Below are positions 1-64,000 of a stretch of 64,000 nt of DNA, piece after piece. How positions within the stretch are numbered: the first letter of the stretch is position 1; each line of letters opens with the position of its first letter. The notes beneath the pieces are model-generated. The model saw only the letters and a program-made list of their open reading frames with translations. It was not told the origin of the DNA and did not search any database. Source of the stretch: Dastarcus helophoroides (taxonomy: Eukaryota; Arthropoda; Insecta; Coleoptera; Bothrideridae); NCBI GenBank assembly GCA_028583605.1, contig CM053333.1, positions 29,801,302 to 29,865,301 on the forward strand, written 5' to 3'. The translations under genes were made by a program, and so were the position numbers.

Positions 1-1329
1 GCAAAATATGTATACATTATAACTCCCATAATTCGACCATGATGTGTAACCACATGGGTCCAAAATACGAACCGGGCCCAGATCTAGCGATGACGTTGAT
101 TTTTTTTTTGGTCATCAAAAATGGGTGCAAATAAATATGAGTGAAAATAAATCGTCATGTGAGTGACAACCTTATTTTTGTCATAAAAAATATATCGATG
201 CAACAACAAGGGTGACAGAAATTGAGATAAAGGTATAGGCGACATCTTTTTTTTAGTCATCAAAACATATTTTTGAGGGGGTCTAAATTTTACATCTTAC
301 CCAGGGCCCATTAAAATCTGGCTACGGCACTGATGAAGGGACTAAGGGGTAGCTCGGATCCTAAAAAGGTCAAATTATCCAAAGTATAAAAAAATTAATA
401 CAAATTTTAACTGGAAATGTGTCCTCTGAATTATTTACATACATGTTATATATATTAAAATATATATTTTTTATCCATATATATTTGTGATATAAACATT
501 AAAAGAAAGCTAAAATTGTTTTCTGCTGCAGATTTGGACCACAGGCTTTTGTATTTCTATCTCTCCATATTTTAAATGTACCAAAAGGGAAGGAGTAGAG
601 ATGTCGTTCAATGTACTTTAGACACTTTAAAAGCATCTTTTGTTTACAACGTTTCAGTAGAACAAAATCGACAAGCTACAGACTAAAAAAAATATTTTTA
701 TGTAGTACCAAAGTGAAGGTCGGATTACCCGGAGAGTCGGGCCATTCGAAGTCGAACCAATGGAGTTATACTGTAGTACAATTTTATGATATTTATGTGT
801 TAAAAGTATAAAAGCCCTATTTAGACTTTAATTAAAAAGGGGCAGTATTTTAGTCTTATAATAAATATACTTATAGCTCAAACATTAAAGCAAATTATTT
901 AATTTTACCATAACGTTTACAGTTTTTTATAGGTAATTCAATGTAAAACAAATAACCGTTCAATTCGCATCAAAATTGGTAAAAATATACAACCACTATA
1001 ATAGATGTGTACAGAGTGACTCATTGGTACGGAAAAGCTTTGTGGCTCCTAAAGATTCTTCGCTAAAAAAAATATTCTTGTTACGAAGGTAAAGTAGCAT
1101 AAGAAGCATGTTCGAAAATTATTTTTTACTATGCAGCAGGGGTGACCAATTTCATTACATATATGATCGACTATTTTTGTTTAAAACGTGTCATGACCTA
1201 CTTATACTAAAATTTTGATATTTAATACATCGGTACACATAATAAACCTTTACTTCAAGAATAACGTATGTTCTTACATACAATGTGGAATAGCTAAATG
1301 GAACAAATTCAGTATCTCAGTTATTGTAC
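1..1329. other. AT-rich intergenic sequence, no gene seen
   Basis: No supported coding region. Between about 90 and 280 a motif made of a T run followed by GTCATCAAAA recurs about three times with drift, so it may be a decayed tandem repeat. The only longer open frame here (611-811) has no recognisable domain. Confidence 0.5.
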
Positions 1330-1703
1330 TGTAACGCAATGTAAATAGATGGAATAGAATTTAGAATAGAATTGTAGAATTTAGTAAATAATAAAAGTTT
1401 CTAGAAGGATCTGATAAGGGGACAGCGGCCGCGATAACGAAACAAACGGCAGATAAGCGTTCCAGAAATTTCGGCAAACGATAAGCCTTATCTGCCGAAA
1501 AGTTCTAGAAGCCGGGAGCCAAAACTATAAAAGGCGATCAGCTTTCCCTCAAGTCAGTCAGTTAGAGTCAGTGTAATTAGTGAGTTAGTAGAAGTTAATA
1601 ATAAGTGAGTTGATTGTTCAATTGTGGTGATTCAACTTAAGTTTGGTAATAAAGTGGTGTAATTCACACGTGGTAATCAATTCGAACCAATAAGCCCGCA
1701 ACA
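1330..1703 (+). repeat. Solo LTR of the gypsy-like family
   Basis: This 374-bp block matches, in the opposite orientation, the LTRs of the element at 25202-29635. It starts TGTAACG, ends with ACA, and is flanked by the 4-bp direct repeat gtac (1326-1329 and 1704-1707), as expected of a Ty3/gypsy integration. No internal gag-pol sequence adjoins it, so it is most simply a solo LTR left by LTR-LTR recombination. It carries the family's inner palindrome-like blocks around GGCAGATAAG/CTTATCTGCC and a TATAAAAGG box near 1526, a likely RNA polymerase II promoter element. It has clearly diverged from the nearly identical LTR pair at 25-29 kb, so this insertion is older. Confidence 0.9.
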
Positions 1704-2179
1704 GTACATATTTATAAAAAATCCCAAGACAGGTCAATTTAAGATTATAATATGACATCCTGCATCGCAAAAATTTCGTCCCCAGATACAACCCCCTTTG
1801 AGTTATCGTTTCAACCCCCAAATTGTTTAATTGGAAGTAGGGGCTTGGTATATTTCATTTGAAAGGTCTTTTTATTCTCTATTTAAAAATATCATGGTTG
1901 CTACATTTATTTAAAAAATTAACAATAAAAAAATAATTTATCAGCTAGATGAAATTTTCTAAAATAATAACTAATAACGGCTCGTCCTGGATAATGATAA
2001 AGGGACCAAAACAATTTCGATATCCTTTTTTAATTTTGTAAAATAAAACGTAAAAACTTATCAACCTTATAGTCAATTGTACTTTTTGTCGGAAACATCC
2101 CAGTAACTTTCAAAACTCTGAGAGAATTAAACAGTGGCCAGTATCGTGCTTCAAATATTTTTTGCATATTTTGAAAATT
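1704..2179. other. Intergenic, nothing recognised
   Basis: AT-rich sequence with no open frame, repeat or RNA signature I can support. Confidence 0.4.
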
Positions 2180-3688
2180 TAATATGGGTCATTTAACAGA
2201 AAATTCTGGACGTAAACTATCCTCCCGTTCGGATGTCCGGTCGAAGGGTTTACAAGGGAATTCAAAATCGACGGAAAATTTTAATCGACGGAAAATTTTA
2301 ATGTACCACGGGCCAAGTTTCTTTCAAACAATTCATTCAAAATTCAATTCTGTAACATTCGGGGTCTAAACTCAAATCTAAACTCGGTTCATCAACACCT
2401 TTAAAATGAAAGACCACATGTGCTGTCTCTCACAGAAACCCAAGTCTCCCCATCCATCAATACAGTCCATTTGCTTTGCCCTAACTACGACTTGCACACA
2501 AAATTTCGACACAAGAGGGAAATTTGTGCTTTTACGCGAAGCGACCTGTCCGGTCAACGACAAGAAGCACTGGAATCTGCTGATCATGATGTGATTTGGC
2601 TGAAAATCTGCTCCAAAAACGAAGTAATATTCATTTGTTCACTTTATGTGTCTCCAAACGATCCCTCATACAAACAGCTCTTCTCTTATCTCTCCGTTAC
2701 CTTTAATCACCTACAGACGAATTATCCAAAAACTGAGGTTGTCTTTCTCGGTGACTTCAACGTACACAACATCCCCTGGTTAAGGTTTTCTTTCCGAACT
2801 GACGACGCGGGAAGGGGGGCAGAGGCTTTCGCCATCACTTGTGGACTATCGCACTTAGTTGAGGAACCCACAAGAATTCCTGATGTAGATACCCATCAAC
2901 CTAATCTACTCGACCTTTTCCTTACAAATTGACCAAATTTGTATAAAATTTCTGTGACATCGCCACTTGGAAATTCGGATCACAAGCTTGTAGCAGCCTC
3001 TCGCTTTCTCGGATTTGCAAAGTTGATTGGAAAGAATTTTCCACCTTTACTCGATGAAAATAGCAATATTGCTACTACCTCCAAGGGTAAGGCTGACATG
3101 TTAGCCTTAATGTTTGCTGAAAATTCCAATCTTGATTCTCGAAACGCAGAACCCCCTATTCTTCCTATGGCTGGCACTTCGATGCCTGAAGTTGTTTTCA
3201 GACAACGCATAAACAGGAAGATTCTCCTCGAGCTCGCCACCTCGAAAACTTCTGGCCTTGATGGTATTCATGCTATTGTTGTTAAGAAGTTCACCCCAGA
3301 GTTGACTCCTGTCCTAAGCAAATTGTTCACACTCTCTTACAACAAAGGTGTATTCCCTTACATCTAGAAATCTACTAGAGTGCAGCCTGTCCCTAAAAAG
3401 GAAAAAAGGAATCTGGCTAACAACTATCGCCCTATATCTTTGATACCCGTTGTAATGGAAAAGTTATCAACATCGAGATTCTCAAATGTCTCGAGAAAAA
3501 TAGAATCGTCTACGTCAGGCAATACGGTTTTAGACAACAACGTTCCACTGTCAATCTACTGGCATATATTACTCATATCTGTAACTCAGCTATGAAAAAA
3601 CATGATGAGGCTAGGATTGTGGCATTGGATATCTCAAGGCTTTCGACAGAGCCTGGCATCGATCTCTTCTCGCCAAATTAACATCTCT
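2180..3688 (+). pseudogene. Truncated LINE (jockey/CR1 group), endonuclease plus partial RT
   Basis: From about 2338 the frame encodes the start of an apurinic-type endonuclease: CNIRGLNSN (catalytic Asn), then LSLTETQ (catalytic Glu), then VVFLGDFNVHN near 2745-2770. A stop lies near 2402. After LLDLFLTN a stop interrupts the frame, then GNSDHKLV (the SDH motif). Directly after this (about 3000) the sequence jumps to the segment reading FAKLIGKNF. The related copy at 46321 has about 450 bp between these points, so an internal deletion is present. The RT N-terminal part follows (SGLDGIHAIVVKK, NNYRPISLIPV) with frameshifts. Homology to the second copy stops at about 3688, inside RT motif A, so the 3' end is missing. 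A dead copy; the clade assignment within the jockey/CR1 group is tentative. Confidence 0.85.
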
Positions 3689-5072
3689 TTTCGACTTAAA
3701 CCCAAAATTTTAATTTTGTGAAAGATCTGATATTTTTCAGAAGTTCTTTCTTCTCGAGATCTCGAGTTTCAACTGAAAATTTCACTAAAAATTCCATATT
3801 TTTTCGAAATGTTGGTTATTTTGACTTACATAAAAATAAAAATTTTTTTGTTTTTCGAAATGTTTACTTTGATTTCAAACGCTCTCAAAATTTATATTTT
3901 TACGTTTTCCAAATTTCAATTCTTTTTTCACAGTTTTAACTCAAATTATTATTTACATTTTATTCTCAACTTTAAACATTACACTCGATATGCCGATAAA
4001 TGATTACTGATTAAGCTCAATTTTTACTTTTTTTTTCAAAATTTTTCTTCTGTCAAAATTTTAAATTTTTGACTTAGGATTCAAAATTGTTCCTTTTTAT
4101 TTTTTTTTTAAATTTTGATCTTTATTTCGAAATTTCTAATTTAAATTAAATTTAAAATTAAAAATTCTAAATTTGTTTTGGTTTTGGTTTCTTTAAAAAT
4201 GCTGATGAACATGATATTAAACAATATGGATCTGCTCTTAATAATTTTTGAGATATGTAGAAAAATCCTGAAAAGTAAGCGTAAATTGCAAGCGCGTTTA
4301 AAAGGTGGTAAACGCTCAAATGATTTTATACATAGTGCATATTATTTCAAACCGTTATTTTCTTAGAAAAGCAAATTAAAATCCTCTAGATTTATTTCAG
4401 TAAAATGCGTTTTTTCTCAAATTTTTTGGACCTGGACAGAAATAATGTCGTTAAAATATACTGATTTAATGCATTGTTTTAATTTTAATCATTTAAATTA
4501 CATATTTTTAGAAATATGAACCCTTAATTAGAAGACATATTGATCTGGGGGCTGCTTATCATCTATACCTAAATTCTATGCATCTCTATGTTTTCCGCAC
4601 AATTCACAGTATTTAAGAAAATAAGGGTAAAATTAGTGCTGAGTACAATATTTGTTCATTCTAGTCAATTTTACGTTTGTTTTGGTCAAGTAATTTAACG
4701 AAACATACTCATTTTCTATAACAACAATAAAAAATATTAACAAATAAATTTTATGAAGCATATTTTCAAAAAGCATGCTACACTGTCGCCTAATGAAGCA
4801 TAAGTACAAAAATAACAGATGTATATTTTGTCTTGGACTGATAAAATCGCAGTGAGACGAGACATTAAACTTGTGGTTTTATAAACTTTTTTGGAAACTA
4901 TGCAATAAAAAGTTTCTTTATTAATGCCTTTCATTACCGTTAAGAAATAAATTTCCAGCAACTTCATATCCACATTTTCTATTTTTCAAATTTAAAGTAA
5001 AATAATTCCCAAACTATAACAGGTGGACCCATAAATTTTTACATTAAATCAAAGTTTAGTTATAATAATATA
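3689..5072. other. AT-rich low-complexity intergenic sequence
   Basis: Dominated by runs of A and T and a recurring TTTCGAAAT-like word between 3720 and 4140. No gene, RNA or bounded repeat is supported. Confidence 0.5.
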
Positions 5073-5554
5073 CAGGGTGAGCCATCTGAATTTTTTAATA
5101 AAAATGTAATTTTGCATTTGCTAATCACCCTGCTTAAGAGCAAGTGTTATTTTAGTAGAATCACATTATTTTCCAAGAAAATGATATACCGTAATAATCT
5201 GTACTAAAAATAAAATTATTTGATTATTTTCGGTCTTTCATACGAACTTCCAAATTAGATTCAAATTTCATGAGGTTTCTAAATATCTAAAAAAACCATT
5301 AATCTCAGACACCTATTGTTTAATATCATTTTAAGTGGTATTTTATATGACATTTAAATATATAAAAATATGTAGATTATTCCATTTAAAAAAAGGTAAC
5401 TTTACTGCACCACCGTGTGTATGTTCATCCTGTACAGTAAAAAACAATTTTAAAATAAGCTTCTCAAGGGATTGTATCTTTGTACTAAAAAGATTTTTGT
5501 TAACAAAATAATTGTAGAAGTTGCAGGGCGTTACCCCAATAATGAGACACCCTG
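5073..5554. mobile_element. TA-flanked MITE with CAGGGTG ends
   Basis: About 480 bp beginning CAGGGTG and ending with the inverted CACCCTG, with TA on both outer sides (5071-5072 and 5555-5556). TA duplications are typical of Tc1/mariner-type transposition. No transposase is encoded, so this would be a non-autonomous element. The inverted ends are short, and beyond about 10 bp they diverge. Confidence 0.55.
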
Positions 5555-6129
5555 TATTCTTAAAGACACAAGGCATTTTCACATTTCATCATTCTGTTTT
5601 GGTTCATACAGAGAAATGTGGGACCATAATTCTCAAGGAACCCTGAATCCAAATGCATCAAAGGCAAAACATTATAATAATGTTGGATATAGGGATATTA
5701 ACAAAACCACGGATATTTCAAATTTCCTACAGTTCAAGGTATTCAGGGAAAAGTAGAATGCAAAGAATACTTTATAGAAGGTCCATGCATTTTAAGAAAA
5801 TTACCTGTAATCCTTTAAGATGTAATCTTCATCTGTCCTTTGATACCACGATTCCAAAACTTCATGATTCAATTTATGTGCCTTTGCTTTTTCTATTATT
5901 GCTAAAAACTTGCTTTCTTCTATTCGCAATGGTGCAATCATAGGTCCATAATTATTCCCAACTAAAACCTGATAAATTCAATAATAAGTGAAAGTATAAA
6001 AGTGATCATGTACATATATGCATGTAAGCAAAAGATTGCTATATCATAATTATTTAGATTTGTTCTAAACATTAGAAATGTTTAGGACAAACCTTTGGGT
6101 TTTGTACTTTTCTTAGATGTTGCTTTATT
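5555..6129. other. Intergenic, nothing recognised
   Basis: Short AT-rich open frames without domain signatures; nothing further supported. Confidence 0.4.
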
Positions 6130-7065
6130 TGGTTGTGTTGAAAGTGCGGCTGCATAAAGTGCGCCTGTGGCTGAAAGTGCGGCCACTTGGTAATCGAATG
6201 CCCGAATTATTTTGCCAAGTGATACCTGCAAAAATGAAAAGGTTGAAAGTGCCGCCACTGCATCTGTAGCCACCCTTACCCTTATCTTTATGCACTTATA
6301 TTATTTAGAGATTAAAAAATTTAAATTTCCTCCTAAGGATAGCACTTGTTTTCTTTAAATTCTTCTCAGGGTTTATTCAGATTCGAGCCTGACAGATATA
6401 TTTATTGCTTACTATTTTATCTTTTCATTTATTTATTTTTTATTTGAATTGATATATTTCTAAGGATCTTCCTCCGAATATAAGAAGTCCATTAAATGTT
6501 GTTTTAGCCTTATATTATATTTATAAACAATTTTGTATTTATGAACAATTTTGATCCTTTCTAAAAAATTTGTAACTGACCATTCTGGATGTTCTATAGT
6601 GACTTTAATTTGGATTTGTACCATATATTTATTTCTAATGATTTCAGTAAATTGAGATCCAAAAAGATTCTAGTTTTCTAAAAAAATTGTTTATTTTTAA
6701 TGTGTTATATAATATATCCTACTCAGTATCTAAAATAGTAACATATTTGGCAGTGCTTAAAATACAACAATATTTTTATATTGATATGTTTCATTTTTCT
6801 AATTCTAATATAGTTAAATAGTGCATTTTTAACAGATACCCTGGAGATCTAAAACACTTCATGAATTGAATGGCCACATATAATTACGATATTTATTGGA
6901 TCTTCAGTAATTAGCGAAGACCCTTTCCGGTGGTCACACTTTCATTCATGATCGTAGCATTATTAGCCTCAGTTATAAGAATGTAAACCCTAATTAAGTA
7001 TTGGCCGCACTTTTAACCCTAAATAAGCCCTGGTCACAATTTATGCAGCAGTATTTTCACACTGC
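6130..7065 (+). repeat. GAAAGTGCGG-type dispersed repeat, copy A
   Basis: The left end holds repeated units of GAAAGTGCGGC with GCATAAAGTGCG (about 6140-6270). The right end holds the inverted form CCGCACTTTTAACCC with TTTATGCAGCA (about 6990-7050). Copy B lies at 30831-31760 in the opposite orientation, sharing both ends in matching order. The structure, inverted ends made of short sub-repeats around an AT-rich core without coding capacity, suggests a non-autonomous DNA element of unknown superfamily. The right half also contains GGTCACACTTTCATTCATGATCG, which has a counterpart in copy B. Boundaries are approximate. Confidence 0.6.
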
Positions 7066-7499
7066 TTTGATTAGATAAAATATTTTAATACATAATTAGT
7101 TATTAATAATACTCTCTATTTATTTATACTACATACTTCTTTTTATAACCCACTTTTTAAATTCCAAAATTTGGAAGTGCCTACAGCATATAATTTTTTA
7201 ATTAAAAATAATTTGCATATCTTATGGTAACTACTCTGAAAGAGTGAAAATTATAATGAAATTTTTAAAGTATTTCTACCCAAAAAAAATAAATTTCGGG
7301 ATAATTAAGGTTGTACGATCATTATTCTGTAATTTCTTTCTTGTTAAAATAAAAGAAATATGTATACATATGTATTATAAAAAGAGAACTTCGGATGGAC
7401 TGAAAAACCCAATCAACGCACAGCCATAACTTCTGAAGTCATAAACATGGAATTCGGATAGAAGATTTCTCTCCTAATGTAGACAAGCGAGCAATAAGA

Positions 7500-8508
7500 A
7501 GGCATTTCTGGAAATTCGTCCTCTAGGAGAGTAGAAAGGGGGTAAAATGGGGTTTCGAAATGAAACATGAAACAGAGTTAATAATGCATTTTAAATTGAT
7601 CTTTCATGTAAATAATTTGCGAAAAAAATTATTAGACAATTCCGTCCCTAACGGCGTAAAAGGAAGTGAAATCGAATTTTTGGTATGGACCAAAGATAAT
7701 AATGTGTTTTAGGAACTGAAATTTTGTGTGAATAATCCATAAAAAAAATAATGAAACCCGTGTTTCGCCAATTTTAATCATTCAAGTTCTAAAGGGCTAG
7801 AACGGGATATCAAAAGTTGAAAAGAAAAAAATTTTAAAAATTATTTTATAACCCAAAATTTTGTATAAAAGAATATATGAAATAAAATTGAACATATATA
7901 TGGACGACTTTAATACACCTAAAGATGGGAAACGGGGTATCAAAGTTTAAGTGCAAAAAATTATAAAAATTATAACTCAAAACTCTATACAAATAAACTA
8001 AGAAAAACATATACCATATAAACACGTATTTCGCCGATTTCAATATTTCAGTCTCTAACGGCAAAAGGGGGTGAAATCCAGTTTCGAGATTTGTAAAAAG
8101 CAAAGTTAATAACGCGTTTTATAAAATAAAATTTTGTGTAAATATTCTATGAAAGAAATAAGTAAACATGTTTTTCGTCAATTCTACCAAGTCAGGTCCT
8201 AAGGGCCATTAAAAGTTGACAAGAGAAAAAATTAAAAAAAAATCATTTTATAATCCAAAGTTTTGTGGAAGGTAATAAATAATTGAGCACATACTTGGCA
8301 GATTTTAATAATTCGACCCTTGAGAAGAAGGAGAAGAAATTAATTGTAAAGAAATTAAAAAAAAAATATTTCATAATCCAAACCTCTATGCAAATAATTT
8401 ATGAAAGAAATATATAAACAACATAACAAACTTTAAGGGCGTAAATTTGGTGTGGAAATAATTTAAAAAAAGTTCTTTATACTCCAAAATTCTATTTGTA
8501 AAAATATA
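7500..8508. repeat. Degenerate satellite array, unit about 115-145 bp
   Basis: A word like CTAACGGCGTAAAAGG followed by GTGAAAT, then an A/T stretch and TTTTGTGTGAATAAT, recurs at about 7645, 7788, 7917, 8051, 8191, 8317 and 8431. Spacings of 143, 129, 134, 140, 126 and 114 indicate a decayed tandem array. Units differ strongly, so the array is old. It is abutted at 8509 by CAGGGTGGACCA preceded by TA, which looks like one end of a CAGGGT-type MITE whose partner end I could not find. Confidence 0.6.
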
Positions 8509-8519
8509 CAGGGTGGACC

Positions 8520-9079
8520 ATAAATAATGGTACACGGAGCAGCATTAGATTTTTTGTATAAAAATAATGTGATTAGCTGCATTTACCCCATACCAAAAGT
8601 TGATATTAACCCATATTTAGATTTTTTTTATATAACTATTGAATAAATAATAATGTAGCCACAAAATTTGGTACAATGGGGTTTTTTAAGTTGAAAAATC
8701 TTAATTTGATAACATACTACCAATGGCTGACAGGAGGCGCCACCTGCGATATTCTGTATGACTCTAAGTCATCATAATTTTTTGTGAATCCACGTATATT
8801 TATTTTAAATAAATAGTCTAATTTTCCCATATTTTTTGGGAAAAAGTTATGTTCTGAAAGTTGATACGAAAAACCGTTTCCATGACATTTGTCTTTAAAA
8901 TTTAAAGTGCCTTTGTTTTACATGACGTGGACATTACATTTTTGAAGTAGGTTTGAAAAAAATAATAATAATATGGCAGCTTTCAAAGTAATTTATGTCA
9001 AATATTACTTTATTGATAATATTATTACCTCCATTTTAAAAATCTTAGTAAAAAAATGCAAAAAATTAGTTGTAAAATA
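8520..9079. other. Intergenic, possibly part of an orphan-ended MITE
   Basis: Follows the single CAGGGTGGACCA end at 8509. No matching inverted end was found and no coding signal is visible. Confidence 0.35.
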
Positions 9080-9282
9080 TAATTTCATTAGAATCTAATG
9101 AAAACTATATTGCAATTGCAAAGTTGACGTAGATGAGGCAAAGCTTGTATCACGGGCTGCATCGCAACATCCATAGATACAAACGTCATCGGCGTGATTT
9201 TACTTTCATCTAATTCGACAAATGACCAATTAAATGTTCTGTAATTAAACAGTTAAATGTGCTTAAAATTGAAAATATATCC

Positions 9283-9337
9283 AACCGCAACGATAGACAA
9301 GTTTCGGCCTTCCTGGGCCTCATCAAAATGGTACGGT
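9283..9337 (-). ncRNA. Hammerhead ribozyme-like motif, probably inactive
   Basis: On the minus strand: UUGAUGA (9326-9320) replaces the canonical CUGANGA, a change at C3, which pairs with G8 and is normally essential. Stem II is GGCC/GGCC around a 6-nt loop (9319-9306). GAA follows at 9305-9303, then a two-pair stem III AC-UU-GU (9302-9297) and C17 at 9296. An outer stem I pairs ACCGUA (9337-9332) with the GCGGU side near 9283-9289, with an internal loop as in natural type I hammerheads. A decayed plus-strand relative is at 38076-38120. Confidence 0.55.
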
Positions 9338-9984
9338 GGTTGCCTACACTTCCAACTTGAAGCCGTTAGTCAGTGGTATAAGTATCCAAGAGAGTAAACC
9401 CCCATTGGGTGACTTGTAACTGACTTTTAACTGTTTATTACGCAAACATTTTCGCAACATGCTAATTGACGCATTTTTCTCTGCTGAGATAGTAAGCCTT
9501 GTGTCGCGAATAGTCGCGAATCCCATGAATGTTCCGATTATTTGAATTTGAATAATCTTCTGTTGGCAACCCTGCAGGTGGAGCATAGAGAAAGTCTGCT
9601 TCTAAGGTAGAGGAATACCCGGAGCAAATAAATGAAGAGGAAATAAAAAGTCCCTAGAGAACAAAGAAAAGGGGAATTAATGCGTAAGTATTTAGATGTG
9701 CATGTGTGTAGATAAAGGGTGTGGTCTTTTTGGATAGTGACCTAATTAAGAAGTATTGTTGGTAAGTTTTTGATATGTCTAAGCTTGTAATTATCAGAAA
9801 GTGTAAGGGTTGATGAAAATTAGTAAAATAATGATAATGAGATGAGAATAGCTGTGCGGTCTGGGGTGGCTGTAAGGGGAGGTTGGAGGCCACTAATGAG
9901 GGTGGTTACCCAGTTTTAAAGGTAGAAGGTGTTTGTGTAGAGATATAAGAGAAAGGAAGTACTTTAGATATAATTGTGAGAGAG

Positions 9985-10560
9985 TGTTTACCCTTTAATT
10001 AGCTCCAGGAGGTATTTACCTTAGAATCAACTTCAGAGGGTGTTAACCTCATAGTAGTATCAGATGATACTATCGTATGATCAACTTTAGAGGGTGTTAA
10101 CCCTATAAGTAGTATCAGAGGATACTGTAGCATAATCATCTGTAGAGTAGCATCAGAGAATGCTTGCCGTATAATCAGCTTTAGAGGGTGTTAACCCTAT
10201 AAGTAGTATCAGAGGATACTGTAGCATAATCATCTGTAGAGTAGTATCAGAGAATGCTTGCCGTATAATCAGCTTTAGAGGGCGTTAACCCTATAACCAG
10301 TATCAGAGTGCACTTATGGCATGATCAACTTTAGGGGGTGTTTCCCTTATGACCATAGTGTTAACCAGAGACTAAAGTGTTAACCCTATAATTGGAATCA
10401 GAGGACGTTTATAGCATGATCAACTTTAGAGGGTGTTTCCCTTATGATCATCAGAAAGTGTTTATATTAGATCAACAAGAGGGTTTTCACCCTAGTAATA
10501 ATGATATCAGTAGAAATTTACTTTACCCATGATACAAGAGAGTGTTTACACTATTTTCTG
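9985..10560. repeat. Tandem array, 94-bp higher-order unit
   Basis: The word TTTAGAGGGTGTTAACCC recurs at 10087, 10181 and 10275 (measured at its TTAG), an exact 94-bp period. Each unit contains smaller related blocks around GTATCAGAG. Outside the regular core the array continues with drifted units, for example TTTAGGGGGTGTTTCCC near 10332 and again near 10425. It sits inside the direct-repeat-bounded element. No coding frame runs through it. Confidence 0.85.
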
Positions 10561-11334
10561 TTACGAACTTATTTATATAATATATGTACAGTTTCAGTTT
10601 GTTAATAACTAGGTGAATCCAAGGCAATCCATTTCGCATATTTTACCTGTAACCTACAATATTCGCGACACCTTGTATATACAAATATATACAAGTTTAT
10701 TACGATGCAATTGAAATCTAATTTCATTAGAATCTAATGAAAACTAGAGTGCAATTGCAAAGTTCACGTAAATGAGGTAAAGCTTGTATCGCGGGTTGCA
10801 TTGCAATATCCATAGACACTCTGCGTGACTTTACTTTCATTTAGCTAGACAAATAACCAATTAAATGTTCTGTAATTAAACAGTTAAACGTGTTTAAAAT
10901 TGAAAATAAGTACAAAATTATGAAATTTTTATTTTTGATATTACAATTTGAAGATTAAAAAGAAACACTGTTATATCATAGTTTTATCTTTTCCCTTCTA
11001 TCGGCAATCCCCATAACTGCCCAATTTCTTTTTCTCAACAACTATTAGGATATTGAGAAAACCTGCAGGTTTCCAATAATCTATGACCCAATATCTACGA
11101 ATTCTAGTAAAATCTAAATTTTATCTTTAGAACCCCAAGAGAACACATTTTGAGCCGTACCTTTAAGACGTTTATATTATAAAAAAAATATTTTAGGATC
11201 CTTAGAGCTAGCTCTTTCAAATAATACCTCACATGATATATTAACTAAAAATTGATTTTTTACAGACCTAATTGACCCCCCATTTGGTTATAAAATATTT
11301 TTTTTCTAACCATTTGCTGGCGGCATTTGCCTGG

Positions 11335-11700
11335 GTTATAAAGAACAAGCTACCCAAAAAAAAAGGATAAAGTAGAGCAAACGGACAAGTCAGGTGTTTA
11401 CCAAATTTCCTGTAAATATTTTACTCAAAAATACTTCGGATTTCTTAAAATTGGACTGAAGGAGCATTTGGCTCATCTGAAGTACGAAAGAACTGAGAAG
11501 TTAAGTGTGGCTCGACATGCTTTTGAGTTAGATCATAGGATAGATAATAATATTAAACTGTTAAGAGTTGTAAATAAGAATTCTATTTTATATGCATGTA
11601 AAAGCTTAGCCAACCATAAGGCTGGAGACAACCTTATGAATGGTTGCTCTGGGTCTTTAGGCCACTCATCTTTGTTAAAAACAGTTAAAGTTGATGGATA
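11335..11700 (+). pseudogene. Penelope-like element fragment, GIY-YIG endonuclease C-terminus
   Basis: The frame reads SGVYQISC, then FLKIGLKEHLAHLKYE, then SVARHAFELDHRID, which follows the order of a PLE GIY-YIG domain: GxY start, helix with KEHL, and a histidine-rich end. The open part starts near 11468, but homology extends upstream to about 11335 in the same frame (KNKLPKKK, DKSG). The YIG half appears altered to FGF. It lacks RT, so it is a 5'-truncated fragment, and it is a different family from the PLE at 35-37.5 kb because the protein sequences differ throughout. Confidence 0.7.
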
Positions 11701-12299
11701 AGGAATTGTGACACTGCGACGTGTATGATTAAATGCTCAGGCGCGTTCGGATGCGGTCGATCATCCACGAAGTGAATATTCTTAGTATATAGGATTAGGT
11801 GTTATTATCAGGGGGGGCCGATATGAAATCCAAGTGTGCAAGAATGGGTTGGGACATTTGAGGTAGCAAGAGATAGCGCTGATGTCAAAGTCAAAGATAT
11901 ATGCATCTCTTTCTGATACATGGTTAAATTGACATTGACATTTACTATGTCAACATCAAACGCTGCTAACATTTACAACTCTCATCAACAGATGTCTCTT
12001 TCATTATGTTTCTGGGAGTTTATGATTTAAAGGTTGGATTCATTGGAACATTGGTAATATTGTCTGGAAGATCATATTAAAAAATTGCTGATCCATTTAA
12101 ATTTTGTTGTTCATAAATTCTTTAATTTAAGGCGTAATCCTTCGATTTTGTAGTTTGTGTGCAGTTATTGTGTTGTTTTGTTATAAATTGCAATTCAAAA
12201 CTACGAGACCTTGCTGTGTTTACAACATACAACAATAGAACCGATGTAAGGTAAGCAACATTAATAATTTTGTATTGACTTCGAAATTAGTGAATTGTG
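11701..12299. other. Intergenic, possible PLE 3' flank
   Basis: No coding signal. A stretch near 11857-11935 (TTTGAGGTAGCAAGAGATAG ... CATCTCTTTCTG) has a diverged counterpart near 13875-13935, suggesting an unnamed dispersed repeat. Confidence 0.35.
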
Positions 12300-13100
12300 A
12301 ATAATATAATACAATAGAAAAATGGTTTCAGATATATTATACCAGCAGAAAAGAGGGATATTTGGATTGTAAAATCATGGAATGGTGGGCTTCCTGGAGT
12401 TGAAGATGAAAAAGTTCTTAAAAATTTTCATATGTGCAAGGAAATGCCGAAAAAACTAAAGAAATTTGCATTATCAACCCTGAACCTACTAAGTTTGAAT
12501 GTGAAGATGGGTTTTAATAATAATTGAAATATTTTTGGTAATTTTGAATGCAATTGAAAGCAACAAAGAAAATTGCTTCAGCTATCCACCTATTAAGGAA
12601 AAATATGACATTCGAGCCGTCAAAAATAAGAGGTAAGAAATTCCTTAGAGGCATAATAAATATATTTTTGCTCCTATTTGCCAAGAACATATTGACATTT
12701 CCAACCCTTATTTCAGGGAATTCTTTATTATTCATAATTATTTAATTTTACTATGGGTAAAAACGCAACAGAAATTTAAAATTCCACAAGGTTTTGATAA
12801 ATATTTACCAATAATAATAATATAATGCGAAACCTGGTCCGGTGTTAGCAAATATTTATCAAAACCTTGTGGAATTTTTAATTTCTGTTGCGTTTTTATC
12901 GTTAATAAAGTTTAATAGTTATGAAGAACATGTTGATTAAATAAATTATATCTATTTATACCATAATTTGATATAGATAAACTTGGTGAATACTCAAAAA
13001 CTGAACCTTCATTTCTCGTGGCTGGTGAAACCCCAAATCCCGTTTTACAATTTCCAGAGAAGGTTTATGCACTTTATAAGAAGAGTTTTTGATGGTGAGT
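12300..13100 (+). other. Possible degenerate exons of an unrecognised gene
   Basis: Three stretches look like exons more than random sequence. One follows a TTTCAG acceptor near 12332 and reads DIWIVKSWNGGLPGVEDEK. One near 12548 reads KKIASAIHLLRKNMTFEP and ends at a GTAAG donor near 12634. One near 12980 reads GEYSKTEPSFLVAGETPNPV followed by FPEKVYALYKKS. I do not recognise the family. They may be remnants of one host gene or of an intron-bearing transposon. Stops follow each within a short distance and no continuous protein can be assembled with confidence. Confidence 0.25.
12758..12898. repeat. Hairpin element, 49-bp inverted arms
   Basis: Arms at 12758-12806 and 12850-12898 are inverted complements with one visible difference, separated by 43 nt. 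They begin TAAAAACGCAACAG. This is a small foldback or the stem of a MITE; no flanking duplication was identified. Confidence 0.8.
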
Positions 13101-13939
13101 CTAAAGTTAGGAGCTTGTAATTATATTATTCAAAATATATTTTTGGGTTCCTCAGATTGACTAGTACAAGTGGAATCGAATTCGAGCATACTTCCGATTT
13201 AGATAAGATGTTTGGTATGTCCTAGATGTTGATGAAATGGAAAATGTAATGACCCATTTAAGTGGTTAAGTGGTGACTACTGTTCTAAAGAGTCGTCAAT
13301 AGTATTTTTTGGATCATCTAATATGCAGGAAAACACCAAAGGTGCATTAAATATTATTCATTTGTTGAAGTAGAGTATTTGTTAACTAATTTCCTTTATT
13401 TTATCTGATAATATAAAGCTTGCTTTTAGTGGATGGTGCAATTAGTATATAGTTGTTTATAAGGATTTTGTAATTGGATAATATTATTAACAGGTTTTGT
13501 ATTACAAACATATGCATTTAATCATATTTTGTTCAAAACTGATATATTCAAGTTTAATAATTAAATGTTTATTAATTGTTAGAAATAATCAATTTTTTAA
13601 TACATAAAATTATTTCATAAATGACTGCGTTATAATTTGCCTTATACCCAAAATATAAATTTTTGAAGTATTGCACAGTATTAAATATTTGTCATTTAAA
13701 ATATGTGGCTTAGTACATTCTATACACGTCACATATTCTAAATGCACAATTTATTCCGTGGAATATTTCAAAAACATTTTTATAGTTTTAAATTTAAATA
13801 TTTTGAAAAACCCGCGTTCTCTAAAAGAAGGTTACAGTTTCCTGTAACAATGACAGTGACAGATAAGAGATAGGGATTTGAGGTACCTAGAGAGGGCGCC
13901 GATCACGCTTAAACCAGCATCTCATCTCTTTCTACAGGA

Positions 13940-14160
13940 GTCAGTTATCTTTTTTGATCTTGTCTTTGGTTAGTATTTCTCTGAAGATGATAACTTCACT
14001 ATCGAAATGCGTTAGATCAATCTTTGTTGTGTTTTTTAATCGTTCTTGGTTTCAGGGGCAAGATTGGTATTTCAACCAAGGACCAGTCCGTTCCACCAAA
14101 ATTAAAACAAGTAGTAGCATTACTTGTTATCATAAAGAACATAATATTGGCAATTTTTAA
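13940..14160 (+). mobile_element. PLE terminal fragment related to the 35-kb element
   Basis: The segment reading TTGGTTTCAGGGGCAAG, then ACCAAGGACCAGTCCGTTCC (about 14047-14095), matches with few changes the sequence at 35388-35450 inside the Penelope-like element. Upstream, CTGAAGATGATAAC ... TATCGAAATGC (about 13980-14010) resembles PLE 3' sequences that carry hammerhead-like boxes. Stem I does not form convincingly, so I do not call a ribozyme. No coding domain. Confidence 0.6.
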
Positions 14161-15424
14161 TTTGGGTTGGTAGTGATATTAGCCAAATTTCAACATAAAA
14201 TTCTAGCTTTGAACACTCAGCATCTTTTAAACCAGCAATATTTGTAAAATGCATGTTCGACTTAATTGTCATATTCTAGTCTTTAGTGTCTCCAACGTCG
14301 AGACTAGACTTTTTGTCTAGAAGTTTCTTCTATCGTGACATGAATTTGCGAAAGAAAGGACATCCCATATCAGTTTCAAGTTAATATTTCTTTAATGTTT
14401 TGCTAACGTTTTGACTATGAAATCAGGACTTTATTTCTAGAAATTTTGACTTTAACGTTGAAATTGCGACTATCGCGACATGAATTTGCGAAATAAAGTA
14501 GAATATCCTTTAATTTTAAGCACAGCATATTTTTATGAGGTAGCATCAAAAAACCTATTTGATTTAACTAATTTGGAATTTTTTCTCTAACAGTTTTCCA
14601 TTTATAAAAGAAACCAGACGCCATTACCCTGTCTCATTCTCAATAAATCATTCTGTATAATACACTTAAGTCCTATAGCAGTTCTTGTATAATACTGTTT
14701 AATTCTGAGACATTTTAAAAATACTTATTATCTGTTTTAAAGCTCGATGGACAAAAATGAAAAACATAATTTTTCTAAACCTAACTTCCTGATGCTGCAT
14801 CGTTTACAGTCAATAAACATGATAAATATCTGACAGTTAAATAAAAAAAAGTAAAAACAATGATAGCAAGCAAAGTTCTGAGCAAAGGTAGAGAAAACAC
14901 TATCTGGCATCTTAAGCATTCTAAATTAAGTATTTTATAGATAATTAGGCATTTAGTGAATCTAAAGTAGTTTTTATTAAGCGATTAACAAATTGAAAAT
15001 CGAGTTCAAGATATATTTAATTCAATTTTCTCTTTGATAATAAAGGTAACTGTTTAAAAACTTTCACTTTGTATGTAAAATATTTTCCTACTTTCGATTA
15101 ATCAACATACAATTCAGCGAACTAGGATAAGTTTCCCATCTAGTGTGCTGCGGTCATGAAGAAGGGAATTCTTATATTGTTTAACCCTACTTTCGAAGCG
15201 CCTAAAAAAGCAATACTGTTTCTGATAGTACTGCAGAATATTTATGTCAAGGTTAGACGTCAATTTGGTTGGAAAGAATCAAATAAGGAAGATACGCGAA
15301 CATGAACATACATTTGATATATCAGTCTTTCAAATGTTGTTTAATAAAAATGTTTCAAGGTCTCAAAGAAATACATCTAAAATTTGTAAGTATGTAAATT
15401 AATAGTAAAATGAAGATGTTATTG
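14161..15424. other. Intergenic, nothing recognised
   Basis: A related pair of segments (CATGAATTTGCGAAA, near 14339 and 14479) suggests a small old duplication. No gene supported. Confidence 0.4.
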
Positions 15425-16150
15425 TTTTTTTAAGCTAAATCCACTCGCACTGTTATGCCTTTAATGTATTGTGAGCAGGATGCGAAAATATAGACAGATG
15501 GCGATGAACCGCCTTTTTAAGTGAGGATAGATTGTAATTGCCAGGTAAAAACTCCGTTCGGCTATGAATTCTGGAGTTTAAAAGCTCTACAGAAAAAAGA
15601 GTCTCCGTAAACAAAAGTTCTCATTTGGCACAGGAATCTGCCTTCTCTGAATGTCCTGTGTGTCTCAAGAATGTTGCCCTTAAGAGGATGAAACCTATCA
15701 GTTTCTGCAAGCACCTGCAATCAAAATATTTGTAGAAAAGAGACAAGTCATCCACCATCCACCTGTGCTCCAGTTTTTCTAGAGAATCGGTAAAATTCTC
15801 GTCATCAATTAGGCGAATCGTTCTTTTTTGAATGAGAACAGTAACCCAGTGTTGCCCTTACTTGAGCTTTGTAGAGACTGAGCAGCTAAAGAGATGTGAA
15901 GTACTTTTTCGCCGTAAAAAGAAAGTTAACTTTTGAACGGCTGACTTGCCTATGGTACCCAAAGGAAGTTAGTACTCGTATTTACTTCTAGGATAGACAT
16001 ATTAGATTTCGTGGGGAGGATTTTAACGTCCATAAGAATATTGGTTGCATTATCCCTTGATGTGTTCTTAAGGAAAACAGCGGGCTAAGTTGTTGAGGCA
16101 TTGAAGTCAATCAAATTTTTCTTTCTCTATTCCAAGACGATTTGAAGCAC
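15425..16150 (-). pseudogene. 3' end of the jockey/CR1-group LINE, minus strand
   Basis: Read on the minus strand, short frames match the C-terminal third of the LINE at 46321-48700 in order: DFNAS near 16100, TSRDNATNI near 16060, KKYFTS near 15905, RLIDDE and TDSLEKLEHRWMV near 15790-15830, then KKAVHRHLS and TLKA near 15440-15500. Frameshifts and stops are frequent. It begins after RT motif C, so it is a 5'-truncated LINE insertion, as expected from incomplete target-primed reverse transcription. Confidence 0.8.
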
Positions 16151-19055
16151 GATTGATAATGGCTTGTCAAAAGAAAAGGATCACACAGGCTGTTTAAAAT
16201 GCGATTCGATATATTTTACACTTGATAAATTAGAAAATCTTTTTTGTTTTACTGAGTAGCGATACTAAATTATATCATTATTAAAAAGTTCAATAAATAT
16301 TCGTTGCAGTTAGAAAGTATATCTTTGGTAACAAAACAAATATTTTTAAGAGAAAGAAAACCCATCATTTAATAGCTATGAGTTCTTCAATTCCAAAATT
16401 TTATTGCTAATCCAAGATTTACAAAGATAATTGTCCCATATGGGTAGTTGTTTGATGCAAGGGCTTCATAATAAAGGGATATATGTAGAAATTTTACGAA
16501 ATTATTACTTTATGTTTAATAAAATTATTCCACACTTTTCTACGTTCCATAGTCCTTAATTCATATTATTAAAGTATATCCTCATATGCTCATACGCGAA
16601 AATAAAAAAGCAAACTAAAAGCAGAATTTTAAAAGTGTTTACTTTTAATTCTCCTGTAAATTTCAAATTTTGCTACTACACCCCTCTGTTACGAAGCTCT
16701 CGTTTATATAGAATAAACCGAGCAGATTATCATTTACATAAAAATTAAATAAATTTTGTAATTCGCATATCTTTACGTATTAGGAATTGGTTAGATTTAG
16801 TCAGTAAAGTAATAATTGTTTTTAAATATACCAGAATATGTATAACATTTTTTACCTGTCAATCCCCAGAGAAGCCTTAAATAATTTACCTGTCAACACA
16901 ATTAAAGTAGTAGCCCGAATATAAGGGATGTTTCTTATTATTGATACTTTAAAGTCGAAGTCTTAGTAATGTAATGTAACAACTTTTCTTACTAGTACTG
17001 CAAGAAATACTGCATTTTCAATTATTTAAATGGGTTTGAAGATGACCTGCTTTATTAATTACTTAATTACTCGTATTAAATATTTGCTTGATTAAATCTC
17101 ATTTTCTTTGAATTATTTTATGAAAAATGAATGAATCGCTTTTGATTTGGATTATCTTTCTCTAAATATTAAAAAAAAATGCTGTCGTCGTGTTCAATTT
17201 GATGTCGCGTTATATTGTGACTACTACGTCAGTAATATATTAATAAATTTAAAAATCTGATTAATGTCTGTTTTATTTCTGACTAAATTAGAACTAAGTG
17301 CATTGTTAATGACAAAATGCATTTTGCGTAGAAGAATTACAATAATACATAAAAAATTAGCAAAAGAAAATACTGTTTTTATTTTCAGCAATATACAATT
17401 TTTGCAACATTTACTTGGCAACCATACATTCTATCGAAAAAGCTATCAAAATGCCGCAAAACTGTTGTTTTCAGATCAATACTATAATTAAACGGCGTAG
17501 TCGAAGCTTCCATTTCAAATTAGGAAATAAATAATAGTCACTGGGGACCACTTTCGTACAATAACCTGATCGTTACTACGTATTCCTTTGATACGAATTA
17601 TGGAGTAGTAGAACCAAGCAGCGAAACGTGTTTGAATTTTTCATTATGCCTTCCCAGATCCAAAATATTGTGACCATAATTTTTTCCTTATTCTTGTCAA
17701 CTTTGCTTCTATTGGATATCATTCAGAAACTTTATTAATAGTTAATTGAACGAAAATAATACAAACAATTCCACAATATTTCAAATTTGTCCAATTATCC
17801 AAAGCAGTTTCGCTTTTTAATAGCATAATCAGCAGATGATATGAACACACTAACCGATGATGATGTAAAGCGGTTAACATAGTTTCGCAAATCTAAGACT
17901 ACCTTTGATATTTTTCTTATGCAGGTTGCCTCATTAGTGCCTTATTGGTCTATACCAGGAATTGACAACCTTTAGAGAACAGCAGGTCACTTTTAAAAGA
18001 AATATCTTTTAAAGGACTCCACAACTCAAAAAAATATTTAGTCGTACTAAATTTTAATGCAATTTTATAACAAGATATATACATCCAATTTATAAATTTC
18101 TAAGCACTGATTGATGGACAACGCCGTGCGTAAGCCCTAAACGAGTGATTCTAAGAGCAAGAAATTTCCAAGGTAATACGTAAGTGAGCACTAGAAGAGA
18201 ATTTTTCAAAATTGAGTCTCTAAGGTGGTAAAAGTAGGGTATTTATACGTATCCGCGAATGCATATTTAAATAAAATTGATATCTACTTTTATGAAAAAA
18301 ATTTTAGAAAACAAAAGTTTCCGTATTTAGCTTGTAAACATGTAAAGTTACCAATTATATCTCAGTTTTTGCTGAATAGTAGATAACAGTATTTTTCAGT
18401 AGTCCAGTACAGTATTTCGGTCTGCTTACCAATAAGAACGACAGAGCAAACTTTGGTATGAGGCAAGAGGGAAAGAGAAGCTAAATCGGCATAAATGCTA
18501 AATGGTAATTCATTTATGTGTATCTTCTTTATTATGACAGTGATAAATCGCCTTATGGCTTCATAATTTTCTTCGATTCAACAACTGGGAGAATGATAAG
18601 GATACATGTGCAGCGCACATGTCACCTGGCACCCAGAGACTCTTCAGGAAAAGACCATTTAGAAAATAGAAGAAAGAAGAAGTGTTTGTGGCGCCGCGAA
18701 GCCGGATTAAGGGAACTAAAATAGCTTTCCTCTCTTTCTTTTTCTCTTTCTCTCTCATTACTTCTATAATACGACGCAACCGGTTAACGCATATTCGTTA
18801 TTCCTTTATTTACTGGGCGAATTTTGCAAATAGACGTCGTTGTTTGGTGAACTAATTGTAAGGTAATTTACGTTTAAAAGCGTATTCCAGGTAAGTAACT
18901 GATTAAAAATATGAAACGAAAATAAATCTAAATTTCATTAACAGCAATGTATTTACAATACACGAAATCCTTCAGTAGCTACGCTGAATTTGTTGTTTGA
19001 AATTGCCTTAAATGTAAACTTTGCATCTAGAATTTACTCTTTTATTAATTAATAA
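16151..19055. other. Long AT-rich stretch, no gene recognised
   Basis: Several 60-75-residue open frames occur on both strands, but none shows a domain, a codon pattern or splice context that sets it apart from chance. The last few hundred bases could be the 5' flank of the P-type transposon that follows; no terminal repeat was found. Confidence 0.4.
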
Positions 19056-19438
19056 TGTTACGAGCTTATCGATTCGAATTGATTAACACGTGAATTAAAT
19101 AATACCCATTTTATTTTTAAACTCAACTCGGATCACTTCAACTGAATAATTAACTCACTTATTGACTTCTAACTGCTAACTCACTACTTAACTACACCGA
19201 CTTTAACTAACTGACTCGAGAGAAAACTGACCGCCTTATATAGTTTTGGCATCCAGGTTCTAGAACAATCCGGCAGATAAGGCTTATGGTTTGCCGAAAT
19301 TTCGGGAACGCTTATCTGCCGTTTGCTTCGTTATCGCGGTCGCTTTCCCCTTATCAGATCATTCTAGAAACTTTTCTTATACATTAAATTCTACAATTCT
19401 ATTCTAAATTCTATACCATCTATTTACATTGCGTTACA
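19056..19438 (-). repeat. Solo LTR of the gypsy-like family, minus strand
   Basis: A 383-bp copy of the LTR seen at 25202 and 29272, starting TGTTACGAGC and ending GCGTTACA, flanked by the 4-bp duplication ataa (19052-19055 and 19439-19442). No internal sequence adjoins it. It lies about 60 bp upstream of the THAP-type reading frame, so it may have inserted into the 5' region of that transposon. Confidence 0.9.
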
Positions 19439-19496
19439 ATAAATTTAATGCTTTTGTAGGTAAGTGAATTAACAAGTAAGCTTCAAAACTGTGAGA

Positions 19497-22457
19497 ATGA
19501 CATCCCTCAAATCAGGTTACGTTTGTTGCATACCGAATTGCAACAATATTTATGAATTTGGAAATAAACAAAAAGGTAAGAAGTTTTTTAAATTTCCGTC
19601 TGACAAAAATCTTTGCTCCTCGTGGGTAAATAAAATTAAAGAATTTCTTCCAAATTTTGAATTCAATTATTGTAGACGAGTTTGTGAGGACCACTTTCAC
19701 TTAAAGAATTTTCCTAGTACGTTAAAAATAAGATTGAATAAATTTGCAGTGCCTGATTTGGTTTTGATTGCTCCTGGAAATAATATTGTTAATGTAGATA
19801 AATCTTCAACTGTTTTACTATCAGCAAAAAGAAAATTAAATTTTGATAATTTATTAACTTCTCAGGAAGCTCCAGCTGGCAATACATCAAGTAATAAAGG
19901 TTTTCATAGTGGTGGTGGTTTGTCGGCTTCTATAAGCGTCACTCGCAGCAACCAGTTGTCTCCTCGTAAAAAATATCTTTATGATATTTCTAAATTTCAA
20001 AAGCAGCAAATTTTTAACTTATAAGGACGTATTATAAAGTACAAAAATAAATTGCAAACTGCAACTTCTATATCTTCTACAAAATTATTCAGACAGCTTG
20101 AATAAGGTATAAGTAATTGTGGTGTCCAATTTATTAAATCTCAGTTTAGAAATTGTTCATTAAAATTGCATGGTCAACGTTGGTCTCCTCAAGAAAAAGC
20201 ATTTGCTTTAGCATTTTATAAACGTGGTCCCCGGAGTTATAGGTTTTTGCAAAGATGTTTAAAATTACCAAGTGTTTCTACTCTGCAATTGATTCTTCGA
20301 TCTGTAAATTTTGATACTGGAATTAATCAGCATGTTTTTAAAAAATTGAAACAAAAAGTAAAGAAAATGAAATCCTTGGATAAATTTTGTTGTTTAATGT
20401 TCGATGCGATGTCTTTTTCGTATGATTTAAATTATGACCATGCCTTGCGTAAAGTAATTGGCTACGTAGATTTAGGTAAATTAAAACGTTTTAATGAAAT
20501 GGCGAATTATGCTTTAGCTTTTATGGTTTCAGGATAAAGAAAAAAATGGAAGCAACCATTAGCCTATTACCTTACTAAAGATCAAATAAAAACATCTCAT
20601 TTAAAAGTCATTTTAAAAGAAATTATTAAAGAATTACAAAATATAGGTCTTAAAGTTGTATGTTGTGTATCAGATCAAGGAATGCAGCTGCTTTTAAGCA
20701 ATTAATAGAGGAATGTCATACTGACAAATCATACACTTTTTTTATGGTAAATGGTCAAAAAATTGTAGTACTGCATGACATTCCACATCTTTTAAAAAAT
20801 ACAAGAAATGCCCTAAAAATGTATAATATTCAATTTGAGGATGGTAAGATTGCCCAGTGGGACGACCACATACTTCAGTGTTACGAAATTGATAGTGAAA
20901 GTAGAATTCAAATGTTACATAAAATCAAAAGGGAAGATTTAGATCTTCCTTACTCACACCTAAAAATGAAAGTTTCTATTGCAGCTAAAACTATGAGTCA
21001 TACTGTGGCGGCTACACTGGAAACTTTTGCATCTCATTCTATTATTTCTTCTAACGCGACCCACACTGCACAATTTGTTAAAGGTATTAATTTATTATTT
21101 GATTCTTTAAACGCGACTCCTTTTCGAAATGAAGCAAAGGAATTAAGGCATAGTGTGAGTAAGAAGAGTAAACATGTTACTTTTTGGCATTCAAAGTTGA
21201 ATAAAATTGAATCTTAGAAATTTTTAGATCAAACAACAGGATCTGCATCAAGGGCTCCAAGATGCAAAGCAGGTTGGATTCAAACTATCAAAGGAGTTTT
21301 GATGATATGGAGTATTTGTGAGAAAGCAGGGTTTCAGTACTTGCAAACTCGACATTTAAATCAAGATCCACTTGAAAATCTTTTTAGTATAATAAGACAG
21401 CATGGAAGGGCACATACAAATCCATCACCTTTTCAGTTTATTAGTGCTCTTAAAACTAGTATCCTGAATGGGCTTATTATACCAAAAAGTTATGGAAAGA
21501 ATTGCGAGGATGATGATTTCGATCGAATTAAGGCATAGTATGAGTAAGAAGAGTAAACATGTTACTTTTTGGCATTCAATGTTGAATAAAATTGAATCTT
21601 AGAAATTTTTAGATCAAACAACAGGATCTGGATCAAGGGCTCCAAGATGCAAAGCAGGTTGGATTCAAACTATCAAAGGAGTTTTGATGATATGGAGTAT
21701 TTCTGAGAAAGCAGGGTTTCAGTATTTGCAAACTCGACATTTAAATCAAGATCCATTTGAAAATCTTTTTAGTATAATAAGACAGCATGGAAGGGCACAT
21801 ACAAATCCATCACCTTTTCAGTTTATTAGTGCTCTTAAAATTAGTATCCTGAATGGGCTTATTATACCAAAAAGTTATGGAAAGAATTGCGAGGATGATG
21901 ATTTCGATCTTTTAGAAGATCTAACTGAATTTCTCTCAGATACTTCCGCATCTAATACCCCGGTACAAATATTTTCAGAAGATAATGATAACCTGAAAAA
22001 GTCCTTGATGCAAGTTCTGCCTCCTCAAGATTTGACTATTGTTGACAAGGAAGCACTGACATATGTGGGGGGCTTTTTCATCAAAAAAGTTTTAGATTTT
22101 ACCTGCCAAGACTGCAGCAAATCTCTTTTAAGTGATAATATTTTAGAACATCACATATTCACCATGTTTAAAGAGTTTGATGATCAGAAACGTCTAAAGT
22201 ATGTATCTGAGCAATTGTGTTTTTATATTGCTCACATACATGACTTAATACTAACAGCTTTGAAACACCATGGTCATGAATTCGATATTTATAAAAAGCT
22301 TCAGTTGCATTTATCTTCTAATGTTAATTTTGATTGGTATCTATGTTCAGTTCATAAGAATTTGATAAAAGAGTTGCTTATTTCAAGGATGGTGAAAACT
22401 CTGGTTACAAAATTTTTTAAAGACTTTAAATTTAACAAAAGAACAAGAAAACAATGA
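19497..22457 (+). pseudogene. P element/THAP9-type transposase, broken
   Basis: The start at ATG 19497 opens a THAP zinc finger: CCIPNC, FFKFPSD, the conserved W in SSWVNKI, VCEDHF, and KFAVPDLVL as the AVPTIF-like box (residues about 6-90). THAP binds the transposon ends in P-type elements. Downstream, WSPQEKAFAL is the conserved P-transposase segment. FDAMSFSYD and VSDQG give the RNase H-like acidic residues, and RHLNQDPLENLFSIIRQHG gives the C-terminal catalytic region. Damage: in-frame stops near 20022, 20103 and 20535, a frameshift near 20683, a TAG at 21215, and a 385-bp tandem duplication of part of the C-terminal region. The last intact piece is 21684-22457. Terminal repeats were not found. 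A solo LTR sits just upstream. Confidence 0.88.
21141..21910 (+). repeat. 385-bp tandem duplication inside the P-type transposase
   Basis: Copy 1 is 21141-21525 and copy 2 is 21526-21910, offset exactly 385 bp. I count about seven base differences. Both carry the same TAG stop after KIES, so that stop predates the duplication. The 385-bp unit is not a multiple of three, so the duplication also shifts frame. Confidence 0.92.
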
Positions 22458-22569
22458 AGTTTTTACATAAATAACGAATTTATAACTTGTTTTTGTATAT
22501 TATTAACTGTTTGGAAGTTTAGAATAACTGTTTTGTTTTTATGCAATGTTGCATGTTGGCGATGGCCAT

Positions 22570-22775
22570 AGTTTCTCTATGGACCAATAGGTGGTAGTAC
22601 TAAGAGTCACTCGCTTGACGTCTGTGAATGTTTTAGTACTTACTTGTAGGAACATTTGTTAGCATTCGAGTTGGATATACCAAACTGACGAGATCTAACA
22701 AGATCGAAACCGGTATTTGGTTTCCAAACTTCAAATCTAATAAATGTTCGAACCTATTGATCTGTGCATATTAAA
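22570..22775 (+). repeat. Hammerhead-bearing repeat, copy 1
   Basis: About 200 bp starting around GACCAATAGGTGGTAGTACT and ending near CCTATTGATCTGTGCAT. Related copies lie at 51760-52735 (minus, interrupted) and 52760-52960 (plus). No protein is encoded. Size, lack of coding sequence and the embedded type I hammerhead resemble the small animal elements called retrozymes, or PLE terminal repeats. It directly follows the P-type transposase pseudogene, without evidence that the two belong together. Confidence 0.75.
22671..22727 (+). ncRNA. Type I hammerhead ribozyme, complete core
   Basis: All core elements are present. Inner stem I pairs ACCAAA (22679-22684) with UUUGGU (22716-22721), followed by CUGACGA (22685-22691). 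Stem II is GAUCU/AGAUC with an AACA loop (22692-22705). GAA is at 22706-22708. A three-pair stem III ACC/GGU with no loop occupies 22709-22714, and the cleavage nucleotide is A17 at 22715. An outer stem I of five pairs, UUGGA (22671-22675) with UCCAA (22723-22727), is separated by an asymmetric internal loop, as in natural fast-cleaving hammerheads. The very short stem III matches the minimal hammerheads of PLEs and retrozymes, which are thought to work better as dimers. Confidence 0.85.
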
Positions 22776-23528
22776 ATCCTTGTTTTGTTTTTGTTAATTT
22801 TATAATGTGTTTATTTTCTGTTTCATAGTTTATTTTTTTATTTATCTTTTCTTATATGTTTATGTATTTTTATGTATTATTACAGGAAAATAAAACCTTG
22901 AAATGATTTACATCTGTCCAACAAACATTTAGACAGTTGTTTTTACATAAAAGGTATATCAAAAGTTTAATGTACATACTAACTAAGCAATAATGTACAT
23001 ACAAGTTATTATAAGCGTTATGTTGATTATTTATAGTTTTTGTTCCTTCGTATATAATTATATTGTTTACTCTTTGCATTAAAATACTTTGTGTGCTTTT
23101 TTTCAGGTTTCATGTTGTCTTTAGTCATTTTTTTTATATTTATTTATTCTTTACATTTAAATACTTTCTGTGTGTTTCAGAAATCACAAGTGCTGAGGTA
23201 TTTCTGTGGGCATTAACTTTATTATTAATTTTCATTTTGTTGACTTTTTTCTGCCTCTATCTAAAATTTATGAAAAATAAATTGCTGAAATATTTGTAAA
23301 CTGCAAGACAAAATTGTCGCAGAAACAAATTTTGCCATGTAACCTGTACATTAGAATTTGACTTTGATACATTTTTCTATTCAATAATATCTACAATTTA
23401 TTTTCCAAAACACTTAGATGCAGAAAAGAATCAACAGAATGAAAAGTAGTATTCCTCTCGCAGTAAAAAGGGCAGACCTGTGAAATACTATTATTATTGT
23501 TGTTTATATTTAAAAATAAAAACTTACA

Positions 23529-23529
<1 letters not shown>
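22776..23529. other. AT-rich intergenic sequence
   Basis: Open frames at 22870-23079 (minus) and 23063-23299 (plus) are hydrophobic because of T-rich composition and have no supported identity. Confidence 0.4.

Positions 23530-23585
<56 letters not shown>
23530..23585. repeat. (AT)n microsatellite, about 55 bp
   Basis: Uninterrupted alternating AT from 23530 to about 23585. Confidence 0.97.
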
Positions 23586-23587
<2 letters not shown>

Positions 23588-23711
23588 AACCTTCATTTAT
23601 GAAAATATAAATTTTGATCATCACAATTTTTTTACGAGTTTTAACACAATGTCCCAAAGTACTCAACCAACCTTGTAGTCTTTTTATTAAATTCGGGAAA
23701 AAAGATATGCC

Positions 23712-23821
23712 ACATCAGTAATTGGCACTAATAATTACGCAAGTTTTTGCGAAATTATCAACCATCAGTAATTGGTAATAATTACTCAAAAACTTGCGTA
23801 ATTAGTACCAATTACTGATGT
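23712..23821. repeat. Palindromic repeat built on one motif used three times
   Basis: The left arm (23712-23749) and right arm (23787-23821) are near-complements beginning ACATCAGTAATTGG. The centre (23763-23785) repeats CATCAGTAATTGG once more in direct orientation. It can fold into a long hairpin and may be a MITE or the product of replication slippage. Confidence 0.75.
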
Positions 23822-24282
23822 AAAAATCTTCTTTTTAAATACATTAAATATTTGAAAAACGGTGGGAAAATTTGTCGATAGTACAGCTTTCTGTGTTGTT
23901 GGTATTACAGTGTTCTGTTTTTAAGATAATAGTTCCGTTAACCACGAGGGACGTACGCTATCCACAGAATTGCACGTAGTTGATACTCTTTCTTAGTTTC
24001 TCTATGCTGGCATCGATTGGCGTTATTTAACATAAACTTATGACCGCCTCCAATCTGCATTAAATAAAATATTCCCTAGTAGCCCGCCCATCGCGGTCGT
24101 AGAGAGCATGCAACGCCTGCGAGCGGCACTATCAAGGGGGCGGCAACAAACATGTAGTCAGGTATTTATTCCAAATTAAAAATACGTACTTGCAAAAATA
24201 TGAAACTTAAAAAAATGGACGGTTTTGCGCTAAAATGCATTATTTTTCAAAATCGAATTTTCCAAACTTTTAAACTGAAGTA
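23822..24282. other. Intergenic with a short GC-richer island
   Basis: Around 24080-24150 the sequence is unusually GC-rich for this window, with CpG-containing words such as CGCCTGCGAGCGGC. No open frame or known RNA was identified. Confidence 0.35.
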
Positions 24283-25201
24283 CAGTGACTCACATCTTAA
24301 ATGATGCAGTTATCATATTTTATTATAAAAGTGCATATAAAAATAAGCAAATGCAAACTGGGGGAAATGTTGGTTATAGTAAATAAGGGGTATGTATATG
24401 TAATTTAGCCTTAGACTAATATGAATACTATGCTGACAATAACCAAAATATAAATAAAAATTTGTGGAAGCCGGTAAATTCAGCATCACAGCTTAAATGA
24501 TGCAGGTTGCAGCACTTGCCCATATTATCAGAATTACGAAAGATTTTTTCAATTTAGCTAACTAATATATGTTTATAATAGTAAATCTTAATTTTGTGCC
24601 ATATTATGTATGCCAAATGTTTGTAAAACAGACACAAATAGCTGTGCGGACCGTCATATCACAATTGAGAAGTCACAAATGATGATTAACCATTTTAATA
24701 ATGGTTACAACTATAGAAAATTACTAAAATGGTCCAAAAGGTCAAGGAACAGTTTAACATATTATGAAACATTATACTAAAACAACATAGGACCTCAAAT
24801 AAATTAACAAAAGCTTATAACAACATTTTTACCCAATACGACAAAGAGCAGATGTAAGAACAAAAACCAAAAAACCACAAATTAAGTGCCTCAAAGTTAT
24901 CAACACAAGTTCATTAGACATCAAAAAATAATGTTTCACAAAAAAATACGACCTGTTTTAAGGGGAGTTAATTTACACGGGAGAACACCTAAGAATATAC
25001 TCCTCAAAAGAAAAGATAAGAATGCAATTCACTCAGAAGCATCTTAATAAATAAATGATCTGCATGAAGTCGGTATTATTGGCTGATGAAACGAAATTTA
25101 ACCTTTTTTTATCAGATGGGAAGATAACTTTAAGAGAAAACCGAAAGCAGGATTAAAATTTAAGAATTTGAAATTTTCAGTTTAATAGAATGGTCAACAC
25201 G

Positions 25202-25565
25202 TGTTACGTGCGTTATCGGTTCGAATTGATACACGTGATGGATTTATTCCCACTTTATTACTGAACTCAACTTGAATCACCACAATTTACAATTAACTCA
25301 CTTCTACTAACTTACTAATTGCACTGATTCTAACTGACTGACTCGAGGGAAAACTGACCGCCTTTTTATAGTTTCGGCCCGCGTCTTCCAGAACTTTCGG
25401 CAGATAAGGCTTATCGAATGCCGAAATTTCTGGAACGCTTATCTGCCATTTGTTTCGTTATCGCGGCCGCTTTCCCCTTATCAGAACCTTCTAGAAACTT
25501 TTTTTATTTACTAAATTCTACAATTCTATTCTAAATCCTATTTCATCTATTTACATTACGTTACA
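25202..25565 (-). repeat. 3' LTR of the gypsy element
   Basis: TG...CA-bounded LTR (TGTAACG ... GTAACA on the minus strand). It matches 29272-29635 apart from one base. It contains a TATAAAAAGG-type box near 25368-25378 on the minus strand and the inverted GGCAGATAAG/CTTATCTGCC pair shared by all LTR copies in the window. Confidence 0.95.
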
Positions 25566-25568
25566 TTG

Positions 25569-25578
25569 CCTCCCCCTT
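25569..25578 (-). promoter_or_regulatory. Polypurine tract
   Basis: On the minus strand the purine run AAGGGGGAGG lies three bases before the 3' LTR, the expected place for plus-strand DNA priming. Confidence 0.8.
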
Positions 25579-25595
25579 AGAAATGATCGTCCCGA

Positions 25596-28500
25596 TCAGT
25601 TCCAATCAGTCACTTCACCACTAAATTTGCATAGTCTGTTAAGGTGTACCACTTTCATTTTACTCCTGGAGCTACGCTGGATCCTGCATACCAAGTCGTT
25701 GATCCTCTTCAGCACTTTGTACGGCCCTTCCCAAGATGGCGTAAACTTTGGCGAAACTCCTTTCTTTCGCTGAGGGTTGTATAGCCATACCAACTCGCCC
25801 TCACTGAAACCACCATGATTGGCACTCACGTCATACCTGGCCTTCATCCGGTCCGTCGCCAAGTTGATCTTCGTCCGCACCAGAGCATGCGAGCATGCGT
25901 CTCCAGTATCGCTTCCCTCAAGTCATCTACGAAACCCATCGTTTCCCTGGGGACCTCCCTTGGTGATCCAAACACCAAGTCACACGGAAGCCGCAGTTCC
26001 CTCCCGAAGATCACTTTTGCCGGGGTCTGACTTGTAGTTTCATGAGTTGCCGCGCGATAGGCCATCAGAAACAGTGGTAGATGTCGGTCCCAGTCGGTCT
26101 GATGTTTGGAAACGACCTTCGAAAGATGTTCCTCTAAGGTCCTGTTAAATCTCTCCACCATTCCGTCAGACTGTGGGTGAAGAGGTGTTGTTCGAGTTTT
26201 CCTTATTCCAAGAAGACGACACACCTCTTGGAAAACCCCCGATTCAAAGTTCCTTCCCTGGTCCGAGTGTAGTTCAAAGGGAACACCAAATCGACAGATG
26301 AAGTTGTCCACAAGAACCCTTGCGACTGTGGTGGCTTCCTGATTTGGGATAGCATAAGCTTCAGGCCATTTACTGAAATAATCCATGGCCACCAGGATGT
26401 ACTTGTTTCCATCGTCTGAAACTGGGAATGGTCCTGCCACATCGATTGCAATTCTTTCAAATGGAGCTCCCACATTATATTGCTTCAGGGCCCATTTGGT
26501 TCTCGTACGGGGACCCTTGGATGCAGCACAGGTGACACATTTCCGACACCACCGCTCGACGTTCTCCCTGCAGTTGACCCAATAGAACCGTTTTCGAACC
26601 TTCTCCAGGGTCTTGTTCATCCCTAGGTGTCCACCAGAGGTTCCATTGTGCACCTCCCACAAGACCTGTGGAATCTTCTCCTGAGGCACCACCAACTGCA
26701 AGTTGACACGCTTTCCATCCGCGCTTTCCCATGCTCTCTTCAGTACCCCGTCCTCGACCTGGAGGGATTTCCATTGAGCCCACAAATTCTTAAGAGCTGG
26801 ACTTCTGTCGGAAACCTCTTGCCATTCCGGTCTGTCTCCAGCTTCTTTCCATTCCAATATGGGTCCGATATCAGCGTCGCTCCTCTGTAGCTTCCGAAGA
26901 CCTTCAACAGTCCATTCGTCTTCTGGCTGGACAGAAGTGACCCTTATATCCACCATGTCCTCATGGTCCTCAACTCGTCTGTGTTTGCAATCCCCACAAG
27001 GTCTTCTGGACAAAGCGTCAGCGTTGTTATGCTGTCGTCTCGGTCGATGATGCACCTTAAAGTGATATTGCTGAAGCCTTTCTAACCATCTAGCCGTCTG
27101 TCCCTCCGCGTTCTTCATTCGGAGTAACCAAGAAAGTGCCGAATGATCTGTCCTGATAAGGAATTCTTGCCCATACAAGTACTTGTGGAAGTGTTCCACG
27201 GCCTTCACTATCGCAAGAAGTTCCTTCCTGGTGGTGCAATAGTTCCTCTCTGGCTTCGTCAGGATCTTGCTGTAATATTCGATTACTCTTTCTTCACCGC
27301 CTTGAACTTGGGACAGCACAGCCCCAATGCCGACGTTACTGGCATCAGTGTCTAACACGAACTTCCCATTCTGCTGAGGATACGCCAAGATAGAGCTCGA
27401 GCACAAGGCGGACTTCAATTTCCGGAAAGCGGTATCACAATCGGGAGTCCAGACGTACGGCGTTCTTCCTTCCGTTAGTCGGTGCAACGGCGCAGCGATG
27501 ATGGCGAAACCTTTCACAAATCTTTTGTTATAAGTGCATAACCCAAGGAACTTCCTTAACTCCTGTTTATCTTTGGGTCTTGGCCAGTCACGAATTGTTT
27601 GAGTATCGCGTGCTACAGTAACCTTGACTCCTGTGTCCACCGTTGCCTGCAGATTTCTTCCATTCCCGCTGGCTTCTACCACCAAACTCTCTTTGGTCCT
27701 TTTTATCTGTTTGATGGGAAGAATTCTGGGGACTGGTTTCTTCACATTAGTTAGTGAGTTCTCTTTCTCGCCATTTTGTCTTCTTACTGTGGGGCTTGTC
27801 GACTTCTTGGGGGTTGACCTGCAATCCTTCTTGATGTGTCCCGGTTTGCCACAGCCGTAACATGTTATGCTTCTGCTGGAACTGCCTTTAAGAGTTCCTA
27901 CCAATTCTTGGATACTCGCGTCAATTCTGTGGATGTTAGCACTCAGGTTCGCGTTCATTTCCTTCATGTTAGCGTTAATGTTTCCAAAATTAGGGCCATT
28001 CGCGACCTCTTCGATGTCGGCCTTCCTTACCCTCCGTGACGCCTCTGACTCCGAAACCCTGTAAGCAGCTTCTATCTCCAAAGCTCTAATCAGTGCCTCT
28101 CGCGATGTTCGGAAGTTTGACAAGCGCATCACTCCCTGGACTTCTGAGTCTCTTATTCCTTCTATGAAAATTCTAGCTAAGTAAAGTTCCAAAAATTCAG
28201 TTGGTGCTGTTGGATAAGCTGCATGAGCCAGTCTTTTTACGTCAGCCTCGAATTCTTGTAGCGTTTCATCACTTTTCTGCTTTCTTACTAGTAGTTGCGA
28301 CTGGGCTACTTGCGGCAAATGATGATCTCCAAATCTCAGCTCTAAAGCTCTAACTAAATCCGCATAGTTAGCTAGTTCATGGTCAGATAGAGCTCGGAGT
28401 AGTTCCAGAGCTTTTCCGCGAAGGGATATCACCAATGAAGTCACTTTTTCGTCTTCCGTCCATCTATTCGCTCTAACAGCAGCTTCGAACTGAATTCTGT

Positions 28501-29095
28501 AAGCCTGGAAAGATGTTTGTCCATCAAAGGTCGGAGGTTTCACCTTTTGGGAAGAACTAGCAGGTACACTTTCGGATTCGTGTTGTATGACTTGTCCACT
28601 TAGCAACTTCTTCATGTTTTTTTCGATGTTGCTGAACTTTTTCTGTGTTGTATTTTCCAAATCAAGAAGCTTGCTGTTGAATTTTTCTTTTACTTCTCCA
28701 ATTTCTTCCCTGACTTCGCCAATCTCTTCCTGCATTTCTTCTCGCATTCCTGTAATCTGTTCTTTTACTTCTTCTTTCATTTCTTCTCTCATTCCGGTAA
28801 TTTGTTCTTTCACTTCTTCTTTCATTTTTTCAACGTCTACTTCCATTTTTTCAGTTATATTTGCTAGTAGACTATGCAATTCTTGTTTTTCTTGTCGTCT
28901 TCGTTCTTCATCTTGTCGTCTTCGTTCTTTCTCTTGTTCTTTTTCTTGTCGTCTTCGTTCTTCCTCTTGTTCTTTTTCTTGTCGTCTTCATTCTTGCTTC
29001 TGTTCTTTTTCTTGTCTTCTTTGTTCCTCCTTTTCTTTTTCTTTTTCCTCTTTGTCTTTAAACATTGCTAATAACGCTTGTAATTGTTGTTCCAT
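25596..29095 (-). pseudogene. Gag-pol polyprotein lacking most of PR and the RT palm
   Basis: ATG at 29095 starts a highly charged coiled-coil Gag with repeated RRQEKEQ units. An in-frame TGA sits at 28990-28988, and the frame is then open from 28879. Order after that: Gag core, CCHC knuckle CYGCGKPGHIKKDC (about 27830-27870), and the start of protease with VDTG. After a few more residues the sequence jumps, near 27610, to RT-end sequence DWPRPKDKQELRKFLGLC. The rest of PR and the RT fingers and palm, including the YxDD motif, are absent. RNase H (VLDTDASNVGIGAVLSQ), the integrase HHCC finger and the integrase core (IDVAGPF, HSDQGRNF, MVERFNRT) follow. A frameshift near 25880 separates the C-terminal GPY/F domain (WEGPYKVLKR), which ends at 25596. 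It cannot make RT itself. No env is seen. Confidence 0.92.
28880..29010 (-). repeat. Short tandem repeats coding for RRQEKEQ units
   Basis: CTTGTCGTCTTCGTTCTT-like units recur several times on the plus strand and encode Arg/Gln/Glu/Lys repeats at the Gag N-terminus on the minus strand. Repeat-driven length variation is likely here. Confidence 0.8.
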
Positions 29096-29251
29096 TTTGG
29101 CCGATTTTAATCCATAAAGCGTATTTGAATGTTCACGAATTTATTTGACGCGCCTCGTATAACTATTTAACAGTTTAAAAGGTCCGAGATAAAGTCAACT
29201 ACGGCACCTGGCACGAATTTTTTTCGAGTAATAAAGCACAATCCACGAATA

Positions 29252-29269
29252 ATTCCGCTTCTGACACCA
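29252..29269 (-). promoter_or_regulatory. tRNA primer binding site
   Basis: Two bases after the 5' LTR the minus strand reads TGGTGTCAGAAGCGGAAT. It starts TGG, as needed to pair with a tRNA CCA end, and resembles tRNA-Leu-type primer sites. The tRNA identity is tentative. Confidence 0.7.
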
Positions 29270-29271
29270 AA

Positions 29272-29635
29272 TGTTACGTGCGTTATCGGTTCGAATTGAT
29301 ACACGTGATGGATTTATTCCCACTTTATTACTGAACTCAACTTGAATCACCACAATTTACAATTAACTCACTTCTACTAACTTACTAATTGCACTGATTC
29401 TAACTGACTGACTCGAGGGAAAACTGACCGCCTTTTTATAGTTTCGGCCCGCGTCTTCCAGAACTTTCGGCAGATAAGGCTTATCGAATGCCGAAATTTC
29501 TGGAACGCTTATCTGCCGTTTGTTTCGTTATCGCGGCCGCTTTCCCCTTATCAGAACCTTCTAGAAACTTTTTTTATTTACTAAATTCTACAATTCTATT
29601 CTAAATCCTATTTCATCTATTTACATTACGTTACA
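29272..29635 (-). repeat. 5' LTR of the gypsy element
   Basis: 364 bp, partner of 25202-25565 with one visible difference. On the minus strand this is the upstream LTR that would drive transcription of the internal region. Confidence 0.95.
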
Positions 29636-30349
29636 TTTGATGCTTTGGGGTTGTATGTCTTTTGTCAGGGTCGGCAAAATACACTTTAGCGACGGTAGAA
29701 TGGGTTAGTATTACTGTTTCAATATTTTAAAACAGTTTGTACAATATAGTGCTGAAAACTTAAACATTCAACAGAATTTTCAATTTTTTTACGATAACAA
29801 CCCAAAACTTTCAGAGCCCACTGTACGAGAATGGTTATATCAAAATTGTCTGACGTGTCTTAATACACCACCACTGTCATTTTACGTTAATATAATAGAA
29901 AATGTATGGTCAATATAAAAGAAAAAATTCGCTAAACATAACGTAAACAATTAAAATGAATTAAAGATGATCATTGAAGAACGAAAGGCAATTTCTTCTC
30001 AATACACCCAAATCTTAGTAGAGACAATGCCTAAAAGATTACACGCAATTATTGATAACAAAGAGGGACCTTTAAATTACTAGTAAAGTACAAATTTATG
30101 GTATTTTATGGTTAGTATAATGACTGCATCATTTTAGCTGTGAGCTCTATTTTATAGGCGCATCCGATTGTTTGAATTTTTTTGTCAGGTACATTACTTT
30201 TGGAGCTTGACATACAATGAAGTTTGAACTATATTTGCAAAGGTTTATAACTATTAGTAACTCTTTTTGTTTAGTTCTTTCTATATGTTTGTGCCAGTAG
30301 TTTTATCTGTTGTATGCCCACTGCATCATTTAAGCTGTGAGTCACTGTA

Positions 30350-30830
30350 TGTATTTCCTCTTATTTCTTAAATTGTGACAATAATCAGAAAATGTTTGTC
30401 AAAAAACCGACATTTCTAGAGAAAAATCAAGGTTTTTAATAACTGAATTTTACAGATTAGATTATTGCGAAGCACAAGGAGGGGACATTTTTGAGCCACT
30501 TATTACTTAGGTATTTTTCCTTCCTTTTTTTTTTGTTAAATTATTTTTTCGGCTTTCAGTTTAAATTTTGATTACATCTGTTGATTTATTTTTACACAGA
30601 ATACATTTATCTTTTAGAATTTTTGTTTTATTTTTCGTCAGACCTGCCGATTAAAGAAAACAAAATCGTAAAAAATATCTGTAATTATTTTCATACCTTT
30701 TAGGGTAGCATACCACACACATTCATTAACCATTAGCCTATACTTCAGTGTCCAAAACTCAGTTAAAAGTGTCATTTTTATCATTTAGATGACTGAAGAT
30801 ATGAAAACGATACTCCACTGCTCAACTAGG
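30350..30830. other. Intergenic, nothing recognised
   Basis: AT-rich, no supported coding or repeat structure. Confidence 0.4.
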
Positions 30831-31760
30831 TGTCTGTGAAAGTGCGGATGCATAAAGTACGGCCAAAGCTCATTTAGGATTGAAAGTGCGACCAATACTT
30901 AATTAATGTTAAATTCTTGGTCAATGAGGGTAAGGACGTTACGACCATGCATGAAAGTGCCGACACTGAAAATATTTTCGCCAAATAAATATATTTTAGG
31001 GGAAATATAAAGAAATTAAGTTTAGTTGGAATCTTAAAGCAAAGGGGTCGAAATTAACAAAAAACGACAGTCGACTCCCACTAAAGTTGCGCCGTTAAAG
31101 TTGTCCGTTCGTTAAAGTTGTCAGGATACGATCGTTAAAGTAGATTTTTCCTCACTCTAATTTTCGAACAACGAATTGGACTTCCGAGTTTTAGCGCCAC
31201 TTTTGAATAACCCACTCAACCGGGCAAGGAGCAATAAAACATATATATCTTTTGACAATGGTAGGGTTAACTTTAACATTCGATCCAGTACGGTGAGCGC
31301 AATTTTAGCGGGGTTTACTGTATAAAATTATAAAAATAAACGATACGATTTTGATAAAAAAATAAAAATTAGCACGTCGAGTTTTGTAATTTTTAGGAAA
31401 AACAATATCTTTTCTACTTAATAAAAGACTTACATTCCCAAGAAAGATACAATTCTAGCAACTAATAAAAAATAAATGAACATATAAAATAGTAAACGAT
31501 AAATATCTTCATTAGTCTCGAATCTGATTAAAGCATGAAAAGGAATTATAGGATACAAATGTTATCCTAAGGAAATAAAAAATGTACAATCTGTAAACAA
31601 TATCAGCGCATAAGGGTAAGGGTCACTGCAGATGAAGTAGCCACACTTTCAACCTTCCTTTTTCAGATATCAGTTGCCAAGATAATTAGAGTATTCGATT
31701 TTCAGGTTGCTGCACTTTCAACCGTGGCCTCACTTTATTCTACCGCACAAACATTAATTG
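30831..31760 (-). repeat. GAAAGTGCGG-type dispersed repeat, copy B
   Basis: Inverted relative of 6130-7065. The left end GAAAGTGCGGATGCATAAAG, followed by GAAAGTGCGACCAATACTTA, corresponds to the right end of copy A. The right end (CACTTTCAACCTTCC at about 31650 and GCTGCACTTTCAACCG at about 31710) corresponds to the left end of copy A. No coding capacity. Boundaries are approximate. Confidence 0.6.
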
Positions 31761-33826
31761 AGATTCTATTTATAGGTATAAAGGTAAAAATATTTACTGT
31801 TCATAATTCATAAACTCTATTACATTTTAAACGTTTCCAAAATAAGTTATAGTTATAACAAATACAGGGTGGTGCTATAACTGAAATAAATTTAATATAA
31901 CTGAACCAAAATTCTTCTAGGCAAAATTCCTAAAACAGATCGATTTTTGTTTAAATCTTGCCACATTTTACCGTGTTTTTTGCATTTTTGCTTCCAAAGG
32001 AGCGAACATTAACCTCCAACTTCTTTTGTTTTTAGATTAAATCATCGTGTGGGCCGTCGTTAAAAAAAAGAATTTATGAATTAGAAACATTGATCAGTGC
32101 CATAAGGGACACAAATATTAAAATTGCTTAGGTTACCAATAAAGATTTACCAGTTTTTCAATTAAAATCAATCTGATACGCAGTTAAATTCTTTATCCGG
32201 TATGGGGAATTTTAAGTTATTAACCAAGTTTAAATATAGAACTGATCTAAATAAATGAGTTCATTTACTTAGAGTGACGCTGTAAGTAGTGTCAACATTA
32301 TTTTGTAAAATTCATATTTTACTTTAAAAATATGTTGTGAGGCCGGTCAAGTACAAAATAGTGACAGAAAGTCACTAGTTACTTATTTAAACCTACAAGA
32401 AACGTTTTTGTCTGCACATAATTTTCTATCAAAAATCATGCGGCTTATTTGATTGCATAAAAATAAACTTATACTAAAAAGATCAGCAAAACTGTAACAT
32501 TTTTTGGTTGAAGTAAATTCTGCAAGTTTAACTTGTTTGAAAAGGCTGTGGAAGTCGAAGCTTTAGATAAGCCTGTATTTGAAAAGGGTAATATTATTGC
32601 AAAAATTGAACCCGACGGTGATGTTGTAGTATATAAATATAAGAAATTTCTAACCTTTTGTTTGCTATATGACAGTTCAATCAATCCAGAAAATATAGGG
32701 ATGAAGGCGGATTTAAAATACGGCAAAATTTTCTCACGCAAGAGCCTGCAGGTAAAAACTAAATTGATTTTTATAAGTAGGTACAAATAGGACGAAAGAT
32801 ATTTGCAATTGTTTTGTCAGTGATAGGTGTGATAGTATTAACAATACATTTCTTTGTTTTTTCCATTAATTTTGCTACATTTGCTACTCATTTCAAATGT
32901 GAGAATATTTAACATGGTCTTTTATTTCAATAGATGTTTTTTTTAATCAAATTCTAAATTTATTCCCCAGCATGATAGAAAATACCTTTGAATTCAAGCG
33001 GGAATATGTAAATTCTAAAATTGGCAGGAAGTGGTTATTTAGTTCTCGATTCTAAGACCAAGATATCATCACAGAGAAGGTGCTAGAATTTTGTTAAGGT
33101 GTCCCATTTCTTTCGTAAAGTGTTTTGCGAACGCCTTGAGAATTTCTGCGTTAAATTACAGGGGCTTTAAAGGAAGGACGGTTTTGTAAGTTATTTAACA
33201 ATTTAAATAGAAGGATGGCTTCTAAATTATTCGGTGAATAAAATTTTTACTTTTTTTATGAATAATGTATAAATTAGGTAGGAGTTAAATAAATCAAAGT
33301 ACACCTACACCCTTAACCACTATATAATAGTAATTATTTTTTAAAATTATGCCGAAGTACTTAAAAATTTGCTTATCACAAAAAGTTCCAAGTTTCATAA
33401 GAATAAATTTAACTGAGGGAAAACAGTTATCAGGATGTTTATTTGAAGTTTACAATAACGTTTGCTTAGTAAATTTACTGATTAATTAGTATACCTCATA
33501 AAGGGGTTCAGATAGGTATAATAGAGTATTAGTAAAAATTATTCACAATCAAATGAAAAAAAATCATGAAAAATACTGGGTGTTTATTGTAAAATAAACA
33601 TGTTGCCAAGTTTATGTACAGCTCCCAATACAGCTCATTTGAAAATATTTTAGTTCGATAGGCGTTACCATGGTAAGCAAATTTGTAAAACGATTGATTG
33701 GTTCGTTTCCAATATATTTACTTCGAATACCCATCCACCCTTCTTTTTTTTTTCTTTTTTCTTGATTGCAGTCGTATAAAATTATGTACATAGTCGATAA
33801 ATAAGCCATTGATGTGAGCAAATATA
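31761..33826. other. Intergenic with an orphan MITE end
   Basis: A CAGGGTGGTGC end at 31865 resembles the CAGGGT-type MITE ends elsewhere but has no found partner. Apart from the exon-like stretch at 32524-32747, nothing else is supported. Confidence 0.35.
32524..32747 (+). other. Exon-like open frame, unrecognised
   Basis: Open frame reading FEKAVEVEALDKPVFEKGN, then IIAKIEPDGDVVVYKYKK and PENIGMKADLKYGKIFSR. It is bounded by a possible acceptor (TGCAAG near 32525) and a CTGCAG-GTAAAA donor near 32750. Composition is more protein-like than neighbouring frames. I do not recognise a family, and no second exon was found, so it may be chance or a fragment of a gene or transposon. Confidence 0.3.
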
Positions 33827-33828
33827 TA

Positions 33829-34420
33829 CAGGGTGGTCCGCTAACTATGGCGGAAACTTTAAGGAACAATAGATTATTAAAAAATAATGTGACTTTGTTA
33901 TATAAACTATGCCTCTTAAACATACCGTTTTTGAGATACGGGGTGTTAAACTCTTCATTTTTTAAACGATTTTATTTTATATCTCTCAAATAAAAAGTAA
34001 TATTTAAAAAATATTTGGTGACATAAAATATCTCGTAAAGGGCTATTATTGCCTTATTATAAAAGTTCATTAACATCTTCAGTGTACGCCACTGGAGTGG
34101 AGTTAATGTGGCGTAGAAGTTCTGATAGAAAAAAGGGTCACTATACCCCAGATCTACGCCACTGGAAATGTTAGTGAACTTTTATAGTAAGACAATATTA
34201 GCCCTTTACGAGATATTTTGTGTCACCAAATATTTTTTAAATATTACTGTTCATTTGAAAGATATAAAATAAAATAAAATCGTTTAAAAAATGAAGAGTT
34301 TAACACCCTGTATCTCAAAAACAGTACGTTCAAGAGACATTGTTTATATACCAAAGTCACATTATTTTTTAAGAATCTATTGTTCCTTAAAGTTTCCGCT
34401 ATAGTTAACGGACCACCCTG
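33829..34420. mobile_element. Foldback MITE with long inverted arms
   Basis: About 592 bp. It begins CAGGGTGGTCCGCTAACTAT and ends with its near complement, with TA on both outer sides (33827-33828 and 34421-34422). The arms extend about 240-250 bp with scattered differences, leaving a centre around 34075-34165. No coding sequence. The TA flanks suggest Tc1/mariner-type mobilisation. Confidence 0.88.
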
Positions 34421-34943
34421 TATAATTGTACTAACAAAAATAAAACAGGTATTACATCACTGGCACAAAACCAATTTTATTTTTGTAAGTGAAAATCCGT
34501 TTTTTAATAAATTTAAAACGCTATTTATGATGCACTTTATATAACGAAATAAACGCCACCGCCGTGACTAACATCTAACATGTTTTTTTAACGATTACAT
34601 TTTCCCAGCGCTTACTCCACCTAAACTGAGTTACTAATCTTAAGATGAAATTTCGTAAACCTGACGCCTATGCTTTTACATAGATGATCCGCGATAGACT
34701 GTGACCTCACCAAGAATATTTTTAACGGGTACAGAATACTTCAACTTATTTTTGCTACTTAAATTTAACTTTCAATATTTAGTAAACGCAATAATTGATG
34801 GTAAGTTCAAAAAAGGTAATTTCAAAGTGGCTTGAAATTAATCGTTTAATTTTTCAACAATGGAAATCAATTAAAAAAAAACGGTAAAATATTCGAGCAA
34901 AATTTTATCTGAAACAGAATAACTTACGAAGATTTTTGGAGAT
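34421..34943. other. Intergenic, nothing recognised
   Basis: No supported gene. The sequence leads into the Penelope-like element, whose 5' boundary is uncertain. Confidence 0.35.
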
Positions 34944-34989
34944 ATTACCCTAAGGTAAGAACATTGGAGTCATTTCGACGCCATATCCT

Positions 34990-37137
34990 ATAATCAGTCC
35001 GAAAAAACTTTGGAATTAGAAAATCTGAAACACAAGAAGAAATTCGAATCCCTAAGTCCCAAGGTCAAAACTTATAGTTCAGTCTCAAAAACAGTAGTCA
35101 ATTTGTCTTCCCGTCCACTATCGGATAACGAACATACCATCTTATCTAAAGGACTGAATTTTGCTGTCGCCCCAAGAAAAATTCCAACTAAGGAAATAAT
35201 CAGTGCAGTAGAGTCTTCCATCAGAACTCTCCCCAAGGAGGTTGCAGATCCTATTCGTTTTCAAACCACAAAAATACTAAAACATGCCAAACCATTAAAG
35301 TCCAAAAACTGAAACACAGAACTTGTCCCCTGAAACCAAGAAAGATTAAAAAACACAACAGAGGTTGCTCTGTTTTTTAATCTTTCTTGGTTTCAGGGGA
35401 CAAGTTCTGTGTTTCAATTTTTGAAGATAACCAAGGACCAGTCCGTTCCATCAAAAATTAAAGTCCAACATTTCTAGAGAAGAAAGATGTGCTCTTAAAA
35501 CCCTAAAAATAGATTCTTCAATCACTATTCTTTAGGCTGACAAAGGTAATGCAACTGTCATCTTGGATAATTCCGAGTATGCATTCAAAATTAACGCCCT
35601 GTTGAATGACGGATCCTATATTCCTCTTCCTCGAGACCCAACAAGCAAAATTAAACGTGAACTAAAGTCGAAACTAAAATCCTCAAAATTGTCCGCAGAC
35701 ACTCTCATACATCTTGTTCCGAAAGAATCCAAACCACCTCGTCTTTATGGTCTCCCCAAAATTCACAAACCCAATATTCCTCTTAGGCCCATTGTCAGCA
35801 CGATAAATTCACCTACCTACAATGTCTCGATATTCTTATCTAACATCCTCAAGCCATATACCGGAAACACATCATCACACGTCCTAAATTGCAAACACTT
35901 TGTCGAATTATTGTCCGAATTAACCCTAGACCCCAACGACATATTAGTAAGTTTTGACGTCACTTTACTATTCACAAATGTTCCAGTTTCCGACTCCATG
36001 ACGATAATTCGTCAATTACTTTCAGGCAAAGAGAATGCAGATTCTCTAGCTGATTTAACTGAAATGTGCCTCACATCGACTTACTTTTCTTTCAATGGCA
36101 GCTTCTATAAACAAGTTTCCGGCACCCCAACGGGTTCTCCCTTATCCCCAGTCATAGCAAATATTTTCATGGAATCTTTCGAAAACACTGCGTTGGAAAC
36201 TGCGGATTTAAAACCTAAGGTTTGACTTCGTTATGTAGATGACACATTTATTGTATGGCCACATGGTAAGGATTTACTAAATTTATTTTTGGAACACCTA
36301 AACAGTTTAGATTGTTCCATTAGCTTCACTATGGAAATCGAAAACAACTTCTTCCTTTTTTTGACGTACTGGTCACCCGTTTACCAAATGGTCGCGTTTC
36401 TCATTCCGTTTATCGAAAACCCACCCATACTAATCGTTATTTGCATGCAGAGTCTCATCATCACCCTTCCCAAAAACGTTCTGTCATAAATTCACTGGTT
36501 TCACGAGCTGTAGCAATTTCATAACCGATAAATCTTTCAGACGAGGTGAACAAAATTCGTTTCAACCTCCGCAACAATGGTTACAAATCGCACGGCATTG
36601 AAACTGTCATTAAACGACATCTTCACCCTACCCCCTCGTCCTTCACAAAATTCAATAGTTTCTTCTAAAGCCTTTCTTCCTTATGTTCGCGTAGTAACAG
36701 ATCAAATCGGAAAATTATTGAGAGAACACAGCATTAAACCCATTTTTTCGTCATCCTCAAAGATCCAACAGCTCCTCCCATCTCCCAAAGATAAAATTTC
36801 ATCCTTCTGTTCTAACGCCATGTACAGGGTTCCTTGTTCTTGTGGTTCAGTGTACATCGGAGAAACGGGGCGATCATTTAAGACGCAAATATCCGAGCAC
36901 CAAAGATGTCTTAGGTCTGGTTTATTTTCACAGCCAGCCATTGCCGAACATCAACATGCGACCGGACATAAGATTCTCTTTGATAATATTTCAATTATAT
37001 CCAATATTCCCAATTACTATAATAGGAAGATGCGCGAGGCCATTGAAATCCCAAAATTCCCCAAAAACATCAACAGAGACAAAGGTTACATGCTTTCCTC
37101 CATCTGGAAACCAACCATCGGAAATTTTCAGAAGTGA
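34990..37137 (+). pseudogene. Penelope-like RT/GIY-YIG protein, broken
   Basis: N-terminal region from about 35010 (SVSKTVVNLSSRPL). After the insertion the same frame resumes at ISREERCALK. A stop lies just before ADKGNATVILDNS near 35534. RT motifs: YGLPKIHKP, SFDVTLLFTNVPV (motif A), GTPTGSPLSPVIANIFME (motif B), a stop, then RYVDDTFIVW (motif C with YVDD). Frameshifts follow near 36360, after which the thumb segment (LPNGRVSHSVYRKPTHTN) is in another frame. The GIY-YIG part is in the frame 36577-37137: MYRVPCSCGSVYIGETGR, then KTQISEHQ and AEHQHATGHKI. The PLE protein would reverse-transcribe its RNA and nick target DNA; this copy cannot make it. Confidence 0.88.
35306..35456. mobile_element. 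151-bp hairpin insertion with 12-bp target duplication
   Basis: It interrupts the PLE frame and is flanked by attaaagtccaa at 35294-35305 and 35457-35468. Inside are perfect 46-bp inverted arms (35310-35355 and 35371-35416) with a 15-nt loop, then a 40-nt single-copy tail ending AGTCCGTTCCATCAAAA. Tail and arm match the PLE terminal fragment at 13940-14160, so this is an insertion of a PLE end. Removing insert plus one duplication restores frame continuity (163 bp shift). Confidence 0.9.
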
Positions 37138-37184
37138 TCGCGCAGACGAATGGTATATAAAGTTTCCCTTTCCCTCTTTCCTGT

Positions 37185-37324
37185 CAGAAGAGTTTCGCCT
37201 CTGGTATGGTGGACATACTGAGTTACCGTGCTCTTCTGTCTAAACTTTCTTATCCTTTGTACCAATTTTCAATTCAGAAGAGTTTCGCCTCTGGTATGGT
37301 GAACATACTGAGTTACCGTGCTCT
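37185..37324 (+). repeat. 50-bp direct duplication in the PLE 3' region
   Basis: 37185-37234 and 37275-37324 are the same 50-bp word (CAGAAGAGTTTCGCCTCTGG ...) with one clear difference, period 90 bp. Confidence 0.88.
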
Positions 37325-37399
37325 GATGTTTTGAAATGGGCCTTTTCATTTTTGCATATTCCCTCATATTCCTCTCTCATTTATTTTTTCTTTTCTTTT

Positions 37400-37440
37400 T
37401 TCCTGAAGAAGCTCCCTACGATGGTGAACGAAACGTCGAA
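37400..37440 (+). ncRNA. Hammerhead-like boxes at the PLE 3' end, incomplete
   Basis: CUGAAGA at 37403-37409 (a permitted CUGANGA form) and GAAACGUC at 37430-37437 have the right order and distance. The region between them does not pair cleanly as stem II, and stem I is only about three pairs. PLEs are known to carry hammerheads here, so this is probably a decayed one. Confidence 0.4.
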
Positions 37441-37703
37441 CATTTTTAGTAGTTCTTTGACACGGTCCAATCGCGGAAGAAGTATATCCTGTAATACCCT
37501 AGGGTAAGTTTTACCAAACAGTTTATTCAATAAGTGAGCAAAGGATTAAAAATGTAGTGTTTACCAACAAATGAAAGAAAAGAAATAATTAACCAATTGT
37601 GTAATTCTAAATGTCATATCATTCATCATCCTGCTCAAATAAGTAAATTTTATTATATTCAACCATTTCTGTTAGCAGAAGATTGTTTTCACTTTAAGAA
37701 GTG

Positions 37704-37962
37704 AGATGCACCCCTTAAGGATATAAAGGTCACTGTGGGGATAAGTTTAATTCCTGGATTATGCATTTGCATTAAAGCAAATTTAGCACTTTTGCACTGT
37801 ATTATTATAGAACATTTAATTCACATTATTTGTTAAATATAACCTACCTAAACGCATGTCGCGCCAAGGGTTATTTAATTAAATTTGCTTTAATGCAAAT
37901 CCATAATACAAGAATTAAAGTTACATCATACAGTGACCTTTATATCCCTGTACGGTTGCATT
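37704..37962. repeat. Inverted-repeat element, about 260 bp
   Basis: GGATATAAAGGTCACTGT ... GCATTTGCATTAAAGCAAAT on the left is mirrored by AAATTTGCTTTAATGCAAAT ... CAGTGACCTTTATATCC on the right. The arms of about 80 bp are diverged. No coding sequence; probably a MITE. Outer boundaries are approximate. Confidence 0.75.
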
Positions 37963-38059
37963 GTATTTCCGCTTGTATTCTCAGCAAAAATTTCGTCAGT
38001 TAGCATGTAGCAAGAAGGAAGACTGCTTTTATTAGGTATTTATGAAAATGGCTTATAAG

Positions 38060-38340
38060 AAGTTATAAGTTGAAAGTGTTTACAACAACCGTACCAGGAA
38101 CAACCGAGGCCAAGGAAGGCTGAAACCACTCCATGGTTTTGATTGTAAATAGTTTAAAATTTTAGCCCTTTAAGTGAAATGGTTTTCACATATTTATATC
38201 ATAAAAAAATAACCCCTGTTTTAAATAAATGACCAACTTTATCAGTCATATAGCAAAATATTTCATTATTCCTTTATTTGCGGCGGTTACTAAGTTGGAT
38301 ATATTTTCAACTGCAACCCGCTAAATATCTGCGACACATA
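38060..38340 (+). repeat. Decayed relative of the 9-kb hammerhead element
   Basis: ACAACCGTACCA ... GAGGCCAAGGAAGGCTGAAAC (38083-38127) parallels the minus-strand motif at 9.3 kb, but the CUGANGA box is lost. Further on, TTGGATATATTTTCAA near 38294 matches, inverted, a word next to the 9.3-kb motif. No function expected. Confidence 0.45.
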
Positions 38341-39427
38341 CTACAAAATCTGCCCTGAAATCCACTTATATTGTTTTTTTTTGGATTCGATAACTAAACC
38401 AACTATATCTACCTTTAACGATTGCTTTATCACTGCTTTATTAATTTTCTAGCATTGTTTAATAAATTTAGCTCAACAATTTGTTTTAGCTCTTTTTAAT
38501 AGTTTACGCTAGAGAGAAAGGATTTTAATATTAAACGTTCCTTATGATAAAATGTATTACAATAATATACACTTATCGTTTATATTTAGACCCCATGCTT
38601 TTTTAATAGTTATCGTTATTAATTAATAATAACCACATACATTTGCAATAAATTCCGTTCTCTTTTCGTAAGTATCATTATTAAGACAATGCCTAATGCT
38701 ATTATAACCACCCTTAACACAAATTTAAGTTGCGTATATCAAAAACATTATAAGTTGAAAACTGCAACAATAATTATCCTTCAACAGAAAAAGAACACTG
38801 ATTTTTCAAGAAATTTTTAAAGTGGAATTTTTTTCGAAATCTAAAATATCTAAATTTGTATCTCTTATATTTTGGCAAATATACCTAATATTTAGTAAAC
38901 CGATATTTGAAGGGTATCAATACAAGATGATATAATGCGCTTGGTATAATTAAAAAACGGTAATATTAAAAACATCTAAAATAACAAATTTCTCATAAAA
39001 TTTTATATAATTTCGTTTAATTAACAATATATATTTATAAAAAATACACCAGTTGTAGAAAATTCTTTTGATAATTATTACGACGAAGTTTACTTAAATC
39101 ATATAATATTTTCCACCTACGAACCAAATACTCAGTTCTTCATTAATATATAAATAACAGTAATAACATTCTCCATTAATTTCCTAAAATCAAAATATTT
39201 ATAGCTTTCTTATTAACTTCGCCAACCTCAATAAAGGCAAATTTAGCTTACACCTTTTATTTCATTATTCTTCCACACAAATTGCTCACATCTCAATCTG
39301 TGATATGCAGAAATCTTTGAGCTTCGTTGATATCTTTTTTGCTATATATTTATTATTTGCTTTGGCATAACTGTCACAATATGGAAGTTCCACTCTTAGT
39401 AAACTTTATCTTTCCAACATTGCAAGA
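38341..39427. other. AT-rich intergenic, nothing recognised
   Basis: No supported coding or structured feature. Confidence 0.4.
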
Positions 39428-40707
39428 GGGAGTACAAATAAAAAACCGCCGTTTTTCCAGAGGTGGCGCCAGCATTGAACATCGTTAGAAAAGTCCAATG
39501 AGAAACGTCATATAGCATCAGTCAGAGGCATCAGTCAATAACTATATCGTCTCGTTTGTCTATTTTTACTGTGCTTTGTTTTGTTCGTACGTGAAAATGG
39601 CGACATTCAAGCCGAACAACCGTCATTTGCGGGAAGTGTTGCTTTTTGCATTTCATTCGAGAAAAAATGCAGCTGAGGCGCGTCGAATGATTATAGAAAC
39701 TTATGGTGAAAGTTCTACTAGTGAAAAAATGAGTCGAAAATGGTTTCAAAAGTTTAAAAATGGCGAATATGACGTGGAAGTCAAGGAGCGTCCCGAACCC
39801 GTGACAAAGTTCGAGGATGCTGAATTGGAAGCTTCGCTGGATGAAGATTCTTGTAGAATTCAACAAGAACTTGCAACTTCATTAGGCGTGACTCAACAAG
39901 CCGTTTCCCATCGCTTAAAATGCTTGGGAATGATCCAGAAACAGGGACATTAGGTGCCGTACTAACTGAAGCCTAGGGACATCGAACGGCGCCTTTTCAC
40001 TTGCAAACAACTCCTTCAACGGCAAAAAAGAAAGGGTTTCTTGCATCGCATTATAACCAGCGATGAAAAGTAAATACACTATGACAACCCAAAGCGGAAA
40101 AAATCGTGGGGACTTCCCGGCCATGCATCAACTTCGACAGCGAAACCAAACATTCATGGCTCGAAGCTGATGCTTTGTATTTGGTGGGACCAGCTCGGCG
40201 TAGTGTACTATGAGCTATTGCAACCGGGCAAAACCATTACAGGAGCCCTCTATCGAACGCAACTCATACGTTTTAGCCGAGCGCTAAAAGAAAAACGCCC
40301 ACAATACTCGAAAAGGCACGACAAGGTGATACTTCTGCATGACAACGCTCGGCTACATGTTTCCAAGGTCGTAAAAACATACCTGAAAACTTTGAAATGG
40401 GACGTCCTATCCCACCCACCGTACTCTCCTGACATCGCCCTTTCTGATTTCTAGTTGTTTCGATTAATGACACATGACCTGGCCGGACAGCACTTTCGTT
40501 CTTAGGAAGAGGCTGAAAATTGGATCGATTCGTAGATCGCGTCAAAATAAGTACACTTTTTTTGCCGAGAAATTCAGAAGCTGCCAGAAAGATGGGAAAA
40601 AATTGTAACTAACGATGAAAATTATTACGAAGAATAAGTATGTAACGAGTTTTGTACAATAAAGCCTCAAATCGTAAGAAAAAATGGCGGTTTTCCATTT
40701 GTACTCC
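39428..40707 (+). mobile_element. Mariner-family transposon
   Basis: The left end GGGAGTACAAATAAAAAACC (39428 onward) and the right end, with GGCGGTTTTCCATTTGTACT (about 40684-40704), form roughly 30-bp inverted repeats. Size of about 1.28 kb is standard for mariner. The 3' end is duplicated in tandem (40636-40943), so a second right end exists at about 40836-40861. The TA target duplication is not clear. Confidence 0.85.
39597..40540 (+). pseudogene. Mariner transposase, broken
   Basis: ATG 39597 (MATFKPNNRHLR). N-terminal helix-turn-helix region with SRKWFQKFKNGEYDVE and LGVTQQAVSHRLKCLG (residues about 40-110). Stops near 39951 and 39967 break the frame. The first catalytic Asp is in TSDEK near 40067, next to a stop. 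The second is in LLHDNARLHVSKVVKTYLK (about 40331-40387), and the third in HPPYSPDIALSDF (about 40414-40452), giving the mariner DD34D arrangement. Further stops follow at 40453 and beyond. A cut-and-paste transposase in its intact form; inactive here. Confidence 0.9.
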
Positions 40708-40943
40708 AAAAATAAATAATTTTTTCTGGTAATTTTGTTTCAATAGGTCACCAGCAATCCATGTTAACATAAAATAATATTCCCTTTTTAAGTATGTAAC
40801 GAGTTTTTTACAATAAAGATTCAAATCGTGAGAAAAAACGGCGGTTTTGCATTTGTACTCCCAATATAAATCATTTTTTCTGGTAATTTTGTTTCAATAG
40901 GTCACCAGCAATCCATGTTAACATAAAATAATATTCCCTTTTT
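40636..40943 (+). repeat. 154-bp tandem duplication of the mariner 3' end
   Basis: 40636-40789 and 40790-40943 begin AAGTATGTAACGAG and end near ATATTCCCTTTTT. They are nearly identical with an exact 154-bp offset. The unit contains the right inverted repeat plus about 80 bp of flank, so the duplication arose after insertion. Confidence 0.92.
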
Positions 40944-42489
40944 TAATAACAACTAGATATTCATCACTGTATTATTAGAATAATATTAATAAATGCCAGT
41001 ATTTACCAATAATGCTCTTCATTAATCGTAATAAGTCAATATTCCAAAGTGAAATAATTTCACAAAATAATAAATTACCAAGGACATAATATCACTACCA
41101 GTAGTTATTATTTTGTCGGCACTTTATGTGATCACTGGTTGTTTGGTAAAATCGCCGAATGAACGATAATTATTATCTTTGCCTTTGATTTTATGTTGTA
41201 AATGCACTGTGGATTTTGAAGGTTTAGTCTTGTGTTTATATTTATTAAATTTAAAGATCATCTTATTCCTAATAAGACCATTATTTAGAATTATTTAAAG
41301 AAATAAGCAAGTAGCAGTGCAGAAAAATAAAATAAAACCATTCTGTTTACTGTTTTTATTAGGATAAAAAGCGAATGTATGCATTTATAAACAAATTGTT
41401 TGGCATTTATAATTATTTTTGTACAAGTGTGAAGCAATCAATTTTCAACCAATTAAACTTTAACTCCCCAGAATGCTTTATTAAAAAAATACGGAGCTCC
41501 CATTTTAATATTTGTAGTCATTTCAGTATTTACTTCATCTGCAAATTTAAATTGATTTTTTATTCATTGTGCCGAAAGACTCTTTGCTTAGGAGCACATA
41601 ACTGTGTAGGGTAAAACCATTAAAAATATAATTTTCTAAATTTAAAAAGCTCTCAAACACATTTTGTCGATAAATATTATTTTTAGCTATTTCTTTTATA
41701 ATTATTATAATATTTAAGGGATAAATAAACCTTTCTCAGAACGTTCTAATTAGTTTTAAAAATTAGATATACTTTTGATTATGTTAGCGCTGAAGCTGTT
41801 TAGGACCCCCTAATTCTACAAAAGAATGAATTGTAAACAAATCGTTATAACTTTTGCGAACCTGCAAGTATTATTCGAAAAGCTCATGCCACTTTATGCA
41901 AGAAATTAAACACAAAGCGAGCATAAAATCAGTAAAGAAGATTTAACAACGTTTTACAGCTTGTTCAACTAGAAAACAATGTTGACCTTTCAAACACTGA
42001 AAGTATGTGATTATTAACCATGAAAGATTATCAACTTTGAAAGATCATTTTATTAAAAGATCAAAGAAACAAGTTTATATTGCATGAAATTAAATTTGTT
42101 TTTACAAAATTGTGAAGAACTTATTTACTGCTAAAAGTATAAAACTTGGAAAATTCCTCACAATTTCGTTTTAAAATTCACATTAATCTTTTGTTAAAAT
42201 ATAGGCCTTAAAAATATTTCGCAATTTTAATTTGTATTGAATTTCTTTTTATGCAAAGAAATAACTATTTGCGACGTGCATAATAATTACTGTATATTAA
42301 TTTTAATATAAACAAACATGGAATGAGTTAGAATGTTAGTAGATTTACATTACTTATTTTCCAAATAAAACTTCCGGGGTTGCCCAAAATAGCCACTAAT
42401 GATATGCGAATCCAGGGTACAACTTTTATACCTGAAACGGGATGACCAAAACAGCCACGACAAAATTTCCTTTATCTATTAGATTAATT
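40944..42489. other. AT-rich intergenic, nothing recognised
   Basis: The open frame 41375-41614 has no domain signature. Nothing else is supported. Confidence 0.4.
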
Positions 42490-43450
42490 GATGAAATACT
42501 TAATGATACTCCTTCTGGGTAATTACTCATTAGAAAATACCAAGTGCAACTTTATAAATACCGAAAAGCACACACATCAAAAGATCGTGAAATACGTTGA
42601 CGTTTTACATTAACGAGTTCTGGAGCAACAGTTTATACTACAACTAGTGAAAAAACAACCATACTACCAGGGGAAAACCATCACACTCACAATACAAACG
42701 AAAAAAAAAAATCCAACTACAAGTGACTTAAGCTACAAAACGAAAAGCTGTAGTTGGTGTACAAGATGCAGACTCGTGGTGAACTATTTTTACTCGTTAA
42801 CGACTTTTCATCCAAGATTATAGTGTTTTCCTGTAAGTCAAACTTGCAATTATTATGTAATGTGGAAACTATGTACATGGATGCAACCTTTGATTGCTCT
42901 ACTAAGTATTATTCACAAATGTTTACAGTACATGGACTAAAGAACGGGCATTACATCCCGTTATTTTTTGCCCTACTACCGAATAAGGCAATTAATACCT
43001 ATGTCAACCTTCTCCAACTTTTGAAGACCAACTGCACAGAAATAGAGTTGACGCTACAACCGAAAACTGTCGTCGCCGATTTTGAGATTTCCATCCCCAA
43101 TGCCGTATCAGCAGTTTTTCCACAAGGTAAAATAATTGGCCGATTTCACCTTCAGCAAGCTTGGTGGAGAAAAATTCAAAAATTAGGACTTTCCTCGATA
43201 TATAAGGATCCAGATTCCCTTCGGACTGATCTATTTAGACCCAAGTGATGTTGGTGATTGTTTTGCGCTAGATTTTGCAGAGGATTTGCCCCAACATGAG
43301 GGTCCTCGAAGCTTCTTCGACTATTTAGTCGAAAATTATGCAGACAAAGACACTCAATTTCCACCAACAATATAGGCTGAAAACTCTGAATATTTTTTGA
43401 GAACGACCAATGCGTGCGAATCGTTCCACTCTAGATTTGGCTAGTCTAAA
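42490..43450 (+). pseudogene. MULE-type transposase with decayed FLYWCH-like N-terminus
   Basis: An upstream frame (about 42560-42700) has words such as TSSGATVYTTTSE and LPGENHHTHN, like the end of a FLYWCH zinc finger. The main frame from about 42754 carries the MULE domain: VETMYMDATFDCSTKYYSQ (first Asp), TVHGLKNGHYIPLFFALLPN, and KTVVADFEISIPNAV (second acidic segment), then KIIGRFHLQQAWWRKIQKLG. A frameshift near 43220 moves the rest to another frame (LDPSDVGD, then RTTNACESFHSRFG, the conserved region with the final Glu), with a stop near 43370. No terminal inverted repeats were identified. Insect MULE-like proteins often pair FLYWCH with this domain. Dead copy. Confidence 0.8.
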
Positions 43451-44434
43451 ATCAGACAATAGTAGAGGGGTAGTAGGCATCGTCGAGCAAGTGTTCGCGC
43501 CACAATTCAATTTGCGGCGCATGCGCGAGTTTTAACCAATGACGAACAACTTTGGAGTTAATTAATGACCTTTAAGAGAGAGGAATAATGAACCTTTAGG
43601 TAACGTGACACTTTAAAGGTTAATACCACTGAAGGTAACGTAATACTTTCAAGGTCAACACCAAGATTCCTAGAATATGAAGTCATAGAACTTTAAGGTG
43701 ATAAGATACTTTCAAGGTTAACTCGTGTCAATATAATATGGTAGGTCGAGTCAAAAAACTTTAACATTCCTAGAATATGGAGTGACATGATCTACTCTGT
43801 CCAAGTCGTTCATGTAACAAATATTTATTCAAAGAAATAACTTAATGCGCTGTCTTCAAACGTAGTAATAATATGAAACACAATATCGCTAACTTCTATT
43901 TCAGATATATGAGGTACAGTAACGAAAACTCGTAAATAAACCGTTAGATATGATGCGCCAATAGATTTATGCATTAATTTACACACGGTCTAAAGCTTCC
44001 CAGATAATAAAATTCATTTTTTAAAGGCTAATGACTCCAAACTTGCTTACATTGGTATCAATAATTAAACCTTTCGACTCGAGGTTTTTACACTTAAATA
44101 GTTAATGTCTCCTGGAAAATGGAATGGATATATTAAAGGCTATACGACATTGCATTGCTGCGGATAAAAATATGTTACATGAGCGAACGGATTAGATTTT
44201 TACTCTTTCAACTCGTATGCCTCGAAAATTATCTGTAGAAAAATAAATATGTTATATAGGATGTTCAGCCCACTAAGGGTCTAAAGATAGACTGTCAAGC
44301 AACAGGATGAAAATAACCTAATTGACTTATCGTTAGCTTTTAATGTATCAATTTCATATTCCAGAAATATTAAATTATCTAGCTACGAATGATACCTCGA
44401 TTCAAAACAGATTTGACAAATTTAAACTTGGTAA
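43451..44434. other. Intergenic with short degenerate repeats
   Basis: Between 43600 and 43740 the word GGTAACGT-A-ACTTTCAAGGTTAA recurs with drift. Nothing else is supported. Confidence 0.4.
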
Positions 44435-44705
44435 TTTGACACCAAAAATGGTGTCCAATTACACTAAAAAAGTGTCATTTGAGACGTAATTTAATCCTTA
44501 ATTTGACACTGGAAATGATGTGAAATTCGTTTCGGAATCTGACACCGAAAAAAGTGTCCAATTACACTAAAAAGTGTAATTTGAAAAGTAATGTGATCAA
44601 TAATCAGATACCGGAAATGGTGTAAGATTTTATTTGTAATCTGATACCGGAAATGGTGTAAGATTTTATTTGTAATCTGACACCGGAAATGTTGTCCAAT
44701 TCAAG
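44435..44705. repeat. GACACCGGAAATGGTGT repeat cluster
   Basis: A word of the form TGACACCGGAAATGGTGT, itself a small hairpin, recurs at least six times. Two consecutive copies near 44605-44675 share a 36-bp period with TAAGATTTTATTTGTAATC between them. Function unknown. Confidence 0.75.
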
Positions 44706-45643
44706 TTAACACAAAGGTAAGTAATTAACTTAAATATTTATTTATAAACATGAGTCAGACCTGTCTTAAGGTTCACTTTTCCTGAAGGTCAAACAGTTAT
44801 TTATAAATATGACACTCGCCGAAGGTAATGAAATTAAACAGTTATTTTTAAACGGGGTTTATGTGATTTAAAGGATGTACCACAAATTTGTTACATCCGA
44901 TATATTTTTTTGATAAAATTAAGTTTTATTTGATGAAAATATTTGGGGTGTGATTCACCTCAACCGAACGCATTACGGAAACAGTTTGATTAAAACCGAC
45001 ATGTTGAAAGCGATGGGTTAAAAACGGTTCCTTGAAACCGATTGGTTAAAGGTGACATGTTAAAACTTATTATTTTAAAACGAATCTCTAATAAACGAAA
45101 ACGTAGGGATAAATATAATCCAAGGTCAAATATTTATCTATAAACGAATTGTTATTTTCAAACTTTCAAATTACATTTGAGGCAGATATGAAACAATACA
45201 AAGCCTAGCGCGCGATGTAATATGCTGATCCTAATCAGGAATGACCTTTAAATTATTAAAATGTTTTTTTCTCGAACAACTGGAAGTTTCCCGGTCATTT
45301 CCTGTTTGCGATTCTCGAAGAAATGTACTTAAATAGATATACAGTGCAAAGCACCCAACGACTTTTCCGCAACCATTTAATGTTTTTCGTTTTGTCATTT
45401 AGAGATAACATAGCAATGTTTTGTTTATTTGTTTCGCCCGAGACCCAACTGCACAGCGGCAAATTCTTCTTCTTTCTATTTATCTGGACCTTGTAGCTTT
45501 GGAGTCAGCGACAGCTCAAAAAGGGTATTGAAATATATTTTTCAGCGTAATTATACTTGAAAACGTTTTTTTAAACACGTATTTGTATTATACTCATTTT
45601 TTTCTACCTTCCCTTAAAATTAATGCCATTATAACTGAATCAC

Positions 45644-45684
<41 letters not shown>

Positions 45685-46320
45685 CCTATTTCTTTGTCAG
45701 ATGCCATAAGTTGATGTTTGAAACATTTTTAAATGTCACTTAAGTTGTTTTTTTTGAAATCCAAAATTAATTAGATTTGTCATATAGTTTTTATTTTTTA
45801 TTTATTTATTTATTGTTTCAACAGTTTGGATATTTTTCAAAACGTGGTTGCGATAATGATAACGGAAAACTAAACAATTTTTGTGACAAATAGTTCAGAA
45901 AAAAAGAATGTATGTTGGTAGATATTCCTGACGGGAATATAATGGACAATGCCATTATTGGAGACATTGGTATTCCATTACGTAACCCTGTTATCAGTTT
46001 AATTGAGTTGTCCAATGTTAAGGTTCAATTTGCAATATTTTATCATCCTCATGCCATTCTAGAAATGGATTAATCGTGTGTTAATTAACATATTTGTATC
46101 ATGTTTTAGAAAAGGAGACTCAATGGGACAAATATTTAGTAAAAGAAACGTTAATATGAAAATTGAATATATTAGAATTGAATTGAAACGAACCATGATT
46201 GGAAAAAAAATCTAAATAATAACGTAAAAGGTAGGTGGTAGACTGGAATTTTCAGTCGTCCGAGGTAGTAGCACCCCACGTATCACTAGGAGGCAGTGAA
46301 ATAATGCTTACATCATGTTT
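44706..46320. other. Intergenic with microsatellite
   Basis: Includes a run of short AAAACCGA-type words near 44975-45060 and a (TA)n tract at 45648-45683. No gene supported. Confidence 0.4.
45648..45683. repeat. (TA)n microsatellite
   Basis: Uninterrupted TA alternation over 36 bp. Confidence 0.97.
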
Positions 46321-48700
46321 CTACTCATCCTTTTCCTTACAAATTCACCAAATTCGTACAAAATCTTTGTGACATCACCGCTTGGAAATTCGGATCACAA
46401 GCTTGTAGCAGCCTCTGGCTCGCTTCATATACCACCTCCTTCCCAGACGCAGTCCCGTAGGGTTTGACACTTTAACTCTGCAAACTGGGAAGAATTAAGA
46501 GACTTCTTTACATCTTTCCCATAGCAGCAAGTCTGCTTTAACTCAGACAACCCTTCCTTAGTCGCCGAATCCATCACGGAAACTATCCTGATTGGTATGG
46601 AATGCTCAATTTTCCACTCCCAAAAGAAGTCTGCCCCCAGTAAATCTTGGTTCAGTAAAAAATGTGCTCGGGCTGTCTCCTGCAAAAATCGCACTAATCA
46701 TCGTTGGCGAAATAATCCCTCAGTTGAGACGCGGACCATATTTGTAAATGCACGAAATTCTTGTAAACAGGTTATTGACGAGGCAAAAGGTGATTTTGAT
46801 CGTAAAATGCGCTATAGGCTTATCAACTGTCCAAACGGTTTCACGTCTTTTTGGGAATTTGCAAAGTCGATTGGAAAGAATTTTACACCTTCAAATTCTC
46901 CACCTTTACTCGATGAAAATAGTAATATTGCTACTACCTCCTAGAAAAAGGCTAACATGTTAGCCTTAATGTTTGCTGAAAATTACAATCTTAATTCTCG
47001 AAACGCAGAACCCCCTATTCTCCCTAAGGTTGCCACTTCGATGCCTGAAGTTGTTTTCAGACAACTTACAATCAGGAAGATTCTCCTTGAGCTCGACACC
47101 TTGAAAGCTGCTGGCCTTGATGGTATTCCCGCTGTTGTTCTTAAGAAGTGCGCCCCAGAGTTGACTCCTGTCCTAAGCAAATTGTTCACACTCTCTTACA
47201 AAAAAAGGTGTATTCCCTAACATCTGGAAATCTGCTAGAGTGCAGCCTGCTCCTGAAAAGGGAAAAAGGAATCTGGCTAACAACTATCGCCCCGTTATAT
47301 CTAAAGTGATGGAAAAGGTTACCAAGATTGAGATTCTCAAATATCTGGAGGAAAATAGAATCATCTCCGACAGGCAATACGGTTTTAGACAACAACGTTC
47401 CAATGACGATCTACTGGCATATCTTATTCATATCGATAACTCAGCTATGGAAAAACATGGTGAGGCTAGGGTTGTTGCATTGGATATCTCAAAGCCTTTC
47501 GACAGAGTCTGGCACCGATCTCTTCTCGCCAAATTAACATCTTATGGTCTTCCTCCTGAACTCTGTCATTTGATATCCAATTTTCTCGCTGACAGATTTC
47601 TTCAGGTCGTCGTCGATGGCATCTCATCCGAGACATTTGCGATTAACGCAGGGGTGCCTCAGGGGTCTCTTCTGTTTCCTACTCTATTTCTGTTACACAT
47701 AAACGATTTCTTATCTTCAACTTCCAATCCTATAGATAGCTACGCAGATGATAGTAACCTTGTGTCATCTTTTTTCTCCGACAAACCATTATCTATCGCT
47801 GCTTTAGATCGACTAAGGAAACAGCAGATACAGACAACTAATCGGGATCTCGAGATTATTCTGGAATGGGGTAAGAACAATTTGGTCGACTTCAACGCTT
47901 CAAAAACTCAGGCCGCGGTTTTCTCTAAGAAAACATCTAGGGATAATGCAACAAACATAGTAATGGACGGTAAAATCCTTTCCATGGGATCTAATCTACC
48001 TGTCCTAGGAGTGAATGCGAGCATTAACTTCTCTTGAGACGATCATGTGCGCACCATTGCCAAATCCGCCTCTCAGAAGCTAAGCTTTCTTTTTAGAGCT
48101 AAAAAGTACTTCACATCTCATCAGCTATTAACAGTTTACAAATCTCAAATTAGGCCAGCACTAGAATACTGTTCTCATGTTTGGAGTTCAGCCCCAAAAG
48201 ACACTTTAGCTCTCTTGGATTCAATTCAAAGAAGAGCGATTTCGCCTAATTGATGACGAAATCCTGACCGATTCTCTCAAAACACTAGAGCACAGGCGTA
48301 TGGTTGGTGGCTTGTTCCTTTTCTGCAAGTACTATCATGGAAGATACTCGCAGGAACTACTAGGAATGATCCCTCCAAGGGCAAGGTTCTTGAGGCGTAC
48401 TAGACAGTCGGAGACAGCAAATTCCTGTGTGGTCCAGCTTGACACAGTGAGGACTTCTGTCTACGGGGACTCTTTTTTCTATAGAACTTTCAAGTTATGG
48501 AACTTGTTACCGAAAGAAATTTTCCCCAAAAATTACAACCTATTCTTGTTTAAGAAGGCGGTTCATCGCCATCTATCCTTGTTTCCGCATCCTACTCGCA
48601 GTTCTTTGAAAGCATAATGGGGTTACCCTTTGCGAATGAATTAAATTTAAAAAATAAAAAAGCGATATATGACAATAAATGTACAGAAATAAATAAATAC
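46321..48700 (+). pseudogene. LINE (jockey/CR1 group), 5'-truncated with full RT
   Basis: It starts inside the endonuclease end (LFLTN, GNSDHKLV near 46390) and continues through the linker, RT and C-terminal domain to an A-rich tail near 48640-48700. RT motifs: DGIPAVVLKK, NNYRPV, VVALDISKPFDRVWH (motif A), GVPQGSLLFPTLFLLHIND (motif B), SYADDSNLV (motif C). The C-terminal region has SQIRPALEYCSHVWSS and KAVHRHLSLF. Defects: TAG near 46943, an A-run frameshift near 47205, TGA near 48036 where the family should have Trp, and a frameshift near 48240. It is the least damaged of three copies of this family in the window (others at 2180 and 15425). Confidence 0.9.
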
Positions 48701-50989
48701 CTGGCTACTATTTAAAGCAAGAAAACCAAGTATTTAAGATTTCAGTCCCTTTTTATTAATGACTGACTAAACATATAAGCTAGGAGGTGGTAGGGATAAT
48801 TTTGAGGAAATTCGTAATTACAAAGATGTAAAACAAGCCTGTCAAAATTATTTATTCATACAATAAATTTAGCTGAATTATTTTGAATATAATTCCGTCA
48901 AAGATTAAATATTTAAGAAGTGTATAAAATTAGGCTTAATATCCCGGTTTTGATGCAGATATCACACGGACGATTCTAATTCAGATAATCATTCTGAACA
49001 ATATATAAAACTCAAATAAAAACATGCCATTTAAAATAAACTGAAAAAAGTGTGTATTTTGCAATTTGTCAATAAGAATGAATCTCCTTTTAATTGCATT
49101 GTAAGCCGATCAAATTACTTTCACACACAAAAGCAAACCAGGAATTTGCCTGATAGGAAGTACAGGGTAAACGATTCCCGAACAGATTAGAAAGGATTAT
49201 CCCAAAAGTGAAATATTTCATTTTAATAATTTAAATCAACTTGTTCAATTAACCACTCGTTGTGAAGCTTTACGAATGGATATGGTTAATCTCCATTAAA
49301 GTTTCCATGAACAAAGCGGAAGTTAATTTTACAAGTGAATAAGAGAAAAATATGACTACTTATGTGAAACTCAAATCTGGAAGCAAAGACAAAAAAGCAA
49401 ACTATTGAGCTGCCGAGTACTTCTACATTATATTTATTTCGACATTTTACTGTTTCTGCGTATGCTGAGAACGGTGACCGATAACCTAATAAAAATGGAC
49501 TTTAAATTTTAAGAAAACTTTTCAATGATAATCTTATCAAAATAACTTCGGTTAGATATATTTATACTGAAAAAAGTGGTTTCAAATAATAACTCATTTT
49601 CGGGTTGTTACTGACTTCAAGCTGCTTTGACATCTCCAGATAATGAGACAGAAGAGCCATAATTTTCAAACGTAAATCAGAAGAAACAAAAGATTGCTTA
49701 GGTTATATCTGAACGATGAAAACCAGTAATATTTTCACCTCCTAGAGTCGTAGAGCCTCGAAGAAGGCTGTTTCGTATGAAGATCTCCCGACAGCGATAA
49801 CGGATTGCAGAAAAAATTAACGTGAAACTGTACAGTGCAAAATATTTTAAAAAGAAATGGGTTCAAGTATACAAACTGGTTAATACCAGAGAAATATTTT
49901 CCTACGCCCATTACAAACGTTTTTAATTTTGTTATTGTACGAGGTAGGTGAAGCCGAGAATTTTTTAAAAGCCTATGATATTTATCGACAAACGACATAG
50001 ACCTAGACGCTACAATCTTTAAATAGAAAAATTAAATTTTTAGGCTGTCAGGAAATTACATTCTCAACACATTACATTTCCATGCTAAGAACACGAATAG
50101 CGTGTCCATAGGAACAATCGCTTCGTGCTCAAAACATGCGCAGCGTGTCTAGGCCTCAAAAATTCCCCTTAATACAAATAATTTTACAAAATTGTTCATA
50201 TTTACATCAGCACTTGTTTTTGTTCACTGTTTTTCATATTGACGTTGCATCGCATTGTAAAGTTAAATTTACACGTACAATAATAACCTATAGTTTTGTT
50301 CAATTTGTTATCATATAATTATAGTATGTTGTGTCAAATTTCACAAATTTACAATATTGTCTAGCCTTATGCCCAGGAGGATGCAAATAGCACCGATTTT
50401 TGAGAATTCAAGGGCATATCTTTTTTTAGTCGACATTTTTTTGTTGGGATAACTGTTTTTAATCGTAAAAAAATATTAGCAAATACTAGAGGGATGCCCA
50501 TTTTTTATTTTTGGTTGTCAACAATTATTTTGGGGCATTTTTTATTGTTATCGGCACACACACCTCTCTCCCTCCCTTTAATCAATATCCCGTTTTGCTG
50601 TTAGAAACCTAGAAACCCTAATTATTATGCTATTTATTATTTTTAGAATATTTCTAGTGCAATTTTTTAAAAAGATTAAGCTAAGGGGGGCATTTATTGC
50701 CAGATATATTTTGTTAATCTATGTTTTGTTATTTTTATGTTCGAAAAAATAACAAGCTGGATTGTGAATAAAGTGAAATGCGTTTTAAAAAATATATTAT
50801 AGTCACTGTAGTGCAGGTTATTTAAAATAGGCACAAATTTAATTTTTTTTGGAATCTTGCTAGCGTCCAGAATAGAGAACCTTAAGGGGGAGAGTAGCAA
50901 ACTGGATTTGCTTTGATTGTCTCGCCTAACTGATATATATCTCATTTAGTTCGTTTTATAAATGTAATTTTACTCGAAGTGTCATTTTG
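48701..50989. other. AT-rich intergenic, nothing recognised
   Basis: Open frames of 60-87 residues occur but none shows a domain or context. No repeat structure is supported. Confidence 0.4.
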
Positions 50990-51720
50990 TTCTAAAAATC
51001 TCAAAAGCTCTATTTTCGTTACGCTAAAGATTTCTTATCTTTATCCTGTTCTTAACAAATAAGATGTCCCTAAAAGATAGTGACATCTTTTAGAGAAAAA
51101 AACATCCCTAAAAATAGTGATCCTCTCTCTGGAAATCGACAGAATCGTTCCATAGAGAAAAATTGTTCTTAAGAAAAAGATGTTCTTAATAAGTAAGGAT
51201 CCCAATTTTTACTAAAATTGCTTCGATTTCTAGATCATTTTTCTGATCCAACAATGTCCTAGTTAACAAGTTCATCAAGATTGATTGAGTCATTTTAGAC
51301 ATAAAAATTGTTCCTGAAGGAGGAAGATGCCCCAATAAAATGGTGATCCTGAATTTATATAGGTCCTTTTCTTGAACCAAAAAACCCTTAATTGCAAGAG
51401 TGTTATCTAAATCGATAGAAACTTTTCGGAGACAAAAGTTTGTTTTTCAATCAGGAAGATGTCCCTAATAATGGCGACCCCGAATTTTTACTAAAATTGC
51501 TAAATTGCATCTACCTAGATCATCTTCTTGCCCAAATATTCCCTGGTCACCAAGTTTCACTGAAACTGACAAGTAACATTGCTGAGATAAAAATTGTTCC
51601 TGAAGGAAGAAAATTCCTTAAAACAAATTGTCATCTTAAATTTTTCCAGATAAGTTTTCCAGTTCAAAAAGATGTTGGTTACCGATGCGACCTAGACTAG
51701 AGTATGCATCCCCTTAAGAG
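50990..51720. repeat. Degenerate satellite array, left part
   Basis: Units of about 130-150 bp start near GATGTCCCTAAAAATAGTGA and contain AATTTTTACTAAAATTG, GATCATCTT, CAAGTTTCA and AAAATTGTTCCTGAAGGA. Unit starts near 51063, 51179, 51329, 51458 and 51610. The array resumes at 53030 after the hammerhead repeats. Confidence 0.7.
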
Positions 51721-51850
51721 TGTATAGTGGATCATAAGTAACAGTTGAGCCACAAACACTTAGCAAAGCAGTTACTCTCTAGGGCAGCCCTAAAAGACTA
51801 TAGTCTAAATGCACGGACCAATAGGCTTGAACATTTATCAGATTCAGAGT

Positions 51851-51908
51851 TCGGAAACCAACGACCGCTTTCGATCTTATTAGATCTCATCAGTTTGGTG
51901 TATCCAAC
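51851..51908 (-). ncRNA. Hammerhead ribozyme, near-complete, minus strand
   Basis: On the minus strand: ACCAAA (51899-51894), the canonical CUGAUGA (51893-51887), stem II GAUCU/AGAUC with a four-base loop (51886-51873), GAA (51872-51870), stem III AGCGGU (51869-51864), C17 at 51863, then GUUGGU (51862-51857) closing stem I. Outer GGA/UCC pairing is also present. One stem III pair (G opposite G) is lost compared with the 22.7-kb copy, which may weaken it. Cleavage site is GUC. Confidence 0.75.
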
Positions 51909-51943
51909 TCGAATGCTGACAAATGTTCCGGCAAGTATAGATA

Positions 51944-52630
51944 CAGGGTCCGCCATTAGTGCGTGGACAGAGAGTAGCTTCTAAGCCTGAAAATATATCA
52001 AAATGAAATTATGTCCAGTGGTTTACATCTATAGGGAGCACATTTTAACATTATTTTCAGTTTATTGTACCAATCATATACTTACTTTTTTTTTAAATGG
52101 AACACGCTGTATATTTTTACATATTTAAATAGTCCTATGAAAATGCAGCAAAAGTATATATGACTGTTTAGTAATGTTTGGATTTGCAAGCCTCCATCAC
52201 TCTGCATAACTAAGGAATAAATATAAGACAACATGTTTATAGCTTATGGAAACTAAAAGACTATCAATGATTAATTTTGTTGCAAATTGGTATATACTAC
52301 ATCACACTGAGGGTTTACAAATGACTGCATCGAAGTCATATCTCCTAATTTATGATCTTCCATTAGAAAAACCACCCATCGAAACCTCCATAAATTTTAA
52401 ATTATTTTGCTGGATTTTTATAGGGCTATCCAAATATGTAAAAATATATGGGGTCTTCTATTCAAATAGAGGTAAGTTTCTATTAACACTCCGTATATGA
52501 TTAGTTCAATAAAATAAAAATAATTTTAAAATGTGCTTCCAATATATGTACGTCATTGGATAAAATTTTATTTTGATTTCTTCTCAGGCTTAGGAGCTAT
52601 TCTCCATCCACGCACTAATGGCGGACCCTG
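51944..52630. mobile_element. TA-flanked element with CAGGGTCCGCC inverted ends
   Basis: The left end CAGGGTCCGCCATTAGTGCG (51944 onward) and the right end CGCACTAATGGCGGACCCTG (ending 52630) are exact inverted repeats, with further similarity for about 60 bp. TA lies on both sides (51942-51943 and 52631-52632). 687 bp, no transposase. It is inserted into the minus-strand hammerhead repeat. Confidence 0.9.
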
Positions 52631-52759
52631 TATACTATAGAATTAATAAATATCCTTCTTGTGATTCCTAATTAATCGCCACCGATTAGTCCATAGAAGA
52701 ATCTGTGGGCAACTCCAACAAATATCGTATGCAGATAGACCTAGACTGCAGTATGCAGC

Positions 52760-52960
52760 CCAGCTCTTGTTGGAGTTGTCACCAGTTTCTTTTATAAATC
52801 AGTAGGTGGTAGTACTTAGGAGTCACATGGATGATGTCCGTTGAATCTATAGAACATACTTGCTGAAACATTTGGCAGGATTTGGGTTGGATATACCAAA
52901 CTGACGAGATCTAATACGATCGAAACCGGTACTCAAACCTATTGGCCTGTGCATTAGGAC
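52760..52960 (+). repeat. Hammerhead-bearing repeat, copy 3
   Basis: Plus-strand relative of 22570-22775, sharing AGGTGGTAGTACTTAGGAGT, GTTGGATATACCAAACTGAC and CCTATTGGCCTGTGCATTAG. The ribozyme region (52887-52931) keeps CUGACGA, a shortened stem II GAUC/GAUC, GAA and ACCGGU-A. About 45 bp after that point are deleted, removing the 3' strand of stem I, so it should be inactive. Confidence 0.75.
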
Positions 52961-53029
52961 TTTGTTATCGACTTTGGTCGAAATCGGTAGAACATACGCA
53001 GAATTGTTTCAGATATAAATAATATTTGT

Positions 53030-53560
53030 TCCTCCAGAAAAAATAAATTCCTAAAAAATTAAAAAATGACGATACCGAAATGTTACTGAAATTGAGCCGT
53101 CTGGATCATTTTCTTGACACAAAAATTCTAAATTTACCAAGTTTCGTGGAATCGATAAAGCCTCTTCGGAAATAAAAATTGTTCCTGGAGGCCAATGACG
53201 TCGTTTTATTAATCCAAAAAACCTTTATTTACCGAATTTCATTGAAATCGATTCAACCCTTTCTGAGACGAACATTTCTTCCTCAAGGAGCAAGATGTCC
53301 CTAAAAATAGTGATATCAAATTTTTACTAAAATAACATCTATTTATATTATTTTTTGAACCAAAAAAATCGTAGTTACTAAGTTTCATTGAAATCGATAG
53401 AGCCATTTAGGAGGTAAAAAAAAATTTTCTGAAGAATTAAAATGTTCTTAAGAACTGTTGATTCCGAATTTTTACCAAGACACCTATCTGGATCGTCTTT
53501 TTGATTCAAAAAATCCCAAGTTAACAATTTTATCAAAACCGTTAGAGTCGGTTTACCGAA
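53030..53560. repeat. Degenerate satellite array, right part
   Basis: Continuation of the array at 50990-51720, with units near 53296 and 53440 (144 bp apart) and drifted ones before. The hammerhead repeats and their nested MITE therefore probably inserted into one older array. Confidence 0.65.
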
Positions 53561-53937
53561 AAATGAATATAGTACATACATATAAACAAAACAAATTTAA
53601 CCCATTTAATAGTTTTAAATATATTGAGCACCTGTCGTTTTTATACATTTTTGAATCAGCAGTGAATGGGTTGACAGTGTTAGATTTACCTACCCTGTAT
53701 TATTATCGAACCTGTAATCCGGAAGGATACTTAACTTATTTTTTATTTTATAAAATACCTAAGAAAGATATGTAATTGTTAAATAATATGACATCAGAAA
53801 ATTTCTTAAGATAATCTGCTATGCTACGCAATTCTACAGAATTTTACAGAATGATAGGTTATTCATGTTTAATTTAAAAAAAGTTAATACGTGTATTTTG
53901 ATTTTAATTATTTATAATAGCAATGCAATATACATTA

Positions 53938-56596
53938 GAGGGAATTCACCAAATATGGAATACCATTTTGTTTTAGGGATATAAAGAAAAAACTTCATAG
54001 AATTGAAAACAGTTTAATGTTATTACTAATCAGTCATATATTTATATGTAGTAATTAACAGCCTTTAATCAAATATATTAGTTATTAAATTACAATCTAA
54101 CACAAAAACCAAAATTACAAATAAGTAATCAAATATGGAATAGGTACCCATATATGGAATATAAGCATAAATCATCATATCAATAACAAAAATAGACATA
54201 AATATCTATGAGATCAAATAATTAAAAATAACATACTTATTGTGATAAATGAAAGAAGTTACTTAATTCACTTGCAAAAGTCACAGATCCAAGTATCAAA
54301 CTCTGGACCAGCACAATCATAATGTGCCCAGAGCCCACACATTAAGCATTTAATCCAGCTTTCTCCACTTTTATCCATGGAAAAAAGTCTTGAACAGAAC
54401 ATACATTCTGCATCAGCAGAGTCAGGAGATACTTGGTCCATCAACTCATCATGTTCACTGCCTTCATCAAACTGGATATCGTCCTGTTCCTCAGAGTCTT
54501 CTTCTTCCCAATCAGCCTTATTTTTCATCGTTTGTTTTTTTCTCTTCGCAGTTTTCTTCTTATTCTTTGTCTTGACTAATTTACTTTCTTTTTCTTGTCT
54601 CTTCATATTTTTATTTACTAAATCATTTTTGTAGGGTGAAGATGTTATGACTGCTGCTACAGCATTTTTCTTCCTCTGTTAGATACTTTTCTTCGTTTCT
54701 CTGGTGCTGGACTTATGGTATGCGGAGACACCAGACCCAAACTGCTGCGATTAAGCCCGGAAGTCGAGGGTGCAGGTTCAGGTTGTACATTAGCAGTTGT
54801 TTCTGGTACAGGTATTTCTATCAGAACTTGACCAGTTTCAGATCTTGATTCCAGTGGAGTGATATTGGTTGTACAACCGTCTCTTACAGCATTTTGTTGC
54901 GCATCAATAAAGTCCACATCACTGAACACATTTTTATTTAAAGGCCATAATCCAGTGACTTTGAACCCGTTGGCTGCAATTTCACCTATTTGTACTTTCA
55001 AATAGGATTTGCCAAACAGCTCCACAATATCATATGGACTTAGAGGTCTGTTGTTGTTTCTAATCCACATGCGTATTTCCTCACTGTAGTATGTTTTTAA
55101 TGGCCCCATGAAAGTCTTGTCTAACGGCTGCAATTTGTGAGTCGTATGTGGAGGTAACGAAACTATGTCCACGTTATTTTTCCTAGCAATATCTATTATA
55201 TCGATATTGTGAGTATGACTATAGTGTCCATCTAGTATCAGTAAAACCCTTGATTCAGGAGTCGGGTTGGTGTGTTGAATAAAGTGCCTGAACCAGTCTG
55301 TAAAGATGTTCATTTGAATCCACCCTGATGGATGTGCAACTCCGACTGATCCTAAAGGACAGCCTCTCATTAGCTGAGCACTCATATTTTTTCTGGGAAA
55401 AATAATGAACGGTGGCACAAAATGACCAGTAGCATTCATGCAAACAACTATTGTCATAAGAGATCCTCTTTCTGCTGATGTCAGTGCAGCTATCTTGCGT
55501 TTACCTTTGTGACCAATGATTTGTGGTATCTTACTTTGTACTATTGTGAGGCCTGATTCATCCACGTTGTAAATTCGATTTGGTAGATAATTATTTTTAG
55601 TGTAAAGCTCTTCAAGGAGGTTGAAAAAAGCATCCACTTTTTCTTTATCAAATCCAAATGCTCTGGCAAAAGATGTACCAGTTGGTCTTCTTATCGCAAG
55701 TTTATCTTTATGACGATTTAAAAATAACTTTAACCACTTTTTTCCAGCCATACCTGATTTACCGAAGGGATTCTGCAAGTTGTTTCGCTTTGCTAGCATA
55801 TACGCCATACGGCGAAGATCAGTTCTTGTTAAACCGTGAAACTTGCTCTCCATCATTAATATGTATTCTACTAGCTGACGTTCAAGTTCGAAGCCCAATA
55901 TAGTTTTTCGTCCTAATGTAGTAGCTGTTGCCACTTCTGGAGACTGTTCATCTTGTTGGCATAAACGAAATAAAGTTGTCCTAGGCACTTGAAAATGCTG
56001 TGCCGCTTTCAAATATCCCATTTTCTTTCCCCGGACGAATTTTATAGCTTCTGCCATTTTTTCTCCATCCCAGATTTTTCGTTTCTTGGTTGATTGTGAA
56101 GCCGACATTCTAAAAACAAACATAACATATAATTTTTTAAAGAAATAGTAGCAAGTACCTATCATGTGAAATATAAAGACCTAATTATGGAATATTCCAT
56201 AATTAGACACCGACGACTGTCCATATTTGGATTTTTATACTAGTTCAAACTCGTCTAAATATTTTTTCAAGTCACAATATTTTAATGACTGAAGATCACA
56301 AAATGTTGAAATAAACATAATATCGATATACTAAATAGTATAACACTTCTGTATACATACCTAATAACTGGTAATACTCATTTATTACTTACCTTTAAAA
56401 TTTTCTGCGTGACAACAAAACAAAACACGCCTGCCACACGTGCAGCGTTCGCGCAACTGACACGATGGTGTGAATGCGGTAGTAAATAGACCGAATGAAA
56501 CAAAAGATGGTCGTGTGTTGCGTTTCATACTTATATTTTTAGAGAAATTAAGGTATTCCATATTAGGATACTATTCCATATTTGGTGACTTTCCTC
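53938..56596 (-). mobile_element. Pogo-type DNA transposon, nearly complete
   Basis: Ends GAGGGAATTCACCAAATATG (53938 onward) and the inverted CATATTTGGTGACTTTCCTC (ending 56596), with TA on both sides (53936-53937 and 56597-56598). Subterminal copies of AATATGGAATA and its complement occur near both ends (54130-54165, 56190-56225, 56560-56580) and may be transposase-binding sites. One transposase gene is encoded on the minus strand. Confidence 0.92.
54268..56108 (-). pseudogene. Pogo-type transposase with C-terminal PHD-like finger, one frameshift
   Basis: The start MSASQSTKKRK at 56108 is preferred over an upstream in-frame ATG at 56165 because homologous proteins begin this way. Domains: psq-type helix-turn-helix (GYLKAAQHFQVPRTTLFRLC, residues 30-50), a CENP-B-like second DNA-binding region, then the DDE/D core with NVDESG, LLILDGHYSH and THKLQPLDKTF. 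The frame ends at 54657 after RGRKML. The next frame carries the family's continuation (VITSSPYKNDL), then an acidic stretch and a zinc finger CMFCSRLF ... CGLWAHYDCAG ... WICDFC, to 54268. A run of five Ts at 54665-54669 (A on the coding strand) is where a one-base loss would explain the break. Otherwise no internal stop. Confidence 0.9.
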
Positions 56597-56734
56597 TACC
56601 TATCTTAGAAATAGTTATAACATGATGACTCATTAGAAAAGCACCATAATTGCCATGGAAGGACTTTCAGAAAAAAACCCGAAATATGTTAGTTTTGTTT
56701 ATGAAGACCTTATTTATGAGTCTTGAATGCAAAA

Positions 56735-56995
56735 ATCAGATCTTGTTTGAAATTCCATCAAGTCCTGGCGCTTTTCTGTTTTTTTTAGTTTAATGATGGC
56801 AGTGTGATTTGCGCGTTCGTAATCGACCATGTTGAGTCTGTTGTTGAGGGTTTGAACATGTTCATGCTTTCGCTATAGAGGTTTTTAAAGTATTTCATCT
56901 AGGCTGTACTTTTGATTGGGTTGACTTCTTTGTATCCATTGACTGGTTTTTTAGCTGCTTGAAAAAGTTTCCATATTTTCTTTTGGGAGCCATAT
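56735..56995 (-). pseudogene. Small LINE RT fragment
   Basis: On the minus strand: KIWKLFQAAKKPVNG, then YFKNLYSES, and finally KNRKAPGLDGISNK (about 56750-56785), the conserved start of non-LTR reverse transcriptases. Several stops. It belongs to a different LINE lineage from the others, as judged by sequence. Only the RT N-terminal region is present. Confidence 0.7.
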
Positions 56996-57276
56996 AAGAA
57001 GGGAAACAAATGAGACATTTTCTGCTGATGAAGGCTGCCTATTTAAAGTGGGCTTAAAATATTAAATAAAATTTAAAAATGGAAAAATATGAAGCGCGTC
57101 TTGTTTAAAATAACGAAGTTGGTGTCCATTTCCAGTATAACCGGAAATACTACAACTTTGCAAATATTTTAGTTGCATTGGATTGGCGAATTTACCAAGC
57201 TGCCAAATTTTGAAATTTTTTAGATAAGTACTTTGTTAGATATCAATAGTGGCGATTCTCGGTGGGACACTATATT

Positions 57277-58109
57277 GGGTGTAACAGGATCATGGTACAC
57301 CTCCTATTTTTTTTTATTTATGAGGATAACATTTTTAAAATTACTGCACTAGATGTACTTATTCAATGTCAATTTTCAACATTTTAACTTCTGCCACTTT
57401 TCGTAAAACTGATACCAACTTTTAATTTTTAAATATTTGTATATTATTACATTTTTGGAATCTGCATAATTTTCTAAATACAATACACCTAAAATAAATG
57501 ATTATTAAAGGATCAAAAAAATTTTGGGTTCCGTTTTATTTTTCAACGTAGAAGGCTGCGACTCATTCTAATTAATTACAATGGACCATATTAACGCTAA
57601 TTAAATCGCGTGCGTGAAAAAACAAGTATTTCCTTCTTTGACCATGTGATAAAATTAACAAAAATGGTTTTTATATCATAACTTTATTTTCTTAAATGGG
57701 ACCATAATGGTACTGTAGTACTACTAAAAACTATAATTAATGGCGAATCTAAGGTTTCCTAATTTAATTTTTTACAGCGTTAATGTGGTCGGTTAAAATT
57801 AATCTAGATGAGTCATGACCTTCTAGGTTGAAAAATAAAATTGAAAAAATCTTTGGTCCTTTAAAAACCACTTGTTTTATGTGTAATGTATTCAGAAAAT
57901 TGTGCAGATTCCAAAAATGTTGTAATATACAAGATGCTATATTTAAAAATCAAAATTGGTATCAGTTTTAGCGAAAGTCACAGCTGTACGAATGTCATTT
58001 TTGTGTCAAAATTTGACATTTTATAAGTCGATCAAATGTAGCAAGTTTGAAAATGTTACCTTCATAAATAAAGAAAAAAAAAGGGTGTACCATGATCCTG
58101 TTACACCCG
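57277..58109. mobile_element. Long foldback element with diverged arms
   Basis: It begins GGGTGTAACAGGATCATGGT and ends with its complement. At least 320 bp of each arm match with many differences (for example GATACCAACTTTTAATTTTT on the left against its inverted counterpart near 57950). The centre is about 57650-57760. A shorter related end (ATGTACCACAAATTTGTTAC) occurs near 44876. Non-coding and old. Confidence 0.82.
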
Positions 58110-58725
58110 ATATATTATTAGTAACGAGTTCACTGCTGATTAGTGCTGGTCCTATGAGTCGCATTCGCTATCATAGTGCGCCTTGTTTAAAGGCATAGAT
58201 AATGAACAGGGAAGCCGCAGAAAGAATGTAACGCTAAAAACTCGTTAATCTTGAAATTCAAAATCTTTGAGGTCCAGTATGTGAAACTTTTAGGGTCCTA
58301 TGGAAAAGATGCATTTTTAGGCAAACATGGGCAGCTTTAAAAAAAATGAACATTACATTTCCTGACCTTATAAAGCAATATAATAATAAATGTTAAACAT
58401 ATTCAAATTGGTTGAAAAGTCCATACATTGTTTTTTTCAATTTGTTTAACATTTCTTCGGCCCAGTTTGGAAATATTTAAATTTTTATGGTTTGTTGACA
58501 ATTTTATAAACAGTTTTTGAAATGCGACTACGTGATATTTAAATTTATTGAAAACGTCACTTCATGACAGTTTACAAATTAAAAGGTTAGTTTATTTTAC
58601 ATAGAATAGGAAAAATGAAAAATAGGAGACCAAAAATTAAATTAAATTAATTAAACCTATTCCTCTAACGGAACGAACGGACTCCGCAAATGGTGAGTGC
58701 TTCTAACTACCAAGCTGAATAGATT

Positions 58726-58771
58726 TCAGCGGTTAGGAACAGTAGTCACCAAGAGCATGTAAGTTCAACCC
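58726..58771 (+). promoter_or_regulatory. Possible RNA polymerase III A and B boxes
   Basis: TTCAGCGGTTAGG (58725-58737) resembles an A box. GTTCAACCC (58763-58771) fits the B-box consensus GWTCRANNC exactly. Spacing is compatible with a tRNA-derived SINE head. T runs at about 58905-58945 would be expected to stop Pol III before the ribozyme, so the role is uncertain. Confidence 0.4.
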
Positions 58772-58977
58772 ACAAGTGTAGTTCAATGCCGGAAGGGGTA
58801 TTAGCCCTCGGAGTAGTTGTTTCTTGTGGATTGGGCTTCAAATATTTAAATTTTTAACACAGTAAATTAATGATGAAACGTCTATTCATGTTAAAATTTC
58901 TCTATTTTTCTTTTTTATATTTAAAAAAAATTTTTATTTTTAAGTATTTCTTCCCCATTGTTCCCTTTCCATGTTAT

Positions 58978-59024
58978 GCACTGCTGACGAGCTCAAATGA
59001 GAGCGAAACATCGATGTCCAGTGC
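58978..59024 (+). ncRNA. Complete type I hammerhead ribozyme
   Basis: Stem I pairs GCACUG (58978-58983) with CAGUGC (59019-59024), six pairs. CUGACGA is at 58984-58990. Stem II GCUC/GAGC (58991-58994 with 59001-59004) has a 6-nt loop AAAUGA. GAA is at 59005-59007. Stem III is ACAUC/GAUGU (59008-59017), and C17 is at 59018. Every core nucleotide of the hammerhead consensus is present, so cleavage is predicted after 59018. A short outer pairing GUU (58973-58975) with AAC (59028-59030) across an internal loop is possible. Sequence and stem lengths differ from the 22.7-kb family, so this is an independent lineage. Confidence 0.92.
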
Positions 59025-59361
59025 TACAACCTCTTTTATGTATTTTTTTATATTTTCCTAATTTATCAAAAAAACAAAATTTTTATTTTTTCAATATCTA
59101 ATTTTTGGTCTCCTATTTTTCATTTTTCCTATTCTATGTAAAATAAACTAACCTTTTAATTTGTAAACTGTCATGAAGTGACGTTTTCAATAAATTTAAA
59201 TATCACGTAGTCGCATTTCAAAAACTGTTTATAAAATTGTCAACAAACCATAAAAATTTAAATATTTCCAAACTGGGCCGAAGAAATGTTAAACAAATTG
59301 AAAAAAACATAATATTTCCGGTCAATAAGGGTCTACCATGAAGAATAAGTCCATACATTGT

Positions 59362-60857
59362 GTTTTAATGGCTACGACTGTATTGCTAAGAATGCCCTTT
59401 TTACAACTTTAATAAATTACATCATGTCTTTCTTCGAATTTTATTTGAAAAAATTATGCATGAAACGGGATACTGATTGTAAATTAGGTATGGTAGAGTT
59501 TAAATTATTTATTTCCATTCGTAATTTTTAACGACTTGTATATCAGACTTCCTCGTCCTCGTCTTAAATAAATTTGAATTTTTACTCTCTAATCGATAAT
59601 AAACCTACTTTATTCGTTTCTGCGGCTCCTTGTCTAAAAAATCAATGTGTACTTTATCATTCCTTTCTGTTGTCAGGATATCATCAACAAAGTTAAGAAC
59701 TTAAGTAATTCCCATGAGGAGTTGATTTAAATACCTTTGGAAATGGAATTCTAAAGCTTCAAAAAGATTTACTGCTATAAGCCTCAGCTTCGATTCATCT
59801 AAAGCAATTTTTGCATTTTTACTTGGTTCGCATTGGAAATCTGTATTATGCTTTATTCAAGTCAAGATATCTGTTAATTAGAGTCTTCTAATTTCAACAA
59901 TGCAACACTTTTATGTTTAAAAGTAAATTTTGCTGGACGTCATTCTGGTTGAAAGCACAGTTTATTGCAAAATGTTAATTTATTAGTTGATTAAGAAATC
60001 CGTATGAAATAGTAGTTTGTACATCAAGAACTAATCTAATGTCCATATCGAAGAGAACGAAATTGAGCACAACGTTGTTTGAGTTCGATATCCGCTCAAA
60101 TTTTAGAATGAATTTTTCCTACGTCATCATAACTAAATATAAGATTTCAAGAAAATTAAATAATAAAAAACATGGTTGAATTTCGAATAAAAAGGGCTTC
60201 TAATATTTGTTACAAAAAAGTCAGGGCTATATTTAAAAACATGAAACTGATTATGATTGCTGAAAGACAAAACGTCGAATGAAAAAACTGACAATGCGTT
60301 ATTTAAGCTTACTTGAAGTAGCAGTGATAAAGTTTCATGATATTTACTTTAACATTATTATTAAGACCAGAAAAAATAAAACAAGAAATGTGAAAATTTG
60401 CATTTTTTAAAATAACTCTCGAAATAAAAATCGCATCGAATGTTTCTGGTCTTCATTTTATTGGTCTTTTAGTTGTGCAATTTTTTCCCTATTCAACCGA
60501 ATCTGTATCTCCTGTCGTTTCCGACAGTGCTAGCCCTCGTTATCTTGGATACAGTATATATTATATTTATTATATATGTGTGTATCGTTCGCCACGTGCA
60601 AGTGCTGAATTCTTGCGTACCTATGTTATTAGTGAAATTAATGTGGTATGAGTGCATCAAAATAAACTTTCCATATACCAACATTTACAACTAACAATTC
60701 TGCTTCTAATTCTGTTCACTGAAAAATTTGATATTGGAAGTAATGGTAATAATTCTACTATAAGAACAATATTCATCATTTAATTTTACGAAATCATTGT
60801 GTGCTTATCTTCTATATATAAAAAGTTATCGCAGAAGTGATATCCTGTCACACAAGA
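59362..60857. other. Intergenic; may include the LINE 5' UTR at its end
   Basis: No gene supported. Open frames at 60473-60694 and 60493-60684 overlap on opposite strands and have no domain. The last 100-150 bp may be the 5' untranslated region of the following LINE. Confidence 0.4.
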
Positions 60858-61694
60858 ATGCCGCACCAGTGTCCGAATTGCAAGACAACTACCAAACAGG
60901 GTCAACCAACAATTCCTTGTGATGGATGTCGCGCAGAGGTTCATCTTGCTTGTGTGGGTCTTTCTACAGACGACATAAGAGTTACTCGTAATAAATCAAA
61001 GAAAATTAAGATCATATGTAATTCTTGTAACTCGTTTATGGGCCAATCAGGAGATATTATGGCATTAATGCGCAATATGCAAAATGAATTTAATGAAAGA
61101 TTCGATAAACTCGAAAGTAATATTTCACAAAATTATCTCACAGATGTAAACGCTATAAAGGATACAATAAAAGAATTAAAATTGGATCTCAATGAAGTTA
61201 AAAAATCGACTGTATCAAATCCTAATGATGAAAGAATTTTGGATGCTGCAATTCAGGAAGTAGAGGAAATACAAAAACGCAAATGTAATCTGATGATCTT
61301 TGGAGCATCTGAGAATTATCATTCGTCCAGAGAGGAACGAATCAACAAGGAAAAGTCCATGATATCTGCAATTATTCAACATTCCAATGTTCACCTTAAT
61401 AGACCTAACGAATTAAAATCTCTTCGCTTAGGAAGATATATGCCGAATAAGACTCGAGCCATTAAGGTAATTTTGGAGAACGAAGATCAGGTTCGTCAGG
61501 TTATAAATATGGCAAAAAATTTGAGGTCACAGGAACAGTTTACTGGCATATTTGTATCGTACGATAAAACACCCAAACAAATTGAACAATATCGACGAGT
61601 TAAATCGGAATTGGAAGAAAGAAAGCATGCAGGTGAAACAAACATTAAAATCGTGTATACAAATGGCATTCCTACTATCAAAAATTTAAACTGA
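60858..61694 (+). CDS. LINE ORF1 protein with PHD-type zinc finger
   Basis: ATG 60858 (MPHQCPNCKTTTKQGQ). A PHD-like finger in the first 60 residues: CPNCKT, IPCDGCRAEVHLACVGLS, then ICNSCNSF. A predicted coiled coil follows (about residues 75-135, rich in E, N, K and L with LESNISQN and IKELKLDLNEVKKS). After it comes a region with KRKCNLMIFGASEN, RLGRYMPNKTRAIKVILEN and GIFVSYDKTPKQ, like the RRM-type nucleic-acid-binding part of LINE ORF1 proteins. It would bind element RNA in the RNP. The frame is intact for 279 residues. The stop TGA (61692-61694) overlaps the ORF2 frame. Confidence 0.85.
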   Translation: MPHQCPNCKTTTKQGQPTIPCDGCRAEVHLACVGLSTDDIRVTRNKSKKIKIICNSCNSFMGQSGDIMALMRNMQNEFNERFDKLESNISQNYLTDVNAIKDTIKELKLDLNEVKKSTVSNPNDERILDAAIQEVEEIQKRKCNLMIFGASENYHSSREERINKEKSMISAIIQHSNVHLNRPNELKSLRLGRYMPNKTRAIKVILENEDQVRQVINMAKNLRSQEQFTGIFVSYDKTPKQIEQYRRVKSELEERKHAGETNIKIVYTNGIPTIKNLN

Positions 61695-64000
61695 GAGGTT
61701 CATCCAATTACAATTCTGATATCAACTTTCACTGCTACTATCAAAATGTAAACGGGCTTAGAACGAAAGTACAAAGCTTTTTCAATGCTGCGGCAATAGT
61801 TGAATACGACTGTGTGTTTATAACAGAGACTGGACTTTCTGAAGACATTCGCAGCCAAGAAGTACTACCTTCTTCTTATTTAGTATTTAGAACTGATCGT
61901 AATCTTGAAGCTACTGGACATCATAGAGGAGGTGGGGTGATGATTGCAGTTAAAAGCAACTTTAATGTTACTAAACTCAATTTAAGTGGTATTGTTGATG
62001 TGGTACCTAGTATAGGTATCATTGGATGCGAGGTAATTGTTAATAGTACTGTTTTATTTGTTTTTGCTATTTATATCCCGCCTTCTACACCAACGGTAAT
62101 TTATGAACTATTTTTTGATGCTTTTGAAAACTTAACGATTTTTCAAAAAAAATGTAAAATATTAATTTGTGGTGACTTCAATGCAAATAGATACACTACT
62201 GATCTAGGTGATACTAAGGTTAGATTAATAAAACATTTTATGGCATTCCTAGATATGAAGCAATATAATACGGTATTGAACGCAAACGGCAGAATGTTAG
62301 ATTTGATCATTGGAAATTTCAGTTGTGAGGTTAGTAGGGACGAATTACCATTTGTTACAGAAGATTTTCATCATCCATCATTAATTATGAACTTTCAGTT
62401 GAACACAACTCGTACAGAGAATTTTTCTTTCAATACGGACTATAGGGCTTATAACTTCAGGCGAGCTAATTTTCCTCAATTATACAGTCGAATATACCAC
62501 ACTGACTGGTCACAATTGCAATCCTACATAGATGTTAATGACGCATGTGAATCTTTTTATACAATATTATACGGAATTATGGATGAATGTGTGCCAAAAT
62601 ACAGAAAAAAGAATCGAACTTTTCCACCCTGGTTTACTACAAAAATTAAGAACACGCTGCGATGTAAAGAAGTTGCTTATAAGAATTTTAAAAAATTTGA
62701 AAATCATCATTACCTTAATCAGTATAAAACTCTAAGGGCAGAAGTTAAGTAGCAAATGGATTCTGCTTACCAAAATCACATTTCAATAGCGGAAGATGAA
62801 ATCACACGTAATCCAACTAAATTTTGGTCATTTGTGCAACTGAAAAGGAGTCGCTCTCGAATTCCTAGAAGTATGATTATTGATAACGAAACTATCGACT
62901 CACCACAAGCAGTAGTGGATGGTTTTGCAAAATACTTTGCTAGTGTTTACATAAATTCCAATCCAGAAAATATTAATAAAGATTTTTCATTTTCATCCAG
63001 TAAAATCAACTTAATACAAATTACAGAAGATGATATCTTGCAATCAATAAAAAAATTGAAAAATAAGATGACCGCTGGCATAGATAACATTCCTAACGTA
63101 GTGATTAAAGACTGTGCTAACGTGTTCGCATCTCCACTATGTATTTTGTACAATCTTATTATAAAAACAACTAAATTTCCGGATATATGGAAAACTACTA
63201 GAATATGTCCGATCCTTAAATCAGGAGATGCATCGATGATTAAAAATTATAGAGCTGTAGCTATTTTATGTAATTTTGCTAAGGTATTTGAAATGATTTT
63301 ATATAATAACATTTACACCCATGTGAGTCCAGTAATATCACCAAATCAACATGGTTTTATGTTAAAAAGATCAACAGTCACAAATTTAGCAACCATAAGT
63401 GACTTTATATGCGACAATTTGGATCTAGGAGGACAGGTGGATGTAGTTTACACAGATATACAGAAAGCTTTTGATCAAATAGATCATTATTTACTACTAT
63501 CCAAGTTAAAGGGTTTTGGTTTCACTGAGGATTTAATACTACTGTTCACATCCTACCTGTCTTCCAGAAAACAATTTGTAGAATATGGAAGCCACAAATC
63601 TCAGAGATATATAACAACTTCCGAAGTTCCACAGGGATCAAATCTAGGCCCATTACTCTTTTTAATTTTTATTAATGACATAACTTCTGTCATTGAATGC
63701 GATCATTTGCTATTTACAGACGATCTAAAAATCTACAAAAACATTACTAATATTAGCGATTGCTTTTACTTACAAGAACAACTAAATAGAATTTTAAGCT
63801 GGTGCAATAATAATTTCTTAAAATTAAATATATCCAAATACAAAATAGTAACTTTTACTCGCAAACGGAATTATATATTATTCGACTATAATATCAGTAA
63901 TTACACCCTGGAAAGATGCTCCGAACTGAAAGATCTGGGAGTTGTATTCGACGACAAACTTAGCTTCTCGAGCCATATCTATCATACCACTAAATCCGCT
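61694..64000 (+). CDS. LINE ORF2, endonuclease-reverse transcriptase, partial
   Basis: The frame is open from within the end of ORF1 (from 61649) and has no early ATG, so translation probably needs reinitiation or frameshifting. Endonuclease: YYQNVNGLRTK (Asn), VFITETGL (Glu), ILICGDFNANR (Asp/Asn), DFHHPSLIM (final His). A single TAG at 62750-62752 follows AEVK; beyond it the frame stays open to the window end. RT: NKMTAGIDNIPNVVIKDCA, VVYTDIQKAFDQIDH (motif A), VPQGSNLGPLLFLIFINDI (motif B), FTDDLKIY (motif C, with Thr where the usual residue is Ala). The product would nick DNA and copy element RNA. Jockey/CR1-group assignment is from motif appearance. The 3' end lies beyond 64000. Confidence 0.87.

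Follow-up and report, generated by a model that had tools for sequence, protein, structure and literature searches.

How did a short noncoding segment bearing a hammerhead ribozyme (HHR) come to lie between two perfect inverted arms in the genome of the beetle Dastarcus helophoroides? The segment was encountered in a 64-kb stretch of contig CM053333.1, the whole of which is called the window here. The window is eukaryotic-looking and transposon-rich, as judged from its open reading frames and from Pfam DDE, Mos1-type HTH, integrase, RNase H and RT domains, and the noncoding insertion takes up 915 bp of it (58432-59346). Our answer is that a single recent event, in which the machinery of Penelope-like elements (PLEs) inserted a noncoding HHR-bearing RNA with both target strands serving as primers, is the likely origin. 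We base these conclusions on a single insertion, its anatomy and what has been published on PLEs. The features are listed in Table 1.

Table 1 Coordinates, strand and basis of the features in the window
Feature	Position	Strand	Basis or remark
Left target duplication, AAGTCCATACATTGT	58417-58431	+	15/15 bp identical to 59347-59361
Left arm	58432-58639	-	Inverted copy of 59099-59306, without tail
AT-rich junction, left arm/single-copy body	58640-58663	.	Arms diverge at 58639/59099
Structured RNA domain	58664-58845	+	182 nt, two hairpins, 46% GC
AT- and pyrimidine-rich stretch upstream of HHR	58846-58968	+	Sequence
Type I HHR	58978-59024	+	Rfam RF02275 match 58969-59041 and descriptor
Right arm, PLE pLTR-like 3' part	59099-59306	+	Exact inverted match to left arm
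Asymmetric 3' tail	59307-59346	+	Right arm only
Right target duplication, AAGTCCATACATTGT	59347-59361	+	Exact copy of left duplication
Second HHR family, copy 1	22554-22800	+	~195-nt unit
Second HHR family, copy 2	51760-51960	-	~195-nt unit
Second HHR family, copy 3	52768-52990	+	~195-nt unit
Decayed RT element read as PLE	34944-37508	+	RVT_1 E=1.5e-6, slightly under cut-off
RT element, N-terminal piece	35031-35309	+
RT element, RT ORF	35536-36225	+
RT element, GIY-YIG-like piece	36550-37137	+

Anatomy of the insertion

The two copies of AAGTCCATACATTGT match exactly over 15 bp and the match stops there on both sides, which confirms the target duplication of the original prediction. The arms inside it are inverted and exact at 208 of 208 bp, counted inward from 58432 and 59306. 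Outward, three more nucleotides common to the left duplication and the start of the tail bring the perfect match to 211 bp (58429-58639 / 59099-59309), and the left arm runs on to 58642 at the cost of one mismatch, BLAST aligning the arms with 213 of 214 positions identical (58429-58642 / 59096-59309). The arms had been put at 212 identical bp, which was essentially right. The tail was likewise correctly placed on the right arm only; its length is 40 nt when counted from 59307, or 37 nt without the shared ACA, and not the 36 bp first given. The ACA that opens the tail is complementary to the TGT that closes the left duplication, and the tail ends ACC ATG AAG AAT. GC content was 24-25% in the arms, 30% in the flanks, and 14% and 9% in two stretches adjacent to the HHR.

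Six non-overlapping inverted pairs (arms >=50 bp, within 6 kb; reduced from 58 raw lines) were found in the window, and the focal element alone among them has an outer direct repeat of more than 8 bp. Together with the exact duplication and the near-perfect arms, this supports the view, put forward at the outset, of a young retroposed insertion. Self-matches at E <1e-10 revealed no second copy of the element within the 64-kb window. Inside the element there was no internal tandem repeat, its body of ~704 nt being free of internal duplication, and no long direct repeat or partial tandem pLTR copy, a feature described for full-length PLEs that 5'-truncated copies may lack.

Two further repeats were noted in the left flank. 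Positions 58385-58407, ending 9 bp before the duplication, resemble the end of the right arm (59281-59303; 87% over 23 nt); the stretch is AT-rich, and the likeness may be due to chance or to a target resembling the element end. Just upstream of the element lies another inverted repeat (57271-58114; 77% over 346 columns), which has no outer direct repeat of more than 7 bp.

Perfect arms could also come from a fold-back read or another assembly artefact. Such an artefact should mirror flank or tail sequence too, whereas the arms end within 3 nt of the duplication and exclude the tail, and we hold this explanation to be very improbable. Long inverted arms are equally what a foldback DNA transposon, or a MITE with long TIRs, would display, but one terminus of the element lies 40 nt beyond the inverted repeat, and HHRs function only as RNA. 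A 15-bp duplication is moreover unusual for cut-and-paste transposon families, and neither DNA transposons nor LINEs or SINEs are expected to have inverted terminal repeats of which one is longer by 30-40 nt. Cut-and-paste origin thus has almost no credit with us.

The hammerhead motif and the body of the element

The descriptor search found the core CTGACGA...GAAA with a stem I of 6 bp (GCACTG/CAGTGC), a stem II of 4 bp (GCTC/GAGC) and a stem III of 4 bp (ACATCGATGT), the last being realistically 3 bp plus a tetraloop. C3 falls at 58984, and cleavage is predicted between C59018 and 59019. This descriptor, which was composed after the motif had been seen, gave one site in the window and none in 100 Markov-1 windows. 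The Rfam model RF02275 (Hammerhead_HH9) matched with 37.5 bits (E=1.5e-7 in a 1.4-kb stretch, 6.9e-6 in the window), and the alignment spans the full model and retains core, stem II and the tight stem III, whereas the outer pairs of stem I are lost. At the gathering level of 52 bits the Rfam search listed nothing, the 37.5-bit match falling under it. The motif is a relative within the hammerhead clan, and membership in HH9 is not supported at the gathering score.

Folding energies were compared with those of shuffled sequences. For 73 nt around the motif, 44 of the 200 shuffles were equally good (z=-0.68), and for 56 nt, 5 of 200 (z=-1.99), so that folding energy, taken for the HHR by itself, supports a ribozyme only weakly. 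Stems I and II form in the minimum-energy structure and stem III is absent. The hammerhead motif of the original prediction is supported, and its predicted cleavage site after C59018 agrees with ours. Given the missing stem III and energies that are modest against shuffles, self-cleavage is plausible and not proven. The stem III strand ACATCGATGT is a self-complementary 10-mer, and two RNAs could thus share a 10-bp helix; cleavage as dimers has been reported for type I HHRs with a weak helix III (PMC7761336).

Relatives of the motif were sought by pattern. The exact HHR pattern and the element-centre pattern each gave 0 matches in the viral contigs, and a looser HHR pattern gave 0 in the collection of genome contigs. 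A broad HHR pattern occurred at 120 viral loci at least; among the 120 listed there were at least 126 HHRs, two with an inverted repeat within 1.2 kb (E <=1e-8), and blastn of the focal element against the HHR loci among these 120 listed matches found nothing alike.

Upstream of the HHR, the structured domain of the body folds far better than shuffled sequences (z=-3.39; 1 of 200 shuffles equally good). Its long hairpin (58691-58751) reached z=-4.14 and its second hairpin (58758-58840) z=-2.30 as separate pieces, and the whole 453-nt centre gave z=-2.29. In the Rfam search over the 1.4-kb stretch (E <=1) the HHR was the sole listed match, and we rejected the idea that the folded domain belongs to a known RNA family. 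The lack of coding capacity claimed for the element is borne out: the longest stop-to-stop frame has 67 aa, tblastn against the pieces of an RT element in the same window gave no match at E <=1, and for six short frames Pfam gave just two matches, both irrelevant (E=0.26 and 0.48). An ORF with PLE RT and GIY-YIG endonuclease, as required for an autonomous PLE, is absent from the element.

The tRNA-like boxes proposed for the centre did not survive comparison with shuffles. On the plus strand the best B-box agreed at 7 of 10 positions, and 416 of 500 shuffles did as well; for the best A-box, which lies on the minus strand, the figures were 8 of 9 and 97 of 500. Pol III boxes were rejected as being at chance level, and with no tRNA gene found by the tRNA search, a tRNA origin or a tRNA-type SINE was rejected as well.

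Could the insertion be a metazoan non-LTR retrozyme, that is, a small HHR unit copied via circular RNA? It shares with these a type I HHR whose helices exceed the minimal form, a noncoding sequence, low GC and a duplication of more than 4 bp (traits as given in PMC7229834), and its self-complementary stem III would permit dimeric cleavage. Known retrozymes, however, are described as tandem units of 150-450 bp (PMC7229834), whereas the element has one HHR, no tandem repeat, a ~704-nt body without internal duplication, and inverted ends. We regard this origin as unlikely.

The window does hold a second HHR family, in three copies (Table 1). Its core reads CTGA[CT]GAGATCTAA..GATCGAAA, with a palindromic stem III (ACCGGT) in two of the three copies. 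Two copies match the Rfam HH9 model with 34.1 and 30.4 bits (22667-22738 and 51840-51911), and the third no longer has the ribozyme's 3' half. No similarity to the focal element was seen at E <=0.01. The size of the unit fits non-LTR retrozymes, yet the copies are single and dispersed, and the inverted pair that two of them form at 51.9/52.9 kb has no outer direct repeat of >=7 bp.

Proposed route of integration

The original prediction could match the element to no named family. Its combination of inverted repeats, one-sided tail, HHR and target duplication has been published for PLEs (PMC3846280, PMC11167929), and the insertion probably belongs to a new family within a known class of mobile elements. 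PLE inserts are described as bounded by inverted pLTRs, optionally with a 31-bp tail on one of them, and by target duplications of 8, 9 and 10 bp, which some inserts lack (PMC3846280). A purified PLE protein is reported to cut and extend both target strands in vitro and to prefer AT-rich targets; reverse transcription begins at two adjacent internal sites of the RNA, and the tail corresponds to the stretch between them (PMC11167929).

Applied to this locus, a staggered cut at the target would leave 15-nt 3' overhangs, and both target 3' ends would prime reverse transcription on the 3' region of the RNA. The bottom strand would start at the outer site and copy ~704 nt (59346 back to ~58643), giving a right end that carries the tail. 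The top strand, ending ...TGT, would start at the inner site beside ACA in the RNA and copy ~208 nt. Once the two cDNAs were joined head to head, the arms would be inverted and would differ by the 37-40-nt tail; filling of the gaps would yield the target duplication. The AT-rich junction at 58640-58663 would be the joint of the two cDNAs, and the source RNA would measure at least ~704 nt (58643-59346). We prefer to regard the inverted arms as by-products of integration, not as TIRs or as part of the RNA. What the sequence displays directly are the arms, the tail, the duplication, the HHR motif with its strand and the lack of detectable coding sequence in this copy; the PLE enzymes, dual priming, cDNA joining and cleavage of the RNA we infer.

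The HHR sits on the strand whose 3' end bears the tail, so that the sense strand is defined by the tailed end, and both its strand and its position relative to the tail are as in the anole PLE, in which the start sites of reverse transcription lie downstream of the HHR. According to PMC11167929, HHR mutants of the anole PLE had no effect on insertion in vitro and the HHR stayed uncleaved without protein, so that a part of the ribozyme in mobility is conjectural. Some observations speak against PLE-type integration. Folding of the tail found no hairpin (z=+1.65), as opposed to the AC-rich stem-loop of the anole PLE; the duplication of 15 bp exceeds the 8-10 bp of the PLE duplications described in PMC3846280; the element is a single copy in the 64-kb window; and it has no pLTR or tail similarity to the RT element in that window.

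Within PLE-type integration, the left arm might owe its existence to self-priming, by template switching on antisense RNA or on the nascent strand, instead of priming from the second target strand. The authors of PMC3846280 explain inverted head-to-head pLTRs in this way, invoking an antisense template for self-priming and palindromes where the copies join, and short AT-rich near-palindromes were recognised by eye at 58640-58655. No long palindrome was reported at this junction, however, and self-priming by itself leaves unexplained both the difference of one start site between the ends, that is, the tail, and the complementarity of TGT and ACA at the left target end. It appears to us a rather unlikely source of the left arm.

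A foldback retroposon would have its arms fixed in the element and in the RNA, its transcript forming a 208-bp hairpin with the HHR in the loop. Identical arms, of which the left begins exactly at the duplication, are in line with this. But the left arm lacks the tail, which two start sites predict and a fixed foldback does not, and the stretch copied to the left ends 74 bp short of the HHR with no boundary feature visible. We consider such an element improbable, and dual-strand priming by PLE machinery remains our preferred reading of the arms.

Source of the RNA, possible helper and comparison with known systems

Was the source family non-autonomous, or is the insertion a truncated copy of an autonomous PLE? 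We incline, at little better than even confidence, to the former, given the absence of a coding remnant, the compact folded domain and an HHR with helix III. More specifically, and only tentatively, we propose a trans-mobilised noncoding retroposon family with a full-helix HHR and a structured domain, which carries the scar of the two PLE start sites. One case of mobilisation in trans, in which pLTRs moved an unrelated host gene, is described in PMC3846280; for the two PLE types of the rotifer, the same report saw neither mobilising the other. Short nonautonomous Penelope elements are mentioned for butterflies (PMC6685494), and non-autonomous PLEs are thus not new as such. Among the papers listed by a literature search, titles and abstract openings contained no description of an element like this one, and we make no claim that it is unpublished.

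A 5'-truncated ordinary PLE would have used the same integration mechanism and competes only with the non-autonomous half of our explanation. The body would be 3' UTR plus pLTR, the tail would reach the start of the ORF, and the rest would be lost. The tail end ACC ATG AAG AAT could be such an ORF start, and HHRs occur in the pLTRs of autonomous PLEs (PMC7761336). On the other side, no trace of an EN or RT frame was detected in the 704-nt body, a compact folded domain fills its 5' part, and the HHR possesses helix III and a stem I of 6 bp, whereas the HHRs of PLEs have been characterised as minimal forms without helix III (PMC7761336; PMC7229834). None of these points is decisive, and truncation keeps a real but lesser chance.

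We read the decayed RT element in the same window as a PLE, possibly of the helper type. We take its GIY-YIG-like and N-terminal pieces to be PLE motifs; a library search for GIY-YIG and for the PLE N-terminus gave no match in it. At its ends is a duplication-like pair of 16-mers, ATTACCCTAAGGTAAG and AATACCCTAGGGTAAG, which are alike at 14 of 16 positions and nearly palindromic themselves. AlphaFold, run on part of the endonuclease piece as a single sequence, returned a pLDDT of 35.5, too low to be of use, and the RT fragment had no relative in the viral contigs. Homology of the focal tail or pLTR to this element was rejected, since shuffles reached the alignment score of the tail in 1285 of 2000 cases and that of the pLTR in 123 of 300. 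A likeness of the type CGGTC..AAT, spotted by eye, did not correspond to what the alignment recovered and was discarded. With pLTR and tail unlike those of the focal element, it suggests that such machinery is present in the genome and not that this element is the helper.

Several smaller features were seen in the RT element. A minimal HHR-like stretch was noted by eye near 37403; it is absent from the Rfam listing. A palindrome (35303-35423; 91% over 121 bp) breaks the N-terminal part. On both strands Rfam likens it to miRNA precursors and to a plasmid sRNA, always below the gathering scores (best match 70.4 bits, E=4.6e-12), probably because of the hairpin. A direct repeat of 51 bp (98%; 37184-37234 and 37274-37324) lies just past the stop of the last ORF piece.

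PLEs are only suspected as the movers of metazoan HHR retrozymes (PMC7229834). With a noncoding RNA that carries an HHR and a scar of PLE type in one locus, the insertion makes this suspicion testable, and it may connect the ribozyme-bearing retrozymes with the enzyme presumed to mobilise them. If the family is indeed non-autonomous and moved by PLEs, it would supply the missing physical link from retrozyme-like HHR elements to their suspected PLE helper. The perfect arms, read as an in vivo example of the priming that the PLE protein performs in vitro, on both strands and from two adjacent RNA sites, would then record one dual-strand-primed integration.

Among the closest known systems are EN-containing PLEs of the Penelope/Poseidon type (Adineta vaga Pen2a, Anolis PAc), with which the insertion shares inverted pLTR copies, a one-sided tail of 30-40 nt, a target duplication and an AT-rich target, and, with the Anolis PLE, a sense-strand HHR upstream of the tail. 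The insertion differs from them in having no ORF, an HHR that lies outside the duplicated arm and has helix III, and 15 bp of duplication against their 8-10 bp (PMC3846280). With metazoan non-LTR retrozymes it has in common the noncoding sequence, a type I HHR with helices larger than the minimal form, a duplication of more than 4 bp and a suspected PLE helper, but it is non-tandem, with one HHR, a ~704-nt body and inverted ends with an asymmetric tail. The A. vaga NRPS gene found between Penelope pLTRs and moved in trans (PMC3846280) likewise combines a non-PLE interior with PLE ends and a target duplication; the interior there is a gene, whereas here it is a small structured noncoding RNA.
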